Shown here: positions 1 through 56,640 of the stretch, one piece after another
Layout: each line of letters begins with the position of its first letter
Numbering within the stretch: position 1 is the stretch's first letter
NCBI GenBank assembly: GCA_003210315.1
Contig: QCVQ01000007.1
Span: 1-56,640 of the forward strand
Reading direction: 5' to 3'
From: Synechococcus sp. AG-686-F08
GTDB taxonomy: Bacteria; Cyanobacteriota; Cyanobacteriia; PCC-6307; Cyanobiaceae
DNA: 56,640 nt
Made by a program: the position numbers and the translations under genes
The notes under the pieces: model-generated
What the model was told of the DNA's origin: nothing
What the model saw: the letters and a program-made list of their open reading frames with translations, nothing else
The model's database searches: none

Positions 1-1
1 C

Positions 2-1339
2 AAGTTTATGCTTCGCCTACGAGTTCCCAATGGTGTTCTCAGCAATCAGCAACTTCGTGTTGTCGCTTCCGTTGTTGAACGCTATGGCGAAAATGGAAGC
101 TGCGATATTACAACCAGGCAAAATCTTCAACTACGAGGAGTATTACTTGATGACCTACCCGATATCCTAAAACGTCTAAAATCTGTTGGCCTTAGTTCCA
201 TTCAGTCAGGTTTTGACAACCCACGGAATGTGACTGGTAATCCATTAGCAGGAATTGATCCAAACGAAATTGTTGATACACGCCCCTTTACCACTGAGCT
301 TCAAGACTTTCTCACGAACCATTGCGAAGGGAATCCAGATTATTCCAATCTTCCCCGTAAATGGAACACTGCCGTTGCTGGTGCCAAAGACAACTTCCTA
401 CTTCACAACGACATCGTCTTTCACCCCGTTGAACGCGATGGAGTCATGGGTTTCGGTGTGTGGATCGGAGGGATCCTCTCCTCACAAATGAATGCCTATG
501 CGCTACCAATGAACGCATGGGTCAAACAAGATGAAATCTGCAAGATGACTGATTGCGTGATCCGTTTATGGCGTGATAACGGTGAGCGTGATAAGCGTCC
601 TAAAGGCCGCTTTCGCATGTATCTCGACCAACTTGGGGTCGAAACCTTTAGAAGCAAAGTTGAAGATCTTTTTGGCCCTATACCAGACGATCCAGGCTCA
701 GTCTTCAACACCACACCACGGTCTCACTACGGAATTCATCCACAAAAAAATGCGGGTGAATATTTCGCAGGACTCCATGTGAGTGTTGGGCGACTCACGG
801 CAAATGACCTTCACGATTTAGCTACTGCAAGCCTCCAATATGGAACTGGCGAAGTTCGCCTAACTGAGGACCAGAACGTCATCATTGTGGGACTTTCTAC
901 GGCCAATCTTGATCGCTTCAAAGCAGATCCATTGTTGCAACGCTTCCCCCTTGAACCAGGTGCCATCGCCGCTGGCACGGTCTCTTGCACAGGTAATACT
1001 TACTGCAGTTTTGGCCTAACAAACACCAAAGACCAAGCCATTGCAGCAGCTCAGCAACTCGATGCAGAGCTCGAACTACCCGAAGAGCTCAAGATCCACT
1101 GGACAGGATGCCCCAACACCTGCGGGCAAGCCTTCATGGGCGCCATTGGATTGACAGGCACGAAGGCAAAAAACAGCAAGGGAGAGATGGGAGAGGCCTA
1201 CACCCTGAGCATCGGAGGGTCGCAGGGCAAAGATCCAAAGATTGGGGAAGTGCATCAAAAAGCAATCCCAGCAGAAGACATTCAAAACGTTCTTCGTCAA
1301 GTGCTCATCGAACAATTCGGAGCAAAGCCTCGAGCTTAA
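2..1339 (+). CDS. nirA: Ferredoxin-nitrite reductase, 3' part (5' end outside window)
   Basis: The reading frame is open from the window edge and begins inside the protein, so about 70 N-terminal residues are missing relative to the usual ~510. The enzyme reduces nitrite to ammonium with six electrons from reduced ferredoxin, in the cytoplasm. The [4Fe-4S]-siroheme ligands are visible near the C-terminus as C-x5-C (CTGNTYC) and C-x3-C (CPNTC), and two sulfite/nitrite-reductase half-domains with the usual FGVWIGG segment precede them. The next genes (nitrite transporter, cyanase) fit a nitrogen assimilation cluster. NtcA control is expected from the family, but the promoter is not in the window. 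Confidence 0.95.
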   Translation, partial: KFMLRLRVPNGVLSNQQLRVVASVVERYGENGSCDITTRQNLQLRGVLLDDLPDILKRLKSVGLSSIQSGFDNPRNVTGNPLAGIDPNEIVDTRPFTTELQDFLTNHCEGNPDYSNLPRKWNTAVAGAKDNFLLHNDIVFHPVERDGVMGFGVWIGGILSSQMNAYALPMNAWVKQDEICKMTDCVIRLWRDNGERDKRPKGRFRMYLDQLGVETFRSKVEDLFGPIPDDPGSVFNTTPRSHYGIHPQKNAGEYFAGLHVSVGRLTANDLHDLATASLQYGTGEVRLTEDQNVIIVGLSTANLDRFKADPLLQRFPLEPGAIAAGTVSCTGNTYCSFGLTNTKDQAIAAAQQLDAELELPEELKIHWTGCPNTCGQAFMGAIGLTGTKAKNSKGEMGEAYTLSIGGSQGKDPKIGEVHQKAIPAEDIQNVLRQVLIEQFGAKPRA

Positions 1340-1434
1340 GCAAACCGAATGACATCGCCGACGTAAAACCGTGGCGCTTTGTTTTGAAGCCATGGTGCAA
1401 CGTCTCTAAAGGTCAAACATTTACCCATTTTTCA

Positions 1435-1569
1435 ATGATTTTAAAAGTTGATTTCCTATCACGTTTTGTCAATTGGCTAAGCGCAAGTGGTGAAGATAAA
1501 GCACCAATTTCTATACCCCCACAGCGTCAAGATGTCTTCTCACGCTTCATGAATCGCGTCAGCGGTTGA
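1435..1569 (+). CDS. Possible small protein, 44 aa
   Basis: A short ATG-started frame lies between nirA and the nitrite transporter gene. Its codons look protein-like (for example the stretch SASGEDKAPISIPPQRQDVF) and it ends 27 bp before the next start. No Shine-Dalgarno sequence is visible upstream and I recognise no family. The same frame is open upstream into nirA, so an artefact is possible. If real, it would be co-transcribed with the nitrite genes. Confidence 0.35.
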   Translation: MILKVDFLSRFVNWLSASGEDKAPISIPPQRQDVFSRFMNRVSG

Positions 1570-1596
1570 TTATTTCTCACTTACCAACACCCAATC

Positions 1597-2505
1597 ATGA
1601 GTGCAACAGCGTCCCAGATGGACTATGTCCTACCTAATGAACTCGTCGACGGCATGATTTTAGCCGGCGGCAAGAAAGCAACTGTCAGCATTAAAAACCT
1701 GCTGATCCGTGGCTTTTATTCTGGCGCCATTCTCGGCCTTGCCGTCATCCTGGCCCTCACGGTAGGAATCCTCACAAAATTGCCATTTGTGGGATCTCTC
1801 CTTTTCCCATTTGGTTTTGCCAGCATCGTCCTATTCGGGATGGAGCTCGTTACTGGAAACTTTGCGTTGCTACCGATGGCAACCTGGGCCGGTAAATGTA
1901 GTTGGAAGGCAACTTTCCGAAATTGGACGTGGGTTTGGATTGGCAATTTCATCGGCACGCTCGTTGTGGCGATCATCATGGCCATCAGCCTCACCAGCGG
2001 CAGCATGGATGCCTCTGCTGAGAACGTCGGTCCACCCATTTGGGATCTTGTTGCTCAAAAGATCGTTGCTCTGAACCAGATCAATGTGGTGAAGAAGTAC
2101 GAGGCTCTTGGAAGCATGGGTTTCTTCTTGGCTTTCCTGCGTGGAGTTGTTGCAAACTGGTTGGTTTGCCTTGGCGTCACGATGGCTCTTGTGAGCAAAA
2201 GTGTTCCCGGCAAATTGCTTGCCTGCTGGTTGCCGATTACGGCCTTCCAAACGATGGGCATGGAGCACATTGTTGTGAATCAATTTCTGCATACAGCTGG
2301 ACCAATCCTTGGTTCAGGAGTTCCTTTCTACAAAGTGATTTTCTGGAATTTCCTCCCGGTCACCTTGGGAAACATTGTTGGAGGAATGGTGTTTATCGGC
2401 ATGCTCTTCTACAGCACCCATCGCACCAAAATTTCAGATGTGCTTCCTGTCGAGCATGATGAAAAACTAGAGCGTGAACTGGCTGCCGAACTTGGTGCCC
2501 GCTAA
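1597..2505 (+). CDS. focA: Formate/nitrite transporter family protein (nitrite uptake)
   Basis: This 302-residue protein belongs to the FocA/NirC family of pentameric, six-helix channels for formate or nitrite. Family features include the N-terminal LPNELVDGMILAGGKKA segment, the FPFGFASIVLFGMELVTGNFALLP stretch (about residues 72-93) and the second half with VANWLVCLGVTMA followed by a conserved MGMEHIVVNQF helix. It follows nirA in the same direction, so nitrite entry or retention is the likely role. Formate remains possible by homology alone. The ATG follows a short gap with no strong ribosome binding site. Confidence 0.9.
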   Translation: MSATASQMDYVLPNELVDGMILAGGKKATVSIKNLLIRGFYSGAILGLAVILALTVGILTKLPFVGSLLFPFGFASIVLFGMELVTGNFALLPMATWAGKCSWKATFRNWTWVWIGNFIGTLVVAIIMAISLTSGSMDASAENVGPPIWDLVAQKIVALNQINVVKKYEALGSMGFFLAFLRGVVANWLVCLGVTMALVSKSVPGKLLACWLPITAFQTMGMEHIVVNQFLHTAGPILGSGVPFYKVIFWNFLPVTLGNIVGGMVFIGMLFYSTHRTKISDVLPVEHDEKLERELAAELGAR

Positions 2506-2516
2506 TTTCAAATTCC

Positions 2517-3230
2517 ATGAGTGCGATTGACGAGGCCACCCTCTGGGATCGGCTGTCCAAAGCACGTCGGATTCCTTTGAATCCAAGCTGGCTGGGAGAG
2601 ATTTACTCTCCCAGCCTTTCTGATGAACTTCGTTTTGCCGTAGCTGAGCGCCTGGGAATGTTGGCCGAAACAGGTTGGCCAATCATCCATCGCTTGATCA
2701 AAGAGCACGGACTCCAGCCTGAGTTAATTCATGCAGCTGGCCTCTGCCACCAACCTGAAGCAAGGGATTGGCTGCTCACACAACTCAATCAATCCAATGA
2801 TCCAGATGCCTTTTTACTCAATGCGCTGAGTTGCTGGGGTGCAGAACTCACGACGTCTCAATTTGAGCACATTCTTGAGTTGCCTAGCCAAGCTCAACGC
2901 CTCGCTGGTTTAAATCTTCTCAGCTTCAAATCTCATCAACTTCAAGCTGTTGAATTACTGCAATTGTGTGAGCCCGCTCTTCAAGATTGGCGTGATCCTG
3001 TTGTCATTGCCTGTATACGCTTGCTACAGCGGCGTGACGAGGCTGTAGTAAGCACTAGGCTTGTCAGTCTGGTCAAAGAAGGATCCGATGCAGCTGCTGA
3101 GGCTGCCCTAAGAGCTCTGGGATGCATGGCTACAACTCAAAGCAAATTAGCCTTGAAGTTACTGAGCACAGAACTCAGTGACCAAGAGCGAAGAACACAC
3201 GCCTTACGCCAACTTAAGCAACAATATTAG
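2517..3230 (+). CDS. HEAT-like helical repeat protein of the nitrite gene cluster
   Basis: A 237-residue soluble protein starts 11 bp after the nitrite transporter, so it probably shares its transcript. It consists of successive amphipathic helix pairs (for example DELRFAVAERLGMLAETGW, then DPVVIACIRLLQRRDEAVV and GSDAAAEAALRALGCMA), which suggests HEAT/armadillo-type repeats. No catalytic motif or signal peptide is visible. By position it could assist nitrite reductase production, as some cyanobacterial nirA-linked accessory proteins do, but that is inference. The ATG is preceded by no clear ribosome binding site. Confidence 0.7.
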   Translation: MSAIDEATLWDRLSKARRIPLNPSWLGEIYSPSLSDELRFAVAERLGMLAETGWPIIHRLIKEHGLQPELIHAAGLCHQPEARDWLLTQLNQSNDPDAFLLNALSCWGAELTTSQFEHILELPSQAQRLAGLNLLSFKSHQLQAVELLQLCEPALQDWRDPVVIACIRLLQRRDEAVVSTRLVSLVKEGSDAAAEAALRALGCMATTQSKLALKLLSTELSDQERRTHALRQLKQQY

Positions 3231-3243
3231 AAACATTAAAAAT

Positions 3244-3260
3244 GCCCGGGAGTGCCGGGC
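3244..3260. terminator. Terminator between convergent genes (serves cynS)
   Basis: A perfect 6-bp GC stem, GCCCGG-gagtg-CCGGGC, sits between the ends of the HEAT-like gene and cynS. Read on the minus strand it is followed by ATTTTTAATG, a short T-tract, so it looks like an intrinsic terminator for cynS. The plus-strand side has only TTGATTTC, so termination of the forward operon is less certain. Confidence 0.75.
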
Positions 3261-3283
3261 TTGATTTCAATTAGATCAAAAAC

Positions 3284-3763
3284 TTACCATTTTTTATACG
3301 GCAAGAATTTTCCACACATCGTAATCTTCACCCGATCACCTTTTGGGTCTTCAACCTTGTCCACATCCAACGTAAAATCAATGGCACTCATGATTCCATC
3401 ACCAAACTTTTCCTGAATAACATCCTTAAGAGGCATGCCATAGACCTGCATGATTTCATAGAAGCGATAAATCAGTGGATCCGTAGGAATCACTGGGTCT
3501 AGACTTCCTTTAGTCGGAAACTCTTGCAGCGCAGCAGTAATGGCTGGGTCCAGAGCCAACAAAGTTGCCAATTTCTCCGCTTCTTCAGGGGATGCGGTTG
3601 CCTGTCCATAAAAAAGTGAAGCGATCCAAACCTCATCGAGCCCAAGGGCTGCTTCTAAATCAGCGAAGGAAAGCCCCTTGGCCTTTTTTGCCGCCATAAG
3701 CGAAGCAGTCAGCGTTGATGGGGAAGGACCAGCCAGTGACGGAGCTAAAGCAGATGTTGTCAT
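3284..3763 (-). CDS. cynS: Cyanate hydratase (cyanase)
   Basis: The product is a 159-residue cyanase that converts cyanate and bicarbonate to ammonia and CO2, a nitrogen source for marine Synechococcus. The N-terminal helical domain ([30 protein letters not shown]) precedes the catalytic C-terminal domain. The family's Arg and Glu lie in [11 protein letters not shown] and the active-site Ser in [11 protein letters not shown]. The ATG at 3763 was chosen over an upstream in-frame TTG because the protein then begins MTTSALAP and matches the family length better. It converges on the nirA block and ends at a hairpin terminator. Confidence 0.95.
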
Positions 3764-3971
3764 GCAATGAAAGACCAAATAAATGAGCTACTTGAGATCA
3801 GCAAACCTTGCGGGGCCACTCAGCAGTGAACGAATCATCTACAAGATCAAGACCCAAAACTGATGCATTGACTACCAATCCATGATCTCGAAAGAAGCAA
3901 TAGCAGCATCTGCGACAGAATGACAGCAAGCAATAAAGCATCATTTATTCATTGATGGCTAGTTCGTACTC
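3764..3971. other. Upstream region of cynS, no gene seen
   Basis: With the doubtful reading frame that follows it, this makes about 520 bp without a secure gene between cynS and the TrpD-like gene. It is AT-richer than its surroundings and must hold the cynS promoter. I searched by eye for an NtcA site (GTA-N8-TAC) on both strands and found none; the closest, GTA-N8-ATC on the minus strand near 3875, is a poor match. Confidence 0.4.
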
Positions 3972-4203
3972 ATGCTTCTTTCCTCACTCGCAAATCGATT
4001 CAATCAATTTCTGGATCAAACCTTAAAAGGTATTAACAGCCTCCAAATGGGCGATTCCCTATCAGTCACACCAGCACTTGCGCGTCAAACCTTTCCAAAC
4101 CTGCTTATTGAGAGGCTTTATTACGCCGAAGGGCGTCAGCATCCTTGCCACCCACTGCATGGAAGCCATGCAGGTCTTTGCAGAAGCTAGCCCTGAAGGC
4201 ACA
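3972..4203 (+). pseudogene. Possible small hypothetical gene with a frameshift at GGG 4131-4133
   Basis: An ATG-started frame (3972) reads protein-like for about 54 codons up to LLIERLYYAEG, then becomes unnatural (HPCHPLHGSHAGLCRS). Changing frame by one base at the GGG run 4131-4133 gives a natural continuation (GVSILATHCMEAMQVFAEA) ending at TAA 4201-4203, for a product of about 77 residues. I recognise no family. It could be a decayed gene, a sequencing error, or coincidence of two open frames. No ribosome binding site is obvious. Confidence 0.35.
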
Positions 4204-4281
4204 TAAAACAGTCTGGTATCAATCACTACCACCGAAGGAGATAATTCTGCGGAACGATCACCTTCGGTTTCGGTCATATCA

Positions 4282-5355
4282 ATGGAAACGTCTCCAGCTG
4301 CCGAGAAGCGTGCTTGCTTCAAACAATTGCTACGCAAAATCGGCAGCGGAGAGCACACCAGCAAAGGCCTGACCCGAAGCGAAGCCGATGAGGCCATGGA
4401 GTTGATGCTCACGGGAGGAGCATCAGACGTCCAAATCGGCGCCTTCCTGATCGCCCATCGCATCCGTCGGCCTGAGCCCCAGGAGCTCACCGGCATGCTC
4501 GACACCTACAGACGGCTCGGACCTTGTCTTCTCAGTGAAGCCGATCAACGCCGGCCGATCTGCTTTGGCATGCCCTTTGACGGCCGATCTCGCACGGCAC
4601 CGATCTATCCCTTAACAACCTTGCTGTTGGTGGGGTCCGGACAGCCTGTGGTCTTACAGGGAGGGAGGCGAATGCCGGTGAAATTTGGAATCACCGCCGC
4701 AGAACTGTTCACTTCCATCGGGCTCAACTTGCATGATTTATCGATTGAGAACGTTCAAAAAGGGTTCAACCAGCATGGTCTTGCCCTCATTTATCAACCG
4801 GAACACTTCCCCCTAGGCGAGGCTCTGCTGCCCGCTCGGGATGATCTCGGGAAACGGCCTCCACTGGCCAGCGCCGAGCTGCTCTGGACCGCACACCAAG
4901 GTCACCATCTACTAGTGAGTGGCTTTGTGCATCCACCAACGGAAAGCCGAGCCTGGCGAGCCCTGGAATTAGCCGGAGAAAAAGAAGTCATCACCGTTAA
5001 AGGATTGGAAGGCGGCACAGACCTGCCTGTGAGTCGAGCCGGGATCACGGCTCGAATTCACAACTCAGGGGAACCCGAACGCCACATTGTTCACCCCCGA
5101 GACCACGGCTGCTTCGGAGAGGACCCCCGCTGGGAATCTGAACAGGTCTGGGCTACTCACGCCAAAGAGGCACTGCTGGGCCGAGGGCCCATGGCCGATT
5201 CCTTGCGTTGGAACACAGGTTGTTATCTCTGGTTGAGCGGACTAAGCAAAAGCTTGGAGGACGGTGTGGAGGAGGCCCAAACCATGCAAGCCAATGGAGT
5301 TGGCACCGCAGCCTTGGAGCAACTGATTGAGTGGCGCGCAACTGTGGGAAGGTAA
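4282..5355 (+). CDS. Anthranilate phosphoribosyltransferase-like protein (TrpD2/YbiB type)
   Basis: The 357-residue protein has the glycosyltransferase family 3 layout: an N-terminal helical domain (LTRSEADEAMELMLTGGASDVQIGAFLIAHRIR, about residues 30-62) followed by the phosphoribosyltransferase fold (LLLVGSGQPVVLQGGRRMP, ITAAELFTSIGLN). The classical TrpD signature GTGGD is not present, so it is probably not the tryptophan enzyme but the TrpD-like branch whose members have been linked to nucleic-acid binding. It ends 13 bp before the MFS gene, suggesting an operon. The start follows no strong ribosome binding site; a shorter start is possible. Confidence 0.8.
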   Translation: METSPAAEKRACFKQLLRKIGSGEHTSKGLTRSEADEAMELMLTGGASDVQIGAFLIAHRIRRPEPQELTGMLDTYRRLGPCLLSEADQRRPICFGMPFDGRSRTAPIYPLTTLLLVGSGQPVVLQGGRRMPVKFGITAAELFTSIGLNLHDLSIENVQKGFNQHGLALIYQPEHFPLGEALLPARDDLGKRPPLASAELLWTAHQGHHLLVSGFVHPPTESRAWRALELAGEKEVITVKGLEGGTDLPVSRAGITARIHNSGEPERHIVHPRDHGCFGEDPRWESEQVWATHAKEALLGRGPMADSLRWNTGCYLWLSGLSKSLEDGVEEAQTMQANGVGTAALEQLIEWRATVGR

Positions 5356-5368
5356 CTAACCGCCTCGA

Positions 5369-6598
5369 TTGAACGTGCGCCGTCCCCACGTTCCAACGCT
5401 ATTCAGTGCTTTCCTGACGCTGCTCAATGACCGACTGAGCGAAAGCATTGTTTTTCCATTACTGCCTTTTCTGTTGGCATCGTTCAATGCCGACGGGCGC
5501 ACCCTTGGGCTGTTAGCTGGCAGCTACGCCCTCGCACAGTTCGCAGCAACTCCATTGATCGGAGCCCTCAGTGATCGCTTCGGTCGCAGGCCTGTGATCG
5601 CTATCTGCGTGAGTGGTTCCGTCTTAGGCCTCGGACTCTTCGCGATCACCTTGAGCCAAGCCTGGCCGGCTGGTGCTGTGTTGCCCCTCTATCTCCTTTT
5701 TGGAGCCCGTCTGATCGATGGGGTGAGCGGGGGAACAGCCGCCACGGCAGGAGCCGTACTCGCAGACATCACACCGCCAGAGAAACGCGCACGCGCCTTC
5801 GGATTAATCGGTGTGGCCTTCGGCCTTGGTTTCATCATCGGGCCTTTTCTTGGCGGCCAATTGGCCCGCATTGCCGTCACGGTTCCGATCTGGGTGGCAA
5901 CCGGCTTCGCCCTGCTCAACCTCGTCGTCGTGCTGACGTTGCTCCCTGAAACCCATCCGGTGTCAGAACGCCGCGACCTGCCCCGCAAACGAGAGCTCAA
6001 CCCCTTCGCTCAAGTCGCGCGGGTGATTGGCAATCCAGCAGTGGGGCGTCTGGGCTTGGGCTTTTTTCTGTTCTTTCTTGCATTTAATGGCTTCACAGCA
6101 ATCCTGGTGCTCTATTTCAAACAACGATTCAACTGGGGGCCAGAGCTCGCTACCACAGCCTTTTTGATTGTGGGGGTCGTCGCCACCGTGGTCCAGGGTG
6201 GATTGATCGGTCCGTTGGTGAATCGTTTCGGAGAATGGAAACTCACGCTGATCGGCCTCGGTTTGGTTATTGCCGGTTGTTTACTCATCCCCACAACCAA
6301 TCCTGAACAAGCCAGGACCGGAGTGTTCACAGCCGTTGCGATTTTGGCCAGCGGCACGGGTCTTGTGACCCCAAGCCTTCGCAGCATGGTGTCTCGACGT
6401 CTCAGCGATGAAGGGCAAGGGGCTGCCCTTGGCAGCCTGCAAGCACTACAAAGTCTTGGCAGTTTTTTAGGTCCACCACTGGCTGGACTGGGATACGACC
6501 TCCTAGGTCAAACCAGCCCATTCTTTGTAAGCGCAGGATTGCTCGTCCTCGTCGTGCTCTTAGTGACCCGCAGTCCCCTAAAAGAGGCCACAGGGTGA
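5369..6598 (+). CDS. MFS transporter, TetA-like drug/metabolite exporter
   Basis: A 409-residue, 12-helix major facilitator. The motif between helices 2 and 3, GALSDRFGRRPV (about residues 65-76), is the family's proton-antiport signature. A second family motif follows at RLIDGVSGGTAATAGAVLADITPPEKRARAFG, typical of TetA/multidrug exporters. The assigned start is TTG; GTG at 5375 is an alternative two codons on. Substrate cannot be told from sequence. It lies directly behind the TrpD-like gene in the same direction. Confidence 0.9.
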   Translation: MNVRRPHVPTLFSAFLTLLNDRLSESIVFPLLPFLLASFNADGRTLGLLAGSYALAQFAATPLIGALSDRFGRRPVIAICVSGSVLGLGLFAITLSQAWPAGAVLPLYLLFGARLIDGVSGGTAATAGAVLADITPPEKRARAFGLIGVAFGLGFIIGPFLGGQLARIAVTVPIWVATGFALLNLVVVLTLLPETHPVSERRDLPRKRELNPFAQVARVIGNPAVGRLGLGFFLFFLAFNGFTAILVLYFKQRFNWGPELATTAFLIVGVVATVVQGGLIGPLVNRFGEWKLTLIGLGLVIAGCLLIPTTNPEQARTGVFTAVAILASGTGLVTPSLRSMVSRRLSDEGQGAALGSLQALQSLGSFLGPPLAGLGYDLLGQTSPFFVSAGLLVLVVLLVTRSPLKEATG

Positions 6599-6646
6599 CG
6601 GACGATTGCTACCTTTCCCCTGCGAGCACAGTGCTCTAGACCATTC

Positions 6647-8788
6647 ATGAGCGGCGTCATGCTTCCCGAGAATCTCTACATCAATCGGGAGCTCAGCTGG
6701 ATCGCCTTCAACAGGCGCGTTTTAGCTCAAGCGCTTGACCCAAGAACACAGTTGTTGGAACAGGCCAAATTCAGCGCCATTTTCAGCAACAACCTTGACG
6801 AATTTTTCATGGTGCGCGTGGCGTCCTTGAAGTCTCAGGTTGAAGCGGGCATCGACAAGCAAAGTGAAGACGGGCGAAATCCTCGGGAGCAGCTCCATGA
6901 GATTCGTCACCAGCTCTCAGCTCTCCTCGAAGCCCAGCAAAAGCATTACCTCGACCATCTCCGCGTAGGGCTGGAAGACCACGGGGTTTTCCTGTTCAAC
7001 TACCAACAACTGAACGACGCCCAACAACATTGGGTGGACAACTTCTTTCAGACGGCGATTTTTCCTGTCTTAACGCCATTAGCGGTGGATCCTGCCCATC
7101 CCTTTCCATTCGTTAGCAATCTCAGCCTCAACGTCGCCGCCCTGATCCACGACCCAGAGTCGGGTCAACGCCAACTGGCCCGAGTGAAGGTTCCTCAGAA
7201 GATCCTTCCTCGCTTTGTCTCGATACCCATTGAGCTTGGCGGCCCTGATGCCAAGCCATTGCACACAGCAGTGCCTCTGGAGCAGGTGATTGCCTTCAAT
7301 CTCAGCCTGCTCTTCCCAGGAATGAGCATCGAAGGCCATTACTTTTTCCGGGTCACTAGGGATGCAGACCTGGAACTACGGGACCTTGAAGCCGACGATC
7401 TCATGATCGCGATCGAACAAGGCTTACGAAAGCGACGGATGGGTGGTGAAGTTGTCCGCCTGGAAGTGGCTGCGGACACACCTCAAGATGTGATTGAGAT
7501 GTTGATGGACGGCATGTCCGTCGTCGAAGAAGACCTCTACAGGGTGCATGGACCTCTCGGGCTCGATGACCTCTTCGGCTTAATGAGTCTGCCGCTGCCA
7601 CTTCTTAAAGACGCAACCCATTCAGGTCAAACTCCCGCCGTCCTTAGCCGTGCTCAAAGGGGCAGGTTGGAAGACGGATCGATCAAAGAAGAGGAATTCG
7701 AAAGCATTTTCTCAGTCGTGCGTCGCCGCGATGTTCTCCTGCATCACCCTTACGACCTGTTTTCCACGTCGGTCGAAGAGTTCATCAATCAAGCGGCGGA
7801 CGATCCCCTCGTCATGGGGATCAAGATGACCTTGTACCGCACGTCCAAAGATTCTCCGATTATCGCGGCCCTCATCCGTGCATCAGAAAATGGGAAGCAG
7901 GTGATGGCCCTTGTCGAGCTGAAGGCACGTTTCGATGAAGACAACAATATTCAATGGGCCAAACATCTTGAGCGCTCAGGAGTGCATGTGGTCTACGGCG
8001 TGATTGGCCTGAAAACGCATACCAAGATTGTTCTGGTCGTACGCAAAGAAAAAGAGCGCTTGCGCAGCTACGTCCATATCGGCACTGGCAACTACAACTC
8101 CAAAACCTCTCGTCTTTACACCGATCTAGGCCTGCTTTCAGCACGACCGGAACTCGGCCAAGACCTCGTGGAGTTGTTTAACTACCTAACCGGCTTCTCT
8201 AAACAACAAAGCTTCCGCAAATTACTCGTTGCTCCTGTCTCCTTGCGAAAAGGAATGGAGCAATTGATTCGTCGGGAAATCGAACATGCCCACCAAGGAC
8301 GTGGTGGATCAATCAAAGCCAAAATGAATTCTCTGGTGGATCCCGGAATCATTGCTCTTTTGTATGAAGCCTCCCAAGCCGGAGTCACTATCCAATTAAT
8401 CATCAGAGGGATGTGCAGCCTTTACCCAGGGCTCGAAGGTATTAGCGACAACATCAGCGTCGTCAGCATTATCGGTCGCTTCTTAGAGCATTCACGCATC
8501 TTTTGGTTTAACAACGGCGGCGAACCAGAGGTCTTCATCGGAAGCGCCGACTTAATGCCGCGCAATCTTGACCGACGCGTCGAAGCGGTTGCCCCCATAG
8601 AAGAACCAGACCTCAGAGCACAGCTCGAGGGCCTGCTTGAACGCTACCTAACGGACAACAGGGGTGCTTGGGACATGCAAACCGACGGGACTTTTATCCA
8701 ACGTCATCCCGATGGAGAAGAACGCAACTCCCAATTGCAATTAATGGATGACTGGAAAGGGGGTGCACTAATTCAACCCAATCGTTAA
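6647..8788 (+). CDS. ppk: Polyphosphate kinase 1
   Basis: The 713-residue protein makes long-chain polyphosphate reversibly from ATP. It has the four PPK1 domains in order: N-terminal (PENLYINRELSWIAFNRRVL), head, C1 and C2. The autophosphorylated histidine is His458 in GLKTHTKIVLV and the second conserved histidine is His615 in RFLEHSRIFWF. Length is usual for cyanobacteria. The ATG at 6647 is used; a second in-frame ATG lies four codons on. It stands alone, followed by a 170-bp gap and the sigma factor gene. No terminator is visible after it. Confidence 0.97.
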   Translation: MSGVMLPENLYINRELSWIAFNRRVLAQALDPRTQLLEQAKFSAIFSNNLDEFFMVRVASLKSQVEAGIDKQSEDGRNPREQLHEIRHQLSALLEAQQKHYLDHLRVGLEDHGVFLFNYQQLNDAQQHWVDNFFQTAIFPVLTPLAVDPAHPFPFVSNLSLNVAALIHDPESGQRQLARVKVPQKILPRFVSIPIELGGPDAKPLHTAVPLEQVIAFNLSLLFPGMSIEGHYFFRVTRDADLELRDLEADDLMIAIEQGLRKRRMGGEVVRLEVAADTPQDVIEMLMDGMSVVEEDLYRVHGPLGLDDLFGLMSLPLPLLKDATHSGQTPAVLSRAQRGRLEDGSIKEEEFESIFSVVRRRDVLLHHPYDLFSTSVEEFINQAADDPLVMGIKMTLYRTSKDSPIIAALIRASENGKQVMALVELKARFDEDNNIQWAKHLERSGVHVVYGVIGLKTHTKIVLVVRKEKERLRSYVHIGTGNYNSKTSRLYTDLGLLSARPELGQDLVELFNYLTGFSKQQSFRKLLVAPVSLRKGMEQLIRREIEHAHQGRGGSIKAKMNSLVDPGIIALLYEASQAGVTIQLIIRGMCSLYPGLEGISDNISVVSIIGRFLEHSRIFWFNNGGEPEVFIGSADLMPRNLDRRVEAVAPIEEPDLRAQLEGLLERYLTDNRGAWDMQTDGTFIQRHPDGEERNSQLQLMDDWKGGALIQPNR

Positions 8789-8945
8789 CAATTCACGGTG
8801 ACGATTGGAAATCGAAACAGGAAGAAACCATGCATTTCAGTAGCAATTGACACGGCTCACAGCTCCAAATAACGAGCTACCGAAAGGCTTCAGAATTGCA
8901 ACCTCTTCTCAGTCTTTAAGGTGCTACATTGCGCCCAAATTCGTC

Positions 8946-8950
8946 AGGAG
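8946..8950 (+). promoter_or_regulatory. Ribosome binding site that sets the sigma factor start
   Basis: AGGAG lies 9 nt upstream of ATG 8960. This favours 8960 over the upstream in-frame GTG at 8921, which has no such site and would add 13 residues unlike the family. Confidence 0.65.
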
Positions 8951-8959
8951 ACCAGGGTG

Positions 8960-9982
8960 ATGGGGATCCCTCTGGAGTCCAAAGAAGCTGCCCCCAAAGG
9001 CACTTCTAAGGAACCTTTATTGCCGGCAGCTAGTCGACGCAATACGGCCAATCAGTCACGTGGCACAAGCTCCGGCCGTGGAAACCGTTCAGGTGGACGT
9101 TTAGCCACCGATTCAATTGGTCATTACTTAAGCAGCATTGGTCGAGTACCACTACTCACGGCTGCTGAAGAAATTGAGCTTGCGCATCACGTGCAAGCCA
9201 TGAAAGAGCTTCTTGACATTCAGGAGGAAGACCGCACCCCTAAACAACGCCATCGCATCCGGATGGGGAAGAGGGCACGCGATCGGATGATGGCTGCGAA
9301 CCTCAGGTTGGTTGTGAGTGTCGCCAAGAAATATCAGAACCAAGGCCTTGAACTTCTCGACCTCGTTCAGGAAGGGGCCATAGGACTAGAACGTGCAGTC
9401 GACAAATTTGACCCAGCCATGGGTTACAAGTTTTCGACTTATGCCTACTGGTGGATTCGTCAGGGCATGACACGGGCGATCGACAACAGTGCGCGCACGA
9501 TCCGCCTGCCGATTCACATCAGTGAAAAGCTGTCGAAAATGCGCAAAATCACCCGAGAACTCTCACATCGTTTCGGGCGCCAACCAAACCGCTTGGAGTT
9601 GGCCCATGCCATGGGCATTGAACCGAGAGATTTAGAGGAACTCATCGCCCAAAGTGCACCCTGCGCTTCCCTTGATGCTCACGCCCGTGGTGAAGAAGAT
9701 CGCAGCACTCTCGGAGAACTGATCCCAGATCCCAACGGCGATGAGCCGATGGAGGGCATGGATCGCAGCATTCAGAAGGAGCACCTTGGAGGCTGGCTTT
9801 CACAGCTCAATGAACGCGAACAAAAAATCTTGCGTTTACGGTTTGGTCTCGGTGGAGAGGAACCTCTCACCCTTGCCGAAATTGGCCGTCAAATCAATGT
9901 GTCTCGAGAACGGGTCCGCCAACTCGAATCCAAAGCCATTTTGAAGTTGCGCACGATGACCAATCATCAGCAGGCTGCCTGA
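8960..9982 (+). CDS. RNA polymerase sigma factor, RpoD-like group 2
   Basis: A 340-residue primary-like sigma factor. A basic, Ser/Gly-rich N-terminus is followed by region 1.2 (DSIGHYLSSIGRVPLLTAAEEIELA), region 2 with the core-binding and -10 recognition segment (NLRLVVSVAKKYQNQGLELLDLVQEG to STYAYWWIRQGMTRAI), region 3, and region 4 with the helix-turn-helix LAEIGRQINVSRERVRQLE. There is no long region 1.1, so it is a group 2 factor (SigB-E type) rather than the housekeeping RpoD. Such factors adjust transcription to light, nutrients and stress. Its exact letter cannot be assigned by eye. Confidence 0.93.
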   Translation: MGIPLESKEAAPKGTSKEPLLPAASRRNTANQSRGTSSGRGNRSGGRLATDSIGHYLSSIGRVPLLTAAEEIELAHHVQAMKELLDIQEEDRTPKQRHRIRMGKRARDRMMAANLRLVVSVAKKYQNQGLELLDLVQEGAIGLERAVDKFDPAMGYKFSTYAYWWIRQGMTRAIDNSARTIRLPIHISEKLSKMRKITRELSHRFGRQPNRLELAHAMGIEPRDLEELIAQSAPCASLDAHARGEEDRSTLGELIPDPNGDEPMEGMDRSIQKEHLGGWLSQLNEREQKILRLRFGLGGEEPLTLAEIGRQINVSRERVRQLESKAILKLRTMTNHQQAA

Positions 9983-9989
9983 GTCGTCC

Positions 9990-10637
9990 TTGCCTCTGCC
10001 ATCTCTCTTGCTCATCGCCCTTTGGATGGCTGGTGTTCTTGGCAGCGCTCTGGCCTGCCGTCAACGCTGGCCTAATCAACGCGAGTTGAGTCGCAAGATT
10101 GTTCACATCGGTACTGGACCGGTTCTGCCACTCGCCTGGTTTCTCCAGGTTCCTATCTCCATTGCAGTTCCTTGTGCTGTGGTGGTCACCCTGATCGCCT
10201 TCATTAATCACCGTTGGAACTTGCTACCCGCGGTGGAAGATGTAGGGCGCAACAGTTACGGAACCGTTGCCTATGGCATCGCCATCTGTCTTCTTCTCAT
10301 CCTGTTTTGGGCTGAACATCCAGCCGCTGCTTGTGCAGGAGTGCTGGTGATGGCCTTCGGTGATGGCCTGGCAGGTCTGATTGGGCGCGCCGTAAATTCC
10401 CCGAACTGGTCAGTCTTGGACCAGCGCAAGTCCTTGATTGGAACAGCGACGATGGCTTTCACCAGTGCTGTGGTACTAGTCGTTTTAGTACTAGTCACCC
10501 AAAGCCCACTCGCTCCACTTCGGCTCTTAGCTGTCTGCACGCTGGCTGTCGGGCTCGAACAAATGAGCATCTGGGGCATCGACAACCTCAGCGTGCCCCT
10601 GGGAGTGGGCTTGAGTTGGACCTGGATGACGGCCTGA
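9990..10637 (+). CDS. Phytol/dolichol kinase family membrane protein
   Basis: The 215-residue protein has about six or seven membrane helices and the CTP-dependent polyprenol-kinase/CdsA-like signature: ELSRKIVHIGTGPV near the N-terminus, GRNSYGTVAYG, and VMAFGDGLAGLIGR with DQRKSLIGTATM. Cyanobacterial relatives phosphorylate phytol released from chlorophyll for tocopherol and chlorophyll recycling, so a phytol or farnesol kinase is likely. The start is TTG, 7 bp after the sigma factor stop, so the genes are probably co-transcribed. No ATG gives a full-length protein. Confidence 0.75.
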   Translation: MPLPSLLLIALWMAGVLGSALACRQRWPNQRELSRKIVHIGTGPVLPLAWFLQVPISIAVPCAVVVTLIAFINHRWNLLPAVEDVGRNSYGTVAYGIAICLLLILFWAEHPAAACAGVLVMAFGDGLAGLIGRAVNSPNWSVLDQRKSLIGTATMAFTSAVVLVVLVLVTQSPLAPLRLLAVCTLAVGLEQMSIWGIDNLSVPLGVGLSWTWMTA

Positions 10638-10659
10638 TCAAGGCCGAGAGCGTTGCGCT

Positions 10660-11718
10660 TTAGTTGAGCCTTGCCTTAGCAACAGAAGCAGCGAGCTCAC
10701 CAAGCAATTCAGCCGTGGTTTCAATGCTGATACAGGCGTCGGTCACGCTCTGCCCGTACGTCAGAGAGTTCCTGTCTGCAGACAACTTTTGATTGCCTTC
10801 CACAAGGTGGCTTTCAATCATGACTCCCATGACATGATCCGATTTCTGGTCAACCTGAGACGCAACGGCCTTTAAAACCTCGCTCTGACGGCGAAAGTCT
10901 TTACTTGAATTGGCATGACTGCAGTCCACCATCAAGCGATCCGGCAGACCGGCACCCGTCAGTTCGGCAGCAGACTCCTGAATCGATTCCAGGTGGTAGT
11001 TGGTTCCACGATTGCCACCACGCAAAACCAGGTGCCCATTTGGGTTTCCAGAGGTACTAACGATCGAGGCATGACCCTCACGATTGATACCTAAAAAATG
11101 ATGGGGCTTGGATGCAGCCTGCATTGCATTGATGGCAATCGTGGCGCTGCCATCGGTGCTGTTCTTGTAACCAATGGGCATCGACAAACCAGAGGCCATT
11201 TCACGATGGGTCTGGCTTTCTGTGGTGCGTGCACCAATCGCGGTCCAGCTGATTAAATCCGCGATGTACTGAGGGACAACAGGATCCAACAGCTCTGTCG
11301 CTGTGGGCATTCCTTCTCGAGCCAAATCAAGCAGCAGCGAGCGGGCCATCCGTAACCCTGTATTGATGTCGTAAGAGCCATCGAGATGGGGATCGTTAAT
11401 CAAACCCTTCCACCCCACGGTGGTACGGGGTTTTTCGAAATACACCCGCATCACAATCTCCAGCTCTGCGGCGTAGCGCTCACGCAAAGGCGCAAGACGA
11501 CGGGCGTAATCGCGAGCTGCCTCCACATCGTGCACAGAACAAGGTCCAACGATCACTAGCAAGCGCCGGTCCAAGCCACGCAGGATGGCTTGAATGCGGC
11601 TGCGAGCCGTCACCACTGTCTCTAAGGCCGTCTGATCAATTGGCAGATCGCGATGCAAGAGAGCCGGAGGGATCAGTGGTCGCGTGTCCACCACATGGAG
11701 CTCGTGGGTGGTGGTCAT
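10660..11718 (-). CDS. aroG: 3-Deoxy-7-phosphoheptulonate (DAHP) synthase, class I
   Basis: This 352-residue enzyme condenses phosphoenolpyruvate and erythrose 4-phosphate in the first step of the shikimate pathway. Class I (AroFGH-type) motifs are clear: LLVIVGPCSVHD, YFEKPRTTVGWKGLINDPHLDGSYDIN, PIGYKNSTDG and MVDCSHANSSKDFRRQ. The ATG at 11718 was chosen over an upstream TTG at 11799 because the extension ([13 protein letters not shown]) is not family-like. Which feedback type it is (Phe or Tyr) cannot be read reliably. It is divergent from acnB and convergent with the phytol-kinase-like gene. Confidence 0.94.
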   Translation of the reverse strand: MTTTHELHVVDTRPLIPPALLHRDLPIDQTALETVVTARSRIQAILRGLDRRLLVIVGPCSVHDVEAARDYARRLAPLRERYAAELEIVMRVYFEKPRTTVGWKGLINDPHLDGSYDINTGLRMARSLLLDLAREGMPTATELLDPVVPQYIADLISWTAIGARTTESQTHREMASGLSMPIGYKNSTDGSATIAINAMQAASKPHHFLGINREGHASIVSTSGNPNGHLVLRGGNRGTNYHLESIQESAAELTGAGLPDRLMVDCSHANSSKDFRRQSEVLKAVASQVDQKSDHVMGVMIESHLVEGNQKLSADRNSLTYGQSVTDACISIETTAELLGELAASVAKARLN

Positions 11719-11832
11719 GCCTTGGCCTGAAATTAAATACAGATTACGCAAGTCGATCCACCCCAACAAACAACAGGGTGGAACGCTGACCAACAACAAT
11801 GGTGTGTATCGCTGTCTGCGCCGCCAAACCCG

Positions 11833-14415
11833 ATGCTGAGCACCTATCGCGAGAACGCCAAGGAACGGGAAAGCCAGGGCATCCCGCCGCTTCCTTTAGA
11901 TGCCGCTCAGACCCAGGCCCTAACGGAACTTCTTCAAAAGCCACCGGCGGGGGAAGAACAAACCTTGCTGCACCTGCTGAGCGATCGCATTCCCCCTGGA
12001 GTGGATGAAGCCGCCTATGTCAAAGCAACCTGGTTGAGTGCCGTCGCCCAAGGCAAAGCGTCCAGCCCTTTGGTGGCACCTTTGGAGGCGGTGCAACTGC
12101 TCGGAACAATGGTGGGCGGATACAACGTCGCCGCACTGATCGAACTGCTGAAGCATCCAGACGAAACACTTGCGACCTGCGCCGTTGAAGGTCTAAGTCG
12201 CACCCTTTTGGTCTACGACGCTTTTAACGACGTCATGGAGCTGGCACCCAGCAACCGTTATGCCCAACAGGTCGTGGACAGCTGGGCTGCAGCGGAATGG
12301 TTTACCCGGCGAGATCAGCTCGCCAAAGAGATCACCGTCACCGTGTTCAAGGTGGACGGCGAGACCAACACAGACGACCTCTCCCCAGCCACCCACGCAA
12401 CCACGCGTCCAGACATCCCACTGCACGCCCTGGCGATGTTGGAAACCCGCGATCCAGAGGGACTTAACACCATCGAAACCCTGAAGAGGAAAGGTCATCC
12501 TGTGGCCTATGTGGGTGATGTGGTCGGCACTGGAAGCTCTCGGAAAAGCGCCATCAACTCTGTGCTTTGGCACACCGGCAATGACATCCCCCATGTCCCC
12601 AACAAACGCGCCGGCGGAGTGATCATTGGCGGCAAAATTGCACCCATCTTTTTCAACACAGCGGAAGATTCAGGCGCCTTACCAATCGAGTGCGATGTCA
12701 GCGATCTAAACACCGGTGATGTGATCACGATTCGCCCCTACGCCGGCACGATCGAACGCGACGGCTCGGTGATCAGCCGATTTGACCTCAAGCCGAGCAC
12801 GATCAGCGACGAAGTTCGTGCTGGCGGTCGCATCCCACTGATGATTGGCCGCGCTCTTACCGACAAAGTGCGCAGCCAACGTGGACTCACCCCGTCTGAA
12901 ACGTTCATCCGGCCAAGCGCTCCTGCCGACACCGGCAAGGGCTTCACCTTGGCTCAAAAGATGGTGGGTAAAGCCTGCGGTCTTCCAGGCGTTCGTCCTG
13001 GCACAAGCTGTGAGCCGCTGATGACCACCGTTGGCAGTCAAGACACCACGGGGCCCATGACGCGGGACGAAATGAAGGAGTTGGCCTGCCTGGGCTTTTC
13101 CGCTGATTTGGTGATGCAGAGCTTTTGCCACACCGCCGCCTACCCCAAACCAGTGGACCTGCAGACCCAAAAGGACCTGCCTGATTTCTTTGCCCAACGC
13201 GGCGGTGTCGCCCTTCGTCCCGGTGACGGCATCATCCACAGCTGGCTCAATCGCATGCTCTTGCCCGACACCGTGGGCACAGGCGGTGACAGCCATACCC
13301 GGTTCCCGCTCGGTATTTCTTTTCCAGGAGGCTCCGGGGTTGTGGCCTTTGCTGCCGCCATCGGCGCCATGCCCCTCGATATGCCCGAATCGGTCTTGGT
13401 CCGGTTCAGTGGCTCTCTTCAGTCGGGGGTCACACTGCGCGATGTGGTGAATGCAATCCCCTGGGTCGCGATCCAAAAGGGCCTACTCACCGTGGAAAAG
13501 TCCAACAAAAAAAACGTCTTCAATGGCCGAATCATGGAAATTGAAGGGTTACCGGATCTCAAGCTGGAGCAAGCTTTTGAGCTCACGGACGCCACGGCCG
13601 AACGCTCTTGCGCTGGCTGCACAATCAAACTCTCCGAAAGCACGGTGAGTGAATATCTGAGCAGCAATGTTGCCCTGCTCAAAAACATGATTGCGCGCGG
13701 CTACAGCGATGCCCGCACCCTGGCGCGACGGATCAAGGTGATGGAGGACTGGTTGGCCAATCCCCAACTCCTTCAAGCCGATGACGACGCTCAATACGCC
13801 GAAGTGATTGAGATCAATCTGGATGAGCTCACCGAGCCCGTTCTCGCCTGCCCAAACGATCCCGACAACGTGAAACTGCTCAGCGAAGTGGCTGGCGAAT
13901 CGGTTCAGGAGGTGTTCATCGGCTCTTGCATGACCAACATCGGCCATTACCGCGCCGCGGCCAAAGTGCTGGAAGAGGCCGGCGACATCGCCGCCAGGCT
14001 CTGGGTTTGCCCACCCACGCGCATGGACGAAGACATGCTCAAGCAAGAGGGCTACTACGCCACATTTGAGGCGGCAGGAAGCCGCATGGAAATGCCAGGC
14101 TGCTCGCTCTGCATGGGCAATCAAGCCCGGGTGGATGACGACACCACCGTGTTCTCCACCAGCACTCGCAACTTCAACAACCGATTAGGCAAAGGGGCAC
14201 AGGTCTACCTGGGCAGCGCCGAATTAGCAGCTGTCTGCGCCCTACTCGGACGCATTCCCACACCCGATGAATACCAAAAGATTGCCGCGGAGAAAATCGA
14301 CCCACTCTCCGCAGAGCTGTACCGCTATCTCAATTTCGACCAGATCGATAACTTCGTCGAACAGGGACGGGTGCTGAGCGCCTCGGAACAAGCGGAGGTC
14401 ATGGCCGGCGCCTGA
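11833..14415 (+). CDS. acnB: Aconitate hydratase B
   Basis: An 860-residue AcnB-type aconitase interconverting citrate and isocitrate in the partial TCA cycle, feeding 2-oxoglutarate to nitrogen assimilation. The N-terminal HEAT-like domain (from about residue 1 to 160) and the swivel domain ([12 protein letters not shown]) precede the catalytic domains, the order that distinguishes AcnB from AcnA. [4Fe-4S] ligands are Cys699 ([10 protein letters not shown]), Cys757 and Cys760 (GCSLCMGNQ). It is followed after 19 bp by the ClC gene. The ATG start is not preceded by a strong ribosome binding site. Confidence 0.97.
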
Positions 14416-14434
14416 ACGGCGTCCGCTTAAAGCC

Positions 14435-15841
14435 ATGACTGCAGCAAGCGACCTAAAAGACAAACAAGATCCATCTGGTTCGAGTCGGAGCATTCGCAGG
14501 CTGCTGGAACGGCGCTGGCTAATGGTCGTGCTCGCCTTGATGTTCACGGGGCTTGGCGCAGCCCTCACCGGTGTGTTGTTCAAGGTGGGCATCAAAGTTT
14601 TAGGGGCCTGGCGCCTGGAACTGCTGGCAGACCTTCCTGCTTGGGCCGTTCTCCCTGGCTTAGGCGCAACAGGTGGTTTGGTGTCTGGATTGCTGGTGTC
14701 GCGGCTGGCACCATCAGCAGGTGGATCCGGAATCACCCACATCATGGGATTCCTGAACCATCGGGCTGTCCCGATGGGTCTCAAGGTGGGCTTGGTCAAA
14801 TTGGTTGCGGGGATCGTCGCCATCGGCAGTGGCTTCCCCCTCGGGCCGGAAGGTCCCGCCGTCCAGATGGGGGGATCGGTGGCCTGGCAACTCGCGCGTT
14901 GGCTAAGAGCACCTGCGGCCTTTCGTCGCGTGATCGTCGCAGCAGGCGGTGGAGCAGGGATTGCGGCCGTATTTCACGCTCCGATTGGCGGATTTTTCTA
15001 TGCCATTGAGGAATTACTGCACTCCGTAAGACCAGTCGTAATGCTGCTGGTGATCGTCACCACCTTTTTGGCAGATGCCTGGGCGGATGTCTTGGGATTA
15101 GCGGGTTTAAGCACGGGTGGCAGCGGACTGGACACTGGCCTTGGCTTTCAGCTGGAGAAGGAATACGAACCATTGGTGAGCTTTTTACCCATAGATCTGG
15201 GCTACCTGATCGGACTAGGCGTGGTTGTGGGTGTGTTGGCCGAGCTGTATTGCCGCTATGTCATCGCCATGCAGAAACAAGGTCATCGTTGGTTTGGCGA
15301 CCGCCTCGTTCTGCGGATGGTGATCAGCGGAGCACTACTAGGGGGGGTGTATTCATGCCTCCCCTCCGAATTTCACAACCTCGAAGGCTTACAAGACCTC
15401 ATCGGTGATGGGAAAGCTGATATTCCAATGGCGCTCGGCACCTTTGTGGTGCTGTTTTTCAGTACTGGATTAGCAGCAGCCTCTGGTGCTCCTGGGGGCT
15501 TGTTTTTCCCAATGCTCACCCTGGGCGGTGCCATTGGGCTTGCCTGTGGCATTTGGGTGGAAGCTCTCACCGGCCACGTACCCAGCACCTATGTCTTTGC
15601 GGGAATGGGAGCGTTCGTGGCCAGTTGTTCACGCACACCGATTACGGCCATGTTTTTGGCCTTCGCTTTGACCAAGGATTTGCTGGTCTTAAAGCCAATT
15701 TTGGTGGCCTGCTTGGCGAGTTTTCTGATCGCACGCCTGTTTGATCACCGCTCGATCTACGAACGACAGATGGGGCTTGAGTTGCTGGAGGAAGATCACC
15801 TCCAAGCCAAAAATGAACATCGGGGAGGCATCTCACCATGA
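14435..15841 (+). CDS. ClC family chloride channel or H+/Cl- antiporter
   Basis: A 468-residue ClC protein with about 10-12 intramembrane helices. The anion-selectivity motifs are present: GSGIT, GPEGPAVQMG with the gating glutamate, and GAPGGLFFPMLTLGG. FYAIEELLH keeps the glutamate that serves as the internal proton site in antiporters, so exchange rather than a pure channel is suggested (inference). No C-terminal CBS domains are present. Its stop TGA overlaps an ATG (ATGA, 15838-15841) that opens a frame of only 24 codons. Confidence 0.92.
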   Translation: MTAASDLKDKQDPSGSSRSIRRLLERRWLMVVLALMFTGLGAALTGVLFKVGIKVLGAWRLELLADLPAWAVLPGLGATGGLVSGLLVSRLAPSAGGSGITHIMGFLNHRAVPMGLKVGLVKLVAGIVAIGSGFPLGPEGPAVQMGGSVAWQLARWLRAPAAFRRVIVAAGGGAGIAAVFHAPIGGFFYAIEELLHSVRPVVMLLVIVTTFLADAWADVLGLAGLSTGGSGLDTGLGFQLEKEYEPLVSFLPIDLGYLIGLGVVVGVLAELYCRYVIAMQKQGHRWFGDRLVLRMVISGALLGGVYSCLPSEFHNLEGLQDLIGDGKADIPMALGTFVVLFFSTGLAAASGAPGGLFFPMLTLGGAIGLACGIWVEALTGHVPSTYVFAGMGAFVASCSRTPITAMFLAFALTKDLLVLKPILVACLASFLIARLFDHRSIYERQMGLELLEEDHLQAKNEHRGGISP

Positions 15842-15968
15842 ATGGAATGGCTCGATGCGCCGCATGGCCTTTCATCCTGCAGGATGAATTGGTGATGCAT
15901 AGGCGCTGCTGAACCGCGAAACCCTCCTGTTTGAACCTGCTGTTGCTGAGGTAGGGGCACTGAAAACA

Positions 15969-17573
15969 GTGCTGGCCTTCCCCAGCACCTACACCGTGGG
16001 CATCACCAGCCTTGGATACCAACTCGTATGGGCCAGCTTGGCCATGCGCTCCGACCTGGATGTCAGGAGGCTGTTTACAGATCAGGGCGATCCTCAACAT
16101 CGTCGCTGTGATCTCTTTGGCCTTTCCCTGAGCTGGGAACTCGATGGACCTGTCCTGTTGGATCTCCTAGAACAACAGCGCATTCCCCTTTGGAGCCATG
16201 AGCGGGGTGATCAGGATCCGATCGTCTTCGGTGGCGGCCCCGTTTTAACCGCCAACCCCGAACCACTCGCCCCATTTTTTGATGTTGTTCTTCTTGGGGA
16301 TGGAGAGGAGCTACTGCCCGCCTTCATCGATGCCCTCCAGCAAGTGCGGGACGAACCCCGTCCCAAGCGCCTTCGTCATTTGGCGCAGATCCCTGGCATC
16401 TACGTGCCCGATCTCCATGCTCCGCAGTTCAGTGCCGACGGCGCCCTCTTAGGCATACAACCCAGGGAGGCGGATCTACCGGAGCGAATCGCGAAGCAAA
16501 CCTGGAGGGGCAACAGCCTTAGCCACTCCACGGTCATCACCCCTGAGGCCGCTTGGCCTGACATTCACATGGTGGAGGTGGTGCGCAGCTGCCCCGAACT
16601 ATGTCGCTTCTGCTTAGCGAGTTATCTCACCTTGCCCTTCCGAACCCCATCTCTTAATGACGGCCTGATCCCTGCCGTCGAAAAAGGGCTTCAGGCAACC
16701 CGTCGTCTGGGCTTGCTTGGTGCCTCCGTGACCCAACACCCCCAATTCAGCGATTTGCTGCAATGGCTGGATCAAGACCGCTTTGATGACTTACGCGTGA
16801 GCGTCAGCTCCGTGCGAGCTGCCACCGTGACCCCTCAACTAGCAGCAACCTTGAGTCGCCGCGGTAGCAAGTCGGTCACGATCGCCATCGAAAGCGGCAG
16901 TGATCGGATGAGACGCGTCGTGAATAAGAAACTCAGCCGGGAAGAAATCAGCGCAGCCGCCCGTTATGCAAAAGAAGGAGGGCTGAAAAGCCTCAAGCTC
17001 TACGGAATGGTGGGACTTCCCACGGAGCAGGACGACGACATCGAAGCAACCGCCGATCTGCTGCTGGACCTTAAGAAACACACCCCAGGGCTGCGCTTCA
17101 CCTTGGGCGTGAGCACCTTTGTTCCCAAAGCCCACACACCCTTCCAGTGGCAAGGGGTTCGGCCAGAAGCTGACAAACGCCTCAAACGACTCGCGAAACG
17201 GCTGAAGCCAAAAGGAGTGGAACTACGACCTGAGAGCTATGGCTGGAGCGTGATCCAAGCCCTGCTCTCCCGTAGTGACCGTCGTCTAGCGCCGGTGATC
17301 GCAGCTGTTCGGGGCTCCCAGGAAAGTCTTGGTGGCTGGAAAAAGGCCTATCGAGCCGCACGATCGGACGAGTTACCACCCGCTAGCTCTGCCGGAGTGC
17401 CCTTACCGCGCCCCCCCGCCTGGGAGGAGGTGGTCCATCACACCTGGAGCGATGAACAGATTCTTCCCTGGTGTCACCTTGATGGTCCCCTTCCCGGCGA
17501 CACGCTTCTCAAGCATCAGCGCCAAGCGCTGAGTCCAGAGAACGCTGCTGACAATGCTCCTGACTCGGTCTGA
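15969..17573 (+). CDS. B12-binding-domain radical SAM protein
   Basis: The radical SAM cluster motif C-x3-C-x2-C is at residues 208-215 (CPELCRFC), and an N-terminal Rossmann/B12-binding-like domain precedes it (TYTVGITSLGYQ, FGGGPVLTANPEP, VLLGDGEELLPAFI). This is the YgiQ/Fe-S oxidoreductase-like group common in cyanobacteria; the substrate is unknown. GTG 15969 is the only usual start codon after the in-frame stop at 15900, yet the codons 15903-15968 still read like protein (RETLLFEPAVAEVGALKTV). The true start may be a non-standard CTG (15906 or 15909). Its last 65 bp overlap the convergent O-antigen-ligase-like gene. Confidence 0.85.
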   Translation: MLAFPSTYTVGITSLGYQLVWASLAMRSDLDVRRLFTDQGDPQHRRCDLFGLSLSWELDGPVLLDLLEQQRIPLWSHERGDQDPIVFGGGPVLTANPEPLAPFFDVVLLGDGEELLPAFIDALQQVRDEPRPKRLRHLAQIPGIYVPDLHAPQFSADGALLGIQPREADLPERIAKQTWRGNSLSHSTVITPEAAWPDIHMVEVVRSCPELCRFCLASYLTLPFRTPSLNDGLIPAVEKGLQATRRLGLLGASVTQHPQFSDLLQWLDQDRFDDLRVSVSSVRAATVTPQLAATLSRRGSKSVTIAIESGSDRMRRVVNKKLSREEISAAARYAKEGGLKSLKLYGMVGLPTEQDDDIEATADLLLDLKKHTPGLRFTLGVSTFVPKAHTPFQWQGVRPEADKRLKRLAKRLKPKGVELRPESYGWSVIQALLSRSDRRLAPVIAAVRGSQESLGGWKKAYRAARSDELPPASSAGVPLPRPPAWEEVVHHTWSDEQILPWCHLDGPLPGDTLLKHQRQALSPENAADNAPDSV

Positions 17574-18804
17574 GCAAACAGCGCAATCCCGCCAACAAGA
17601 TCCAACCAGCAATATTCACGCGACTATCAAAAAACGGCAAATCAGTGCCATGCAGCACCATCAAGATGAGCACTGCTGCCCACCAGGCACGGTCAAACAA
17701 TCGTGATAACCCACGACGGAGCGCAACGATTAACAAGGCCAGCACCAGCGCCGCTACCAAAAACGCCACTGGCAATCCATGGGCAATGGCCAGTTCCAGG
17801 GGAAGGTTGTGAGCATGGCCATGCCATTTCCCCGTTCTGAGCGGATAAATCACTGAAAAAGCCGCTGCCCCCCATCCGAGCCAGGGCCTCTCAGCGATCA
17901 ACTGAAGCGCCACCCCCCACTGACTCAGACGCGTGGAGGCAAGGACGCGCTCCCCAGCGTGCTGACTATCGCTGAGCCGGCCCCAAATCCCCTCTGGCAC
18001 CAGCGACCGCGCAGGGGCCTGAAGCAGCAACGGCACCCCAGGAACAACAGACGCAATCAATAACCCAAGCCCAACAACCAATAAGGGCACAAGCCAAGGC
18101 CAGCTGATCGGACCCAGCACAATCGGTAGCGCCAGCACCAGCGCGCCCCAGCCATTCCGCGACTCCGTGAGCACAAGGGCCGTCACAAACGCGACCACCA
18201 GGCCCAGAACAACACCCCGCCGCAACTTATTCAGGCCCGGTTGAATCAGAGCTGCCAGCGCCAACGGCCAAACCAGTGCCAACCAGGCTGCAGCGATATT
18301 GGCGTAATCAAACAGCCCCGACAGACGACCCTCTGGTTCGCCACCAGGGGTCATGAACCAAATAATCGATCCACCTAAGACTTGCCAGGGGCCTTGCCAT
18401 CCCCACCAAAGTTGTCCCAAACCCGTCAACACCACTGGGAAGCTACCCGCCACCAACCAAAGCGCAGAGCGACGGCGTGCCTCAACCGAGCTGACATAAG
18501 GCTGAAAGCCCCAAAACGCCCAGAAGAAAGGCAACCAGTTCCCCATACCCACCCAGGCCAGGGATCCGGAGTAAGAAGCAAAGCATCCGATCACCATCAA
18601 CAACGACGCCACAAACAAGGGCGCATTCCAAGGGTCACGCCAAAACGGACGCTCACTCCTCCAACTGCCCATCAGCAGAGAGGGAAACAACAACAAACTG
18701 GCCAGCAGTGCCGAAGAAGGCAGTAAAAACAAGCCGATTTGGAAACATCGCCAACCCCAGCGCGACGCTTCAAGCGGGCGGGACGAATCGATTCGCTGGA
18801 TCAC
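17509..18804 (-). CDS. O-antigen ligase-like (Wzy/WaaL/IctB family) membrane protein
   Basis: The product is a 431-residue integral membrane protein with about ten hydrophobic helices. The Wzy_C region includes LTESRNGWGALVLALPIVL and, after a long periplasmic loop, ERPWLGWGAAAFSVIYP with HGHAHNLPLELAIAHGLP. That His-rich loop is typical of O-antigen ligases and of cyanobacterial IctB relatives. The GTG at 18804 overlaps the purU stop as GTGA, indicating translational coupling; an upstream GTG at 18849 lies inside purU and adds unlikely residues. The 3' end overlaps the convergent radical SAM gene by 65 bp. Substrate unknown. Confidence 0.8.
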   Translation of the reverse strand: MIQRIDSSRPLEASRWGWRCFQIGLFLLPSSALLASLLLFPSLLMGSWRSERPFWRDPWNAPLFVASLLMVIGCFASYSGSLAWVGMGNWLPFFWAFWGFQPYVSSVEARRRSALWLVAGSFPVVLTGLGQLWWGWQGPWQVLGGSIIWFMTPGGEPEGRLSGLFDYANIAAAWLALVWPLALAALIQPGLNKLRRGVVLGLVVAFVTALVLTESRNGWGALVLALPIVLGPISWPWLVPLLVVGLGLLIASVVPGVPLLLQAPARSLVPEGIWGRLSDSQHAGERVLASTRLSQWGVALQLIAERPWLGWGAAAFSVIYPLRTGKWHGHAHNLPLELAIAHGLPVAFLVAALVLALLIVALRRGLSRLFDRAWWAAVLILMVLHGTDLPFFDSRVNIAGWILLAGLRCLLRPSQEHCQQRSLDSALGADA

Positions 18805-19655
18805 GCGAATACCGCCGTGCGGCCGCGATACACCATGACCTGTCGGCACAAATGCAGCCGCAGTGCCCTGGCCAAGGCCAAACGCTCCGTATCCCGACCC
18901 TTGCGGATCAAATCCTCCACCTCATCGCGGTGACTCACAGAAAGAGTGGCCTGCTCAATGATCGGACCATCATCCAGCTGTTCAGTGACGTAATGCGCCG
19001 TGGCACCAATCAGCTTCACGCCCCGATCCCAGGCGCGGTGATACGGCTGAGCCCCCTTAAAGGCCGGTAAGAACGAGTGATGGATATTGATCACTTGGGA
19101 GAAGCGCTCTAAAAATTCTCCACTCAGCACCTGCATGTATTTCGCCAGCACAGCGAGCTCAATGCTCTGCTCTTCCAAGAGGTCAAGAACGCGAGCCTCA
19201 GCCTCTCGCTTGGTGGTCGGAGTCACTGGAATGTGGACAAATCGCCCACCAAAATCACCACAGAGTGGTTCTAAATCGGGATGGTTAGAAATCACCAAAG
19301 CAATCTCCATCGGCAATTCACCACTGCGAGAGCGCCAGAGCAAATCCAGCAAACAGTGGCTCTGCTTACTCACAAAGATGGCAACACGGGGCAACTCATC
19401 GGAGAAGTGAAGCTGTGCCTCACCACCAAGCCGGTCTGCAAGGGCACGCACCGCTGGTTCAATCGCATGCCGAGGCAACCCAAAGCCATCAAGCCCCCAC
19501 TCAATCCGACTCAAAAACAACCCTGCACCCGAGTCGGTGTGGTGGTCAGCGTGACGAATGTTGCCGCCATTGGCCGCCACCCATCCAGCCAGCTCACTCA
19601 CGAGTCCTGACCGATCAGGACAGATCAGTTGAAGGATGACCGTTGACCCGTTCAC
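18801..19655 (-). CDS. purU: Formyltetrahydrofolate deformylase
   Basis: The 284-residue enzyme hydrolyses 10-formyl-THF to formate and THF, balancing one-carbon units and supplying formate to PurT-type purine synthesis (purT is also in this window). An N-terminal ACT domain (ICPDRSGLVSELAGWVAANGGNI) precedes the formyltransferase fold. Catalytic Asn, His and Asp are in LVISNHPDLE, INIHHSFLPAFKG and VTEQLDDGPIIEQ. The start is GTG with no clear ribosome binding site. The stop overlaps the start of the O-antigen-ligase-like gene. Confidence 0.95.
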   Translation of the reverse strand: MNGSTVILQLICPDRSGLVSELAGWVAANGGNIRHADHHTDSGAGLFLSRIEWGLDGFGLPRHAIEPAVRALADRLGGEAQLHFSDELPRVAIFVSKQSHCLLDLLWRSRSGELPMEIALVISNHPDLEPLCGDFGGRFVHIPVTPTTKREAEARVLDLLEEQSIELAVLAKYMQVLSGEFLERFSQVINIHHSFLPAFKGAQPYHRAWDRGVKLIGATAHYVTEQLDDGPIIEQATLSVSHRDEVEDLIRKGRDTERLALARALRLHLCRQVMVYRGRTAVFA

Positions 19656-19755
19656 ACGCAGCAGAAATTCACAAGTTCATTCTCTCTTGGCAGTCAGTGC
19701 TCAGGGATCGGAATAACGCAGGTAAACTCGCCTCCTCCCTTGTTTTTCTATCCCC

Positions 19756-20214
19756 ATGCTGAGCGCCCTGCGTCGCCTCGCTGCGTTTTGCCTCTGCGTG
19801 TGCCTCTGCTTCGGCCTCGCAGCCTGCAGCGGTAATGGCAATGCCAAGCCCGCAACGATTAGCCCTGAAGACATGGCTGTGATCCGCAGGCAGGCAGAGG
19901 GATTCACCCAAGCGCAGGAGCGTCTCCCAGACCTGGCAGCGCTCGTCAATCAGCGCGATTGGACCTTCACCCGCAACTTGATTCACGGACCCATGCAAGA
20001 GGTCGGTCGCGAGATGTTGTACATCAATCAACGCCTGCTTCCAAACGACCGCGCCGAAGCCAACAAACTGGCGACAAAGCTCAAAGAAGCTCTCGCTGAC
20101 GTGGATGAAGCCGCCCGTCTCCAAGACGGAACACGCTTGCAGAAGTCCTACACATCCGTTGCAACGGGTTTTGCGAATTACGCTCGCGTCATTCCCGCCG
20201 AAGCTCTGAGCTGA
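19756..20214 (+). CDS. psbQ: Photosystem II extrinsic lipoprotein PsbQ (CyanoQ)
   Basis: A 152-residue lipoprotein of the thylakoid lumen side of photosystem II that stabilises the oxygen-evolving complex. A signal peptide ends in the lipobox LAAC (Cys at residue 24), followed by a Gly/Asn-rich linker and the four-helix PsbQ domain (VIRRQAEGFTQAQERLPDL, WTFTRNLIHGPMQEVGREM, KLATKLKEALADVDEAA). It is divergent from purU with about 100 bp between, and is followed after 14 bp by the FAD oxidoreductase. Confidence 0.93.
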   Translation: MLSALRRLAAFCLCVCLCFGLAACSGNGNAKPATISPEDMAVIRRQAEGFTQAQERLPDLAALVNQRDWTFTRNLIHGPMQEVGREMLYINQRLLPNDRAEANKLATKLKEALADVDEAARLQDGTRLQKSYTSVATGFANYARVIPAEALS

Positions 20215-20228
20215 TTATCTCGATTGCC

Positions 20229-21323
20229 GTGATTGGTGCTGGTGCCGTAGGCGCCGGCACGGCTTGGCATCTGGCCCGTCAAGGACACAACGTTTCGTTG
20301 ATCGATCCGTCCTTGGAAGCGCCAATTCAGCGCAACAACAGCCTTGACCAAGCCCTCAATGGCACGACGGCGTCGCTTGGGGTCTTGATGGGGCACGTGT
20401 TTCGTCGTTCCAGCGGACGAGCTTGGCGGCTGCGTCAACGCAGCATGGAGCTTTGGCCTCAATGGGTGGAGAGGCTGAACCATCCGGATACGCCCCTGCA
20501 GCTCGACTCTCCACTGATCCAGCTGGCTTCTGACCCCGTGGAATCAGAACGCATGCAAAGTCTTGCCAATCAACGCCGCGAGCTTGGACTCGAAAGTTTT
20601 AGTTCAGCGAACTCAGAGTCCCATCAGATTCCATGGCCCAATCCTGGGCATGGAGGATTGTGTTCTCACAACGACGGCCGCATTGACCCCCTTGCCCTGC
20701 AACGGGCGCTCAGACGCAGCCTCAAAACAGAAGAGGTGGCACTCTTACCGGCTCGCGTCACAGCACTCCATCGACAGAATCCTGATGAAGGAAACCGCTG
20801 GGGCCTGGAACTGGACACAGGCCACAACACCCACTACGACGTTGTTGTGATCTGCACAGCCTTGGCCAGTGCACTGTTGCTGCAACCGCTTGGGCACGAG
20901 TTTCCGATGGAAGCAGTCTTAGGCCAGGTCCTCGATCTCCAAGTTTCAGCCACCACCAAGGCCTGGGATCATTGGCCAGCAGTGCTGGTCTGCAATGGAG
21001 TGAATCTGATTCGCCATGGACACAACAGGCTTTGGCTTGGAGCAACCCTGGAACACGGCGAAGAACCATCCACTGAGGAGCCTTCAATCATGCGGCGATT
21101 GGATGGCCTGGCACCGAACTGGCTACAGGAGGCCGAGGTCGTCGATCAATGGCATGGCCTCAGGGCCAGACCCTCTGGGCGGCCAGCTCCATTGCTTGAG
21201 GTCTTGGAGCCAGGCTTGATTCTGGCCAGCGGTCACTATCGAAACGGAGTTCTTTTGGCTCCTGCTACGGCAGACTGGGTTGGTCAGCAAATGATGAATA
21301 CAACCAAGATTCCCGCTTCCTGA
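20229..21323 (+). CDS. FAD-dependent oxidoreductase of the D-amino acid oxidase family
   Basis: The 364-residue flavoprotein begins with the Rossmann FAD motif GAGAVGAGTAWHLA and ends with a DAO-type C-terminal strand (GLILASGHYRNGVLLAPATADWV). Family members are glycine/sarcosine/D-amino acid oxidases such as ThiO; the substrate here is not known. The only normal start, GTG 20229, leaves the first beta strand short (the frame reads IAV just before it), so a non-standard ATT at 20223 is conceivable. It lies 14 bp behind psbQ, likely in one transcript. Confidence 0.85.
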   Translation: MIGAGAVGAGTAWHLARQGHNVSLIDPSLEAPIQRNNSLDQALNGTTASLGVLMGHVFRRSSGRAWRLRQRSMELWPQWVERLNHPDTPLQLDSPLIQLASDPVESERMQSLANQRRELGLESFSSANSESHQIPWPNPGHGGLCSHNDGRIDPLALQRALRRSLKTEEVALLPARVTALHRQNPDEGNRWGLELDTGHNTHYDVVVICTALASALLLQPLGHEFPMEAVLGQVLDLQVSATTKAWDHWPAVLVCNGVNLIRHGHNRLWLGATLEHGEEPSTEEPSIMRRLDGLAPNWLQEAEVVDQWHGLRARPSGRPAPLLEVLEPGLILASGHYRNGVLLAPATADWVGQQMMNTTKIPAS

Positions 21324-21377
21324 CCTTGTCTCCACTCGATCGTTATTGGTCTTTGACACCTCAGATGTAGAGATGAC

Positions 21378-22409
21378 ATGCAAGTAAATCGCTCATTCGA
21401 CCTCATGAGTCGCCGTTTCTTGAACCGCTCCAGCACTGCACTGATCGGTGTTGCAACCGCTTTCAGTCTTGCTGCCTGCTCGTCAAGCGATCAGGGAACT
21501 GGCAAACAACAAGGCCGTCTATCAGCCGCTGGCGCATCCTTTCCAGCTGCGATTTACCAACGCTGGTTCCAAGATCTGGCGCCCCAAGGGATCCAGGTCA
21601 ATTACCAATCCGTTGGATCAGGTGCAGGGGTCAGACAATTCACGGCAGGCACCGTTGATTTCGGGGCATCTGACAAGCCAATGCAAGCCGAGGCCATTGC
21701 CAAAGTGAGTCGCGGCGTCGTCCAGGTCCCGATGACAGCAGGCGCCATCGCAGTGGCCTACCACAATCCAGGCTGTGAGTTGAAGCTCACGCGAGAGCAA
21801 CTTGCTGGAATCTTTTTAGGCAACATTCGCGATTACAAGGAATTGGGCTGCCCATCCAAAGCAATCAAGGTGGTGCATCGCTCCGATGGCTCTGGCACCA
21901 CTTACAACTTCACCAAGCACCTCTCTGCCATCAGTCCGGAATGGAACAGCGGTGTTGGCGCCAGTAAATCCGTGCAATGGCCAACAGGCGTTGGAGCCAA
22001 AGGCAACGAGGGTGTAGCCGCACAACTCACCCAGATTGATGGCGGGATTGGCTACGTCGAACTGGCCTATGTCAAAGGAGATCTACAGGCGGCTGCCATT
22101 CAAAACGGTTCTGGGAAAAAGGTGGTGCCCACCAATGCCACGGCGAATCGTGCCCTTGGTTCGATCGACCTCGGACCCAATCTCACCGGCAGCAATGCCA
22201 ACCCCATGAACGGATATCCCATCGTGACCTTCACTTGGGTGCTCGCTTATGCCAATGGCAATGGCAACAACACGGACGTACTCAAATCAACCTTCGATTA
22301 CATGTTGTCTGAGGAATCACAGGCGAAAGCTCCTGAGTTGGGCTACATCTCCCTTCCCCCAGATGTGATCATTCAAGCCAAAGCGGCGGCTAACACAATT
22401 AAGGAGTAA
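21378..22409 (+). CDS. pstS: Phosphate ABC transporter, periplasmic phosphate-binding protein
   Basis: The 343-residue PstS binds phosphate outside the inner membrane for the Pst importer. A signal sequence ends at a lipobox (SLAACSSS), and the mature protein carries the phosphate-contact segments GASFPAAIYQRW, SVGSGAGVRQF, DFGASDKPM and HRSDGSGTTYNF. The other pst genes are not nearby, which is usual in marine Synechococcus that keep several pstS copies. An in-frame ATG at 21405 is an alternative start. I saw no convincing Pho box in the 54 bp upstream. Confidence 0.95.
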   Translation: MQVNRSFDLMSRRFLNRSSTALIGVATAFSLAACSSSDQGTGKQQGRLSAAGASFPAAIYQRWFQDLAPQGIQVNYQSVGSGAGVRQFTAGTVDFGASDKPMQAEAIAKVSRGVVQVPMTAGAIAVAYHNPGCELKLTREQLAGIFLGNIRDYKELGCPSKAIKVVHRSDGSGTTYNFTKHLSAISPEWNSGVGASKSVQWPTGVGAKGNEGVAAQLTQIDGGIGYVELAYVKGDLQAAAIQNGSGKKVVPTNATANRALGSIDLGPNLTGSNANPMNGYPIVTFTWVLAYANGNGNNTDVLKSTFDYMLSEESQAKAPELGYISLPPDVIIQAKAAANTIKE

Positions 22410-22709
22410 ATATGTTTCATTTCAAGCCAATAAAAATAACTATAAAAACCAACCAAACATTCGAACTGTCAATAACAACGAGATCCAATAGTTAAGTATT
22501 TTATCAGCAATAGACATGCCACCTTCTCCTTAAGGCTGAAGTCGAGACACTTTTGACACTCGCTTAAGAAGCATTAAACGGACTTTTGCATCAATCGATC
22601 AATCTTGAATTGAAAAAGACCAGCCAGCCAGCTGACCATAGGCATTAAAAAAGCCCCCAATTATGGGGGCAAATAGGTTGAAACCACGAAAAACTAAGGA
22701 CTTATTGAA
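22410..22709. other. AT-rich gap between pstS and dnaK
   Basis: About 300 bp between convergent genes. No open frame longer than 27 codons and no RNA gene were recognised. The only clear element is the dnaK terminator near its right end. Confidence 0.5.
22653..22670 (-). terminator. Intrinsic terminator of dnaK
   Basis: A perfect 6-bp stem GCCCCC-aattat-GGGGGC, read on the minus strand, is followed directly by TTTTTTAATG. This is a textbook rho-independent terminator about 40 bp past the dnaK stop. Confidence 0.9.
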
Positions 22710-24623
22710 TTACTTAGTTTCTGTGAATTCAGCATCGATAACATCATCTCCAGCATTGCTAGATCCATCTCCAGAGTTACCCGCAGCTGCACCCTCTTCT
22801 CCAGAAGCTGCAGCTTCTGCACCAGCCTGTTGGTAAACAGATGCACCAACGGTATAGAGCTCTTGCTGTAACTCTTCAAGGAGAGTCTTCATCGAATCAA
22901 AGTCCTCTTTTTCCGTCGCCTCCTTGAGCTTGGTGGCCTTCTCTTCAACCTTGGCCTTGGCCTCGGCATCAACCTTGTCGCCCAGTTCAGCCAGTTGCTT
23001 TTCAGCCTGATAGGCGAGAGTTTCAGCCTGATTCTTCAGGTCGATTTTCTCGCGCTTCTCCTTATCAGCACTGGCATTGCTTTCGGCATCCTTCACCATC
23101 TTCTCGACTTCATTGTCAGAAAGGGTGGAGGCTCCGGTGATCGAGATCGACTGCTCTTTGCCGCTGCCCTTGTCCTTGGCGGTCACGCTCAAGATGCCGT
23201 TGGCATCAATGTCGAATGTGACTTCGATCTGAGGCACACCGCGAGGGGCAGCAGGAATGCCATCGAGACGGAAGGTTCCCAGACTCTTGTTATCTGAAGC
23301 CATCTCGCGCTCACCCTGGAGCACATGAATCTCAACGTTGGTTTGACCATCCACAGCAGTGGAGTAGGTCTCTGATTTTTTGGTTGGAACGGTGGTGTTC
23401 CTCGTGATCATTTTTGTCATCACACCACCAAGCGTCTCCACACCTAGGGATAGGGGTGTGACATCCAGCAAGAGAATGTCTTTGACTTCTCCAGCCAAAA
23501 CACCACCTTGGATGGCGGCACCGATCGCCACCACCTCATCAGGGTTCACGGTCTGGTTGGGGTCCTTGCCGGTGGTGCGCTTCACCAGCTCGAGCACAGC
23601 CGGGATGCGGGTGGAGCCACCCACCATCACAATCTCGTCAAGCTCACTCGATGAAAGCTTGGCGTCTTTCAGAGCCTGTTCAACCGGAATGCGGCAACGA
23701 TCGATCAGCGTGGAAGCCAGCTCTTCAAACTTGCCGCGCGTCAGGGTGAGATCGAGATGCTTAGGTCCTTCCGGGGTCGCCGTAATGAAGGGCAAATTGA
23801 TCTCGCTCTGGGTGGCGCTCGAGAGCTCAATTTTCGCCTTCTCAGCAGCTTCGGTCAGACGCTGCAGAGCCTGCTTGTCCTGACGAAGATCAATGCCTTC
23901 GTTGGATTTGAAGCTATTGGCGAGGTGGTCGACGATCACCTTGTCGAAATCATCACCACCAAGGTGCGTGTCACCCGAAGTGGAGAGAACTTCGAACACT
24001 CCATCTCCAACTTCCAGCACAGACACGTCAAAGGTGCCGCCTCCAAGGTCGAACACGAGGATGCGTTCATTGCTTTTTTTGTCGAGGCCGTAGGCCAGCG
24101 CAGCGGCTGTGGGCTCGTTAATGATGCGCAGGACTTCCAGGCCTGCGATCTTTCCGGCGTCTTTTGTGGCCTGGCGCTGGGAATCGTTGAAATAAGCGGG
24201 AACGGTAATGACCGCTTGGGTCACGGTTTCACCGAGGTACTTACCAGCATCTTCAGCAAGTTTGCGCAGAACCTGGGCGCTCACCTCCTCAGGGGCGAAC
24301 TGCTTCTCAAGAACAGGACATTTAACTTTGACGTTGGATCCAGATTTCTCGACCGAATAACTGACCTCTTTGGATTCATCATTGACTTCGTCTACACGAC
24401 GTCCAATGAAACGTTTGACGGAATAAAACGTGTTGTCGGTGTTCATCACCGCTTGACGTTTCGCGATCTGACCAACCAGCTGATCCTGATTTTTTGTGTA
24501 AGCGACCACCGATGGAGTGGTGCGAAAGCCCTCAGCATTGGCGATCACGGTGGGCTTGCCGCCCTCCATCACCGAGACACAACTGTTGGTGGTACCTAAA
24601 TCAATGCCGACAACCTTGCCCAT
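22710..24623 (-). CDS. dnaK: Chaperone DnaK (Hsp70), DnaK2-like
   Basis: The 637-residue Hsp70 has the nucleotide-binding domain ([49 protein letters not shown]), the linker [15 protein letters not shown], the substrate domain and a helical lid ending in a Gly/Ala/Ser-rich tail with DDVIDAEF. This tail suits the main stress DnaK (DnaK2 type) of cyanobacteria. The ATG is preceded by GGAGGGC, a strong ribosome binding site. No grpE or dnaJ is adjacent. I found no CIRCE inverted repeat in the 130 bp between dnaK and aroE. Confidence 0.96.
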
Positions 24624-24754
24624 CAGTGCCCTCCTATCCCTCGAAAAAGTGTGACTAGAACTCGTGCATCTTCGTCAGAGACATCACCAAGAGGCGAGGT
24701 GTGGTTCCCGAACAGGCCGAACGGCAGGCTGGTCACGGACTGTCAAATAAAGGA

Positions 24755-25648
24755 ATGATCAGCGGAACCACGGCACTGGTCGGACTGTTGGGACAACCAG
24801 TCAGTCACTCACTCTCACCGGCCATGCAAAACGCAGCCCTGAAGGAGATGGGGCTCGACTGGAGCTTCCTGGCCCTGCCGTGCCGCGCTGATGATCTCGC
24901 CACTGTGCTCAAGGGACTGGAGGCCGTGGGGTGCCGTGGGCTCAACGTCACCATCCCCCACAAGCAGGCCGTCTCCCTCCTCTGTGTCGAACTCAGTCCG
25001 CTGGCTCAACGGCTTGGCGCCGTGAACACCATGATTCCATTGTCCAGTGGTGGCTGGCACGGACACAACACCGATGTAGAGGGCTTTTTGGCCCCGCTCC
25101 TTCACAACAATGCCAACTGGAGCGGAACGCGAACTGTGGTGTTGGGTTGTGGCGGAAGCGCCCGAGCCGTTGTAGCGGGATTACAGGACTTAAACCCAAG
25201 CGAAATCACAATCGTGGGGCGTCGGGATAAAACACTCCAACCGTTTTGCAGCGATCTTCAGCAAGGAAGACCAGCCAGCAGTGTCCAGTTACAACCTCTT
25301 TTAGACAACGACCCACGCCTTGAAACCCGAATTCAGCAAGCGGATCTGGTGGTCAACACCACGCCCATTGGCATGAGCAGCCATCAGCATGATCAAGGCC
25401 CGGTTCTACCCCTCGGCGAAGACATCTGGAACAACCTCAGATCTCACACCGTGCTCTACGACTTGATCTACACACCACGACCCACGCCATGGCTGCAGCG
25501 CGGGGAAGCGTTGGGCTGCCGCACCCACGACGGCCTGGAGATGCTTGTGCAGCAAGGGGCCGCCGCGCTCCGTTGTTGGAGCGGCATGGCTGAGGTTCCA
25601 GTAGACGCAATGCGGGAAGCAGCGCTCGAAAACCTGAGCCATCCCTAA
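24755..25648 (+). CDS. aroE: Shikimate dehydrogenase
   Basis: The 297-residue enzyme reduces 3-dehydroshikimate with NADPH. Substrate-binding residues are in GQPVSHSLSPAMQN, the catalytic Lys in LNVTIPHKQAV and Asp in HNTDVEGF; the NADP fold is VVLGCGGSARAVVAG. I chose ATG 24755, which gives the usual N-terminus MISGTTALVGLLG. An in-frame GTG at 24701 has GAGG 6 nt upstream and would add 18 residues, so it cannot be excluded. aroE is divergent from dnaK. Confidence 0.93.
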   Translation: MISGTTALVGLLGQPVSHSLSPAMQNAALKEMGLDWSFLALPCRADDLATVLKGLEAVGCRGLNVTIPHKQAVSLLCVELSPLAQRLGAVNTMIPLSSGGWHGHNTDVEGFLAPLLHNNANWSGTRTVVLGCGGSARAVVAGLQDLNPSEITIVGRRDKTLQPFCSDLQQGRPASSVQLQPLLDNDPRLETRIQQADLVVNTTPIGMSSHQHDQGPVLPLGEDIWNNLRSHTVLYDLIYTPRPTPWLQRGEALGCRTHDGLEMLVQQGAAALRCWSGMAEVPVDAMREAALENLSHP

Positions 25649-25686
25649 ACGCGACCTAGCCTTGAAGCAATCTCCAGCTTCAACCT

Positions 25687-26154
25687 GTGCCCATCCCCAT
25701 CTGGCAGCGCCTGCTTGGTTTGTTGGTTTACGTCTTGCCATGGAGCGATGCCATCCCCATCGGCCAACATCTGTTCATTCAGTTCCCTGTGTTGCAGTGG
25801 CTGACCCTGCCGGCCTTGCCTCTGTTCATTTTGGAACGGGGAATTCCTTTCGGTCTTGGGAACCTTCTGGTGTTTTTCTTGCTGTTCTTAGCGGTGGTGA
25901 GAAATCCAAACGTTCCTTACTTCATTCGCTTCAACACCTTGCAAGCGCTACTGGTTGACATCGTGGTGGTACTGATCGGCTATGCCTTCACCATCCTGTT
26001 GCCCATCGGTGGCGGACTGATGATGCGCACCCTTTCCAGCACTGTGGTCGTGGGTGTTTTGGCCGTTGTGATCTTTGCCTTAATCGAGTGTTCTCGAGGT
26101 CGTGAGCCCGACCTGCCGGGTTTGAGTCAAGCGGTTCGCATGCAGTTGTACTGA
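25687..26154 (+). CDS. Tic20-like membrane protein
   Basis: A 155-residue protein with four hydrophobic helices, similar to the Tic20 family (cyanobacterial relatives of the chloroplast inner-envelope translocon). Typical are IWQRLLGLLVYVLPWSDAIP near the start and RNPNVPYFIRFNTLQALLVDI in the middle. Function in cyanobacteria is unproven. The start is GTG. It follows aroE after 38 bp and precedes rpsF. Confidence 0.85.
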   Translation: MPIPIWQRLLGLLVYVLPWSDAIPIGQHLFIQFPVLQWLTLPALPLFILERGIPFGLGNLLVFFLLFLAVVRNPNVPYFIRFNTLQALLVDIVVVLIGYAFTILLPIGGGLMMRTLSSTVVVGVLAVVIFALIECSRGREPDLPGLSQAVRMQLY

Positions 26155-26182
26155 TCCCCACAACACCAGGCGATATGGTGGT

Positions 26183-26226
26183 AGATCCGTCGCTCATTTA
26201 CTGAGCCTTCAGTCCCAGTCGGATCT
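26183..26226 (+). promoter_or_regulatory. Structured rpsF 5' leader, possible autoregulatory element
   Basis: A perfect 7-bp inverted repeat AGATCCG (26183-26189) / CGGATCT (26220-26226) encloses a second perfect stem GCTCA-tttac-TGAGC (26192-26206). The structure ends 6 nt before the rpsF ATG, where no Shine-Dalgarno sequence is seen. In other bacteria S6 with S18 binds a leader structure with a CCG element to control rpsF, so autoregulation is plausible but unproven here. Confidence 0.45.
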
Positions 26227-26232
26227 GTCTCC

Positions 26233-26598
26233 ATGACCCAACAGCCTTACTACGAGACCATGTACATCCTCCGCCCGGATATCCCGGAAGAGGAAGTTGA
26301 GTCTCACGTGACCAAATACCGCGACATTTTGACTGAGGCGGGTGCTGAAGTTCTCGATAATCAAATGCGAGGCAAGCGTCGTCTGGCCTATCCGATCGCC
26401 AAGCACAAGGAAGGCATCTACGTGCAGCTGAGCCATAACGGTGATGGCCAACAAGTGGGCGTCATCGAAAAAGCAATGCGTCTCAGTGAAGATGTGATTC
26501 GCTATCTCACCGTGAAGCAAGAAGGCCCGTTGCCTGCTCCTCGCGTCGCTCCTGGAACAGAAGCACCAGCCGAACCTGAAGCGGCTGCTCCTGCCTGA
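26233..26598 (+). CDS. rpsF: 30S ribosomal protein S6
   Basis: The 121-residue S6 binds S18 and 16S rRNA on the small-subunit platform. The core ([55 protein letters not shown]) is canonical and the Ala/Pro/Glu-rich tail is a cyanobacterial extension. rpsR and ssb, its partners in many bacteria, are not adjacent. The leader just upstream can fold (see 26183-26226). Confidence 0.96.
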
Positions 26599-26612
26599 CG
26601 GCCATTGTGCAA

Positions 26613-26644
26613 GCCATGGACGGGCGATAACGTCCGACCATGGC
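26613..26644 (+). promoter_or_regulatory. Nested inverted repeat covering a start codon
   Basis: GCCATGG (26613-26619) pairs perfectly with CCATGGC (26638-26644), and inside it GGACG (26618-26622) can pair with CGTCC (26631-26635), leaving GA bulged. The ATG of the next gene (26640-26642) lies within the outer arm, so folding would hide it. No ribosome binding site is visible in front of it. Control of translation behind rpsF is an inference. Confidence 0.45.
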
Positions 26645-26957
26645 GCATCAGGACTCCAACTATTGCTCACCTCCACCGGTCTGGAAAGCCGCCAGACCCC
26701 CCAGTGGTGACGTCGAAGCACTCAAAGCCAGGGTGCACGAACTCGAAGAGCAGGTCAGGGACTACGAATCGCTGCTGAGCGAACTCCCTGACCTTTTTGA
26801 ACGCAAATTCCAACAGAGATTGGAACCGCTCTTGGAACGCTATCGGTTGTTGGCTCAGGCTCAGCAACTCAATGCTGCACCTCCCGAAGCTGAGATTGTG
26901 CCTCTGCCCTTGCGCGCCGATCGACAAGGACAGCAGCGGCACAACATCGCAGCCTGA
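26640..26957 (+). CDS. Small conserved coiled-coil protein, unknown function
   Basis: A 105-residue protein starting 41 bp after rpsF. After a Pro-rich N-terminus, residues about 24-75 form a heptad-like charged helix (DVEALKARVHELEEQVRDY, then ERKFQQRLEPLLERYRLLAQ), predicted coiled coil. The C-terminus is polar. No family is recognised. It ends 2 bp before the convergent argG stop. Its start codon is in a potential hairpin. Confidence 0.7.
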   Translation: MAHQDSNYCSPPPVWKAARPPSGDVEALKARVHELEEQVRDYESLLSELPDLFERKFQQRLEPLLERYRLLAQAQQLNAAPPEAEIVPLPLRADRQGQQRHNIAA

Positions 26958-26959
26958 TC

Positions 26960-28165
26960 TCAACGCCGATGCTTGGCGGCCCATAAGCGTGTGGGTAGGC
27001 CCCAGACGTAGATAAAGCCTTCAGCAGCACGATGATCAAACTTGTCTTCGCTGCCGTATGAGGCCATCTCGGGAATGTACAAGCTGTTGTCTGTGGAAGC
27101 TCTCCCAGTCACCGTGGCATTGCCCTTGTGAAGCTTCAGGCGCACGACCCCATTCACGTGGACCTGCGTGCGATCCATGAAGCCATCAAGTGCATCTTTG
27201 AGAGGACCAAACCAAAGGCCCTGATAGACGAGATCTGCCCATTGCATCTCGAGCTGGCGCTTGGTCCGCAAGACATCGGCGGCAAGGGTGAGACTCTCCA
27301 ACTCCTGATGCGCCCGAATCAACAGCAGTAAGCCAGGCGTTTCGTAAATTTCCCGACTTTTAATTCCCACTACACGGTTCTCGATCATGTCGAGACGACC
27401 AATGCCATGGGTGCCTGCCAAACGGTTGGCTTCCCGGATCAGCGACACGGGCTCCAGCCGTTTGCCATTAATGGCCACGGGATTCCCACCTTCAAACTGG
27501 ATCTCTATCTCCTCGGCATCGTTCGGGGTTTGGTCCACGGAACGGGTCATCGCAAAGACCTCTTCTGGTGGCGCCACCATCGGGTCTTCCAAGGGACCAG
27601 CTTCGATGCTGCGCCCAAGCAGATTGAGATCGATTGAATAAGGGGATTTTTTGCTCACGGGGGATGGCATGCCAAACCGCTCGCCGTAGGCAATGGTTTC
27701 CTCCCGGCTCATGCCCCATTCACGCGCTGGCGTCAACACCTTTAAATCAGGCGCAAGCGATGCAATTGCCACATCAAAACGCACCTGATCGTTTCCCTTG
27801 CCGGTGCAGCCATGGGCTACAGCATCAGCTCCTACCTCTCTTGCCACCTCCACGAGACGACGAGCAATCAGAGGACGCGCCAAGGCCGTTGAGAGGGGAT
27901 AGCGACCCTCATAAAGAGCATTCGCACGAATCGCAGGAAAGGCGAATTCCTCGATGAAGGGCTTAATCAGATCACCAACCAAAGACTGACTCGCCCCCGC
28001 CTCGAGTGCTTTGAGGCGGATTGGCTCCAGTTCATCGCCCTGGCCGAGATCAGCCGCGAAGGTGATCACCTCCTCCACACCCCATTCCTGCTTGAGGTAG
28101 GGAATGCAGACGCTGGTGTCCACCCCACCGGAATAGGCGAGAACGACCTTGGTTGCGCGTCCCAT
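26960..28165 (-). CDS. argG: Argininosuccinate synthase
   Basis: The 401-residue enzyme joins citrulline and aspartate with ATP in arginine synthesis. The PP-loop ATP site [17 protein letters not shown] is at the N-terminus; [25 protein letters not shown]-like [19 protein letters not shown] and [16 protein letters not shown] follow. An AGGAG lies 9 nt before the ATG. The ATG overlaps the stop of the upstream small membrane protein gene (TGATG), indicating coupling. Confidence 0.97.
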
Positions 28166-28419
28166 CAGGTGGACTCCTGCTCTGAATCAGATTGCACTGA
28201 TTCTCCACTCCCGTCGGCCCGCTGGAGCGATTGGGGAGTCAGCCTAGCGAGCCAAAACAGCCAAATCGCCATGAAGAAGGCAGGAACAAACAACAGTGCA
28301 AGCACTGGAACTGAGGACACCACAAGCGGATCTGGATGCAAGCGCCCCCACTTCCACAGACCAAAACTCACTAACAAAGCCCCGCCCCACACAGAGAGGA
28401 GCAGCCACACCTTGGCCAA
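28165..28419 (-). CDS. Small two-helix membrane protein, unknown function
   Basis: An 84-residue protein with two hydrophobic segments (about residues 4-20 and 33-60, the latter [20 protein letters not shown]) and an acidic, Ser-rich tail. It lies directly upstream of argG with overlapping stop and start codons. The assigned start is TTG; GTG three codons on is an alternative. I recognise no family; its tie to arginine synthesis is only positional. Confidence 0.6.
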
Positions 28420-28472
28420 GAGAAGCCCTCAAGACTGCACTGACCTATGATGATCGATTACGGAACTGGACA

Positions 28473-28736
28473 GTGTCGTCTGAGTTGAGCGCCCTCGACA
28501 ACATCAATCCAGCTCTCACCCGTTACGGGCGGAAAGAACCTGCACCGGTGCTGCCCCTTCGCGAAGAGCCCGACTTACTGAGTTGGCTGGAAACAAGTGG
28601 ACGCCTTGTGGAAGACGAGGAATCCAGCACAGCTGAGGTGAGCACAGTAGAAGAAGAAGAGCTGTCTGCTCTCATGGGCGAAAAAGAGGATTACAACGCT
28701 GCCGATGAGCAAACAGAAGAGAATTGGGAAGATTGA
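28473..28736 (+). CDS. DUF3134 family protein
   Basis: An 87-residue soluble, acidic protein resembling DUF3134, a small family restricted to cyanobacteria: NPALTRYGRKEPAPVLPLREEPDLLSWLETSGRLV is the conserved core, followed by a Glu-rich tail. Function unknown. GTG 28473 is chosen because the upstream frame has no family-like residues; TTG 28485 is an alternative. It precedes mraY by 38 bp in the same direction. Confidence 0.7.
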   Translation: MSSELSALDNINPALTRYGRKEPAPVLPLREEPDLLSWLETSGRLVEDEESSTAEVSTVEEEELSALMGEKEDYNAADEQTEENWED

Positions 28737-28774
28737 TTTAAGGTCCCTGCCCTAAGCCGTTAAAGGAACGGGAC

Positions 28775-29872
28775 GTGAACGACACACAAGAGACTCCTCC
28801 ACCCCTCAAGGGGAAAGTCTCTGCAGGTGTGCTTGCCGTTGTTGTGGTTGCAGCAGCGTTCGCATCAGACCGCTGGATCCCCAACAGCCTGCTGAGCCTC
28901 CCCTTGCTGATTGCGACATTGATCGCTGCAATCGTGACCTGGTGGGGTGTACCAAAGCTGCGTGGCTTAAAGCTCGGGCAAGTGATCAGGGAAGAGGGGC
29001 CCCAGGCCCATCTCACCAAATCAGGAACGCCCACAATGGGCGGACTGCTGGTGGTGCCGGTCGGCGTGATCGTGGGCGGCCTCATCAGTTGGAACGGTCA
29101 ACCCGCTGAACAACTGTTAGCCGTGGCGTTCATCACCCTCGCCTACATGGTGGTGGGCGGAATTGACGATTGGCGCAGTCTCACCAAACACACCAACACC
29201 GGCTTAACACCACGCGGAAAATTACTTCTTCAAGCCTTAGCCGCCGTGATCTTTCTGATCTGGGCAGGAATGCGCGGTTGGATCAGTGGCGATGTGGCCT
29301 TGCCGTTTGACATCAGCCTTCCCTTGGGCTGGCTGATTTGGCCTCTTGCAGTGTTTGTATTTTTAGCCGAAAGCAACGCCACTAATCTCACAGATGGCCT
29401 GGATGGCCTTGCCGCCGGTTGCGGTGCCTTGGTGTTCACGGGGATGGCACTCCAACTCACACTGCGCGGAAACAGCGGAGATCCAAGCCTGGCTGGATTC
29501 TGCATGGCCATGGCGGGCTGCTGGATTGGTTTTCTTGTGCACAACCGCAATCCAGCCAAAGTATTTATGGGCGACACCGGCTCTCTGGCCATGGGCGGTG
29601 CTCTCACCGCTGTGGCCTTGCTGACAAACAGCCTTTGGCCTTTGTTGGTGATGGGTGGAGTCTTCCTGGCGGAATCTCTCTCCGTGATTATTCAAGTGTG
29701 GGTTTTTAAAGCAACCAAAGGTGCAGATGGAGTTGGGCGAAGAGTGTTCCGCATGTCACCCCTGCACCATCATTTTGAATTAGGCGGTACACCAGAGCAG
29801 CTTGTGGTTCCTGGATTTTGGTTAGCAACGATGGGGCTCGTATTAATCGGTTTAGCCTTACGCCCCCTCTAA
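28775..29872 (+). CDS. mraY: Phospho-N-acetylmuramoyl-pentapeptide transferase
   Basis: The 365-residue membrane enzyme makes lipid I from UDP-MurNAc-pentapeptide and undecaprenyl phosphate. MraY motifs are present: [23 protein letters not shown] with the catalytic Asp pair, [18 protein letters not shown], and [14 protein letters not shown] followed by [12 protein letters not shown]. About ten membrane helices. GTG start with AAAGGA 8 nt upstream. It is not in a mur/fts cluster, as is usual in cyanobacteria. Confidence 0.96.
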
Positions 29873-29887
29873 GTAAAATTGCTTCAA

Positions 29888-30580
29888 CTACGCAGCACGA
29901 TCTTCTAAGCGTGAAAGATTCCAACCCATAGGCATAGGAATGACCTTTGGCTTTGGCATGAGCATTTCAATTTCACGACAAGCTTGTGAGTAGGCGAAAA
30001 ATCCTGACATTCTTCGCCGATCAGATCTCCCACTTTTCGTAACTGCCCGATCAACAGTGACTCCCTCAGTCTCAGCATTTTCAAAAGCATTCAACAATGG
30101 AATTTCTGTGTCAAGAATTTGGATATTGAAACCACTCAAGATGCTCCGAGCAAGCTGAATCGAAGCCTTCTTTCTCGCATCTGCCTTCACAATGAGCGCT
30201 GCATAAGGGATGTCAAACTTGTTGAGCATGCATGACATTTCTACCGTTAATTCTATTGATCTACTTTGTGCCGTTGTAGGGAGAACGATAAAATCAGAAC
30301 CTTCAACTAAATTCTTTAGTTCCTCTTCATTGCTACTAGCCTGACCATCAGTCACGACAATTTCCGCACCTCTTGTTGCTTTTGCCGCCGCTTCCATCGG
30401 CACAACATCAAACGGGAGCAAACCTCTTGAGGCATATGCAGTGGCTGATCGATTGCGATCAGAATCAACCAGGACAACAGAGCGGCCACTATTGGCCCAA
30501 TGAGCAGCAAGATGAATGCTTGTGCAAGTTTTAGCTACTCCTCCTTTTTGCCCAAAAGCAGTAACAAACACAATGTGCAT
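29888..30580 (-). CDS. Orphan ParA-type ATPase
   Basis: A 230-residue ParA/MinD-superfamily ATPase with the deviant Walker A motif KGGVAKT (residues 12-18, signature Lys12), the A' Asp in LVDSDRNRSA (Asp39) and a Walker B-like IVVTDG. There is no ParB-like partner next to it. ParA proteins position plasmids, chromosomes, carboxysomes or other cargo. The gene is AT-richer than its neighbours and borders about 480 bp without a gene, which suggests acquisition. The 3' end lies 15 bp from mraY. Cargo cannot be inferred from sequence. Confidence 0.88.
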   Translation of the reverse strand: MHIVFVTAFGQKGGVAKTCTSIHLAAHWANSGRSVVLVDSDRNRSATAYASRGLLPFDVVPMEAAAKATRGAEIVVTDGQASSNEEELKNLVEGSDFIVLPTTAQSRSIELTVEMSCMLNKFDIPYAALIVKADARKKASIQLARSILSGFNIQILDTEIPLLNAFENAETEGVTVDRAVTKSGRSDRRRMSGFFAYSQACREIEMLMPKPKVIPMPMGWNLSRLEDRAA

Positions 30581-30593
30581 TTATAACAATGCA
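30576..30593. promoter_or_regulatory. Inverted repeat at the ParA gene start, possible operator
   Basis: TGCATT-tataac-AATGCA, a perfect 6-bp inverted repeat with 6-bp spacer, overlaps the parA ATG (30578-30580). No ribosome binding site is visible there. ParA proteins often repress their own promoters, so this could be an operator, but the repeat is short. Confidence 0.3.
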
Positions 30594-31058
30594 TCTTTTA
30601 TACCTCATAATCTATTTTCCGCAAGAGGGGTTCCAAGAAAACTGGATTATTGAGCGGGATACATGGATAAAAAAGACAGCTCTTTTGATTACAAGACTAA
30701 ATCTAACCTTGTATACAAGCCCATCTGACTCCCCTGACTAACTATCGCGACACAAAACGTCTATCTGATTCTAATTTAAGCAATACCAGCGAGATCAGTG
30801 AATATAAGTTTCGGCATCTAGCCTCATTAACGGCAAGGGGATTTGATTGAGCCAACCAGAAACCGGCATCGGAGACTCTCTTCCAATGGATTTCTACATC
30901 TCAGCGAGTCCTACTACCAATCGCTTTTGTAAGCCTGATAGAAGATAATTGTGGAGTTCACTCTTGTCTGCAGACCAACCCAAGACACCCAGCATCAAAG
31001 AAAAACCTAAAACCCTCAACCCCTGTATTCATCAACAGTCCCTTGGATCATCAAGACC
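30581..31058. other. AT-rich non-coding stretch beside the orphan ParA gene
   Basis: 478 bp upstream of both parA and the divergent small gene at 31059. No tRNA, no att-like repeat and no canonical parS was found. It contains a perfect 12-bp palindrome CTTGTATACAAG (30708-30719). One protein-like minus-strand frame of 33 codons (30995 to 30894, containing GWSADKSELHNYLLSGLQKR) may be a remnant or chance. Confidence 0.4.
30708..30719. repeat. 12-bp perfect palindrome CTTGTATACAAG
   Basis: A perfect palindrome about 130 bp upstream of the orphan parA gene, within DNA that codes for nothing I recognise. It could be a protein-binding site of the ParA locus. A 12-bp palindrome alone can occur by chance. 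Confidence 0.35.
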
Positions 31059-31322
31059 ATGAGTTACTTCACCTGGAAAGAAGCTGGCCTCACGAGCGAC
31101 TGCTCCAGCCTTGAGGCGATGGCCTCCCGCTTTGAAGAAGCAGCCAGCCTGATGCGCCGCATGGCAAAACAGGGCTTTGAGCTCAACTCACAAGGGCGTC
31201 AACAACGCATCACCCACAGCGATGCCGATGTCTTTGAGTCTTGGGGCTTTGTGAATGAAGAACCTGCCTTCCGCCAGCTCACCTTGATCACCGATCCATC
31301 CACCGAGTCGCCCTTGTCTTAA
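31059..31322 (+). CDS. Small conserved cyanobacterial protein, unknown function
   Basis: An 87-residue soluble protein. Residues 17-45 form an amphipathic helix (SLEAMASRFEEAASLMRRMA), followed by a strand-rich part (FELNSQGRQQRITHSDADVFESWGFVNEEPAFRQL). No motif of known function. The ATG start has no strong ribosome binding site. Its stop codon directly abuts the stop of the convergent small membrane protein gene. Confidence 0.7.
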   Translation: MSYFTWKEAGLTSDCSSLEAMASRFEEAASLMRRMAKQGFELNSQGRQQRITHSDADVFESWGFVNEEPAFRQLTLITDPSTESPLS

Positions 31323-31484
31323 TCAACGACGGCGAAAGCCACCAATCACCCACACCAAAACAAACAAAAAGGAAGACAGGCCGAGGTAGATCAACGCCCA
31401 CTTTTGAACGGTGGCGATTTCCCAGCCAAACACGAGACCATTGGCCGCGTCTCCAGCCGTTGTAAACGCGAGCGGCAAAGGCAT
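31323..31484 (-). CDS. Single-helix small membrane protein, 53 aa
   Basis: A compact frame, ATG 31484 to TGA 31323, codes for 53 residues. After a short N-terminus (MPLPLAFTTAGDAANG) it reads VFGWEIATVQKW, then one hydrophobic helix of about 20 residues (ALIYLGLSSFLFVLVWVIGG) and ends in a positive FRRR. This follows the positive-inside rule, with the N-terminus outside. Size and layout resemble the one-helix subunits of photosynthetic and NDH-1 complexes, but I cannot name it. It is divergent from purT by 45 bp. No ribosome binding site is clear. Confidence 0.65.
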   Translation of the reverse strand: MPLPLAFTTAGDAANGLVFGWEIATVQKWALIYLGLSSFLFVLVWVIGGFRRR

Positions 31485-31529
31485 GAGGGCAGAGCGAGAG
31501 GATCAAGCCATGCTGCCTTGAAACCCGCC

Positions 31530-32699
31530 ATGACGAACTTCCCAAAGACAGTGATGCTGCTCGGCAGCGGCGAACTAGGCAAAGAGGTGGCGATCGCCGC
31601 CCAGAGACTGGGTTGCCACGTCATCGCCTGCGACCGTTATGCAGGCGCGCCAGCCATGCAGGTCGCAGATCAGGCAGAAGTGCTGACCATGACAGATCCC
31701 AACGCCCTAAAGGCTGTTGTGAACAAACATCAGCCGGATGTGCTGATCCCGGAAATCGAAGCGTTAGCTGTGGATGCCCTGCAAGCACTGGAAGACAACG
31801 GCATCTGCGTGATTCCCACCGCCAGGGCCACTGCGGTCACGATGAATCGTGACCGAATCAGAAATCTTGCTGCTGGTGAACTCGGGCTACGCACCGCACG
31901 CTTTGCCTATGCCTCCGATGCACAGGAGCTCCACCGTGCCGCCGCACCATTGGGTTGGCCCGTGGTCGTCAAACCAGTGATGAGTTCCTCGGGGAAAGGC
32001 CAAACCGTGGTTCACGCCGCTGCTGAATTAGATCAGGCCTGGGAGATCGCCATGGCAGGAGCCCGGGGCAGTTCGGCCCAGGTGATCGTGGAGGAATTTC
32101 TTGAGTTTGATCTTGAAATCACCCTGCTCACCATCCGTCAACGGGACGGCACCACCCTGTTTTGCCCACCGATTGGTCATCAACAAGCCAACGGCGACTA
32201 CCAATGCAGTTGGCAACCCGCGTCAATCTCGCCCAGCCAACTGCAACAAGCCCAAACGATGGCGCGCACCGTCACAGACAACCTTGGCGGTGCCGGTCTG
32301 TTTGGGGTGGAGTTTTTCTTATGCGGCGATGAGGTGGTGTTTTCCGAGCTCTCTCCAAGGCCACACGACACCGGTCTCGTCACTCTGATCAGCCAAAACC
32401 TAAGTGAATTCGACCTGCATCTTCGTGCCGTATTAGGGCTACCGATCCCCTCGATCACCACTGCCGATGCAGCGGCCAGCCGCGTCATCCTGGCCGAGAG
32501 CCAGGGACACCATGTTCAATTCAGTGGTGTTGAACAAGCCCTCATGGAGCCGGACACCAACATTCTGCTCTTTGGCAAGCGAGAGGCTCGACCAGGGCGT
32601 CGGATGGGGGTTGCTTTAGCCCGCGGCACCCAGATCAACGAAGCTCTAGCCAAGGCAGACCGCTGCGCAGCGGCAGTGAAGGTTCAGGTCAACGATTGA
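31530..32699 (+). CDS. purT: Formate-dependent phosphoribosylglycinamide formyltransferase 2
   Basis: The 389-residue ATP-grasp enzyme formylates GAR with formate and ATP in purine synthesis. Motifs are VMLLGSGELGKEVAIAAQRLG, the ATP-grasp core VVKPVMSSSGKGQTVV, and EVVFSELSPRPHDTGLVTL. purU in this window can supply formate. ATG 31530 is chosen because the upstream frame (from 31404) is antisense to the small membrane protein gene and not family-like. Its last 16 bp overlap the convergent sucrose-phosphate synthase gene. Confidence 0.96.
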   Translation: MTNFPKTVMLLGSGELGKEVAIAAQRLGCHVIACDRYAGAPAMQVADQAEVLTMTDPNALKAVVNKHQPDVLIPEIEALAVDALQALEDNGICVIPTARATAVTMNRDRIRNLAAGELGLRTARFAYASDAQELHRAAAPLGWPVVVKPVMSSSGKGQTVVHAAAELDQAWEIAMAGARGSSAQVIVEEFLEFDLEITLLTIRQRDGTTLFCPPIGHQQANGDYQCSWQPASISPSQLQQAQTMARTVTDNLGGAGLFGVEFFLCGDEVVFSELSPRPHDTGLVTLISQNLSEFDLHLRAVLGLPIPSITTADAAASRVILAESQGHHVQFSGVEQALMEPDTNILLFGKREARPGRRMGVALARGTQINEALAKADRCAAAVKVQVND

Positions 32700-34837
32700 T
32701 CATGCCGGGCTCGTCCGCCCAAAAACCGATAGTGCTGGATGCCCTCCAGCACACCAGGCAATTGGGAGCGACTCGCAAAGTACACACGCTGTTGCTGTCG
32801 AAAATCATCCAAACAAGGATCGTGATCGCCCAAAACAACGGTGGCGGGTCGACCGGAAACCAACTCGCCATCTCCCTGTTCACTGGCGACAACCAACATC
32901 TGTTCCAGTGGAAGCCCCCAACGCAAAGCGAGAAAACGGATCGCTTCGCTGCGGGATGCGCGCAGCGGCAGCACATCTAAAAACCAATGACAGCGCAACT
33001 GAGGACGGGCCGCCTGGTGTCGCTGGCGCAGACGTTGCCGGATCAAGGGAAGGATCTCTTCACCCGCATCGCGAATCGTGTAGCTCAACTTGAACGAACC
33101 TTGCTGCTCAGGTCTCTGCAATTCAATGTGAGCGGTGAGGTCAGCCAGTGCACTTTCCACACCTGCGCGGTCCCAATCCACTCCAATCTGAGCCGACCAA
33201 AACAAATCAGGTTCACTCTCCTGGCCGTAGTGAATCTCCGTGCCAGCCCCAGTGATCCAAACCTTGGGTTCCGGTAACAACAGCTCCCCAAAACGTTGTC
33301 TGGCGGCAGGCAAGGAACGGCCCGACAGGATCCCTAACGCACAACGGTCGAGCTGCTCACGCAAAACCTTGAGCGCATCACCATCGGGCTGTTCCAAATT
33401 GCTGTCGAGATCAAGCAACAGCAAGCGATCGCCCAAAGGCTGGAATCCTCCAGTGGAGGCGGTCTGAATGGAGGATTGAAGCGCGATTGGCTGGGTCACC
33501 GCCATCAGACGCTCCTGCATCAAGGCCAGGTAAGAACAAACGTGGGCATCCCAGCTGAAGTGGCGACTCACCGCCTCCACGCCGTTATCACTCCAACGGC
33601 TCCAGCGTTGAAGATCGGAACCTGCACACTCCAAAGCATCTTGAAGGGCCTCTCGATCCGTCACATCTGCGAGTAGGCCGTTGTCACAGCGGGCCAGGAT
33701 GTCCCTTGGACCTCCGTCATCGGTCGCAACCATCGGCAATCCGCAAGCTGCTGCTTCCAACAAGGTGAGTCCAAACGGCTCTGTGAGGGCAGGATTCACA
33801 AAGAGGCCGCGGCGCTCAGCAGCCCAGCGATAGATGGCAGGAATCTGATCGCGACGATGCTGTTTGGGATAGGCAATACGGCCGTAGAGGTCGTAGCGAT
33901 CAACAAGGTCAAACACCTGCTGAAACACATCGCGCTGCTGTTTCTCCATCTGCCGGGGGTCCTCCCGACAGCCGAGCACCAGCACCAAATTGTGTCGCTG
34001 CCGTAAAACAGCAGACCGACCGAACGCCTCAACCAGAGCGGGGATATTTTTACGACGAACAGCCCTAGAAATCGCAAGCAGCGGCGGAAGCTCAGGCTGA
34101 CGCAAGAAAGGAGTGAGGAGCCCCTCAACCTCATGAACCTCTGAGGCCTCCGAGCCGGGGTGAAAACGGCGCGCGTCCACACCAGGAGGAACCACCTGAG
34201 CGCGTTCAGCGCGAAATCCGCCGTAACGGGAATACTGCTGATCACATTCCTGGCGTGTGCTGGTGATCACCAGATCGGCATGCGCCAGCGCTAACTCCTC
34301 CGCATCAATACGACGGCTAATCGAATAGGTCTGCTCGAGCTGTTGATGATCCCCACCTCCAGCTAACAGGCGACGCTGCTTCTCACGACCAAGAGAATGC
34401 CCTGTAAAGACCAAGGGAATGCCAAGACGACGACTGAGTAATGCCCCGACATAACCAGCATCGGCGTAATGCGCATGAATCCAATCAGGGCGATTTTCAG
34501 GCTTCTGAAGATGCACCACAAGCTGATCAGCCAAATCCTCGAGATAGGGCCAAAGCAATTCCTTGCGTAGATAGCGCTTAGGACCAAAGGCAAAACGCTG
34601 GATGCTGGCACCAGCAGCAATCGCTTCCACGGGCTGGGCGTAATCAGCTGAAACCCGCCGGTCCTGAATCAGCCGAGTCACCACATCAACGCGATCCACT
34701 TCGGCCCGAGCCGCAAGGCTGCGCACCAGTTCGAGCACATAGAGGGTTTGACCTCCGGTATCGGCGTCCCGTCCCAACTCCAAATCATGGGAGCGAAACA
34801 GTCCATGAAGATGGAGATGAAGAAGCCGAAAACCCAC
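32684..34837 (-). CDS. Sucrose-phosphate synthase with degenerate phosphatase domain
   Basis: The 717-residue protein has a GT4 glucosyltransferase domain (residues 1 to about 445: LHLHLHGLFRSHDLELGRDADTGGQT, RAVRRKNIPALVEAF, and the E-x7-E motif in LTEPFGLTLLEAAACG) fused to a HAD sucrose-phosphatase-like domain. It makes sucrose 6-phosphate from UDP-glucose and fructose 6-phosphate, for osmoprotection and carbon storage. In the HAD part the motif I Asp pair remains (Asp476, Asp478 in DLDSNL), but the following Thr, the motif III Lys and the GDxxND motif are lost (ASEQGDGEL), so phosphatase activity is doubtful. GTG 34837 with GAGGG 6 nt upstream is preferred to TTG 34843. Confidence 0.92.
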   Translation of the reverse strand: MGFRLLHLHLHGLFRSHDLELGRDADTGGQTLYVLELVRSLAARAEVDRVDVVTRLIQDRRVSADYAQPVEAIAAGASIQRFAFGPKRYLRKELLWPYLEDLADQLVVHLQKPENRPDWIHAHYADAGYVGALLSRRLGIPLVFTGHSLGREKQRRLLAGGGDHQQLEQTYSISRRIDAEELALAHADLVITSTRQECDQQYSRYGGFRAERAQVVPPGVDARRFHPGSEASEVHEVEGLLTPFLRQPELPPLLAISRAVRRKNIPALVEAFGRSAVLRQRHNLVLVLGCREDPRQMEKQQRDVFQQVFDLVDRYDLYGRIAYPKQHRRDQIPAIYRWAAERRGLFVNPALTEPFGLTLLEAAACGLPMVATDDGGPRDILARCDNGLLADVTDREALQDALECAGSDLQRWSRWSDNGVEAVSRHFSWDAHVCSYLALMQERLMAVTQPIALQSSIQTASTGGFQPLGDRLLLLDLDSNLEQPDGDALKVLREQLDRCALGILSGRSLPAARQRFGELLLPEPKVWITGAGTEIHYGQESEPDLFWSAQIGVDWDRAGVESALADLTAHIELQRPEQQGSFKLSYTIRDAGEEILPLIRQRLRQRHQAARPQLRCHWFLDVLPLRASRSEAIRFLALRWGLPLEQMLVVASEQGDGELVSGRPATVVLGDHDPCLDDFRQQQRVYFASRSQLPGVLEGIQHYRFLGGRARHDQSLT

Positions 34838-34846
34838 AATCAACCC

Positions 34847-34921
34847 TCAATGGAACAAGACATCAGGGGCATGTCTTGAGTAAGGATTAAGGCGTTCAAA
34901 CAAGTTCAAAGCTGAAGACAT
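34847..34921 (-). CDS. Possible 24-codon leader ORF upstream of sucrose-phosphate synthase
   Basis: ATG 34921, preceded by TAAGG, opens a 24-codon frame with a natural look (MSSALNLFERLNPYSRHAP) that ends at TGA 34847, 9 bp before the GTG of the next gene. The last codons lie in the hairpin 34856-34878. It could be an upstream ORF affecting translation of the synthase, or chance. Confidence 0.25.
   Translation of the reverse strand: MSSALNLFERLNPYSRHAPDVLFH
34856..34878 (-). promoter_or_regulatory. Hairpin in the sucrose-phosphate synthase leader
   Basis: CAAGACAT (34856-34863) and ATGTCTTG (34871-34878) form a perfect 8-bp stem with a 7-nt loop, about 20 nt before the start codon on the minus strand. 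No T-run follows, so it is not a standard terminator. It may be an operator or an mRNA structure controlling the gene. Confidence 0.4.
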
Positions 34922-35100
34922 CCTTAGAAATCAGCAGCTAAAAGCGTTTACTTCGGTTAAAAGCCAGGCTGAGGCTGGATCTTTGGCCATCAACGCAACA
35001 ACGGGCAAACGTAAACTGATGATGAAATGCAACGCAAAGTAGTGGCAATCGATCAGCTTGTTCTGATGATTTGAAGACGACGTTTTAAGAAAAGATGTTT

Positions 35101-36615
35101 TTAGAGCTGTCCAGTGACATCCACCAAAGGGACAGTCGTATTCCCCCAACCTCCTCCACTAAAGGTGTGAGGCGAGGGGACAGCCAGCTGTTCATTGATC
35201 CAAGCCAAAATCATTGGCCCAAGAATCGGGGGTTCCTTCTGATCCGCAGGCGCCCACAGATTGAAATGGCTGCCACCTGCGGCGAGAACAATACGATGAC
35301 CATTCGCTAGTGGATTCCCTCCCTTCAATGGCACCACTGCCTCAGGATCGGAGGGAACCACCCAATCGTTGGTTCCACTCACCAACAACACCTTTGCCTG
35401 CAAGGAAGGGCCACTCGTCTCATCAAAAAGAAGCCTCATTGGTGGACTGACCACGACGGCTGCCTTGACACGGAGGTCAGCCAGTGATCCCTGATCCGCT
35501 CCAGACAACCAGCTGCATTGCAACACCCAACTGAGATTTCGGTCTGGATCACGAGGATCCTGACAACGCGTTTTCAGTTTCCTGCTGGTGGTCTGCAAAC
35601 CACTCAATTGCAACGCCGCTGTGGCACCCCAGGAGTGACCCACAACCGCTACGTCATCAACCGAGATCTGTTGTCCAGATAGCAAGTTGCCGGCTTCCAC
35701 CCCATCGAGGAGAGCTGAAACATCCATCGGACGGAAACGCAGCTCCTCGGAACTAGGCGGTGCTGCAGCACCACTCAGGAGGTCTTTTTGCTGATCGGCA
35801 TCACTACCGGGGTGACTCGGCAACAAAACGGCGTACCCATTGGCAGCCAACAACCGGCCCCAGCCTTCAAAACTGCCTGGCTCGTCCCACAATCCATGGG
35901 AAATCACCACAAGCTTTCCGTTGGATGTTTTCTCTGGCGTCAACACAGTGATGTCGAGTGGCTCAGGGCGATGGCTCACAGGGAAGCGAATCTGAGCGCG
36001 TGTCCAACCATCAGACCCCGATTCAGCCAGAGACGTTGGAGCAGGAGCCGTCGCTATTCCTTGCTTCACGAGGGCGCGAGCATCATCCTGATTTGTCTGC
36101 AAGCGTTTGGCGGAAAAGGCCAAAGCCTGAAAGTCGATCGATAAGGACTTGCCCGGAACGCGACGGAGCAAGCCGAGCACATTGGGCTCTCCATCGCGAT
36201 AAGCGGCTTGAAGAGCATCTGACAGAACGCGTCCACTGGTATCCGCGGGCAAACCCTCCACCTTCACCAAATCGGACGCCGCCAATAAGGCTTGCTCCAG
36301 CAGTGGATGGCCGACAGATTGCTCCAAGACACTCGATGTCCTCTGGGGAAGAGGTGCAGTGAGCAACTGCGCAAGCAATCTGGACACGGAACCATCGCCA
36401 GCTTGATCTAATTCCTGCAAATCAGGATTGGCCTCAATCAACTCCGCTGTTGTGCGTGCCCCCTTCAAATTGAGCAAAACATTGACATCCAAAAGTGGCA
36501 GTTCAATCGTGAGTCGTTCAACGGCAGAAACCGATCCAGCCCATGAAATGCTCAATAAGGAAGCGAACGCAGCCGCGCGAACGCCTGAAACAAATCGATC
36601 AAAGAAAAGAATCAC
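35101..36615 (-). CDS. Secreted alpha/beta hydrolase with N-terminal DUF1400-like domain
   Basis: A 504-residue protein with a signal peptide (residues 1-31, cleavage after SVSA). Residues about 32-185 resemble the cyanobacterial DUF1400 domain. The hydrolase domain has the oxyanion HG at 240-241 (VVISHGLWDEPGS), nucleophile Ser328 in VVGHSWGA, and later Asp and His in GTNDWVVPS and GGSHFNLWAP. Lipase or esterase activity is likely; the substrate is unknown. The GTG start overlaps the uvrA stop (GTGA), so it is coupled to uvrA. A 257-bp gap separates it from the sucrose gene. Confidence 0.82.
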   Translation of the reverse strand: MILFFDRFVSGVRAAAFASLLSISWAGSVSAVERLTIELPLLDVNVLLNLKGARTTAELIEANPDLQELDQAGDGSVSRLLAQLLTAPLPQRTSSVLEQSVGHPLLEQALLAASDLVKVEGLPADTSGRVLSDALQAAYRDGEPNVLGLLRRVPGKSLSIDFQALAFSAKRLQTNQDDARALVKQGIATAPAPTSLAESGSDGWTRAQIRFPVSHRPEPLDITVLTPEKTSNGKLVVISHGLWDEPGSFEGWGRLLAANGYAVLLPSHPGSDADQQKDLLSGAAAPPSSEELRFRPMDVSALLDGVEAGNLLSGQQISVDDVAVVGHSWGATAALQLSGLQTTSRKLKTRCQDPRDPDRNLSWVLQCSWLSGADQGSLADLRVKAAVVVSPPMRLLFDETSGPSLQAKVLLVSGTNDWVVPSDPEAVVPLKGGNPLANGHRIVLAAGGSHFNLWAPADQKEPPILGPMILAWINEQLAVPSPHTFSGGGWGNTTVPLVDVTGQL

Positions 36616-39600
36616 GCCGCCGCCTCGATTGATTCTGGTGGATGCTGCTCCAACACTTGTTTGAGGTAACGACCCGTATGGCTCGTTTCGTGTTGAGCCA
36701 CGTCTTCAGGGGTACCAGTTACAACAATCTGACCCCCCTTATTACCACCCTCTGGGCCTAAATCAATAATCCAATCCGAACAGCGAATCACATCGAGATT
36801 GTGCTCAATACAAATAACAGAATTACCTTTGTCAACAAGTCTCTGGATCACATCCATTAATTTGTGAACGTCATAGAAACTAAGTCCGGTGGTTGGTTCG
36901 TCAATCAAATAGAGCGTTTTTCCGGTGGCCCGACGTGATAATTCTGTGGCAAGTTTCACCCGCTGAGCTTCTCCACCAGAAAGGGTTGGAGCTGGCTGAC
37001 CAAGCTTCACGTATCCCAACCCAACATCAACCAGCGTGGTTAGGCGATCAGCGGCCTGAGGGATCGCGGAAAACACATCAGCGGCCTGCTCGACTGTCAT
37101 TTCTAAAACATCAGCGATCGTGTGACCTTTGTAAGTGACCTGAAGAGTTTCACGATTAAAACGGGCTCCTTTGCAGACATCACATTGCACATAGACATCA
37201 GGCAAAAAGTTCATTTCAATCACATTCACGCCCTGGCCACGGCAGGCCTCACAACGGCCGCCCTTCACATTGAAACTGAACTGACCCACCTGATATCCGC
37301 GAGCCTTTGCCTCCACCGTTGCCGCAAAAATCTGACGAATCGGATCAAAAGCTCCTGTGTAGGTGGCGGGATTAGAGCGGGGAGTTCGCCCGATCGGCGA
37401 CTGATCGATCACGATCACTTTGTCGATCGATTTAAGGCCCCTAAGTTCTCCTAATCCTTGCGGGAAAGGAATCTTTCGACCAAGGCCATGTTCAAGCGCT
37501 GGATGCAGAAGCTCATTCACCAAAGTGCTTTTTCCGCTGCCGCTCACGCCAGTAATCGAAACCAAACGTCCTAGCGGAAACTCAACATTCAAGCCTTCGA
37601 GGTTGTTACGGGAGCAGTCGAGAAGTTTCAAACTTCGAGTACCAATATTTCGCCTCTCAGCAGGAGTAGGAATACTCTTATGACCACTTAAATAAGCACC
37701 TGTCAAAGAATCCTTAGCCTTCAACAAGTCATCAATCGAACCCTCCGCCACGATGTGACCACCGTGGACTCCAGCTCCAGGGCCAATATCCACGAGATGG
37801 TCGGCAGCGCGGATCGTGTCCTCATCATGTTCAACCACCACCAAGGTGTTGCCTAAATCCCTCAAACGTTCAAGCGTGGCCAACAAGCGATCGTTGTCTC
37901 GCTGATGCAAGCCAATGCTTGGCTCATCGAGCACATAAAGCACTCCGGTTAAGCCAGCACCAATCTGAGTAGCAAGACGGATCCGCTGGGCTTCCCCACC
38001 TGACAGCGTCATTGCCGGTCGATCCAAACTCAAATAATCCAAACCCACGTCAAGCAAAAAACGCAGACGCATTCGGATCTCTTTCAGGACAAGATCTCCG
38101 ATCTGTATCTGTCGAGAATTCAAGAGGGGATCAGAACCTTCAGAGCTGCCCACACCCATCAAGCTTTCAATCCGTTCGAGGGTCTGACCCACACTGACCG
38201 CCGTCAGATCCGTAATCCGATACGGCCCAATTTTCACTGCAAGCGCCTCAGGTCTCAAGCGCAATCCAGCGCAACTCTCACACGGAACTAGCTCTAGATA
38301 TTTTTCAAGTTTCTGACGCTGTGCTTCTCCACTCGCATCACGAAGCTGGCGTTCAAGGATGGGCAAAATTCCTTCAAAAGGCCTCATATAGGTCTGAGAC
38401 TTTCGATAACGGCTGTCCGCCTGAATTTGAATTGGTTCACGACTGCCATTCAGCAGAATATCTTTTTGCTCATCAGTAAGATCTTTCCATGGTGTTTTAA
38501 TTTCAAACCCAAAAGCTTCGCCTACGGAGTAAAGGAGGGAGAAATAATACGAGTTATCTTTTTCTGCCCAAGGCACAACAGCGGAATACACAGGCTGGGT
38601 TGGATCTGGAACCACCCGATCAACAGTGAATTTTCTGATGTAACCAATTCCATGGCAAACCTCACAGGCTCCATAAGGACTGTTAAACGAAAAAAGTCGA
38701 GGTGAAAGCTCTTCCATCACCGCCCCATGAACAGGGCATGCATAGTTCTCGGAATAGAGCCTTTCTTTCTCCACACCTTCAGGCAATTCTTCTCCCTTTT
38801 TTGGTACCACTTCAACCAGAGCTAAGCCATCACCACGTTTCAATGCCGTACGCAAAGAATCATTCAGCCGTTCCTGAATTCCTTCTCGAGCGACCAGACG
38901 GTCTACAACAACTTCAATGGCGTGCTGATGATTTTTGTCTAGCTCAATGTTGTCTGCCAGCTCACGAACCTCACCATCAATGCGAATCCGAGCAAAACCT
39001 TCAGCAGCCAAACCACTGATCAATTTGCTGTGCGTTCCCTTTTTTCCACGCACCACAGGCGCTAAAAGTTGATAACGCGTCCCCTCAGGAAGCGTCAAAA
39101 TCTGATCCACCATTTCATCAATGGTCTGGGGCCGAATGGAACGGCCACATTCGGGACAATGGGGCTCCCCGGCACGACCAAACAAAAGACGCAAATAGTC
39201 GTGAATCTCGGTCACCGTGCCAACGGTGGAGCGAGGGTTGTGGCTGGTTGATTTCTGATCAATCGAAATCGCCGGCGATAGCCCTTCAATGGCGTCCACA
39301 TCTGGCTTATCCACCTGGCCAAGAAACTGGCGCGCATACGCAGACAGGCTCTCTACGTAGCGACGCTGGCCTTCCGCAAAGATCGTGTCGAACGCTAAGG
39401 AACTCTTTCCGCTGCCACTAACACCGGTGAAGACCACCATTTTGTTGCGCGGAATCGTGACATCCACGTTTTTGAGGTTGTGCTGCCGCGCACCACGAAC
39501 CCGAATCACCTCCTCCGGGGACCCCCCACTCAAGTTCTCAGCTTTCGACGAAGCAGTCTTCAAAGAAGCAGCCTTCGACGAATTGGAATCATCCTTTGCG

Positions 39601-39620
39601 GTCGGAGCAGGGCGCCCCAT
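36612..39620 (-). CDS. uvrA: UvrABC excinuclease subunit A
   Basis: The 1002-residue UvrA recognises bulky DNA damage in nucleotide excision repair. Two ABC ATPase halves are present, with Walker A GVSGSGKSS and GVSGSGKST, signatures LSGGEAQRIRLATQ and LSGGEAQRVKLATE, and zinc ligands in CPECGR, CESCAG and CEACRGQG / CDVCKGARF. A Ser/Lys-rich N-terminal extension of about 35 residues is unusual in length. ATG 39620 is preferred over TTG 39635. The stop overlaps the start of the DUF1400-type hydrolase gene. Confidence 0.97.
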   Translation of the reverse strand: MGRPAPTAKDDSNSSKAASLKTASSKAENLSGGSPEEVIRVRGARQHNLKNVDVTIPRNKMVVFTGVSGSGKSSLAFDTIFAEGQRRYVESLSAYARQFLGQVDKPDVDAIEGLSPAISIDQKSTSHNPRSTVGTVTEIHDYLRLLFGRAGEPHCPECGRSIRPQTIDEMVDQILTLPEGTRYQLLAPVVRGKKGTHSKLISGLAAEGFARIRIDGEVRELADNIELDKNHQHAIEVVVDRLVAREGIQERLNDSLRTALKRGDGLALVEVVPKKGEELPEGVEKERLYSENYACPVHGAVMEELSPRLFSFNSPYGACEVCHGIGYIRKFTVDRVVPDPTQPVYSAVVPWAEKDNSYYFSLLYSVGEAFGFEIKTPWKDLTDEQKDILLNGSREPIQIQADSRYRKSQTYMRPFEGILPILERQLRDASGEAQRQKLEKYLELVPCESCAGLRLRPEALAVKIGPYRITDLTAVSVGQTLERIESLMGVGSSEGSDPLLNSRQIQIGDLVLKEIRMRLRFLLDVGLDYLSLDRPAMTLSGGEAQRIRLATQIGAGLTGVLYVLDEPSIGLHQRDNDRLLATLERLRDLGNTLVVVEHDEDTIRAADHLVDIGPGAGVHGGHIVAEGSIDDLLKAKDSLTGAYLSGHKSIPTPAERRNIGTRSLKLLDCSRNNLEGLNVEFPLGRLVSITGVSGSGKSTLVNELLHPALEHGLGRKIPFPQGLGELRGLKSIDKVIVIDQSPIGRTPRSNPATYTGAFDPIRQIFAATVEAKARGYQVGQFSFNVKGGRCEACRGQGVNVIEMNFLPDVYVQCDVCKGARFNRETLQVTYKGHTIADVLEMTVEQAADVFSAIPQAADRLTTLVDVGLGYVKLGQPAPTLSGGEAQRVKLATELSRRATGKTLYLIDEPTTGLSFYDVHKLMDVIQRLVDKGNSVICIEHNLDVIRCSDWIIDLGPEGGNKGGQIVVTGTPEDVAQHETSHTGRYLKQVLEQHPPESIEAAA

Positions 39621-39666
39621 ACGGAGTGTGTTCAATAGCCGCTGATTCTAGGGAGACTGCTGCTGT

Positions 39667-41355
39667 TCAGGCTGCTCTCTGCTCCAACAAACTTGCCGCA
39701 TAAGCCTGAGCATCATCAAAATCGCCTCCAGCCAATTCAGCTAATTCTTGGCGTCTGGCCTGAGTGTCCCGCAGATGGGACACTCGCGAGCGGGTTTCTC
39801 CATCCACCACCTCCTTGCTGACGCGGAAGTGATGATCTGCTGCTGCTGCTACTAACGGTTGATGGGTCACACAAAACACCTGGCGATGCTTGGCCATCGT
39901 CCGCAGCAAATTGGCCATCTCTCCACTGACGCGACCGCTCACACCACTGTCGATCTCGTCGAACAACAAGGTGCTGGAACCATCCACATCCGCCAAACAG
40001 GTTTTAAGGGCCAAAAGAAAACGCGACATCTCTCCTCCTGAGGCCACCTCGGCAAGGGGAGCAAGGGGTTGACCTGGATTTGCTGAAAACAAAAAGCAAA
40101 TGGCATCGGCGCCTAAATCCATCGGCTCAACAGCAGAGAAATCCACCCGAAAGCGCACATTTTCAAGGCCCATCGGCCGCAAGTGAGTCATCAATCGCTC
40201 CTCCAAACACGCTGCGGAAGCGTGTCGCAAGACCGTGAGCGACTGGTTGCATGAATCCCGATGCTTGCGAGCCTCCTGTTCCTGGTGTCGCAACACATCC
40301 AAAGCAGCGTCGGCACCACCAGCTGCGTTTTGATCGCGAAGAGCATTGCGCCGCTCAATCAACACCTTCAGTTCAACGCCGTAACGCCGCTCCAAGCGTT
40401 TCAGCAAAGCGAGCCGTTCCTGCAGCACACCCAATCGCTCTGGATCGCTTTCTAAAGACGCCCCATAAGCTTCAAGACCCCGAATTAAATCGAGCAAACC
40501 AGCCTCCATATCCAGGCATCTCTCAGCAGAAACGCTCAAAGAAGAATCAAGGGTCTGCAATTGCTGCAGCTCATGGCAACAGGCCGTGAGGTGATCCAAC
40601 GCCGATGGAGCCTGTTCAGCTCCGTCTTGAAGCCTGCCAATCAGCACAGCAAGACCTTCGAGCAAGCGCACGCCATGGACCAAACGGTCTTGCTCCTGTT
40701 CCAGCTGTTGAATCTCAGCGGGATCATCAAGAAAAGCGGCCTCGAGTTCCATCAACAACGCCTCTTGCTCCTCCTGCTGTTCCTCAAGACGACGTCGATC
40801 GGTCTCCAGTTTCAATACCTCGGCATGACAGTTTTGCCAAACCTGCCAAGACTCACTCACGGTTAACAAACACTGAGCAAGTGGTTCTCCGCCTAGTCGA
40901 TCGATCCAACGACGTTGCTGACCCGCATACGCAAGCTGCTGGGTTTGACCTTGCACCGTGAGATCGATCAACAAAGGCCTGAGCTGAAGCAATTGCTGCC
41001 GGTTCACAACAGTGCCGTTCAGTCTTGAACGGCTGCTCAAGCGTTCGTCTTGACGGCGCCACTCGCGCGACAAAACCAAATCTCCGCCGTCATCTTCGAG
41101 TTGATGCTCTTCAAGCCAACGCCGCGCAGATTCGTCCGGAGTGAAAGTCGCTTCAATCACCGCACGATCACAACCCGTCCGCACCAACCGACCCGCAGAT
41201 GTTCCCTGCATGCCACCCAGCAGGGCATCGAGTGCATCCAGTAACAGCGACTTGCCTGCGCCTGTCTCACCGGTCAACACAGAAAAACCGTGTTCGAACG
41301 CCAGCTCCAAGCGCTCAATCAGTGCGATGTTGTCCAGTCTCAGACCGGTCAGCAC
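39667..41355 (-). CDS. recN: DNA repair protein RecN
   Basis: A 562-residue SMC-like ATPase for double-strand break repair. It has Walker A GETGAGKSLLLDAL near the N-terminus, two coiled-coil arms rich in Glu, Gln and Leu between about residues 150 and 370, and the C-terminal ABC signature VASGGEMSRFLLALK with Walker B STLLFDEIDSGVSG. The start is GTG. It is followed after 46 bp by uvrA on the same strand, forming a DNA-repair pair, and is divergent from the ABC1 kinase gene. Confidence 0.95.
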   Translation of the reverse strand: MLTGLRLDNIALIERLELAFEHGFSVLTGETGAGKSLLLDALDALLGGMQGTSAGRLVRTGCDRAVIEATFTPDESARRWLEEHQLEDDGGDLVLSREWRRQDERLSSRSRLNGTVVNRQQLLQLRPLLIDLTVQGQTQQLAYAGQQRRWIDRLGGEPLAQCLLTVSESWQVWQNCHAEVLKLETDRRRLEEQQEEQEALLMELEAAFLDDPAEIQQLEQEQDRLVHGVRLLEGLAVLIGRLQDGAEQAPSALDHLTACCHELQQLQTLDSSLSVSAERCLDMEAGLLDLIRGLEAYGASLESDPERLGVLQERLALLKRLERRYGVELKVLIERRNALRDQNAAGGADAALDVLRHQEQEARKHRDSCNQSLTVLRHASAACLEERLMTHLRPMGLENVRFRVDFSAVEPMDLGADAICFLFSANPGQPLAPLAEVASGGEMSRFLLALKTCLADVDGSSTLLFDEIDSGVSGRVSGEMANLLRTMAKHRQVFCVTHQPLVAAAADHHFRVSKEVVDGETRSRVSHLRDTQARRQELAELAGGDFDDAQAYAASLLEQRAA

Positions 41356-41421
41356 GGCGAACCCCGAGGTTCAACAAACCGTAGCGACGGCTTCGGTCGT
41401 TTAGAAGGGATCACCAACGCA

Positions 41422-43296
41422 GTGGCGGCTGTGGCACAACACGAGCTAGGAGATTTCATTGAGGCCGCAGGTCTGCTCGAGTACGACCCGGCTGCGATCA
41501 CGCGGATTTACGCCGGCCATCCGCAGCGCCTGCTGCGCCGCCTCTGGCAAACCCTTGTGCCCATAGGGCTTTTATTGATCGGAATTGGTGTCGACAAACT
41601 CCTGGGACTGCTCAGCAATCAGGAACGAGCCAGAACAAGAGCTAAGGAATTTTCAAATTTGCTCGTTGATCTAGGTCCCGCATTCATCAAGGCTGGCCAG
41701 GCACTGTCCACGCGTCCAGACATCGTTCCTCCTGTGCTGCTCGAGGAACTGGCCCAACTCCAAGATCAACTTCCTGGCTTTGATAGCGATCTCGCCATGG
41801 CCTGCATCGAAGACGACCTCGGTGCACCAGTCGACAGCATCTATGCGGAACTCGACCGAGAACCGATCTCCGCAGCATCTCTTGGCCAAGTGCACCAGGG
41901 GTATCTCAAGAGCGGCCAAAAAGTAGCCGTCAAGGTGCAACGACCAGGTTTACGAGAACAAATCACACTTGACCTTTACATCGTTCGCAACATTGCTTCA
42001 TGGCTTAATACCAATATAGGTCTTATTCGTAGCGATCTTGTTGCATTGATCGATGAATTAGGGAGTCGAGTCTTTGAAGAGATGGATTATCTCAATGAAG
42101 CAGCTAATGCAAATAAATTCCGTGAATTGCACAAAGAAAATCCACGTATTGCCGTTCCAGAAATTTTCAGTGATGCCACCAGTAGACGCGTCCTGACAAT
42201 GGAATGGATTGATGGAGTCAAGCTCACCAATCTCGAAGCCGTTCGTGATTTAGGAATCGATCCAAACGACATGGTCGAGGTTGGTGTGAGCTGCAGCTTG
42301 CAACAACTCCTTGAGCATGGGTTTTTCCACGCTGATCCCCATCCCGGAAACCTTCTAGCGATGGCCGACGGTCGACTTTGCTATCTCGATTTCGGAATGA
42401 TGAGTGAGGTCAGCCGCGAATCCCGAACCGGACTCATCCAGGCTGTGGTTCATCTTGTCAATCGTAATTTTGAAAAACTCTCCAAAGATTTCGTCACGCT
42501 CGGATTTTTAGCTGAAGACGTGAATTTGGAACCGATCGTGCCTGCTTTTGAATCCGTCTTCAGTCAAGCCATTGAGATGGGCGTAAACCGCATGGATTTC
42601 AAAAGTGTGACTGACGATATGTCGGGGGTCATGTATAAATTTCCCTTCCGAGTTCCTCCGTATTACGCGCTGATTCTTCGCTCGCTCGTCACCCTTGAAG
42701 GCATTGCACTAAGCGTGGATTCAGAGTTCAAAATTCTTGGTGCTGCTTACCCTTATTTCGCCAGGCGTTTGATGGAAGATCCTGATCCTCAATTGCGTCA
42801 AAGTTTGAAAGAGATGCTGTTCGAAGGTGATGCATTCCGTTGGACAAGACTCGAAGGTCTTGTTGAAAGTGCAGGGAGTCAAAGCCAACTAGATCTCGAA
42901 TCGTTGCTTGATCAAGTGCTCGATTTTCTGTTTTCAGCCAACGGCGGCATGCTCCGCAATCAATTGGTTGAAGCCGTAGCTGACCGTATCGATGCCATTG
43001 GTTGGACAGCCCTGCAACGCATCGGACGCAGCTTGCCGCGGCCTTTTCAGCCACCGCTATTGCTCGATATTGCCCCTTCTCTCAACGAAGACAGCTACCT
43101 CGACCTTGAACCGATCCGTCAACTGATCACCGTTTTACAGCAATTGCCAGGTTTCAATCCTGACCTCGTTTTTAGTCGGCTTCCGCGCTTGATTCGTGAA
43201 CGGGATGCAAGACAAATGGGGGTGGCGCTAGCCCAAGGATTGGCCGAACGCGGAGTTGTCCGCCTCGTTAAAGCAGCGGCGGGAAGTCCGAATTAG
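41422..43296 (+). CDS. ABC1/UbiB (AarF) family atypical kinase
   Basis: A protein of about 624 residues in the ABC1K family, whose plant and cyanobacterial members affect prenylquinone and photosynthetic lipid metabolism. It shows the KxGQ motif (FIKAGQALSTRPDIVP), the Ala-rich loop AASLGQVHQGYL, the catalytic Lys in KVAVKVQRPG and the HADPHPGNLL and YLDFGMMSEV motifs. The start is set at GTG 41422 (GTG 41431 is an alternative) because upstream residues are antisense to recN. It shares a 66-bp divergent promoter region with recN. Confidence 0.9.
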   Translation: MAAVAQHELGDFIEAAGLLEYDPAAITRIYAGHPQRLLRRLWQTLVPIGLLLIGIGVDKLLGLLSNQERARTRAKEFSNLLVDLGPAFIKAGQALSTRPDIVPPVLLEELAQLQDQLPGFDSDLAMACIEDDLGAPVDSIYAELDREPISAASLGQVHQGYLKSGQKVAVKVQRPGLREQITLDLYIVRNIASWLNTNIGLIRSDLVALIDELGSRVFEEMDYLNEAANANKFRELHKENPRIAVPEIFSDATSRRVLTMEWIDGVKLTNLEAVRDLGIDPNDMVEVGVSCSLQQLLEHGFFHADPHPGNLLAMADGRLCYLDFGMMSEVSRESRTGLIQAVVHLVNRNFEKLSKDFVTLGFLAEDVNLEPIVPAFESVFSQAIEMGVNRMDFKSVTDDMSGVMYKFPFRVPPYYALILRSLVTLEGIALSVDSEFKILGAAYPYFARRLMEDPDPQLRQSLKEMLFEGDAFRWTRLEGLVESAGSQSQLDLESLLDQVLDFLFSANGGMLRNQLVEAVADRIDAIGWTALQRIGRSLPRPFQPPLLLDIAPSLNEDSYLDLEPIRQLITVLQQLPGFNPDLVFSRLPRLIRERDARQMGVALAQGLAERGVVRLVKAAAGSPN

Positions 43297-43306
43297 ATTC
43301 CGGCAA

Positions 43307-43888
43307 ATGATCAAGACCATGCCTCGCAGATCCAGCCGCCAAACCATCCTGGCGCTTGGTGCCGCAATCGGTCTCAGCGTTGCATCTGCGCTGCAACCAG
43401 CCCATGCAGCCAAGGATGTGGCCCTCGTAAGTGGTGCCTATAAGCGATCGATCTCTGTGAGTGACCTTGTCTATCTCGCAGACACTGGCAAAGCTAGGGG
43501 CATTCTTTCTGACGTTCTTCGCCTCGGAAAACAGGATCCAAAAGAGGTCGCAAAATTACTGAATCAGAAGCTTGATCTTCCTTTAGTTCTAACCAGTCGT
43601 TTGATGTCCACTCGCATTGGCGATGTCATCATCCGACGTGTGGCATCGATCATTTACCCCCTAAAAGTGTCCGATCCCTCGGTCAGTGTTCCTGCGATCC
43701 GAGCCGGTGTCATTAACGGCCTACAGAAAGAAGAGGGGGGCCTCACAGTGATGAATTTTCTGGATGCTTATCCAGCAGAGGTCATGGAAGTCAATATTCC
43801 CGCCTTGATGGCTTTGATCGAAAAAGCTGAATCCATTGCTGGGTTAGTGAAATTCTTCTCCGATTCCCCGCTCGACGGTTTGAAATAA
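43307..43888 (+). CDS. Secreted DUF1400-like protein without a hydrolase domain
   Basis: A 193-residue protein with a signal peptide (about residues 1-33, ending PAHA). The remainder resembles the N-terminal DUF1400-like region of the hydrolase at 35101-36615: both have a RGILSDVLRLGKQDPKEVAKLLNQK type segment and a pattern of LLxxxxG repeats, though I could not align them by computation. No catalytic residues are seen. It starts 10 bp after the ABC1 kinase stop, in the same direction. ATG 43319 is an alternative start. Function unknown. Confidence 0.72.
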   Translation: MIKTMPRRSSRQTILALGAAIGLSVASALQPAHAAKDVALVSGAYKRSISVSDLVYLADTGKARGILSDVLRLGKQDPKEVAKLLNQKLDLPLVLTSRLMSTRIGDVIIRRVASIIYPLKVSDPSVSVPAIRAGVINGLQKEEGGLTVMNFLDAYPAEVMEVNIPALMALIEKAESIAGLVKFFSDSPLDGLK

Positions 43889-43953
43889 AGCCCTCGTAAA
43901 ACCCAGTCACTCGATCCAGACACATAGATTTCTGAAATTGCTGCTCTCTGCGG

Positions 43954-45060
43954 GTGTCCGTACTCAAGAACCTCCGCCGGCGTTTCACCGCCAAACCAGT
44001 CATGCAGGACTGGCCCGGACTGATTGAAGCCTATCGATCCTGGCTTCCCGTTTCTTCAGCCACTCCAGTGATCACCTTGCATGAGGGTGCAACGCCACTC
44101 ATTCCGGTCCCATCTGTGGCGGAACGCATTGGCCGCGGAGTGAAGGTTTTCGTGAAGTACGACGGTCTTAATCCCACTGGATCCTTCAAAGACCGTGGAA
44201 TGACCATGGCAATCAGCAAGGCCAAAGAAGCTGGTTGCGAAGCGGTGATTTGTGCCAGCACGGGCAACACCAGTGCTGCCGCTGCCGCCTATGCCCGTCG
44301 TGGCGGAATGAGGGCCTTCGTATTGATCCCAGACGGATACGTCGCACAAGGAAAACTGGCGCAGGCTCTTGTCTATGGAGCTGAAGTGTTGGCGATCCGG
44401 GGGAATTTCGACCGTGCTCTCGACATCGTTCGCGAAGCAGCCGAGAAATACCCGATCACCTTGGTGAATTCGGTGAATCCTTACCGACTGCAAGGACAAA
44501 AAACCGCTGCCTTTGAAATCGTCGATGCCCTTGGAGATGCTCCCGATTGGCTGTGCATCCCGATGGGCAATGCCGGAAATATCACGGCCTACTGGATGGG
44601 ATTCCAGGAATATCAACAAGCCGGTCGCAGCCGGCGCTTGCCGCGAATGATGGGATTCCAGGCCAGTGGCTCGGCACCACTTGTGAATGAAACCACCGTG
44701 AGCGATCCAGAAACCATCGCGACAGCGATTCGGATCGGAAATCCAGTGAACCGAGAGAAGGCCATCGCAGCCCGTAAAGCCAGCAACGGAGCCTTCCTTG
44801 ATGTCACCGATGAGGAAATCATCGATGCCTACAAACTTCTCGGTGGCCAAGAAGGAATCTTCTGTGAACCCGCCAGTGCAGCCTCTGTGGCGGGCTTAAT
44901 CAAACGTGCGGCAGAGGTTCCAGACGGATCAACGGTGGTCTGTGTCTTAACAGGCAATGGCCTGAAAGATCCGGACTGCGCCATCAACAACAATGACGCC
45001 TCTTTCTACGCCGATCTTGATCCGGATCTGAGCACCGTAGCCAAGGTGATGGGCTTCTAA
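43954..45060 (+). CDS. thrC: Threonine synthase
   Basis: The 368-residue PLP enzyme makes threonine from O-phosphohomoserine. The PLP lysine is Lys79 in NPTGSFKDRGM, with ASTGNTSAAAAAYARR and VLTGNGLKDPD. No N-terminal SAM-regulatory extension is present. GTG start. It is the last gene before the putative origin; in related marine genomes threonine synthase is also near the end of the standard numbering that begins at dnaN. Confidence 0.95.
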   Translation: MSVLKNLRRRFTAKPVMQDWPGLIEAYRSWLPVSSATPVITLHEGATPLIPVPSVAERIGRGVKVFVKYDGLNPTGSFKDRGMTMAISKAKEAGCEAVICASTGNTSAAAAAYARRGGMRAFVLIPDGYVAQGKLAQALVYGAEVLAIRGNFDRALDIVREAAEKYPITLVNSVNPYRLQGQKTAAFEIVDALGDAPDWLCIPMGNAGNITAYWMGFQEYQQAGRSRRLPRMMGFQASGSAPLVNETTVSDPETIATAIRIGNPVNREKAIAARKASNGAFLDVTDEEIIDAYKLLGGQEGIFCEPASAASVAGLIKRAAEVPDGSTVVCVLTGNGLKDPDCAINNNDASFYADLDPDLSTVAKVMGF

Positions 45061-45151
45061 AGCGGTTCAGAGGAGGCCCAATGTCAGCAGGATCTGATCG
45101 GTTCAGAGCAGAAACTGCCTGCGGAATCCACCGATTCCTGCTGACAAAAAC

Positions 45152-45160
45152 AGTGGAAAA
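45152..45160 (-). other. DnaA-box-like site TTTTCCACT
   Basis: One mismatch to TTTTCCACA on the minus strand, in the putative origin. Confidence 0.5.
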
Positions 45161-45194
45161 CTGAAGACAACTCGTCCTCCCAAGCAGTCACAAC

Positions 45195-45224
45195 TTTTCC
45201 CCAGGCTGTGGGTGATGGGGAAAA
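45195..45224. other. Pair of oppositely facing TTTTCCCCA sites
   Basis: TTTTCCCCA on the plus strand (45195-45203) faces the same nonamer on the minus strand (45216-45224), one mismatch from TTTTCCACA. A related TTCTCCCCA is at 45232-45240. They are candidate DnaA sites of a lineage-specific variant. Confidence 0.45.
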
Positions 45225-45251
45225 AGAGCAATTCTCCCCATCGCTCTTTTT
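45214..45251. repeat. Interleaved inverted repeats (A-B-A'-B' order)
   Basis: A = GATGGGGA (45214-45221) pairs with A' = TCCCCATC (45235-45242). B = AAAAAGAGC (45221-45229) pairs with B' = GCTCTTTTT (45243-45251). Because the arms alternate, only one hairpin can form alone, or both as a pseudoknot in RNA. The B hairpin with its T-run resembles a bidirectional terminator. Confidence 0.6.
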
Positions 45252-45266
45252 GCATTCCACAACGCA

Positions 45267-45283
45267 CCAACTTCAAAAGTTGG
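45267..45283. repeat. Short hairpin CCAACTT-caa-AAGTTGG
   Basis: A perfect 7-bp inverted repeat with a 3-nt loop in the putative origin. It adds to the unusual density of inverted repeats there. Confidence 0.5.
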
Positions 45284-45314
45284 AGAAACAGAAGGGTTTG
45301 ATCTCGTTTCCCCT

Positions 45315-45323
45315 GTTTCCACA
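45315..45323 (+). other. DnaA-box-like site GTTTCCACA
   Basis: One mismatch to TTTTCCACA; it lies 12 bp before the AT-rich nested palindrome and is part of CCTGT-ttcc-ACAGG (45312-45325). Confidence 0.55.
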
Positions 45324-45334
45324 GGATCTACTAC

Positions 45335-45373
45335 GGCTGTTTTAGTAGTTCTTTTAAAAGAATAAAAACAGCC
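45335..45373. repeat. Nested inverted repeat with AT-rich core, candidate DNA-unwinding element
   Basis: GGCTGTTTT (45335-45343) and AAAACAGCC (45365-45373) are perfect inverted arms. Between them lies a perfect 14-bp palindrome TTCTTTTAAAAGAA (45349-45362). The stretch 45340-45369 is almost all A and T, next to a DnaA-box-like site. It could form a cruciform or open during initiation. Confidence 0.5.
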
Positions 45374-45473
45374 CTAAAGCCGGGGAACACGAAAAAAACG
45401 TGAAACCATTGCGCTTCTCCCGAGCCTGTGAAATCGTGAGGAGAGATTTGTTCCCGCCGTTGACTCGGACCTC

Positions 45474-46631
45474 ATGAAATTGGTCTGTTCCCAGGCAGAA
45501 CTCAACGCAGCTCTGCAGTTGGTTAGTCGGGCTGTTGCCTCACGTCCAACCCATCCGGTGTTGGCCAATGTGTTGCTCACCGCTGATGCCGGCACTGATC
45601 GGCTCAGCCTCACAGGTTTTGATCTGAATTTAGGAATTCAGACGTCACTGCCTGCTTCTGTCGAAAGCAGTGGTGCGATGACTCTGCCCGCCCGCTTGCT
45701 TGGTGAAATCGTCTCCAAGCTGTCCAGCGATTCCCCTGTGTCGTTGTCCAGTGATGCGGGCGCTGACCAGGTCGAGCTCACAAGCTCCAGCGGCAGCTAT
45801 CAGATGCGTGGAATGCCCGCTGACGATTTCCCCGAGCTCCCGCTCGTGGAGAACGGCACAGCCCTACGCGTGGATCCCGCATCCCTGCTGAAAGCCTTGC
45901 GTGCAACCTTGTTCGCAAGCAGTGGTGATGAAGCCAAACAGCTCCTCACAGGAGTGCATCTGCGCTTCAATCAGAAACGTTTGGAGGCCGCATCCACCGA
46001 CGGGCACCGGCTAGCGATGTTGACAGTTGAGGATGCCTTGCAGGCCGAAATCAGTGCTGACGAGTCTGAGCCTGATGAATTGGCCGTGACGCTGCCAGCA
46101 CGCTCTCTGCGGGAGGTAGAGCGATTAATGGCGAGCTGGAAAGGTGATGATCCGGTCAGCCTGTTTTGTGAGCGAGGTCAGGTCGTTGTACTCGCGGCCG
46201 ATCAGATGGTGACCAGCCGCACCCTGGAAGGGACCTATCCCAATTACCGCCAGTTGATTCCTGACGGTTTTAGCCGCACGATTGATCTCGATCGTCGAGG
46301 CTTTATTTCTGCTTTGGAACGGATCGCTGTCTTGGCTGATCAACACAACAACGTCGTCCGGATCGCGACAGAACCAGCTACTGGATTGGTTCAGATCAGT
46401 GCTGATGCCCAAGACGTGGGTAGTGGTTCTGAGTCTTTACCTGCCGAGATCAAGGGCGATGCCGTACAAATTGCTTTCAACGTTCGCTACGTGCTGGATG
46501 GCCTCAAGGCCATGGATTGTGATCGCGTCAGGTTGTCTTGCAATGCCCCAACGACCCCAGCGATCCTCACCCCTGCCAATGATGATCCAGGCCTCACCTA
46601 TCTGGTGATGCCTGTTCAGATCCGTTCCTGA
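45474..46631 (+). CDS. dnaN: DNA polymerase III beta subunit (sliding clamp)
   Basis: The 385-residue clamp has three repeated clamp domains (MKLVCSQAELNAALQLVSRAV first; LLTGVHLRFNQKRLEAASTDGHRLAM second; the third ending YLVMPVQIRS). It tethers the polymerase to DNA. It directly follows the putative origin and in marine Synechococcus is conventionally the first gene of the chromosome. dnaA is not in the window. The ATG has only a weak ribosome binding site. Confidence 0.97.
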   Translation: MKLVCSQAELNAALQLVSRAVASRPTHPVLANVLLTADAGTDRLSLTGFDLNLGIQTSLPASVESSGAMTLPARLLGEIVSKLSSDSPVSLSSDAGADQVELTSSSGSYQMRGMPADDFPELPLVENGTALRVDPASLLKALRATLFASSGDEAKQLLTGVHLRFNQKRLEAASTDGHRLAMLTVEDALQAEISADESEPDELAVTLPARSLREVERLMASWKGDDPVSLFCERGQVVVLAADQMVTSRTLEGTYPNYRQLIPDGFSRTIDLDRRGFISALERIAVLADQHNNVVRIATEPATGLVQISADAQDVGSGSESLPAEIKGDAVQIAFNVRYVLDGLKAMDCDRVRLSCNAPTTPAILTPANDDPGLTYLVMPVQIRS

Positions 46632-46647
46632 AACCGTTCACGACGTC

Positions 46648-47448
46648 TTGACTGTTCCGGACCAGCTCCTCTTGAGCGATCTGTTGCACCACAGGGTGCG
46701 CTGTGATCAGGGCCTTGATCATGGGCCAGGCGTCATGGCTTGGATGCACCCGCCTGTGCATCGTCTGCTCGGCTGGGTGAGTCGTCCGTCTGCATTGCGT
46801 TCAAGCCGAGATGTTTGGCGTCTTGATCAATGTCGTGGATTCGATGATCAGCAGGTCTTTGTCAAGGGGGATCCCGCAGAAGCCGATCAGATCACCTTGG
46901 ATCGGTTGCCAACCCTTATGGATGCCGACCTTCTCAACGCCGATGGAGAGCGGGTCGGCATCATTGCCGATTTAGCTTTTTTGCCAGCGAGCGGGCAAAT
47001 CAGTCATTACCTCGTGGCAAGGAGTGATCCTCGCCTGCCTGGAAGCAGTCGCTGGCGCCTGTTGCCAGATCGAATCGTTGACCAACAGCCGGGCCTGGTG
47101 TCGACGGCTATCCATGAACTCGATGATTTACCTCTCGCTAGGGCCAGTGTTCGTCAGGATTTTCTTCAGCGCTCAAGGCAGTGGAGGGAACAGCTGCAGC
47201 AGTTCGGAGATCGTGCTGGTGAGCGCTTGGAGGGTTGGTTAGAAGAACCGCCTTGGGACGACCATCCTGCGGCCTCTGAGGTTGCCTCTCCCTATCCGCC
47301 AGCAGCATCTCCTGCGGAAGACCCACTAGAGGACTGGGATGATTCCGATTGGCCCGATCAACCCAGGGGTGAACGTGGCCGTTCCGTTCGAAAGGATCCG
47401 ACGGATCGAAATGATTGGCCCGATCACGAGGAAGATCCTTGGGTCTGA
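46648..47448 (+). CDS. PRC-barrel domain protein, unknown function
   Basis: A 266-residue protein. The first ~150 residues contain two PRC-barrel-like parts (LLLSDLLHHRVRC, then LMDADLLNADGERVGIIADLAFLPASGQISHYLVAR), a fold of RNA- or complex-binding proteins such as RimM and of reaction-centre subunits. The C-terminal ~80 residues are disordered, rich in Asp, Pro, Trp and Arg. The start is TTG, 16 bp after the dnaN stop, so it is probably co-transcribed with dnaN. Confidence 0.72.
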   Translation: MTVPDQLLLSDLLHHRVRCDQGLDHGPGVMAWMHPPVHRLLGWVSRPSALRSSRDVWRLDQCRGFDDQQVFVKGDPAEADQITLDRLPTLMDADLLNADGERVGIIADLAFLPASGQISHYLVARSDPRLPGSSRWRLLPDRIVDQQPGLVSTAIHELDDLPLARASVRQDFLQRSRQWREQLQQFGDRAGERLEGWLEEPPWDDHPAASEVASPYPPAASPAEDPLEDWDDSDWPDQPRGERGRSVRKDPTDRNDWPDHEEDPWV

Positions 47449-47484
47449 TCGTCGGCAACACTGGGTACAGATGAGTCATCGGTT

Positions 47485-49818
47485 GTGACCCAGTCCTCTC
47501 ATGCGGTTGCGGCATTTGATCTTGGGGCAGCTCTGCGCCAGGAAGGGCTCACCAAAACGGATTACAGCGAAATTCAGCGTCGGCTTGGACGGGATCCCAA
47601 CCGCGCTGAGTTGGGCATGTTTGGTGTGATGTGGTCGGAGCATTGCTGTTACCGCAATTCCAGACCCCTGTTGAGTGGTTTCCCAACAGAAGGCCCACGC
47701 ATCCTTGTGGGCCCTGGAGAGAACGCTGGCGTGGTGGATCTGGGTGAAGGTCACCGTTTGGCGTTCAAAGTTGAAAGCCATAACCACCCCTCGGCTGTTG
47801 AGCCGTTTCAGGGAGCTGCCACGGGGGTTGGTGGCATCCTGCGTGACATTTTCACGATGGGCGCTCGGCCGATTGCGTTGCTGAATGCCCTGCGTTTTGG
47901 ACCACTGGACGAACCAGCCACCCGTGGATTGGTGGAAGGGGTTGTTGCTGGTATTGCCCATTACGGCAATTGCGTTGGCGTGCCCACCGTGGGTGGAGAG
48001 GTGGCATTCGATCCTTCCTATCAAGGCAATCCCCTGGTGAATGCCATGGCCTTGGGCCTGATGGAAACGGATGACATCGTCCGTTCGGGAGCCGCAGGGG
48101 TCGGTAATCCGGTGGTGTATGTCGGGAGCACCACGGGCAGAGATGGCATGGGAGGTGCCAGTTTTGCGAGCGCTGAGCTCAGTGCGGATTCACTGGATGA
48201 TCGCCCTGCGGTGCAGGTGGGAGATCCCTTTCTCGAGAAGGGATTGATTGAGGCTTGCCTGGAAGCCTTTCAAAGCGGTGATGTTGTCGCGGCCCAGGAT
48301 ATGGGTGCTGCGGGTCTGACCTGTAGTTGTTCGGAGATGGCCGCTAAGGGAGATGTGGGCGTCGAGTTGGACCTCGATCGAGTGCCCGCGCGCGAAAAAG
48401 GCATGACCGCCTACGAATTCCTGCTTTCGGAATCGCAAGAGCGCATGTTGTTTGTGGTGCGTTCTGGTCGGGAGGAGCAGCTGATGCAGCGTTTCCGGCG
48501 TTGGGGGCTGCAGGCAGCGGTTGTTGGTCGCGTTTTGGAGGAGCCTGTGGTGAGGGTGTTGCAACACGGGGCTGTGGCGGCAGAAGTTCCCGCCAGGGCT
48601 TTGGCAGAGGACACACCGATCAACAAGCACGAGCTGCTTTCTGAGCCCCCAGATGACATCCAGACGCACTGGTCCTGGTGTGAATCCGATCTTCCTAGTC
48701 CTGGCAGCGATCGCGATTGGAATGCGGATCTGCTGCGTTTGCTGGATGACCCCACGATTGCCAGCAAACGTTGGATTTATCGCCAATACGACCAGCAGGT
48801 GTTGGCTAATACGGTGATTCGAGCCGGTGGTGCTGATGCTGCAGTGGTTCGTCTGCGTCCTCAACAGGGAGATGCATCGCTGCAAACATCTCAGCGTGGC
48901 GTTGCGGCCACGTTGGATTGTCCCAATCGTTGGGTTGCGCTTGACCCAGAGCGGGGAGCGATCGCAGCGGTGGCTGAGGCTGCCCGCAATCTCAGCTGTG
49001 TTGGAGCCCAGCCGATCGCGGTGACCGACAACCTGAATTTCCCATCCCCGGAAACCCCTAAGGGGTATTGGCAGTTGGCGATGGCATGTCGCGGTCTATC
49101 CCATGCCTGTCGCACCTTGGGCACCCCTGTCACCGGTGGCAACGTCTCCCTCTACAACGAAACGAGGGCAGATGATGGCAGTCTTCAGCCCATTCACCCC
49201 ACGCCTGTGGTGGGCATGGTGGGACTGGTGGAAGATCTCAACCGCTGCGGAGGTTTGGCATGGCGTCAACCTGGCGATCTTGTGGTGCTGCTTGGTGTTT
49301 CCACCGATGAGGAGGGGAATGAAAGTGTTGGCTTAGCGGGCAGTAGCTATCAGGGAGTTGTTCACGGGTTGCTCACTGGCCGTCCCCCGAGCGTGGATCT
49401 GGAATTGGAGGGTCAAGTTCAGGCTTTGGTCCGTCAGGCGTTTGCCCAGGGCGTGTTGGCTTCAGCCCATGACAGCAGTGATGGTGGTCTAGCAGTAGCG
49501 CTTGCAGAAAGTGCCCTGGCCTCTGGCCTTGGTGTTGATCTCAAGCTGCCCCATGGGTCTGCTCGCTTGGATCGTGTTTTGTTTGCTGAAGGCGGTGCAC
49601 GCATCGTCGTTTCAGTTCGTGCAGAACAGCGCAGTGCTTGGCACGCTTTGGTGGCCTCCCAAGAGCATCAAAGCGTTCCTGTCACAGAGATTGGAACCGT
49701 TGCCGACCATGGTTGTTTCCGGTTAGCGGTGGGCAATCATCCAGTGCTTGATCTTGCTGTTGAGAGCCTGCGAGAGCAATACGAACAAGCCGTTCCCCGT
49801 CGCCTTGGAGCGGTTTGA
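47485..49818 (+). CDS. purL: Phosphoribosylformylglycinamidine synthase II
   Basis: The 777-residue small-type PurL uses ATP, FGAR and ammonia (from PurQ) to make FGAM. Motifs: [18 protein letters not shown], the ATP-site [25 protein letters not shown], and [18 protein letters not shown] start. Its stop TGA overlaps the purF ATG (TGATG), coupling two purine genes. G greatly exceeds C on this strand, as expected right of the origin. Confidence 0.97.
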
Positions 49819-51323
49819 TGCAGAATCTTCAAACCCATCCGAAGTCGAGGCGGCCGGTGCATCAGCTCGAGATAGAGCGTCCCGATCGCATGGAAGAAGC
49901 CTGCGGTGTTTTCGCTGTTCAGGCCCTGGAACAGCCGGTGGCGAACCTGGTGTATTTCGGTCTTTATGCCCTGCAGCATCGGGGTCAGGAATCCGCTGGA
50001 ATTGCTGTTTTCAACGAAGGAAAGGTCAGGCTCCACAAGGACATGGGCTTGGTGAGCCAGGTGTTTGATCAGGATGTGCTCGAGCGCATGCCTGGTGGTT
50101 TAGCCGTGGGCCATAACCGTTATTCCACCACCGGGAGTAGCAAGGTTTGTAATGCCCAGCCCGTGGTCTTGATGACCCGTCTCGGCCCCTTTGCGTTGGC
50201 GCATAACGGCAATCTTGTGAATGCAGCAGAGCTGCGAGCTCAGGTGGACGACGGTGAAGTGGAGTTCACCTCCACGACGGATTCAGAGTTGATCGCTTAC
50301 GCGGTTCAGCAGGCTGTGGATGGGGGTTTGGATTGGACAGAGGGGATCAAAGCGGCCGCGGCCCAGTGCCAGGGGGCTTTCAGTTTGGTGATTGGAACCT
50401 CCGATGCCCTGTACGGCTTGCGTGATGGTTATGGCATTAGACCGCTGGTGTATGGCTACATCGGTGATCAGGATCTTGGGCACTGGGTACTGAGTAGTGA
50501 AACCTGTGGGCTCGACATCATTGGCTCTCCGTTCGTTGCTGATGTTGAACCTGGCGAATTAGTGGTGTTTCGTTGCGGGGATCCCACACCAGAGCGTCAT
50601 CGCTGGATTGAACCCACCACCCGCATGTGCGTGTTTGAAATGATCTATTTCGCTCGCCCTGACAGTCGTTTCTTTGGAGAATCCTTATATAGCTATCGGC
50701 AGCGCATCGGCCAGATCCTGGCCCGTGAATCCGCGGTTGAGGCGGATCTTGTGATTGGTGTTCCTGATTCCGGAATTCCAGCTGCAATCGGTTATTCCCA
50801 GAGCAGTGGCATTCCCTATGCCGATGGACTGATCAAAAACCGCTATGTCGGCCGAACCTTCATCCAGCCGACTCAGGCGATGCGTGAGGCTGGGATTCGC
50901 GTGAAGCTCAATCCACTTCCGGATGTTTTAAACGGCAAAAGAGTTCTGGTGATTGATGACTCGATCGTTCGTGGAACCACCAGTAAAAAATTGGTTCAGG
51001 CTCTTCGTGATGCAGGTGCCATTGAGGTGCACATGCGTATTAGTTCACCACCGGTCACCCATCCTTGCTTCTACGGCATCGACACCGATACACAGGATCA
51101 ATTGATTGCTGCTCGACTCACGCTGCAAGAGATTGAGGAGCATCTCAAGGTGGATTCCCTGGCTTATCTCAGCAAGGAAGGGATGGTGGAAGCTGCGCAT
51201 GCGCAGTCAGAACATTTCTGTACAGCTTGCTTCGATGGGAACTACCCCGTTCCGATGGACGCCTCTATCAAGGCGAGCAAATTGATGCTTGAACCAGCCG
51301 GGGTGGCGGCAACGCATCTCTGA
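49818..51323 (+). CDS. purF: Amidophosphoribosyltransferase
   Basis: The 501-residue enzyme starts purine synthesis from PRPP and glutamine. A 28-residue propeptide precedes the N-terminal nucleophile Cys29 (EEACGVFAVQ), so self-cleavage is expected. The glutaminase domain is followed by the phosphoribosyltransferase with the PRPP loop VLVIDDSIVRGTTS. Cys residues in HPCFYG and HFCTACF match the iron-sulfur type of the enzyme. ATG 49818 overlaps purL's stop. Its stop codon abuts that of the convergent topoisomerase gene without any gap. Confidence 0.97.
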   Translation: MQNLQTHPKSRRPVHQLEIERPDRMEEACGVFAVQALEQPVANLVYFGLYALQHRGQESAGIAVFNEGKVRLHKDMGLVSQVFDQDVLERMPGGLAVGHNRYSTTGSSKVCNAQPVVLMTRLGPFALAHNGNLVNAAELRAQVDDGEVEFTSTTDSELIAYAVQQAVDGGLDWTEGIKAAAAQCQGAFSLVIGTSDALYGLRDGYGIRPLVYGYIGDQDLGHWVLSSETCGLDIIGSPFVADVEPGELVVFRCGDPTPERHRWIEPTTRMCVFEMIYFARPDSRFFGESLYSYRQRIGQILARESAVEADLVIGVPDSGIPAAIGYSQSSGIPYADGLIKNRYVGRTFIQPTQAMREAGIRVKLNPLPDVLNGKRVLVIDDSIVRGTTSKKLVQALRDAGAIEVHMRISSPPVTHPCFYGIDTDTQDQLIAARLTLQEIEEHLKVDSLAYLSKEGMVEAAHAQSEHFCTACFDGNYPVPMDASIKASKLMLEPAGVAATHL

Positions 51324-53786
51324 TCAGCCGATTAAGGGCACCAATCGCAGGATGGACTCGTTGTCTTTGAGCATGAGCTGATCCTGATCATTCACTTTCA
51401 GTCGTCCGTGACGACCGGTTGATGTCACCACACCAATGAGTGAATCGGCGAGGCAAGCTGCTGCAATCCGGTCGCTTCCAGGGGTGGATTCGGACTTCAT
51501 CTCCCAGCTGATTTCCCCGAGATCGCCCCGCTTACAGGATCGGATCGTGGTGAGGTCCAACCAGTGCAGACGGCCTGTTTGGCTCGCTAGCAGGATGGTT
51601 GTAGGTCGTTCAGCGTGCCCTGCGATTGCGGTGACCAGCTGTTCGCCAGGGAGCAGACGCATGGTGATCGGTCCTTGGGCCAACTTGCCCATCACAGGCA
51701 GATTGGTTTCCCCTGCTTGTAAACGCAGAATTCTGCCGATATCGCTGATGACGGCCACATCAGCTCCGTCTTGACAGATCAAGGCTGCTTTTAGGTTCAC
51801 GCCTTCTTTCAGTTTTAAAACGGTGGCGGCGCGCCCTGACAATTCCTGGATGTCTTTGAGCGGAAGCCGTTTGAAGCGTCCATCACTGGTCAACAGGCCA
51901 AGGGATTTCGTCTCATTGGCGGCGAGATCCTCCGGATTGGGTAAAGGCAATAACGACACCACCTCATCGCCCTCAAGGGCTGTGGGTAGGAATCGCTCCA
52001 GGGTTCCTTGCTGCTGTCCCGCAAATTCCCAGCGCACAAGCGCGACACGACCGCTCACTGTCACAGCCAAGAGACGTGGCGGCGGCTGGATGGGAAGGCT
52101 GATCAGGGCTGGAGATGGTTCATCTCCCATGGGCACTGGATCGTTGAGATGGAGGCGTCCCAGCAGCTGAGGACTGACAATTTTCACCTGACCATCGTCT
52201 TGAATCAGCAGTCTTGAATCGCCAGGAAGGGCATCCAGGGCCTGGCGTCTCTGTAGTTCGGCATTGGGCCTTTGACTGGCGGCCCGCTCGGCAAGCAAGT
52301 GGTCGCCCCCTTCGACAAGCCTGGTGCGTCTTGGCGTTGCAAAGCGTTTTTTGAGTTGGCGCAGTTCCTGGATCAGGGCATCAAGCAATTGGTCGCGGTT
52401 TTCCAGCAGCAGGGTGAGTCGCTGTCTTTCTGTCCGAAGATCGTCTGCCTCCTTACGCAGGCTTTCCTGTTCCAGACCTGTGAGCCTGCGCAGTGGCATG
52501 GCCAGCACAGCATCTGCCTGCCGTTCGCTGAGGTCGAAATGCACCATCAAGCTGGCCCTTGCCTTGGCCGCATCTCTGGCCTCCTGGATCATGGCAATCA
52601 CTTGTTGCAGTGATGCGAGGGCGGTGGTCAGGCCCTCCACGACTTCAAGCCGATCTTCCGTTTTGCGCAGCGCATGGTTGGTACGCCGAATGATCGTGAG
52701 CTCTCTGTAATCCAGGAAGGTTTGGAGGAGCTGCAACAGGGTGAGTTGCTGGGGTCTGCCATCGACCAGGGCCAGCAGGATTGCGCCGAAGTTGCTTTGG
52801 AGTGACGTGCGCCGTTGCAAGTCGGTCAGCACCGTTTCTGGATCGGCATCACGGCGGAGCTCCACCACCACGCGCATCCCTTCGCGGTCGCTTTCATCAC
52901 GGATATCGGCAATGCCACCAATTTTTCCGTCGTTGACATATTCAGCCAGTTTTTCGATCCAGCCGGCCTTACTGAGTTGGTAAGGGAGCTCGGTCACGAT
53001 CACAGCGTTACGCCGATGCTTTCCTTTGCCGGGATGCACTTCCTCAACATGGGCTACGCCACGCATGGGAATGCTGCCTCGGCCTCGTAAATACGTTTCG
53101 CGGACGCCGCTTCCAAGCAGCACTTCTCCACCCGTAGGGAAATCGGGACCAGGGATCAGCTTTAGGACGTCGTCTTCGCTTAGATCGGGGTTTTGAACCA
53201 GTGCAATCAGACCATCCACCACCTCGCCGAGGTTGTGGGGAGGGATGCTGGTGGCCATGCCAACAGCGATGCCCGAGCAGCCATTCAGAAGTAAAAACGG
53301 AAGCTGGGCGGGAAGAACGGTGGGCTCTTGTTGGGAGCCATCAAAGTTGGAGGCAAAATCGACGGTGTCGTCGCCGATTTCATCGAGTAATCCCTCGTGG
53401 GAGATCCGGGCTAGCCGCGTTTCGGTGTATCGCATGGCTGCTGGTGGATCGTCATCCACCGAGCCAAAGTTGCCGTGACCATCCAGTAACGGGTGACGGC
53501 TGGAAAAGGTTTGGACCAAACGCACCAGCGCGTCATAAACGGCTTGATCACCATGGGGGTGGTACTTACCAAGCACGTCCCCTACGACACGGGCACATTT
53601 CCGATAGGGACGATCTGGGGTGAGCCCCAGTTCGTGCATCGCAAATAAAATTCTGCGTTGGACAGGTTTCAGTCCATCACGCACATCCGGGAGCGCTCGG
53701 CCCACGATCACGCTCATCGCGTATTCGAGGTATGAGCGCTGCATCTCGTGGTGCAGGGCGATCGATTGAACGCGCTCCTCGGCCAT
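51324..53786 (-). CDS. parC: Type II topoisomerase subunit A (ParC/GyrA family)
   Basis: The 820-residue subunit has the breakage-reunion domain with the active-site Tyr120 ([10 protein letters not shown]), the quinolone-region segment [15 protein letters not shown] and a C-terminal beta-pinwheel. I see no GyrA box (Q-R-R-G-G-K-G type) in the C-terminal domain; the closest position reads [12 protein letters not shown]. That favours a topoisomerase IV-type (decatenating) subunit over gyrase. GyrA is therefore presumably elsewhere. The partner B subunit is not in the window. Origin-proximal in marine Synechococcus. Confidence 0.88.
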
Positions 53787-53855
53787 CCTGCAGGGAAATA
53801 AGAGGGCAGTCGAGTGTCAGCCTACAGATCTTCTCCTGCTTGACCAGGTTTTTGG

Positions 53856-54755
53856 CTAATTAGCGCTTTTCGGATCTGCATTCGCCTCAGCACGTTCGAC
53901 GGCGTTTTGAAGGCTGGGGTTGTTGAAAAGTTCAGCTGTAGCTCTGCGTAATTTCAGGCCCCATAGTTGCTTTTTTTGATGGCCAGGTAAAACGTAATTC
54001 GGAGATTCGGCGAGGGCTTGTTGAGCGAGCTTCAATGATTCCTGATCTCCAGGACTCACTTTGTTTAACGCCGCAGCTAGGGCCAACATTGGTTCTGGAT
54101 TGGCATTGATCGCTAAGACGGAACGCCAGCGACGAATGGCCTCTTTGGTATTCCCCATTTCGAACAACACCAGGCTTTGATTATTTAGGGCTTCCCAGAA
54201 ACTGGGCTTAATCGCCGTTGCTCGCTCAAAAGCCTTGAGGGCTTGCTTTTGATCGGATTGCATCACCCTGGCGTTGCCAAGGTCGAAATAGGCCGTTGCG
54301 TTTGTTGGATCGAGTTTGAGACCTCGATCCAACAACGGGATGGCGTCGTCTGGACGGTTGTCACGCAGAGCTAAGGATGCTTCTGCGAACCAAAGCCCTG
54401 CGTTGGTTGGGTTGAGTGATTTCGCACGGGCCAGGGATCCCGCTGCGTCATCGAGTTGTTCGCTCCGTAGTTGCGCTTCAGCCAGCACGGACCAGAGCCG
54501 TTCATCGTTGGGTTGTAGTCGTACAGCTAGAGCGGCTAAGCGGGCGGCTTCTTTGGGTTGTCCAAGCCTTAGCAATTGCGCTGCAGTCCGACCGATGCCG
54601 ATTCCAGCTCCTTCTAATTCTTGTGTGCTGGGTGTGAAGACATAGGGAATGAAGGCTTTGGCGGGTTCAGCGCTGCACAGACCGATCGCGCTCATCAGGG
54701 CCGCTGACACCCAAGCTTTGTTGAACGATTGGCTTGAACGCCGATGGGATCCCAT
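53856..54755 (-). CDS. Secreted TPR repeat protein
   Basis: A 299-residue protein with a signal sequence (residues about 1-34, ending EPAKA) and five or more tetratricopeptide repeats (for example AAWL-type DDAAGSLARAKSLNPTNAGLW, DDAIPLLDRGLKLDPTNATAYF, KQALKAFERATAIKPSFWEA). TPRs mediate protein contacts, so it is probably a periplasmic or thylakoid-lumen assembly factor; the partner is unknown. ATG 54755 overlaps the queG stop (TGATG); GTG 54758 is an alternative. A 10-bp palindrome GCTAATTAGC spans its stop codon. Confidence 0.85.
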   Translation of the reverse strand: MGSHRRSSQSFNKAWVSAALMSAIGLCSAEPAKAFIPYVFTPSTQELEGAGIGIGRTAAQLLRLGQPKEAARLAALAVRLQPNDERLWSVLAEAQLRSEQLDDAAGSLARAKSLNPTNAGLWFAEASLALRDNRPDDAIPLLDRGLKLDPTNATAYFDLGNARVMQSDQKQALKAFERATAIKPSFWEALNNQSLVLFEMGNTKEAIRRWRSVLAINANPEPMLALAAALNKVSPGDQESLKLAQQALAESPNYVLPGHQKKQLWGLKLRRATAELFNNPSLQNAVERAEANADPKSAN

Positions 54756-55732
54756 CACCGAATCTCAGATGAAGACACAGTAGGTGGATCTACTGACTTT
54801 GCTGAGGCGGCATTGCGGCGCCACATCCAAGGTTTGATGCGTCTGAGTGCGGATCCGCGCAATTTCTGATCCCAGGTCGTCGGATCCCATTGCTCAACCT
54901 GCGCAGCGCTTAGATCCAAAATCCAGGGACGGGGCTGGACCTCTGGATCTTCACTCGATGGGAGCTCCGTCTGATTGAACGGACAGACGTCCTGGCAGAT
55001 ATCACAGCCTGCGACCCATGGACCCATCCCAGCCTTAATTAGGTCTGGAAGCTGTTCATCCCGATTCTCAATGGTGTGATACGCGATGCATCGCCGTGAA
55101 TCAACGACAAAGGGCTCCCGGATGGCGTCGGTGGGGCAGGCGTCCATGCACGCTCTGCAACGGCCGCAACGAGGCTGGGCCGGCTGATCAGCAACTAATT
55201 CTTCTGTGCTGAGCAGGTGGCCGATCACCATCCAAGACCCCCGTTGTGGATGAATCACGTTGCTGTGTTTGCCAATCCATCCCAAACCAGCCTCTTCCGC
55301 CCATGCCTTATCGAGTAAGGGTTCGGCATCCACGCAAACTCGCCAGCGCGATTCGGGCCTTTGTGTTTCAAGCCAGCGGCCAACGCGGCGCAGCCTTTGG
55401 TTGACAACGCGGTGGTAGTCACGGCCCCATGCGTAGCGAGCGATGGCAAGGCTGTTCGGTTGGCGCGAGTCGGAGACGTAGTAATTCAACCCAACGGCAA
55501 GCAAGCTTCGAGCTCCATCCAGAAGCGTTCTCGCATCGAGCCTTCGTGGAGCAGCCATCCAGCCCATCTCCGCTTGAAAACCAGCGTCAAGCCAGCGCTG
55601 TAATGCTGCTGTCCGCATCTGCAGCCTGGAACTTCCCGGTAGACAGGCGATACCTACAGGGTCGAATCCTTCCAGGCGGGCGCGTTCCTTGAGAGCCGCA
55701 CTGAGTTGGGGTTGTCCAGCGGAGGACGTCAC
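54755..55732 (-). CDS. queG: Epoxyqueuosine reductase
   Basis: The 325-residue cobalamin-dependent enzyme reduces epoxyqueuosine to queuosine in tRNA anticodons. Two [4Fe-4S] motifs are present: CGRCRACMDACPTDAI and CDICQDVCPFNQ. The N-terminal B12-binding part includes RYAWGRDYHRVVNQRL and the conserved EAGLGWIGKHSNVI. GTG start. The stop overlaps the start of the TPR gene. It is divergent from the HpsJ-like gene. Confidence 0.94.
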   Translation of the reverse strand: MTSSAGQPQLSAALKERARLEGFDPVGIACLPGSSRLQMRTAALQRWLDAGFQAEMGWMAAPRRLDARTLLDGARSLLAVGLNYYVSDSRQPNSLAIARYAWGRDYHRVVNQRLRRVGRWLETQRPESRWRVCVDAEPLLDKAWAEEAGLGWIGKHSNVIHPQRGSWMVIGHLLSTEELVADQPAQPRCGRCRACMDACPTDAIREPFVVDSRRCIAYHTIENRDEQLPDLIKAGMGPWVAGCDICQDVCPFNQTELPSSEDPEVQPRPWILDLSAAQVEQWDPTTWDQKLRGSALRRIKPWMWRRNAASAKSVDPPTVSSSEIR

Positions 55733-55773
55733 GGAAGTGGGCCGTAAAATTAAATGCCTTTAAGCATCGTGAC

Positions 55774-56436
55774 GTGTCCGCATCCCCATCGGGTTCTCAA
55801 TCCTTACGTCTGTCGTTTGTTCTGAGATGGTTGGGCATCACCCTTGTTGTGCTGCTGGCATTGCAAATGGCCGTGCTGCTGAGTGCAGCCGATTGGGCCG
55901 ATGGAGTCTTTAAGCAACTGTTAATTGAGCGGTTAGTCAATCAAGCCCCTATGGGACTGATCGGGCTTTTGCTCATGCTTTTGGGTTCGCGCCTTGACCA
56001 ACCGGAGACAGCAAGACCTCCAATTCGTTGGTTTGTTTGCGTGATTTCTGCGCTGTTGGCGATTTTGATGATCGTGGTTGTTCCTGTTTCGATCTCAGGC
56101 AATCAGAACCTCTCTGGTGAAACGGATCAAACGCTTGAGCAGCAAAAGGGTCAGTTGGAGATGGCTCGTCAGCAATCGGCTAACCCCGAGAACGTGAAAA
56201 TGCTGGGTAACCAGCTCACTCAGGCAGGACAGTTGCCAGCTGATGCCAGTGATGAAGACAAGGTCAAAGCTGCTCAGGCTTTCATCGACAAGCAGCTGGC
56301 GCAGATGGAACAGCAGATCAAGCAGGGAGAGCGTCAGCGCAACCTGGCTGTAAATCAGCGTCGCTTCGGCGGGACTTTGAGTGCGGTGATTCTTGCTGTT
56401 GCTTTCGTGCTCTTGGCTCTGGCGGCCGTGATCTAA
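55774..56436 (+). CDS. HpsJ-like membrane protein
   Basis: A 220-residue protein with hydrophobic helices at about residues 18-38, 62-80 and 86-104 and a last one at the C-terminus (residues 199-219), separated by a Gln/Glu-rich charged region (EQQKGQLEMARQQ, IDKQLAQMEQQIKQGERQR) that may be coiled coil. The layout resembles the cyanobacterial HpsJ family, named from hormogonium polysaccharide genes, but a role here is unknown. The start is GTG, 41 bp from queG's start. Followed by the DUF502 gene after 58 bp. Confidence 0.7.
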   Translation: MSASPSGSQSLRLSFVLRWLGITLVVLLALQMAVLLSAADWADGVFKQLLIERLVNQAPMGLIGLLLMLLGSRLDQPETARPPIRWFVCVISALLAILMIVVVPVSISGNQNLSGETDQTLEQQKGQLEMARQQSANPENVKMLGNQLTQAGQLPADASDEDKVKAAQAFIDKQLAQMEQQIKQGERQRNLAVNQRRFGGTLSAVILAVAFVLLALAAVI

Positions 56437-56494
56437 TCGATCTGCTGGTTAGGTTGGTGAGATCACGTCAGCCTTAGGCCACAGGCGTTCCTTG

Positions 56495-56640
56495 GTGCAG
56501 TCCAATACAAGACCTGACCTGCCGCTTAGCGCCAGGCTTCAGCAAGACCTGAAAAACGATTTAATCGCTGGGTTGTTGGTGGTCATTCCGCTAGCAACCA
56601 CTTTTTGGTTAGCAACCACGGTCAGTCGTTTTGTGCTGGC
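56495..56640 (+). CDS. DUF502 family membrane protein, 5' part (cut by window edge)
   Basis: The frame from GTG 56495 stays open to the window end (48 full codons). It begins with a polar N-terminus and then the DUF502 signature LKNDLIAGLLVVIPLATTFWL, the first membrane helix. TTG 56492 is an alternative start. Function unknown. In related genomes this gene precedes nusB; that gene is not in the window. Confidence 0.75.
   Translation, partial: MQSNTRPDLPLSARLQQDLKNDLIAGLLVVIPLATTFWLATTVSRFVL

Follow-up and report, generated by a model that had tools for sequence, protein, structure and literature searches.

We analyzed positions 1 to 56,640 of contig QCVQ01000007.1 of Synechococcus sp. AG-686-F08 (GCA_003210315.1), a stretch referred to here as the window, around a 413-bp noncoding gap that an earlier note had placed between thrC and dnaN and read as the chromosomal replication origin; matches to TIGR00260 and TIGR00663 bear out the identity of the two flanking genes (Table 1). 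The same arrangement, with thrC 5′ of dnaN, is found in 78 of 80 fetched dnaN loci (the best 80 of 159 found, the nearest dnaN relatives being Synechococcus records), and the other two (L014 and L046) are too short upstream. The same genome contains a dnaA gene whose product carries three Pfam domains (N-terminal, ATPase, and C-terminal). No Rfam family (at gathering scores) or tRNA was found within the window, and positions 44500 to 46631 returned no plasmid relatives at the megablast level. Directly after thrC, positions 45082 to 45146 harbor a strong hairpin (TGTCAGCAGGA ... TCCTGCTGACA), perhaps a terminator.

Table 1. Features of the thrC–dnaN gap and of perfect-box clusters elsewhere. 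Box retention denotes at most one mismatch to TTTTCCMCN, taking the best of seven places within 3 bp, with the window counted among the 80 aligned gaps.
Feature	Position	Strand	Evidence or conservation
thrC (threonine synthase), 5′ neighbor of the gap	43954..45060	+	TIGR00260, 1.9e-99
Intergenic region between thrC and dnaN, 413 bp, very probably oriC	45061..45473	.	boxes, conservation, AT content, skew
DnaA box A, TTTTCCACT, one mismatch	45152..45160	-	kept in 59/80
DnaA box B, TTTTCCCCA, one mismatch	45195..45203	+	kept in 61/80; among most conserved 9-mers
DnaA box C, TTTTCCCCA, one mismatch	45216..45224	-	kept in 72/80
Weak DnaA box D, CATTCCACA, two mismatches	45253..45261	+	kept in 26/80
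Weak tandem box E, GTTTCCCCT, abuts box F	45306..45314	+	kept in 56/80
Tandem box F, GTTTCCACA, one mismatch	45315..45323	+	kept in 57/80
Two DnaA-trio-like repeats (CTA CTA; 3′-GAT on the other strand), 4 bp past box F	45328..45333	.	alignment
AT-rich inverted repeat	45335..45373	.	DNA fold -9.2 kcal/mol, z -2.4
AT-rich stretch, presumed unwinding element	45341..45370	.	mean AT 0.74 over 80 gaps
Two conserved blocks (CATTGCGCTT, CCTGTGAAATCGTGAGG), perhaps dnaN promoter region	45405..45442	+	conservation 0.79-0.87
dnaN (beta clamp)	45474..46631	+	TIGR00663, 1.1e-95; PF00712, PF02767, PF02768
Convergent perfect boxes on C8 of the same genome (L011), upstream of DUF2811 gene 7268-7567	7776..7829		
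guaA-linked box clusters in L255, L256, L257, L260, L261, L262, and L264	about 2.0-2.4 kb in		

Four boxes in the gap depart by a single mismatch from the consensus DnaA box TTTTCCACA, and no perfect copy is present; the near-matches previously listed at 45152, 45195, 45216, 45253, and 45315 are all found at those positions. Sites with at most one mismatch number 20 across the window, four of them in the gap, and only five of 1125 sliding 413-bp intervals reach four such sites, with starts at 44951 to 45151 and all lying over the gap. The expected number is 0.146, which gives a Poisson probability of 1.7e-5 for four or more in one such stretch. A looser motif (TTWTNCACA with two mismatches) yields 11 sites in the gap, a count reached by 34 of the 1125 intervals and thus not unusual. 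Perfect boxes are missing from the gap before dnaN in 67 of 79 relatives, and the sole perfect TTTTCCACA of the window, at 3308 to 3316, lies far from the origin. The number of perfect boxes was also tried as an origin finder and discarded as uninformative: AG-686-F08 has 19 matches genome-wide against 25 to the reversed pattern, and Synechococcus WH7803 has 14 against 15; their positions, unlike their count, revealed the clusters described below.

To place these sites in the context of related sequences, we aligned the gap of the window with those of 79 relatives, which are not independent of one another (80 gaps in all, L046 left out), using up to the last 440 bases of each. In many relatives, near-consensus boxes keep a nearly constant distance from the dnaN start (about −320, −279, −258, −167, and −158), and six of 80 loci (L067, L074, L082, L083, L087, and L091) are free of boxes with at most one mismatch within 700 bp of dnaN. 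Conservation among 9-mers is highest at box F and the CTACTAC beyond it, at box B, and in the blocks just upstream of dnaN, with 45316 to 45324 the single most conserved; the upstream blocks are conserved about as well as the boxes. The window harbors two clean trios, and CTAYNAC stands at the trio place in 59 of 80 gaps, which equals its total number of occurrences in the 33.7 kb of aligned gaps, while CTAC[TG]AC[TGA]AC is found in 46. Mean AT content peaks in the stretch beyond the trios, versus 0.34 to 0.56 in the remaining 30-bp blocks from 45141 on. An AT-rich palindrome and many hairpins had been pointed out in this gap, and both are real, since the palindrome and two further hairpins (z −3.3 and −2.5) fold better than shuffles, but conservation does not rest on the palindrome: a like stem, judged by eye, appears in only four of nine folded sequences (the window, L013, L016, and L020), and we therefore rejected it as the unwinding element. 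The conserved core is the tandem boxes, CTACTAC, and the AT-rich stretch rather than the palindrome. In one genus, which we take for S. elongatus or a near relative, seven (G150) and six (G131) perfect boxes precede dnaN, with a tandem perfect pair at −152/−143 and −150/−141, respectively, near the place of boxes E and F.

Because the genome of AG-686-F08 is a fragmented draft of 1.58 Mb (64 contigs, 58.85% completeness), the skew layout was taken from the complete Synechococcus WH7803 record, which starts 173 bp 5′ of dnaN and was sampled in 40 stretches. All 18 stretches within the first 1.086 Mb have positive GC skew, and all 22 between 1.16 Mb and the record end have negative skew. Interpolation places the cumulative minimum at the dnaN end of the record (2.365 Mb) and the maximum at 1.145 to 1.185 Mb, and a finer reading puts the minimum 1850 bp into the record, ~0.5 kb behind dnaN and outside the gap itself. 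The sign switch and the minimum at the dnaN end are thus found, as sampled in this relative, in the chromosome-wide skew that the earlier note had proposed as a check. In the window, cumulative skew reaches its lowest value, about −1480, near 46000 and climbs thereafter (1-kb readings), this minimum adjoining the gap, and the G/C counts on which a change of skew had been suggested are exact (17/22 at 13201, 16/20 at 20641, 26/12 at 48481, and 23/11 at 50041).

The gap very probably serves this Synechococcus-like picocyanobacterium as its chromosomal replication origin, since its boxes exceed chance, keep their offsets, and precede the AT peak, and since the WH7803 skew switches at dnaN; the proposal made earlier is thus supported by synteny, box spacing, and skew. 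Features used to recognize an oriC are found here, namely, dnaN adjacency, a near-consensus box cluster in a noncoding gap, an AT-rich stretch, and a skew minimum (in WH7803 and the window). Counting against this assignment are the lack of perfect boxes in the gap and in most related gaps, their lack of enrichment genome-wide in AG-686-F08 (19 versus 25), a trio number below that of the published search rule, the unremarkable count of the looser motif, the kinship among the relatives compared, the fragmented state of the AG-686-F08 chromosome, and the finer WH7803 minimum behind dnaN. From the sequence, we infer DnaA binding, unwinding, and initiation at the gap: DnaA would bind the near-consensus boxes A to F, extend from the tandem pair E/F across the CTACTAC repeats, and open the AT-rich stretch at about 45341 to 45370, after which the helicase would be loaded and forks would depart both ways.

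Such an order resembles that of the basal unwinding system (BUS), which the accessible text of PMC8287927 describes as DnaA-boxes, a spacer, and DnaA-trios, and for which S. elongatus DnaA was assayed for strand separation on box and trio scaffolds. The search rule given there calls for a box or tandem boxes, a spacer of ≤16 bp, and at least three trios with a middle A. The window follows with tandem boxes, a 4-bp spacer, CTA repeats, and an AT-rich stretch, and conforms to the box and spacer parts of the rule, but has two clean trios versus the three required, and CTACGAC in some relatives breaks the middle-A rule. Predicted origins lie beside dnaN in 55 of 68 cyanobacteria in the portion of PMC4674748 available to us, which matches the earlier statement that dnaN flanks cyanobacterial origins, and that portion treats dnaN-linked origins with TTTTCCACA boxes as established. 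As far as the descriptions at hand extend, the oriC regions of S. elongatus PCC 7942 and Cyanothece 51142 (DoriC) share with the gap the dnaN neighbor, the intergenic DnaA-box cluster, and the AT-rich stretch; the boxes of the window differ in being near-consensus (TTTTCCCCA, TTTTCCACT) rather than TTTTCCACA. The origin itself is an ordinary cyanobacterial oriC of an already-known kind.

It is highly improbable that the gap is merely a dnaN promoter with regulatory DnaA boxes and that the true origin lies at a cluster of perfect boxes. Such clusters, absent from the gap, do occur on C8 (Table 1) and at C20:7954-8263 in the genome of AG-686-F08, and WH7803 has clusters of similar make-up at 177.5 kb and 1819 kb; the skew of WH7803 nonetheless changes sign at dnaN and not at 177 kb or 1819 kb. 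In 17 single-contig genomes, the distance between dnaN and the DUF2811 locus with which several of these clusters are associated (see below) ranges from 0.01 to 0.48 of the genome, and the array is thus not tied to a chromosomal position. The same reading draws on eight of 29 genomes (G138, G142, G149, G162, G175, G182, G215, and G224) with no box of at most one mismatch within 700 bp 5′ of dnaN, in which the DUF2811 array might be the origin; a ninth genome, G113, offered only 173 bp 5′ of dnaN. The boxless dnaN loci (L236, L237, L239, L242, L243, L244, L247, and L249) may have their origin elsewhere or initiate independently of DnaA. It is scarcely credible that the box-like sites arose by chance and that the orientation of genes around dnaN-purL-purF alone accounts for the skew change, for although the looser motif is unremarkable in the gap, box offsets are near-constant and conserved across 80 gaps and the skew switch in WH7803 is chromosome-wide.

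The novelty at hand rests in the arrays of perfect boxes associated with DUF2811, not in the origin. A convergent pair of the form TTTTCCACA-N25..50-TGTGGAAAA is found in 40 of 121 genomes of the family (reversed control, 0), with a span of 53 or 54 bp in 37 of the 40, where 43 to 68 was allowed. Homologs of one and the same ORF of AG-686-F08, a DUF2811 gene (PF10929), lie beside the pair in 12 of 12 fetched loci (L133 to L144), and homologs of EVE-domain, DUF1818, and Rpb6/omega-type genes do so in 11 of 12. The single genome with the pair and no DUF2811 match noted here (G003) has it <300 bp from a contig start. Like the C8 cluster, the second WH7803 cluster precedes a DUF2811 gene, whereas no DUF2811 gene was found in the 18 kb fetched around the C20 cluster (L010), which consists of a tandem plus a third perfect box; the genome has a second DUF2811 match.

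We then compared DUF2811 loci, taken as the best-scoring matches, 30 from the family search and 29 further loci from the class (L145 in both; L151 unorientable), for a total of 58. In 52 of these (24/29 family, 28/29 class), the 700 bp upstream of the WDQ codon include a perfect box; a 700-bp stretch downstream does so in 1/58, an imperfect control in that this stretch is more often coding. In the class loci (L175 to L203, all outside the family of the window), from which the step and spacing figures derive, 64 of 70 steps between same-strand boxes with at most one mismatch measure 11, 21 to 22, 32, or 44 bp, and TTGACA/T is found 3′ of every array. Measured from where the last box begins, this element stands 181 to 183 bp away in 17 of 29 loci, whereas its distance differs in the remaining 12. 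The DUF2811 arrays thus combine the phased boxes and fixed promoter place by which a DnaA-regulated promoter is recognized, with the same 12 of 29 as exceptions to the latter. Tandem perfect boxes are found in 117 of 145 class genomes, with two control matches overall; among the 33 listed genomes for which a DUF2811 place was also listed, the tandem lies within 1 kb of DUF2811 in 22 and not so in 11.

Of 121 family genomes, 112 carry DUF2811, as do 143 of the 145 sampled from the class; among 14 named control genomes, it is found solely in Synechococcus elongatus. At the order level, the DnaA C-terminal domain is missing in 46 of 291 genomes of ≥90% completeness, and in the 20 of these 46 that were listed and tested, DUF2811 is absent in 17, while it is present in eight of eight dnaA-bearing kin hand-chosen from three of the same families. 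All eight kin have one to three perfect boxes upstream of DUF2811; in the three genomes where DUF2811 persists without dnaA, no perfect box lies within 900 bp upstream, one of them having two near ones. Relative to the class sample, in which one of 142 dnaA-bearing genomes has no DUF2811, the Fisher p value is 5e-19, a figure that ignores ancestry and mixes two samples. Counter-cases include genus g9, in which four of four genomes (G009, G064, G092, and G115; 95–99% complete) carry dnaA and have neither DUF2811 nor the paired boxes, as well as G146 and four less complete genomes with dnaA and no DUF2811 match; two class genomes with no dnaA match (62% and 83% complete) retain DUF2811. In G026, a family member of 95% completeness, neither gene was found.

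These patterns suggest that DnaA at the DUF2811 arrays probably acts as a transcription regulator, given the preferred promoter distance, the varied genome positions, and the missing perfect boxes where dnaA is missing, and co-loss with dnaA points to a function of DUF2811 in the DnaA pathway. Our best reading is that DnaA controls DUF2811, which would itself act in the DnaA pathway. More tentatively, and with somewhat less than an even chance, DUF2811 may be a cyanobacterial protein dedicated to DnaA, as its partner or regulator, in a feedback loop, in which DnaA would fill the phased array at the DUF2811 promoter and so tie the level of DUF2811 to free DnaA, and DUF2811 would in turn tune DnaA activity or initiation. 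With mostly near-consensus boxes at the origin and perfect ones at DUF2811 in the family of the window, such a loop would respond to DnaA earlier than the origin.

E. coli datA and DARS are off-origin clusters at a conserved position relative to oriC, where nucleotide hydrolysis or exchange on DnaA depends on IHF or Fis. The DUF2811 arrays are likewise off-origin box clusters, potentially able to titrate DnaA, and that they serve as titration or recharging elements of this type, with DUF2811 a bystander, has perhaps one chance in a few. Besides the contrast between perfect boxes in the arrays and only near-consensus ones in most picocyanobacterial origins, this explanation would account for the C20 cluster, with no DUF2811 alongside, and for a further group of three to four perfect boxes, mostly in 20- to 22-bp steps, past the 3′ end of guaA in seven of 12 fetched loci (Table 1). 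This gene was named by a profile match in two loci and by similarity in the remainder; no ORF is common to at least eight of the 12 triple-box loci, guaA being common to seven, and its cluster has no evident promoter role, so a titration-type role is possible. With dnaN as a stand-in for oriC, the DUF2811 arrays show no conserved position; unlike datA and DARS, they accompany a promoter-like element and a gene at varied places in the genome, often at the 181- to 183-bp spacing, and that gene is usually missing where dnaA is missing.

Co-loss could also be a by-product of shared ancestry or general gene loss, which we consider unlikely. The 17 genomes without either gene span seven families, but 12 of them fall in f42 and f57, with the dnaA-bearing kin coming from other families and the counts made without a tree; five of the eight kin belong to f41, whose two dnaA-lacking genomes kept DUF2811, and genus g9 dispenses with DUF2811 in the presence of dnaA. 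On the other hand, DUF2811 tracks dnaA within two genera, g148 (neither gene in G263, both in G287) and g180 (neither in G362, both in G314 and G462), in which one and two dnaA-bearing genomes were tested, and the dnaA-lacking genomes reach 6.8 Mb in size.

Regulation of DUF2811 by DnaA would have a parallel in Bacillus subtilis, where, according to the text of PMC7198777 at hand, DnaA-box clusters outside oriC regulate genes. The DUF2811 arrays are similarly off-origin boxes beside promoters; as compared with the described B. subtilis clusters, they mark one gene family with an array in most sampled genomes of a class, often in fixed geometry, and this family is usually missing where dnaA is missing. 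Our literature search found no paper naming DUF2811, although subscription papers and locus-tag studies would escape such a search, and none joining S. elongatus, DnaA, titration, and replication initiation. Nor was a description of such arrays found under cyanobacterial DARS, DnaA as a transcription factor, or S. elongatus DnaA ChIP-seq, as judged by titles, the starts of abstracts, and portions of PMC4674748 and of PMC9640692, the latter of which mentions E. coli datA and DARS. No homologs of seqA, dam, or hda were identified in Prochlorococcus PCC9511, according to the accessible part of PMC2921402 (2010), and some cyanobacteria carry a dnaA that is dispensable for replication, its role there being an open question in the corresponding part of PMC7198777 (2020). 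DUF2811 is a testable candidate for control of DnaA or replication in cyanobacteria that bears on both questions as these excerpts pose them, and since a short gene, a phased DnaA-box promoter region, and usual absence without dnaA come together, both become testable in the laboratory strain S. elongatus PCC 7942, for which PMC7198777 describes strains with tagged DnaA.

Two AlphaFold2 models of DUF2811 are mostly helical and of low confidence (mean pLDDT 57.4 and 59.1), and searches returned no convincing relative among PDB sequences (a single match, E 0.74) and no NCBIfam match for three DUF2811 members. The sequence pattern raised the idea of a ribbon-helix-helix fold, which these weak models neither favor nor oppose. 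Finally, AATTCTTA lies 21 to 43 bp before the first box in 15 of the 29 class loci (mononucleotide shuffles give an expectation of 0.08) and is perhaps the site of another protein or an unwinding element; in 11 of those 15 loci it is found exactly 21 bp ahead of the first box.
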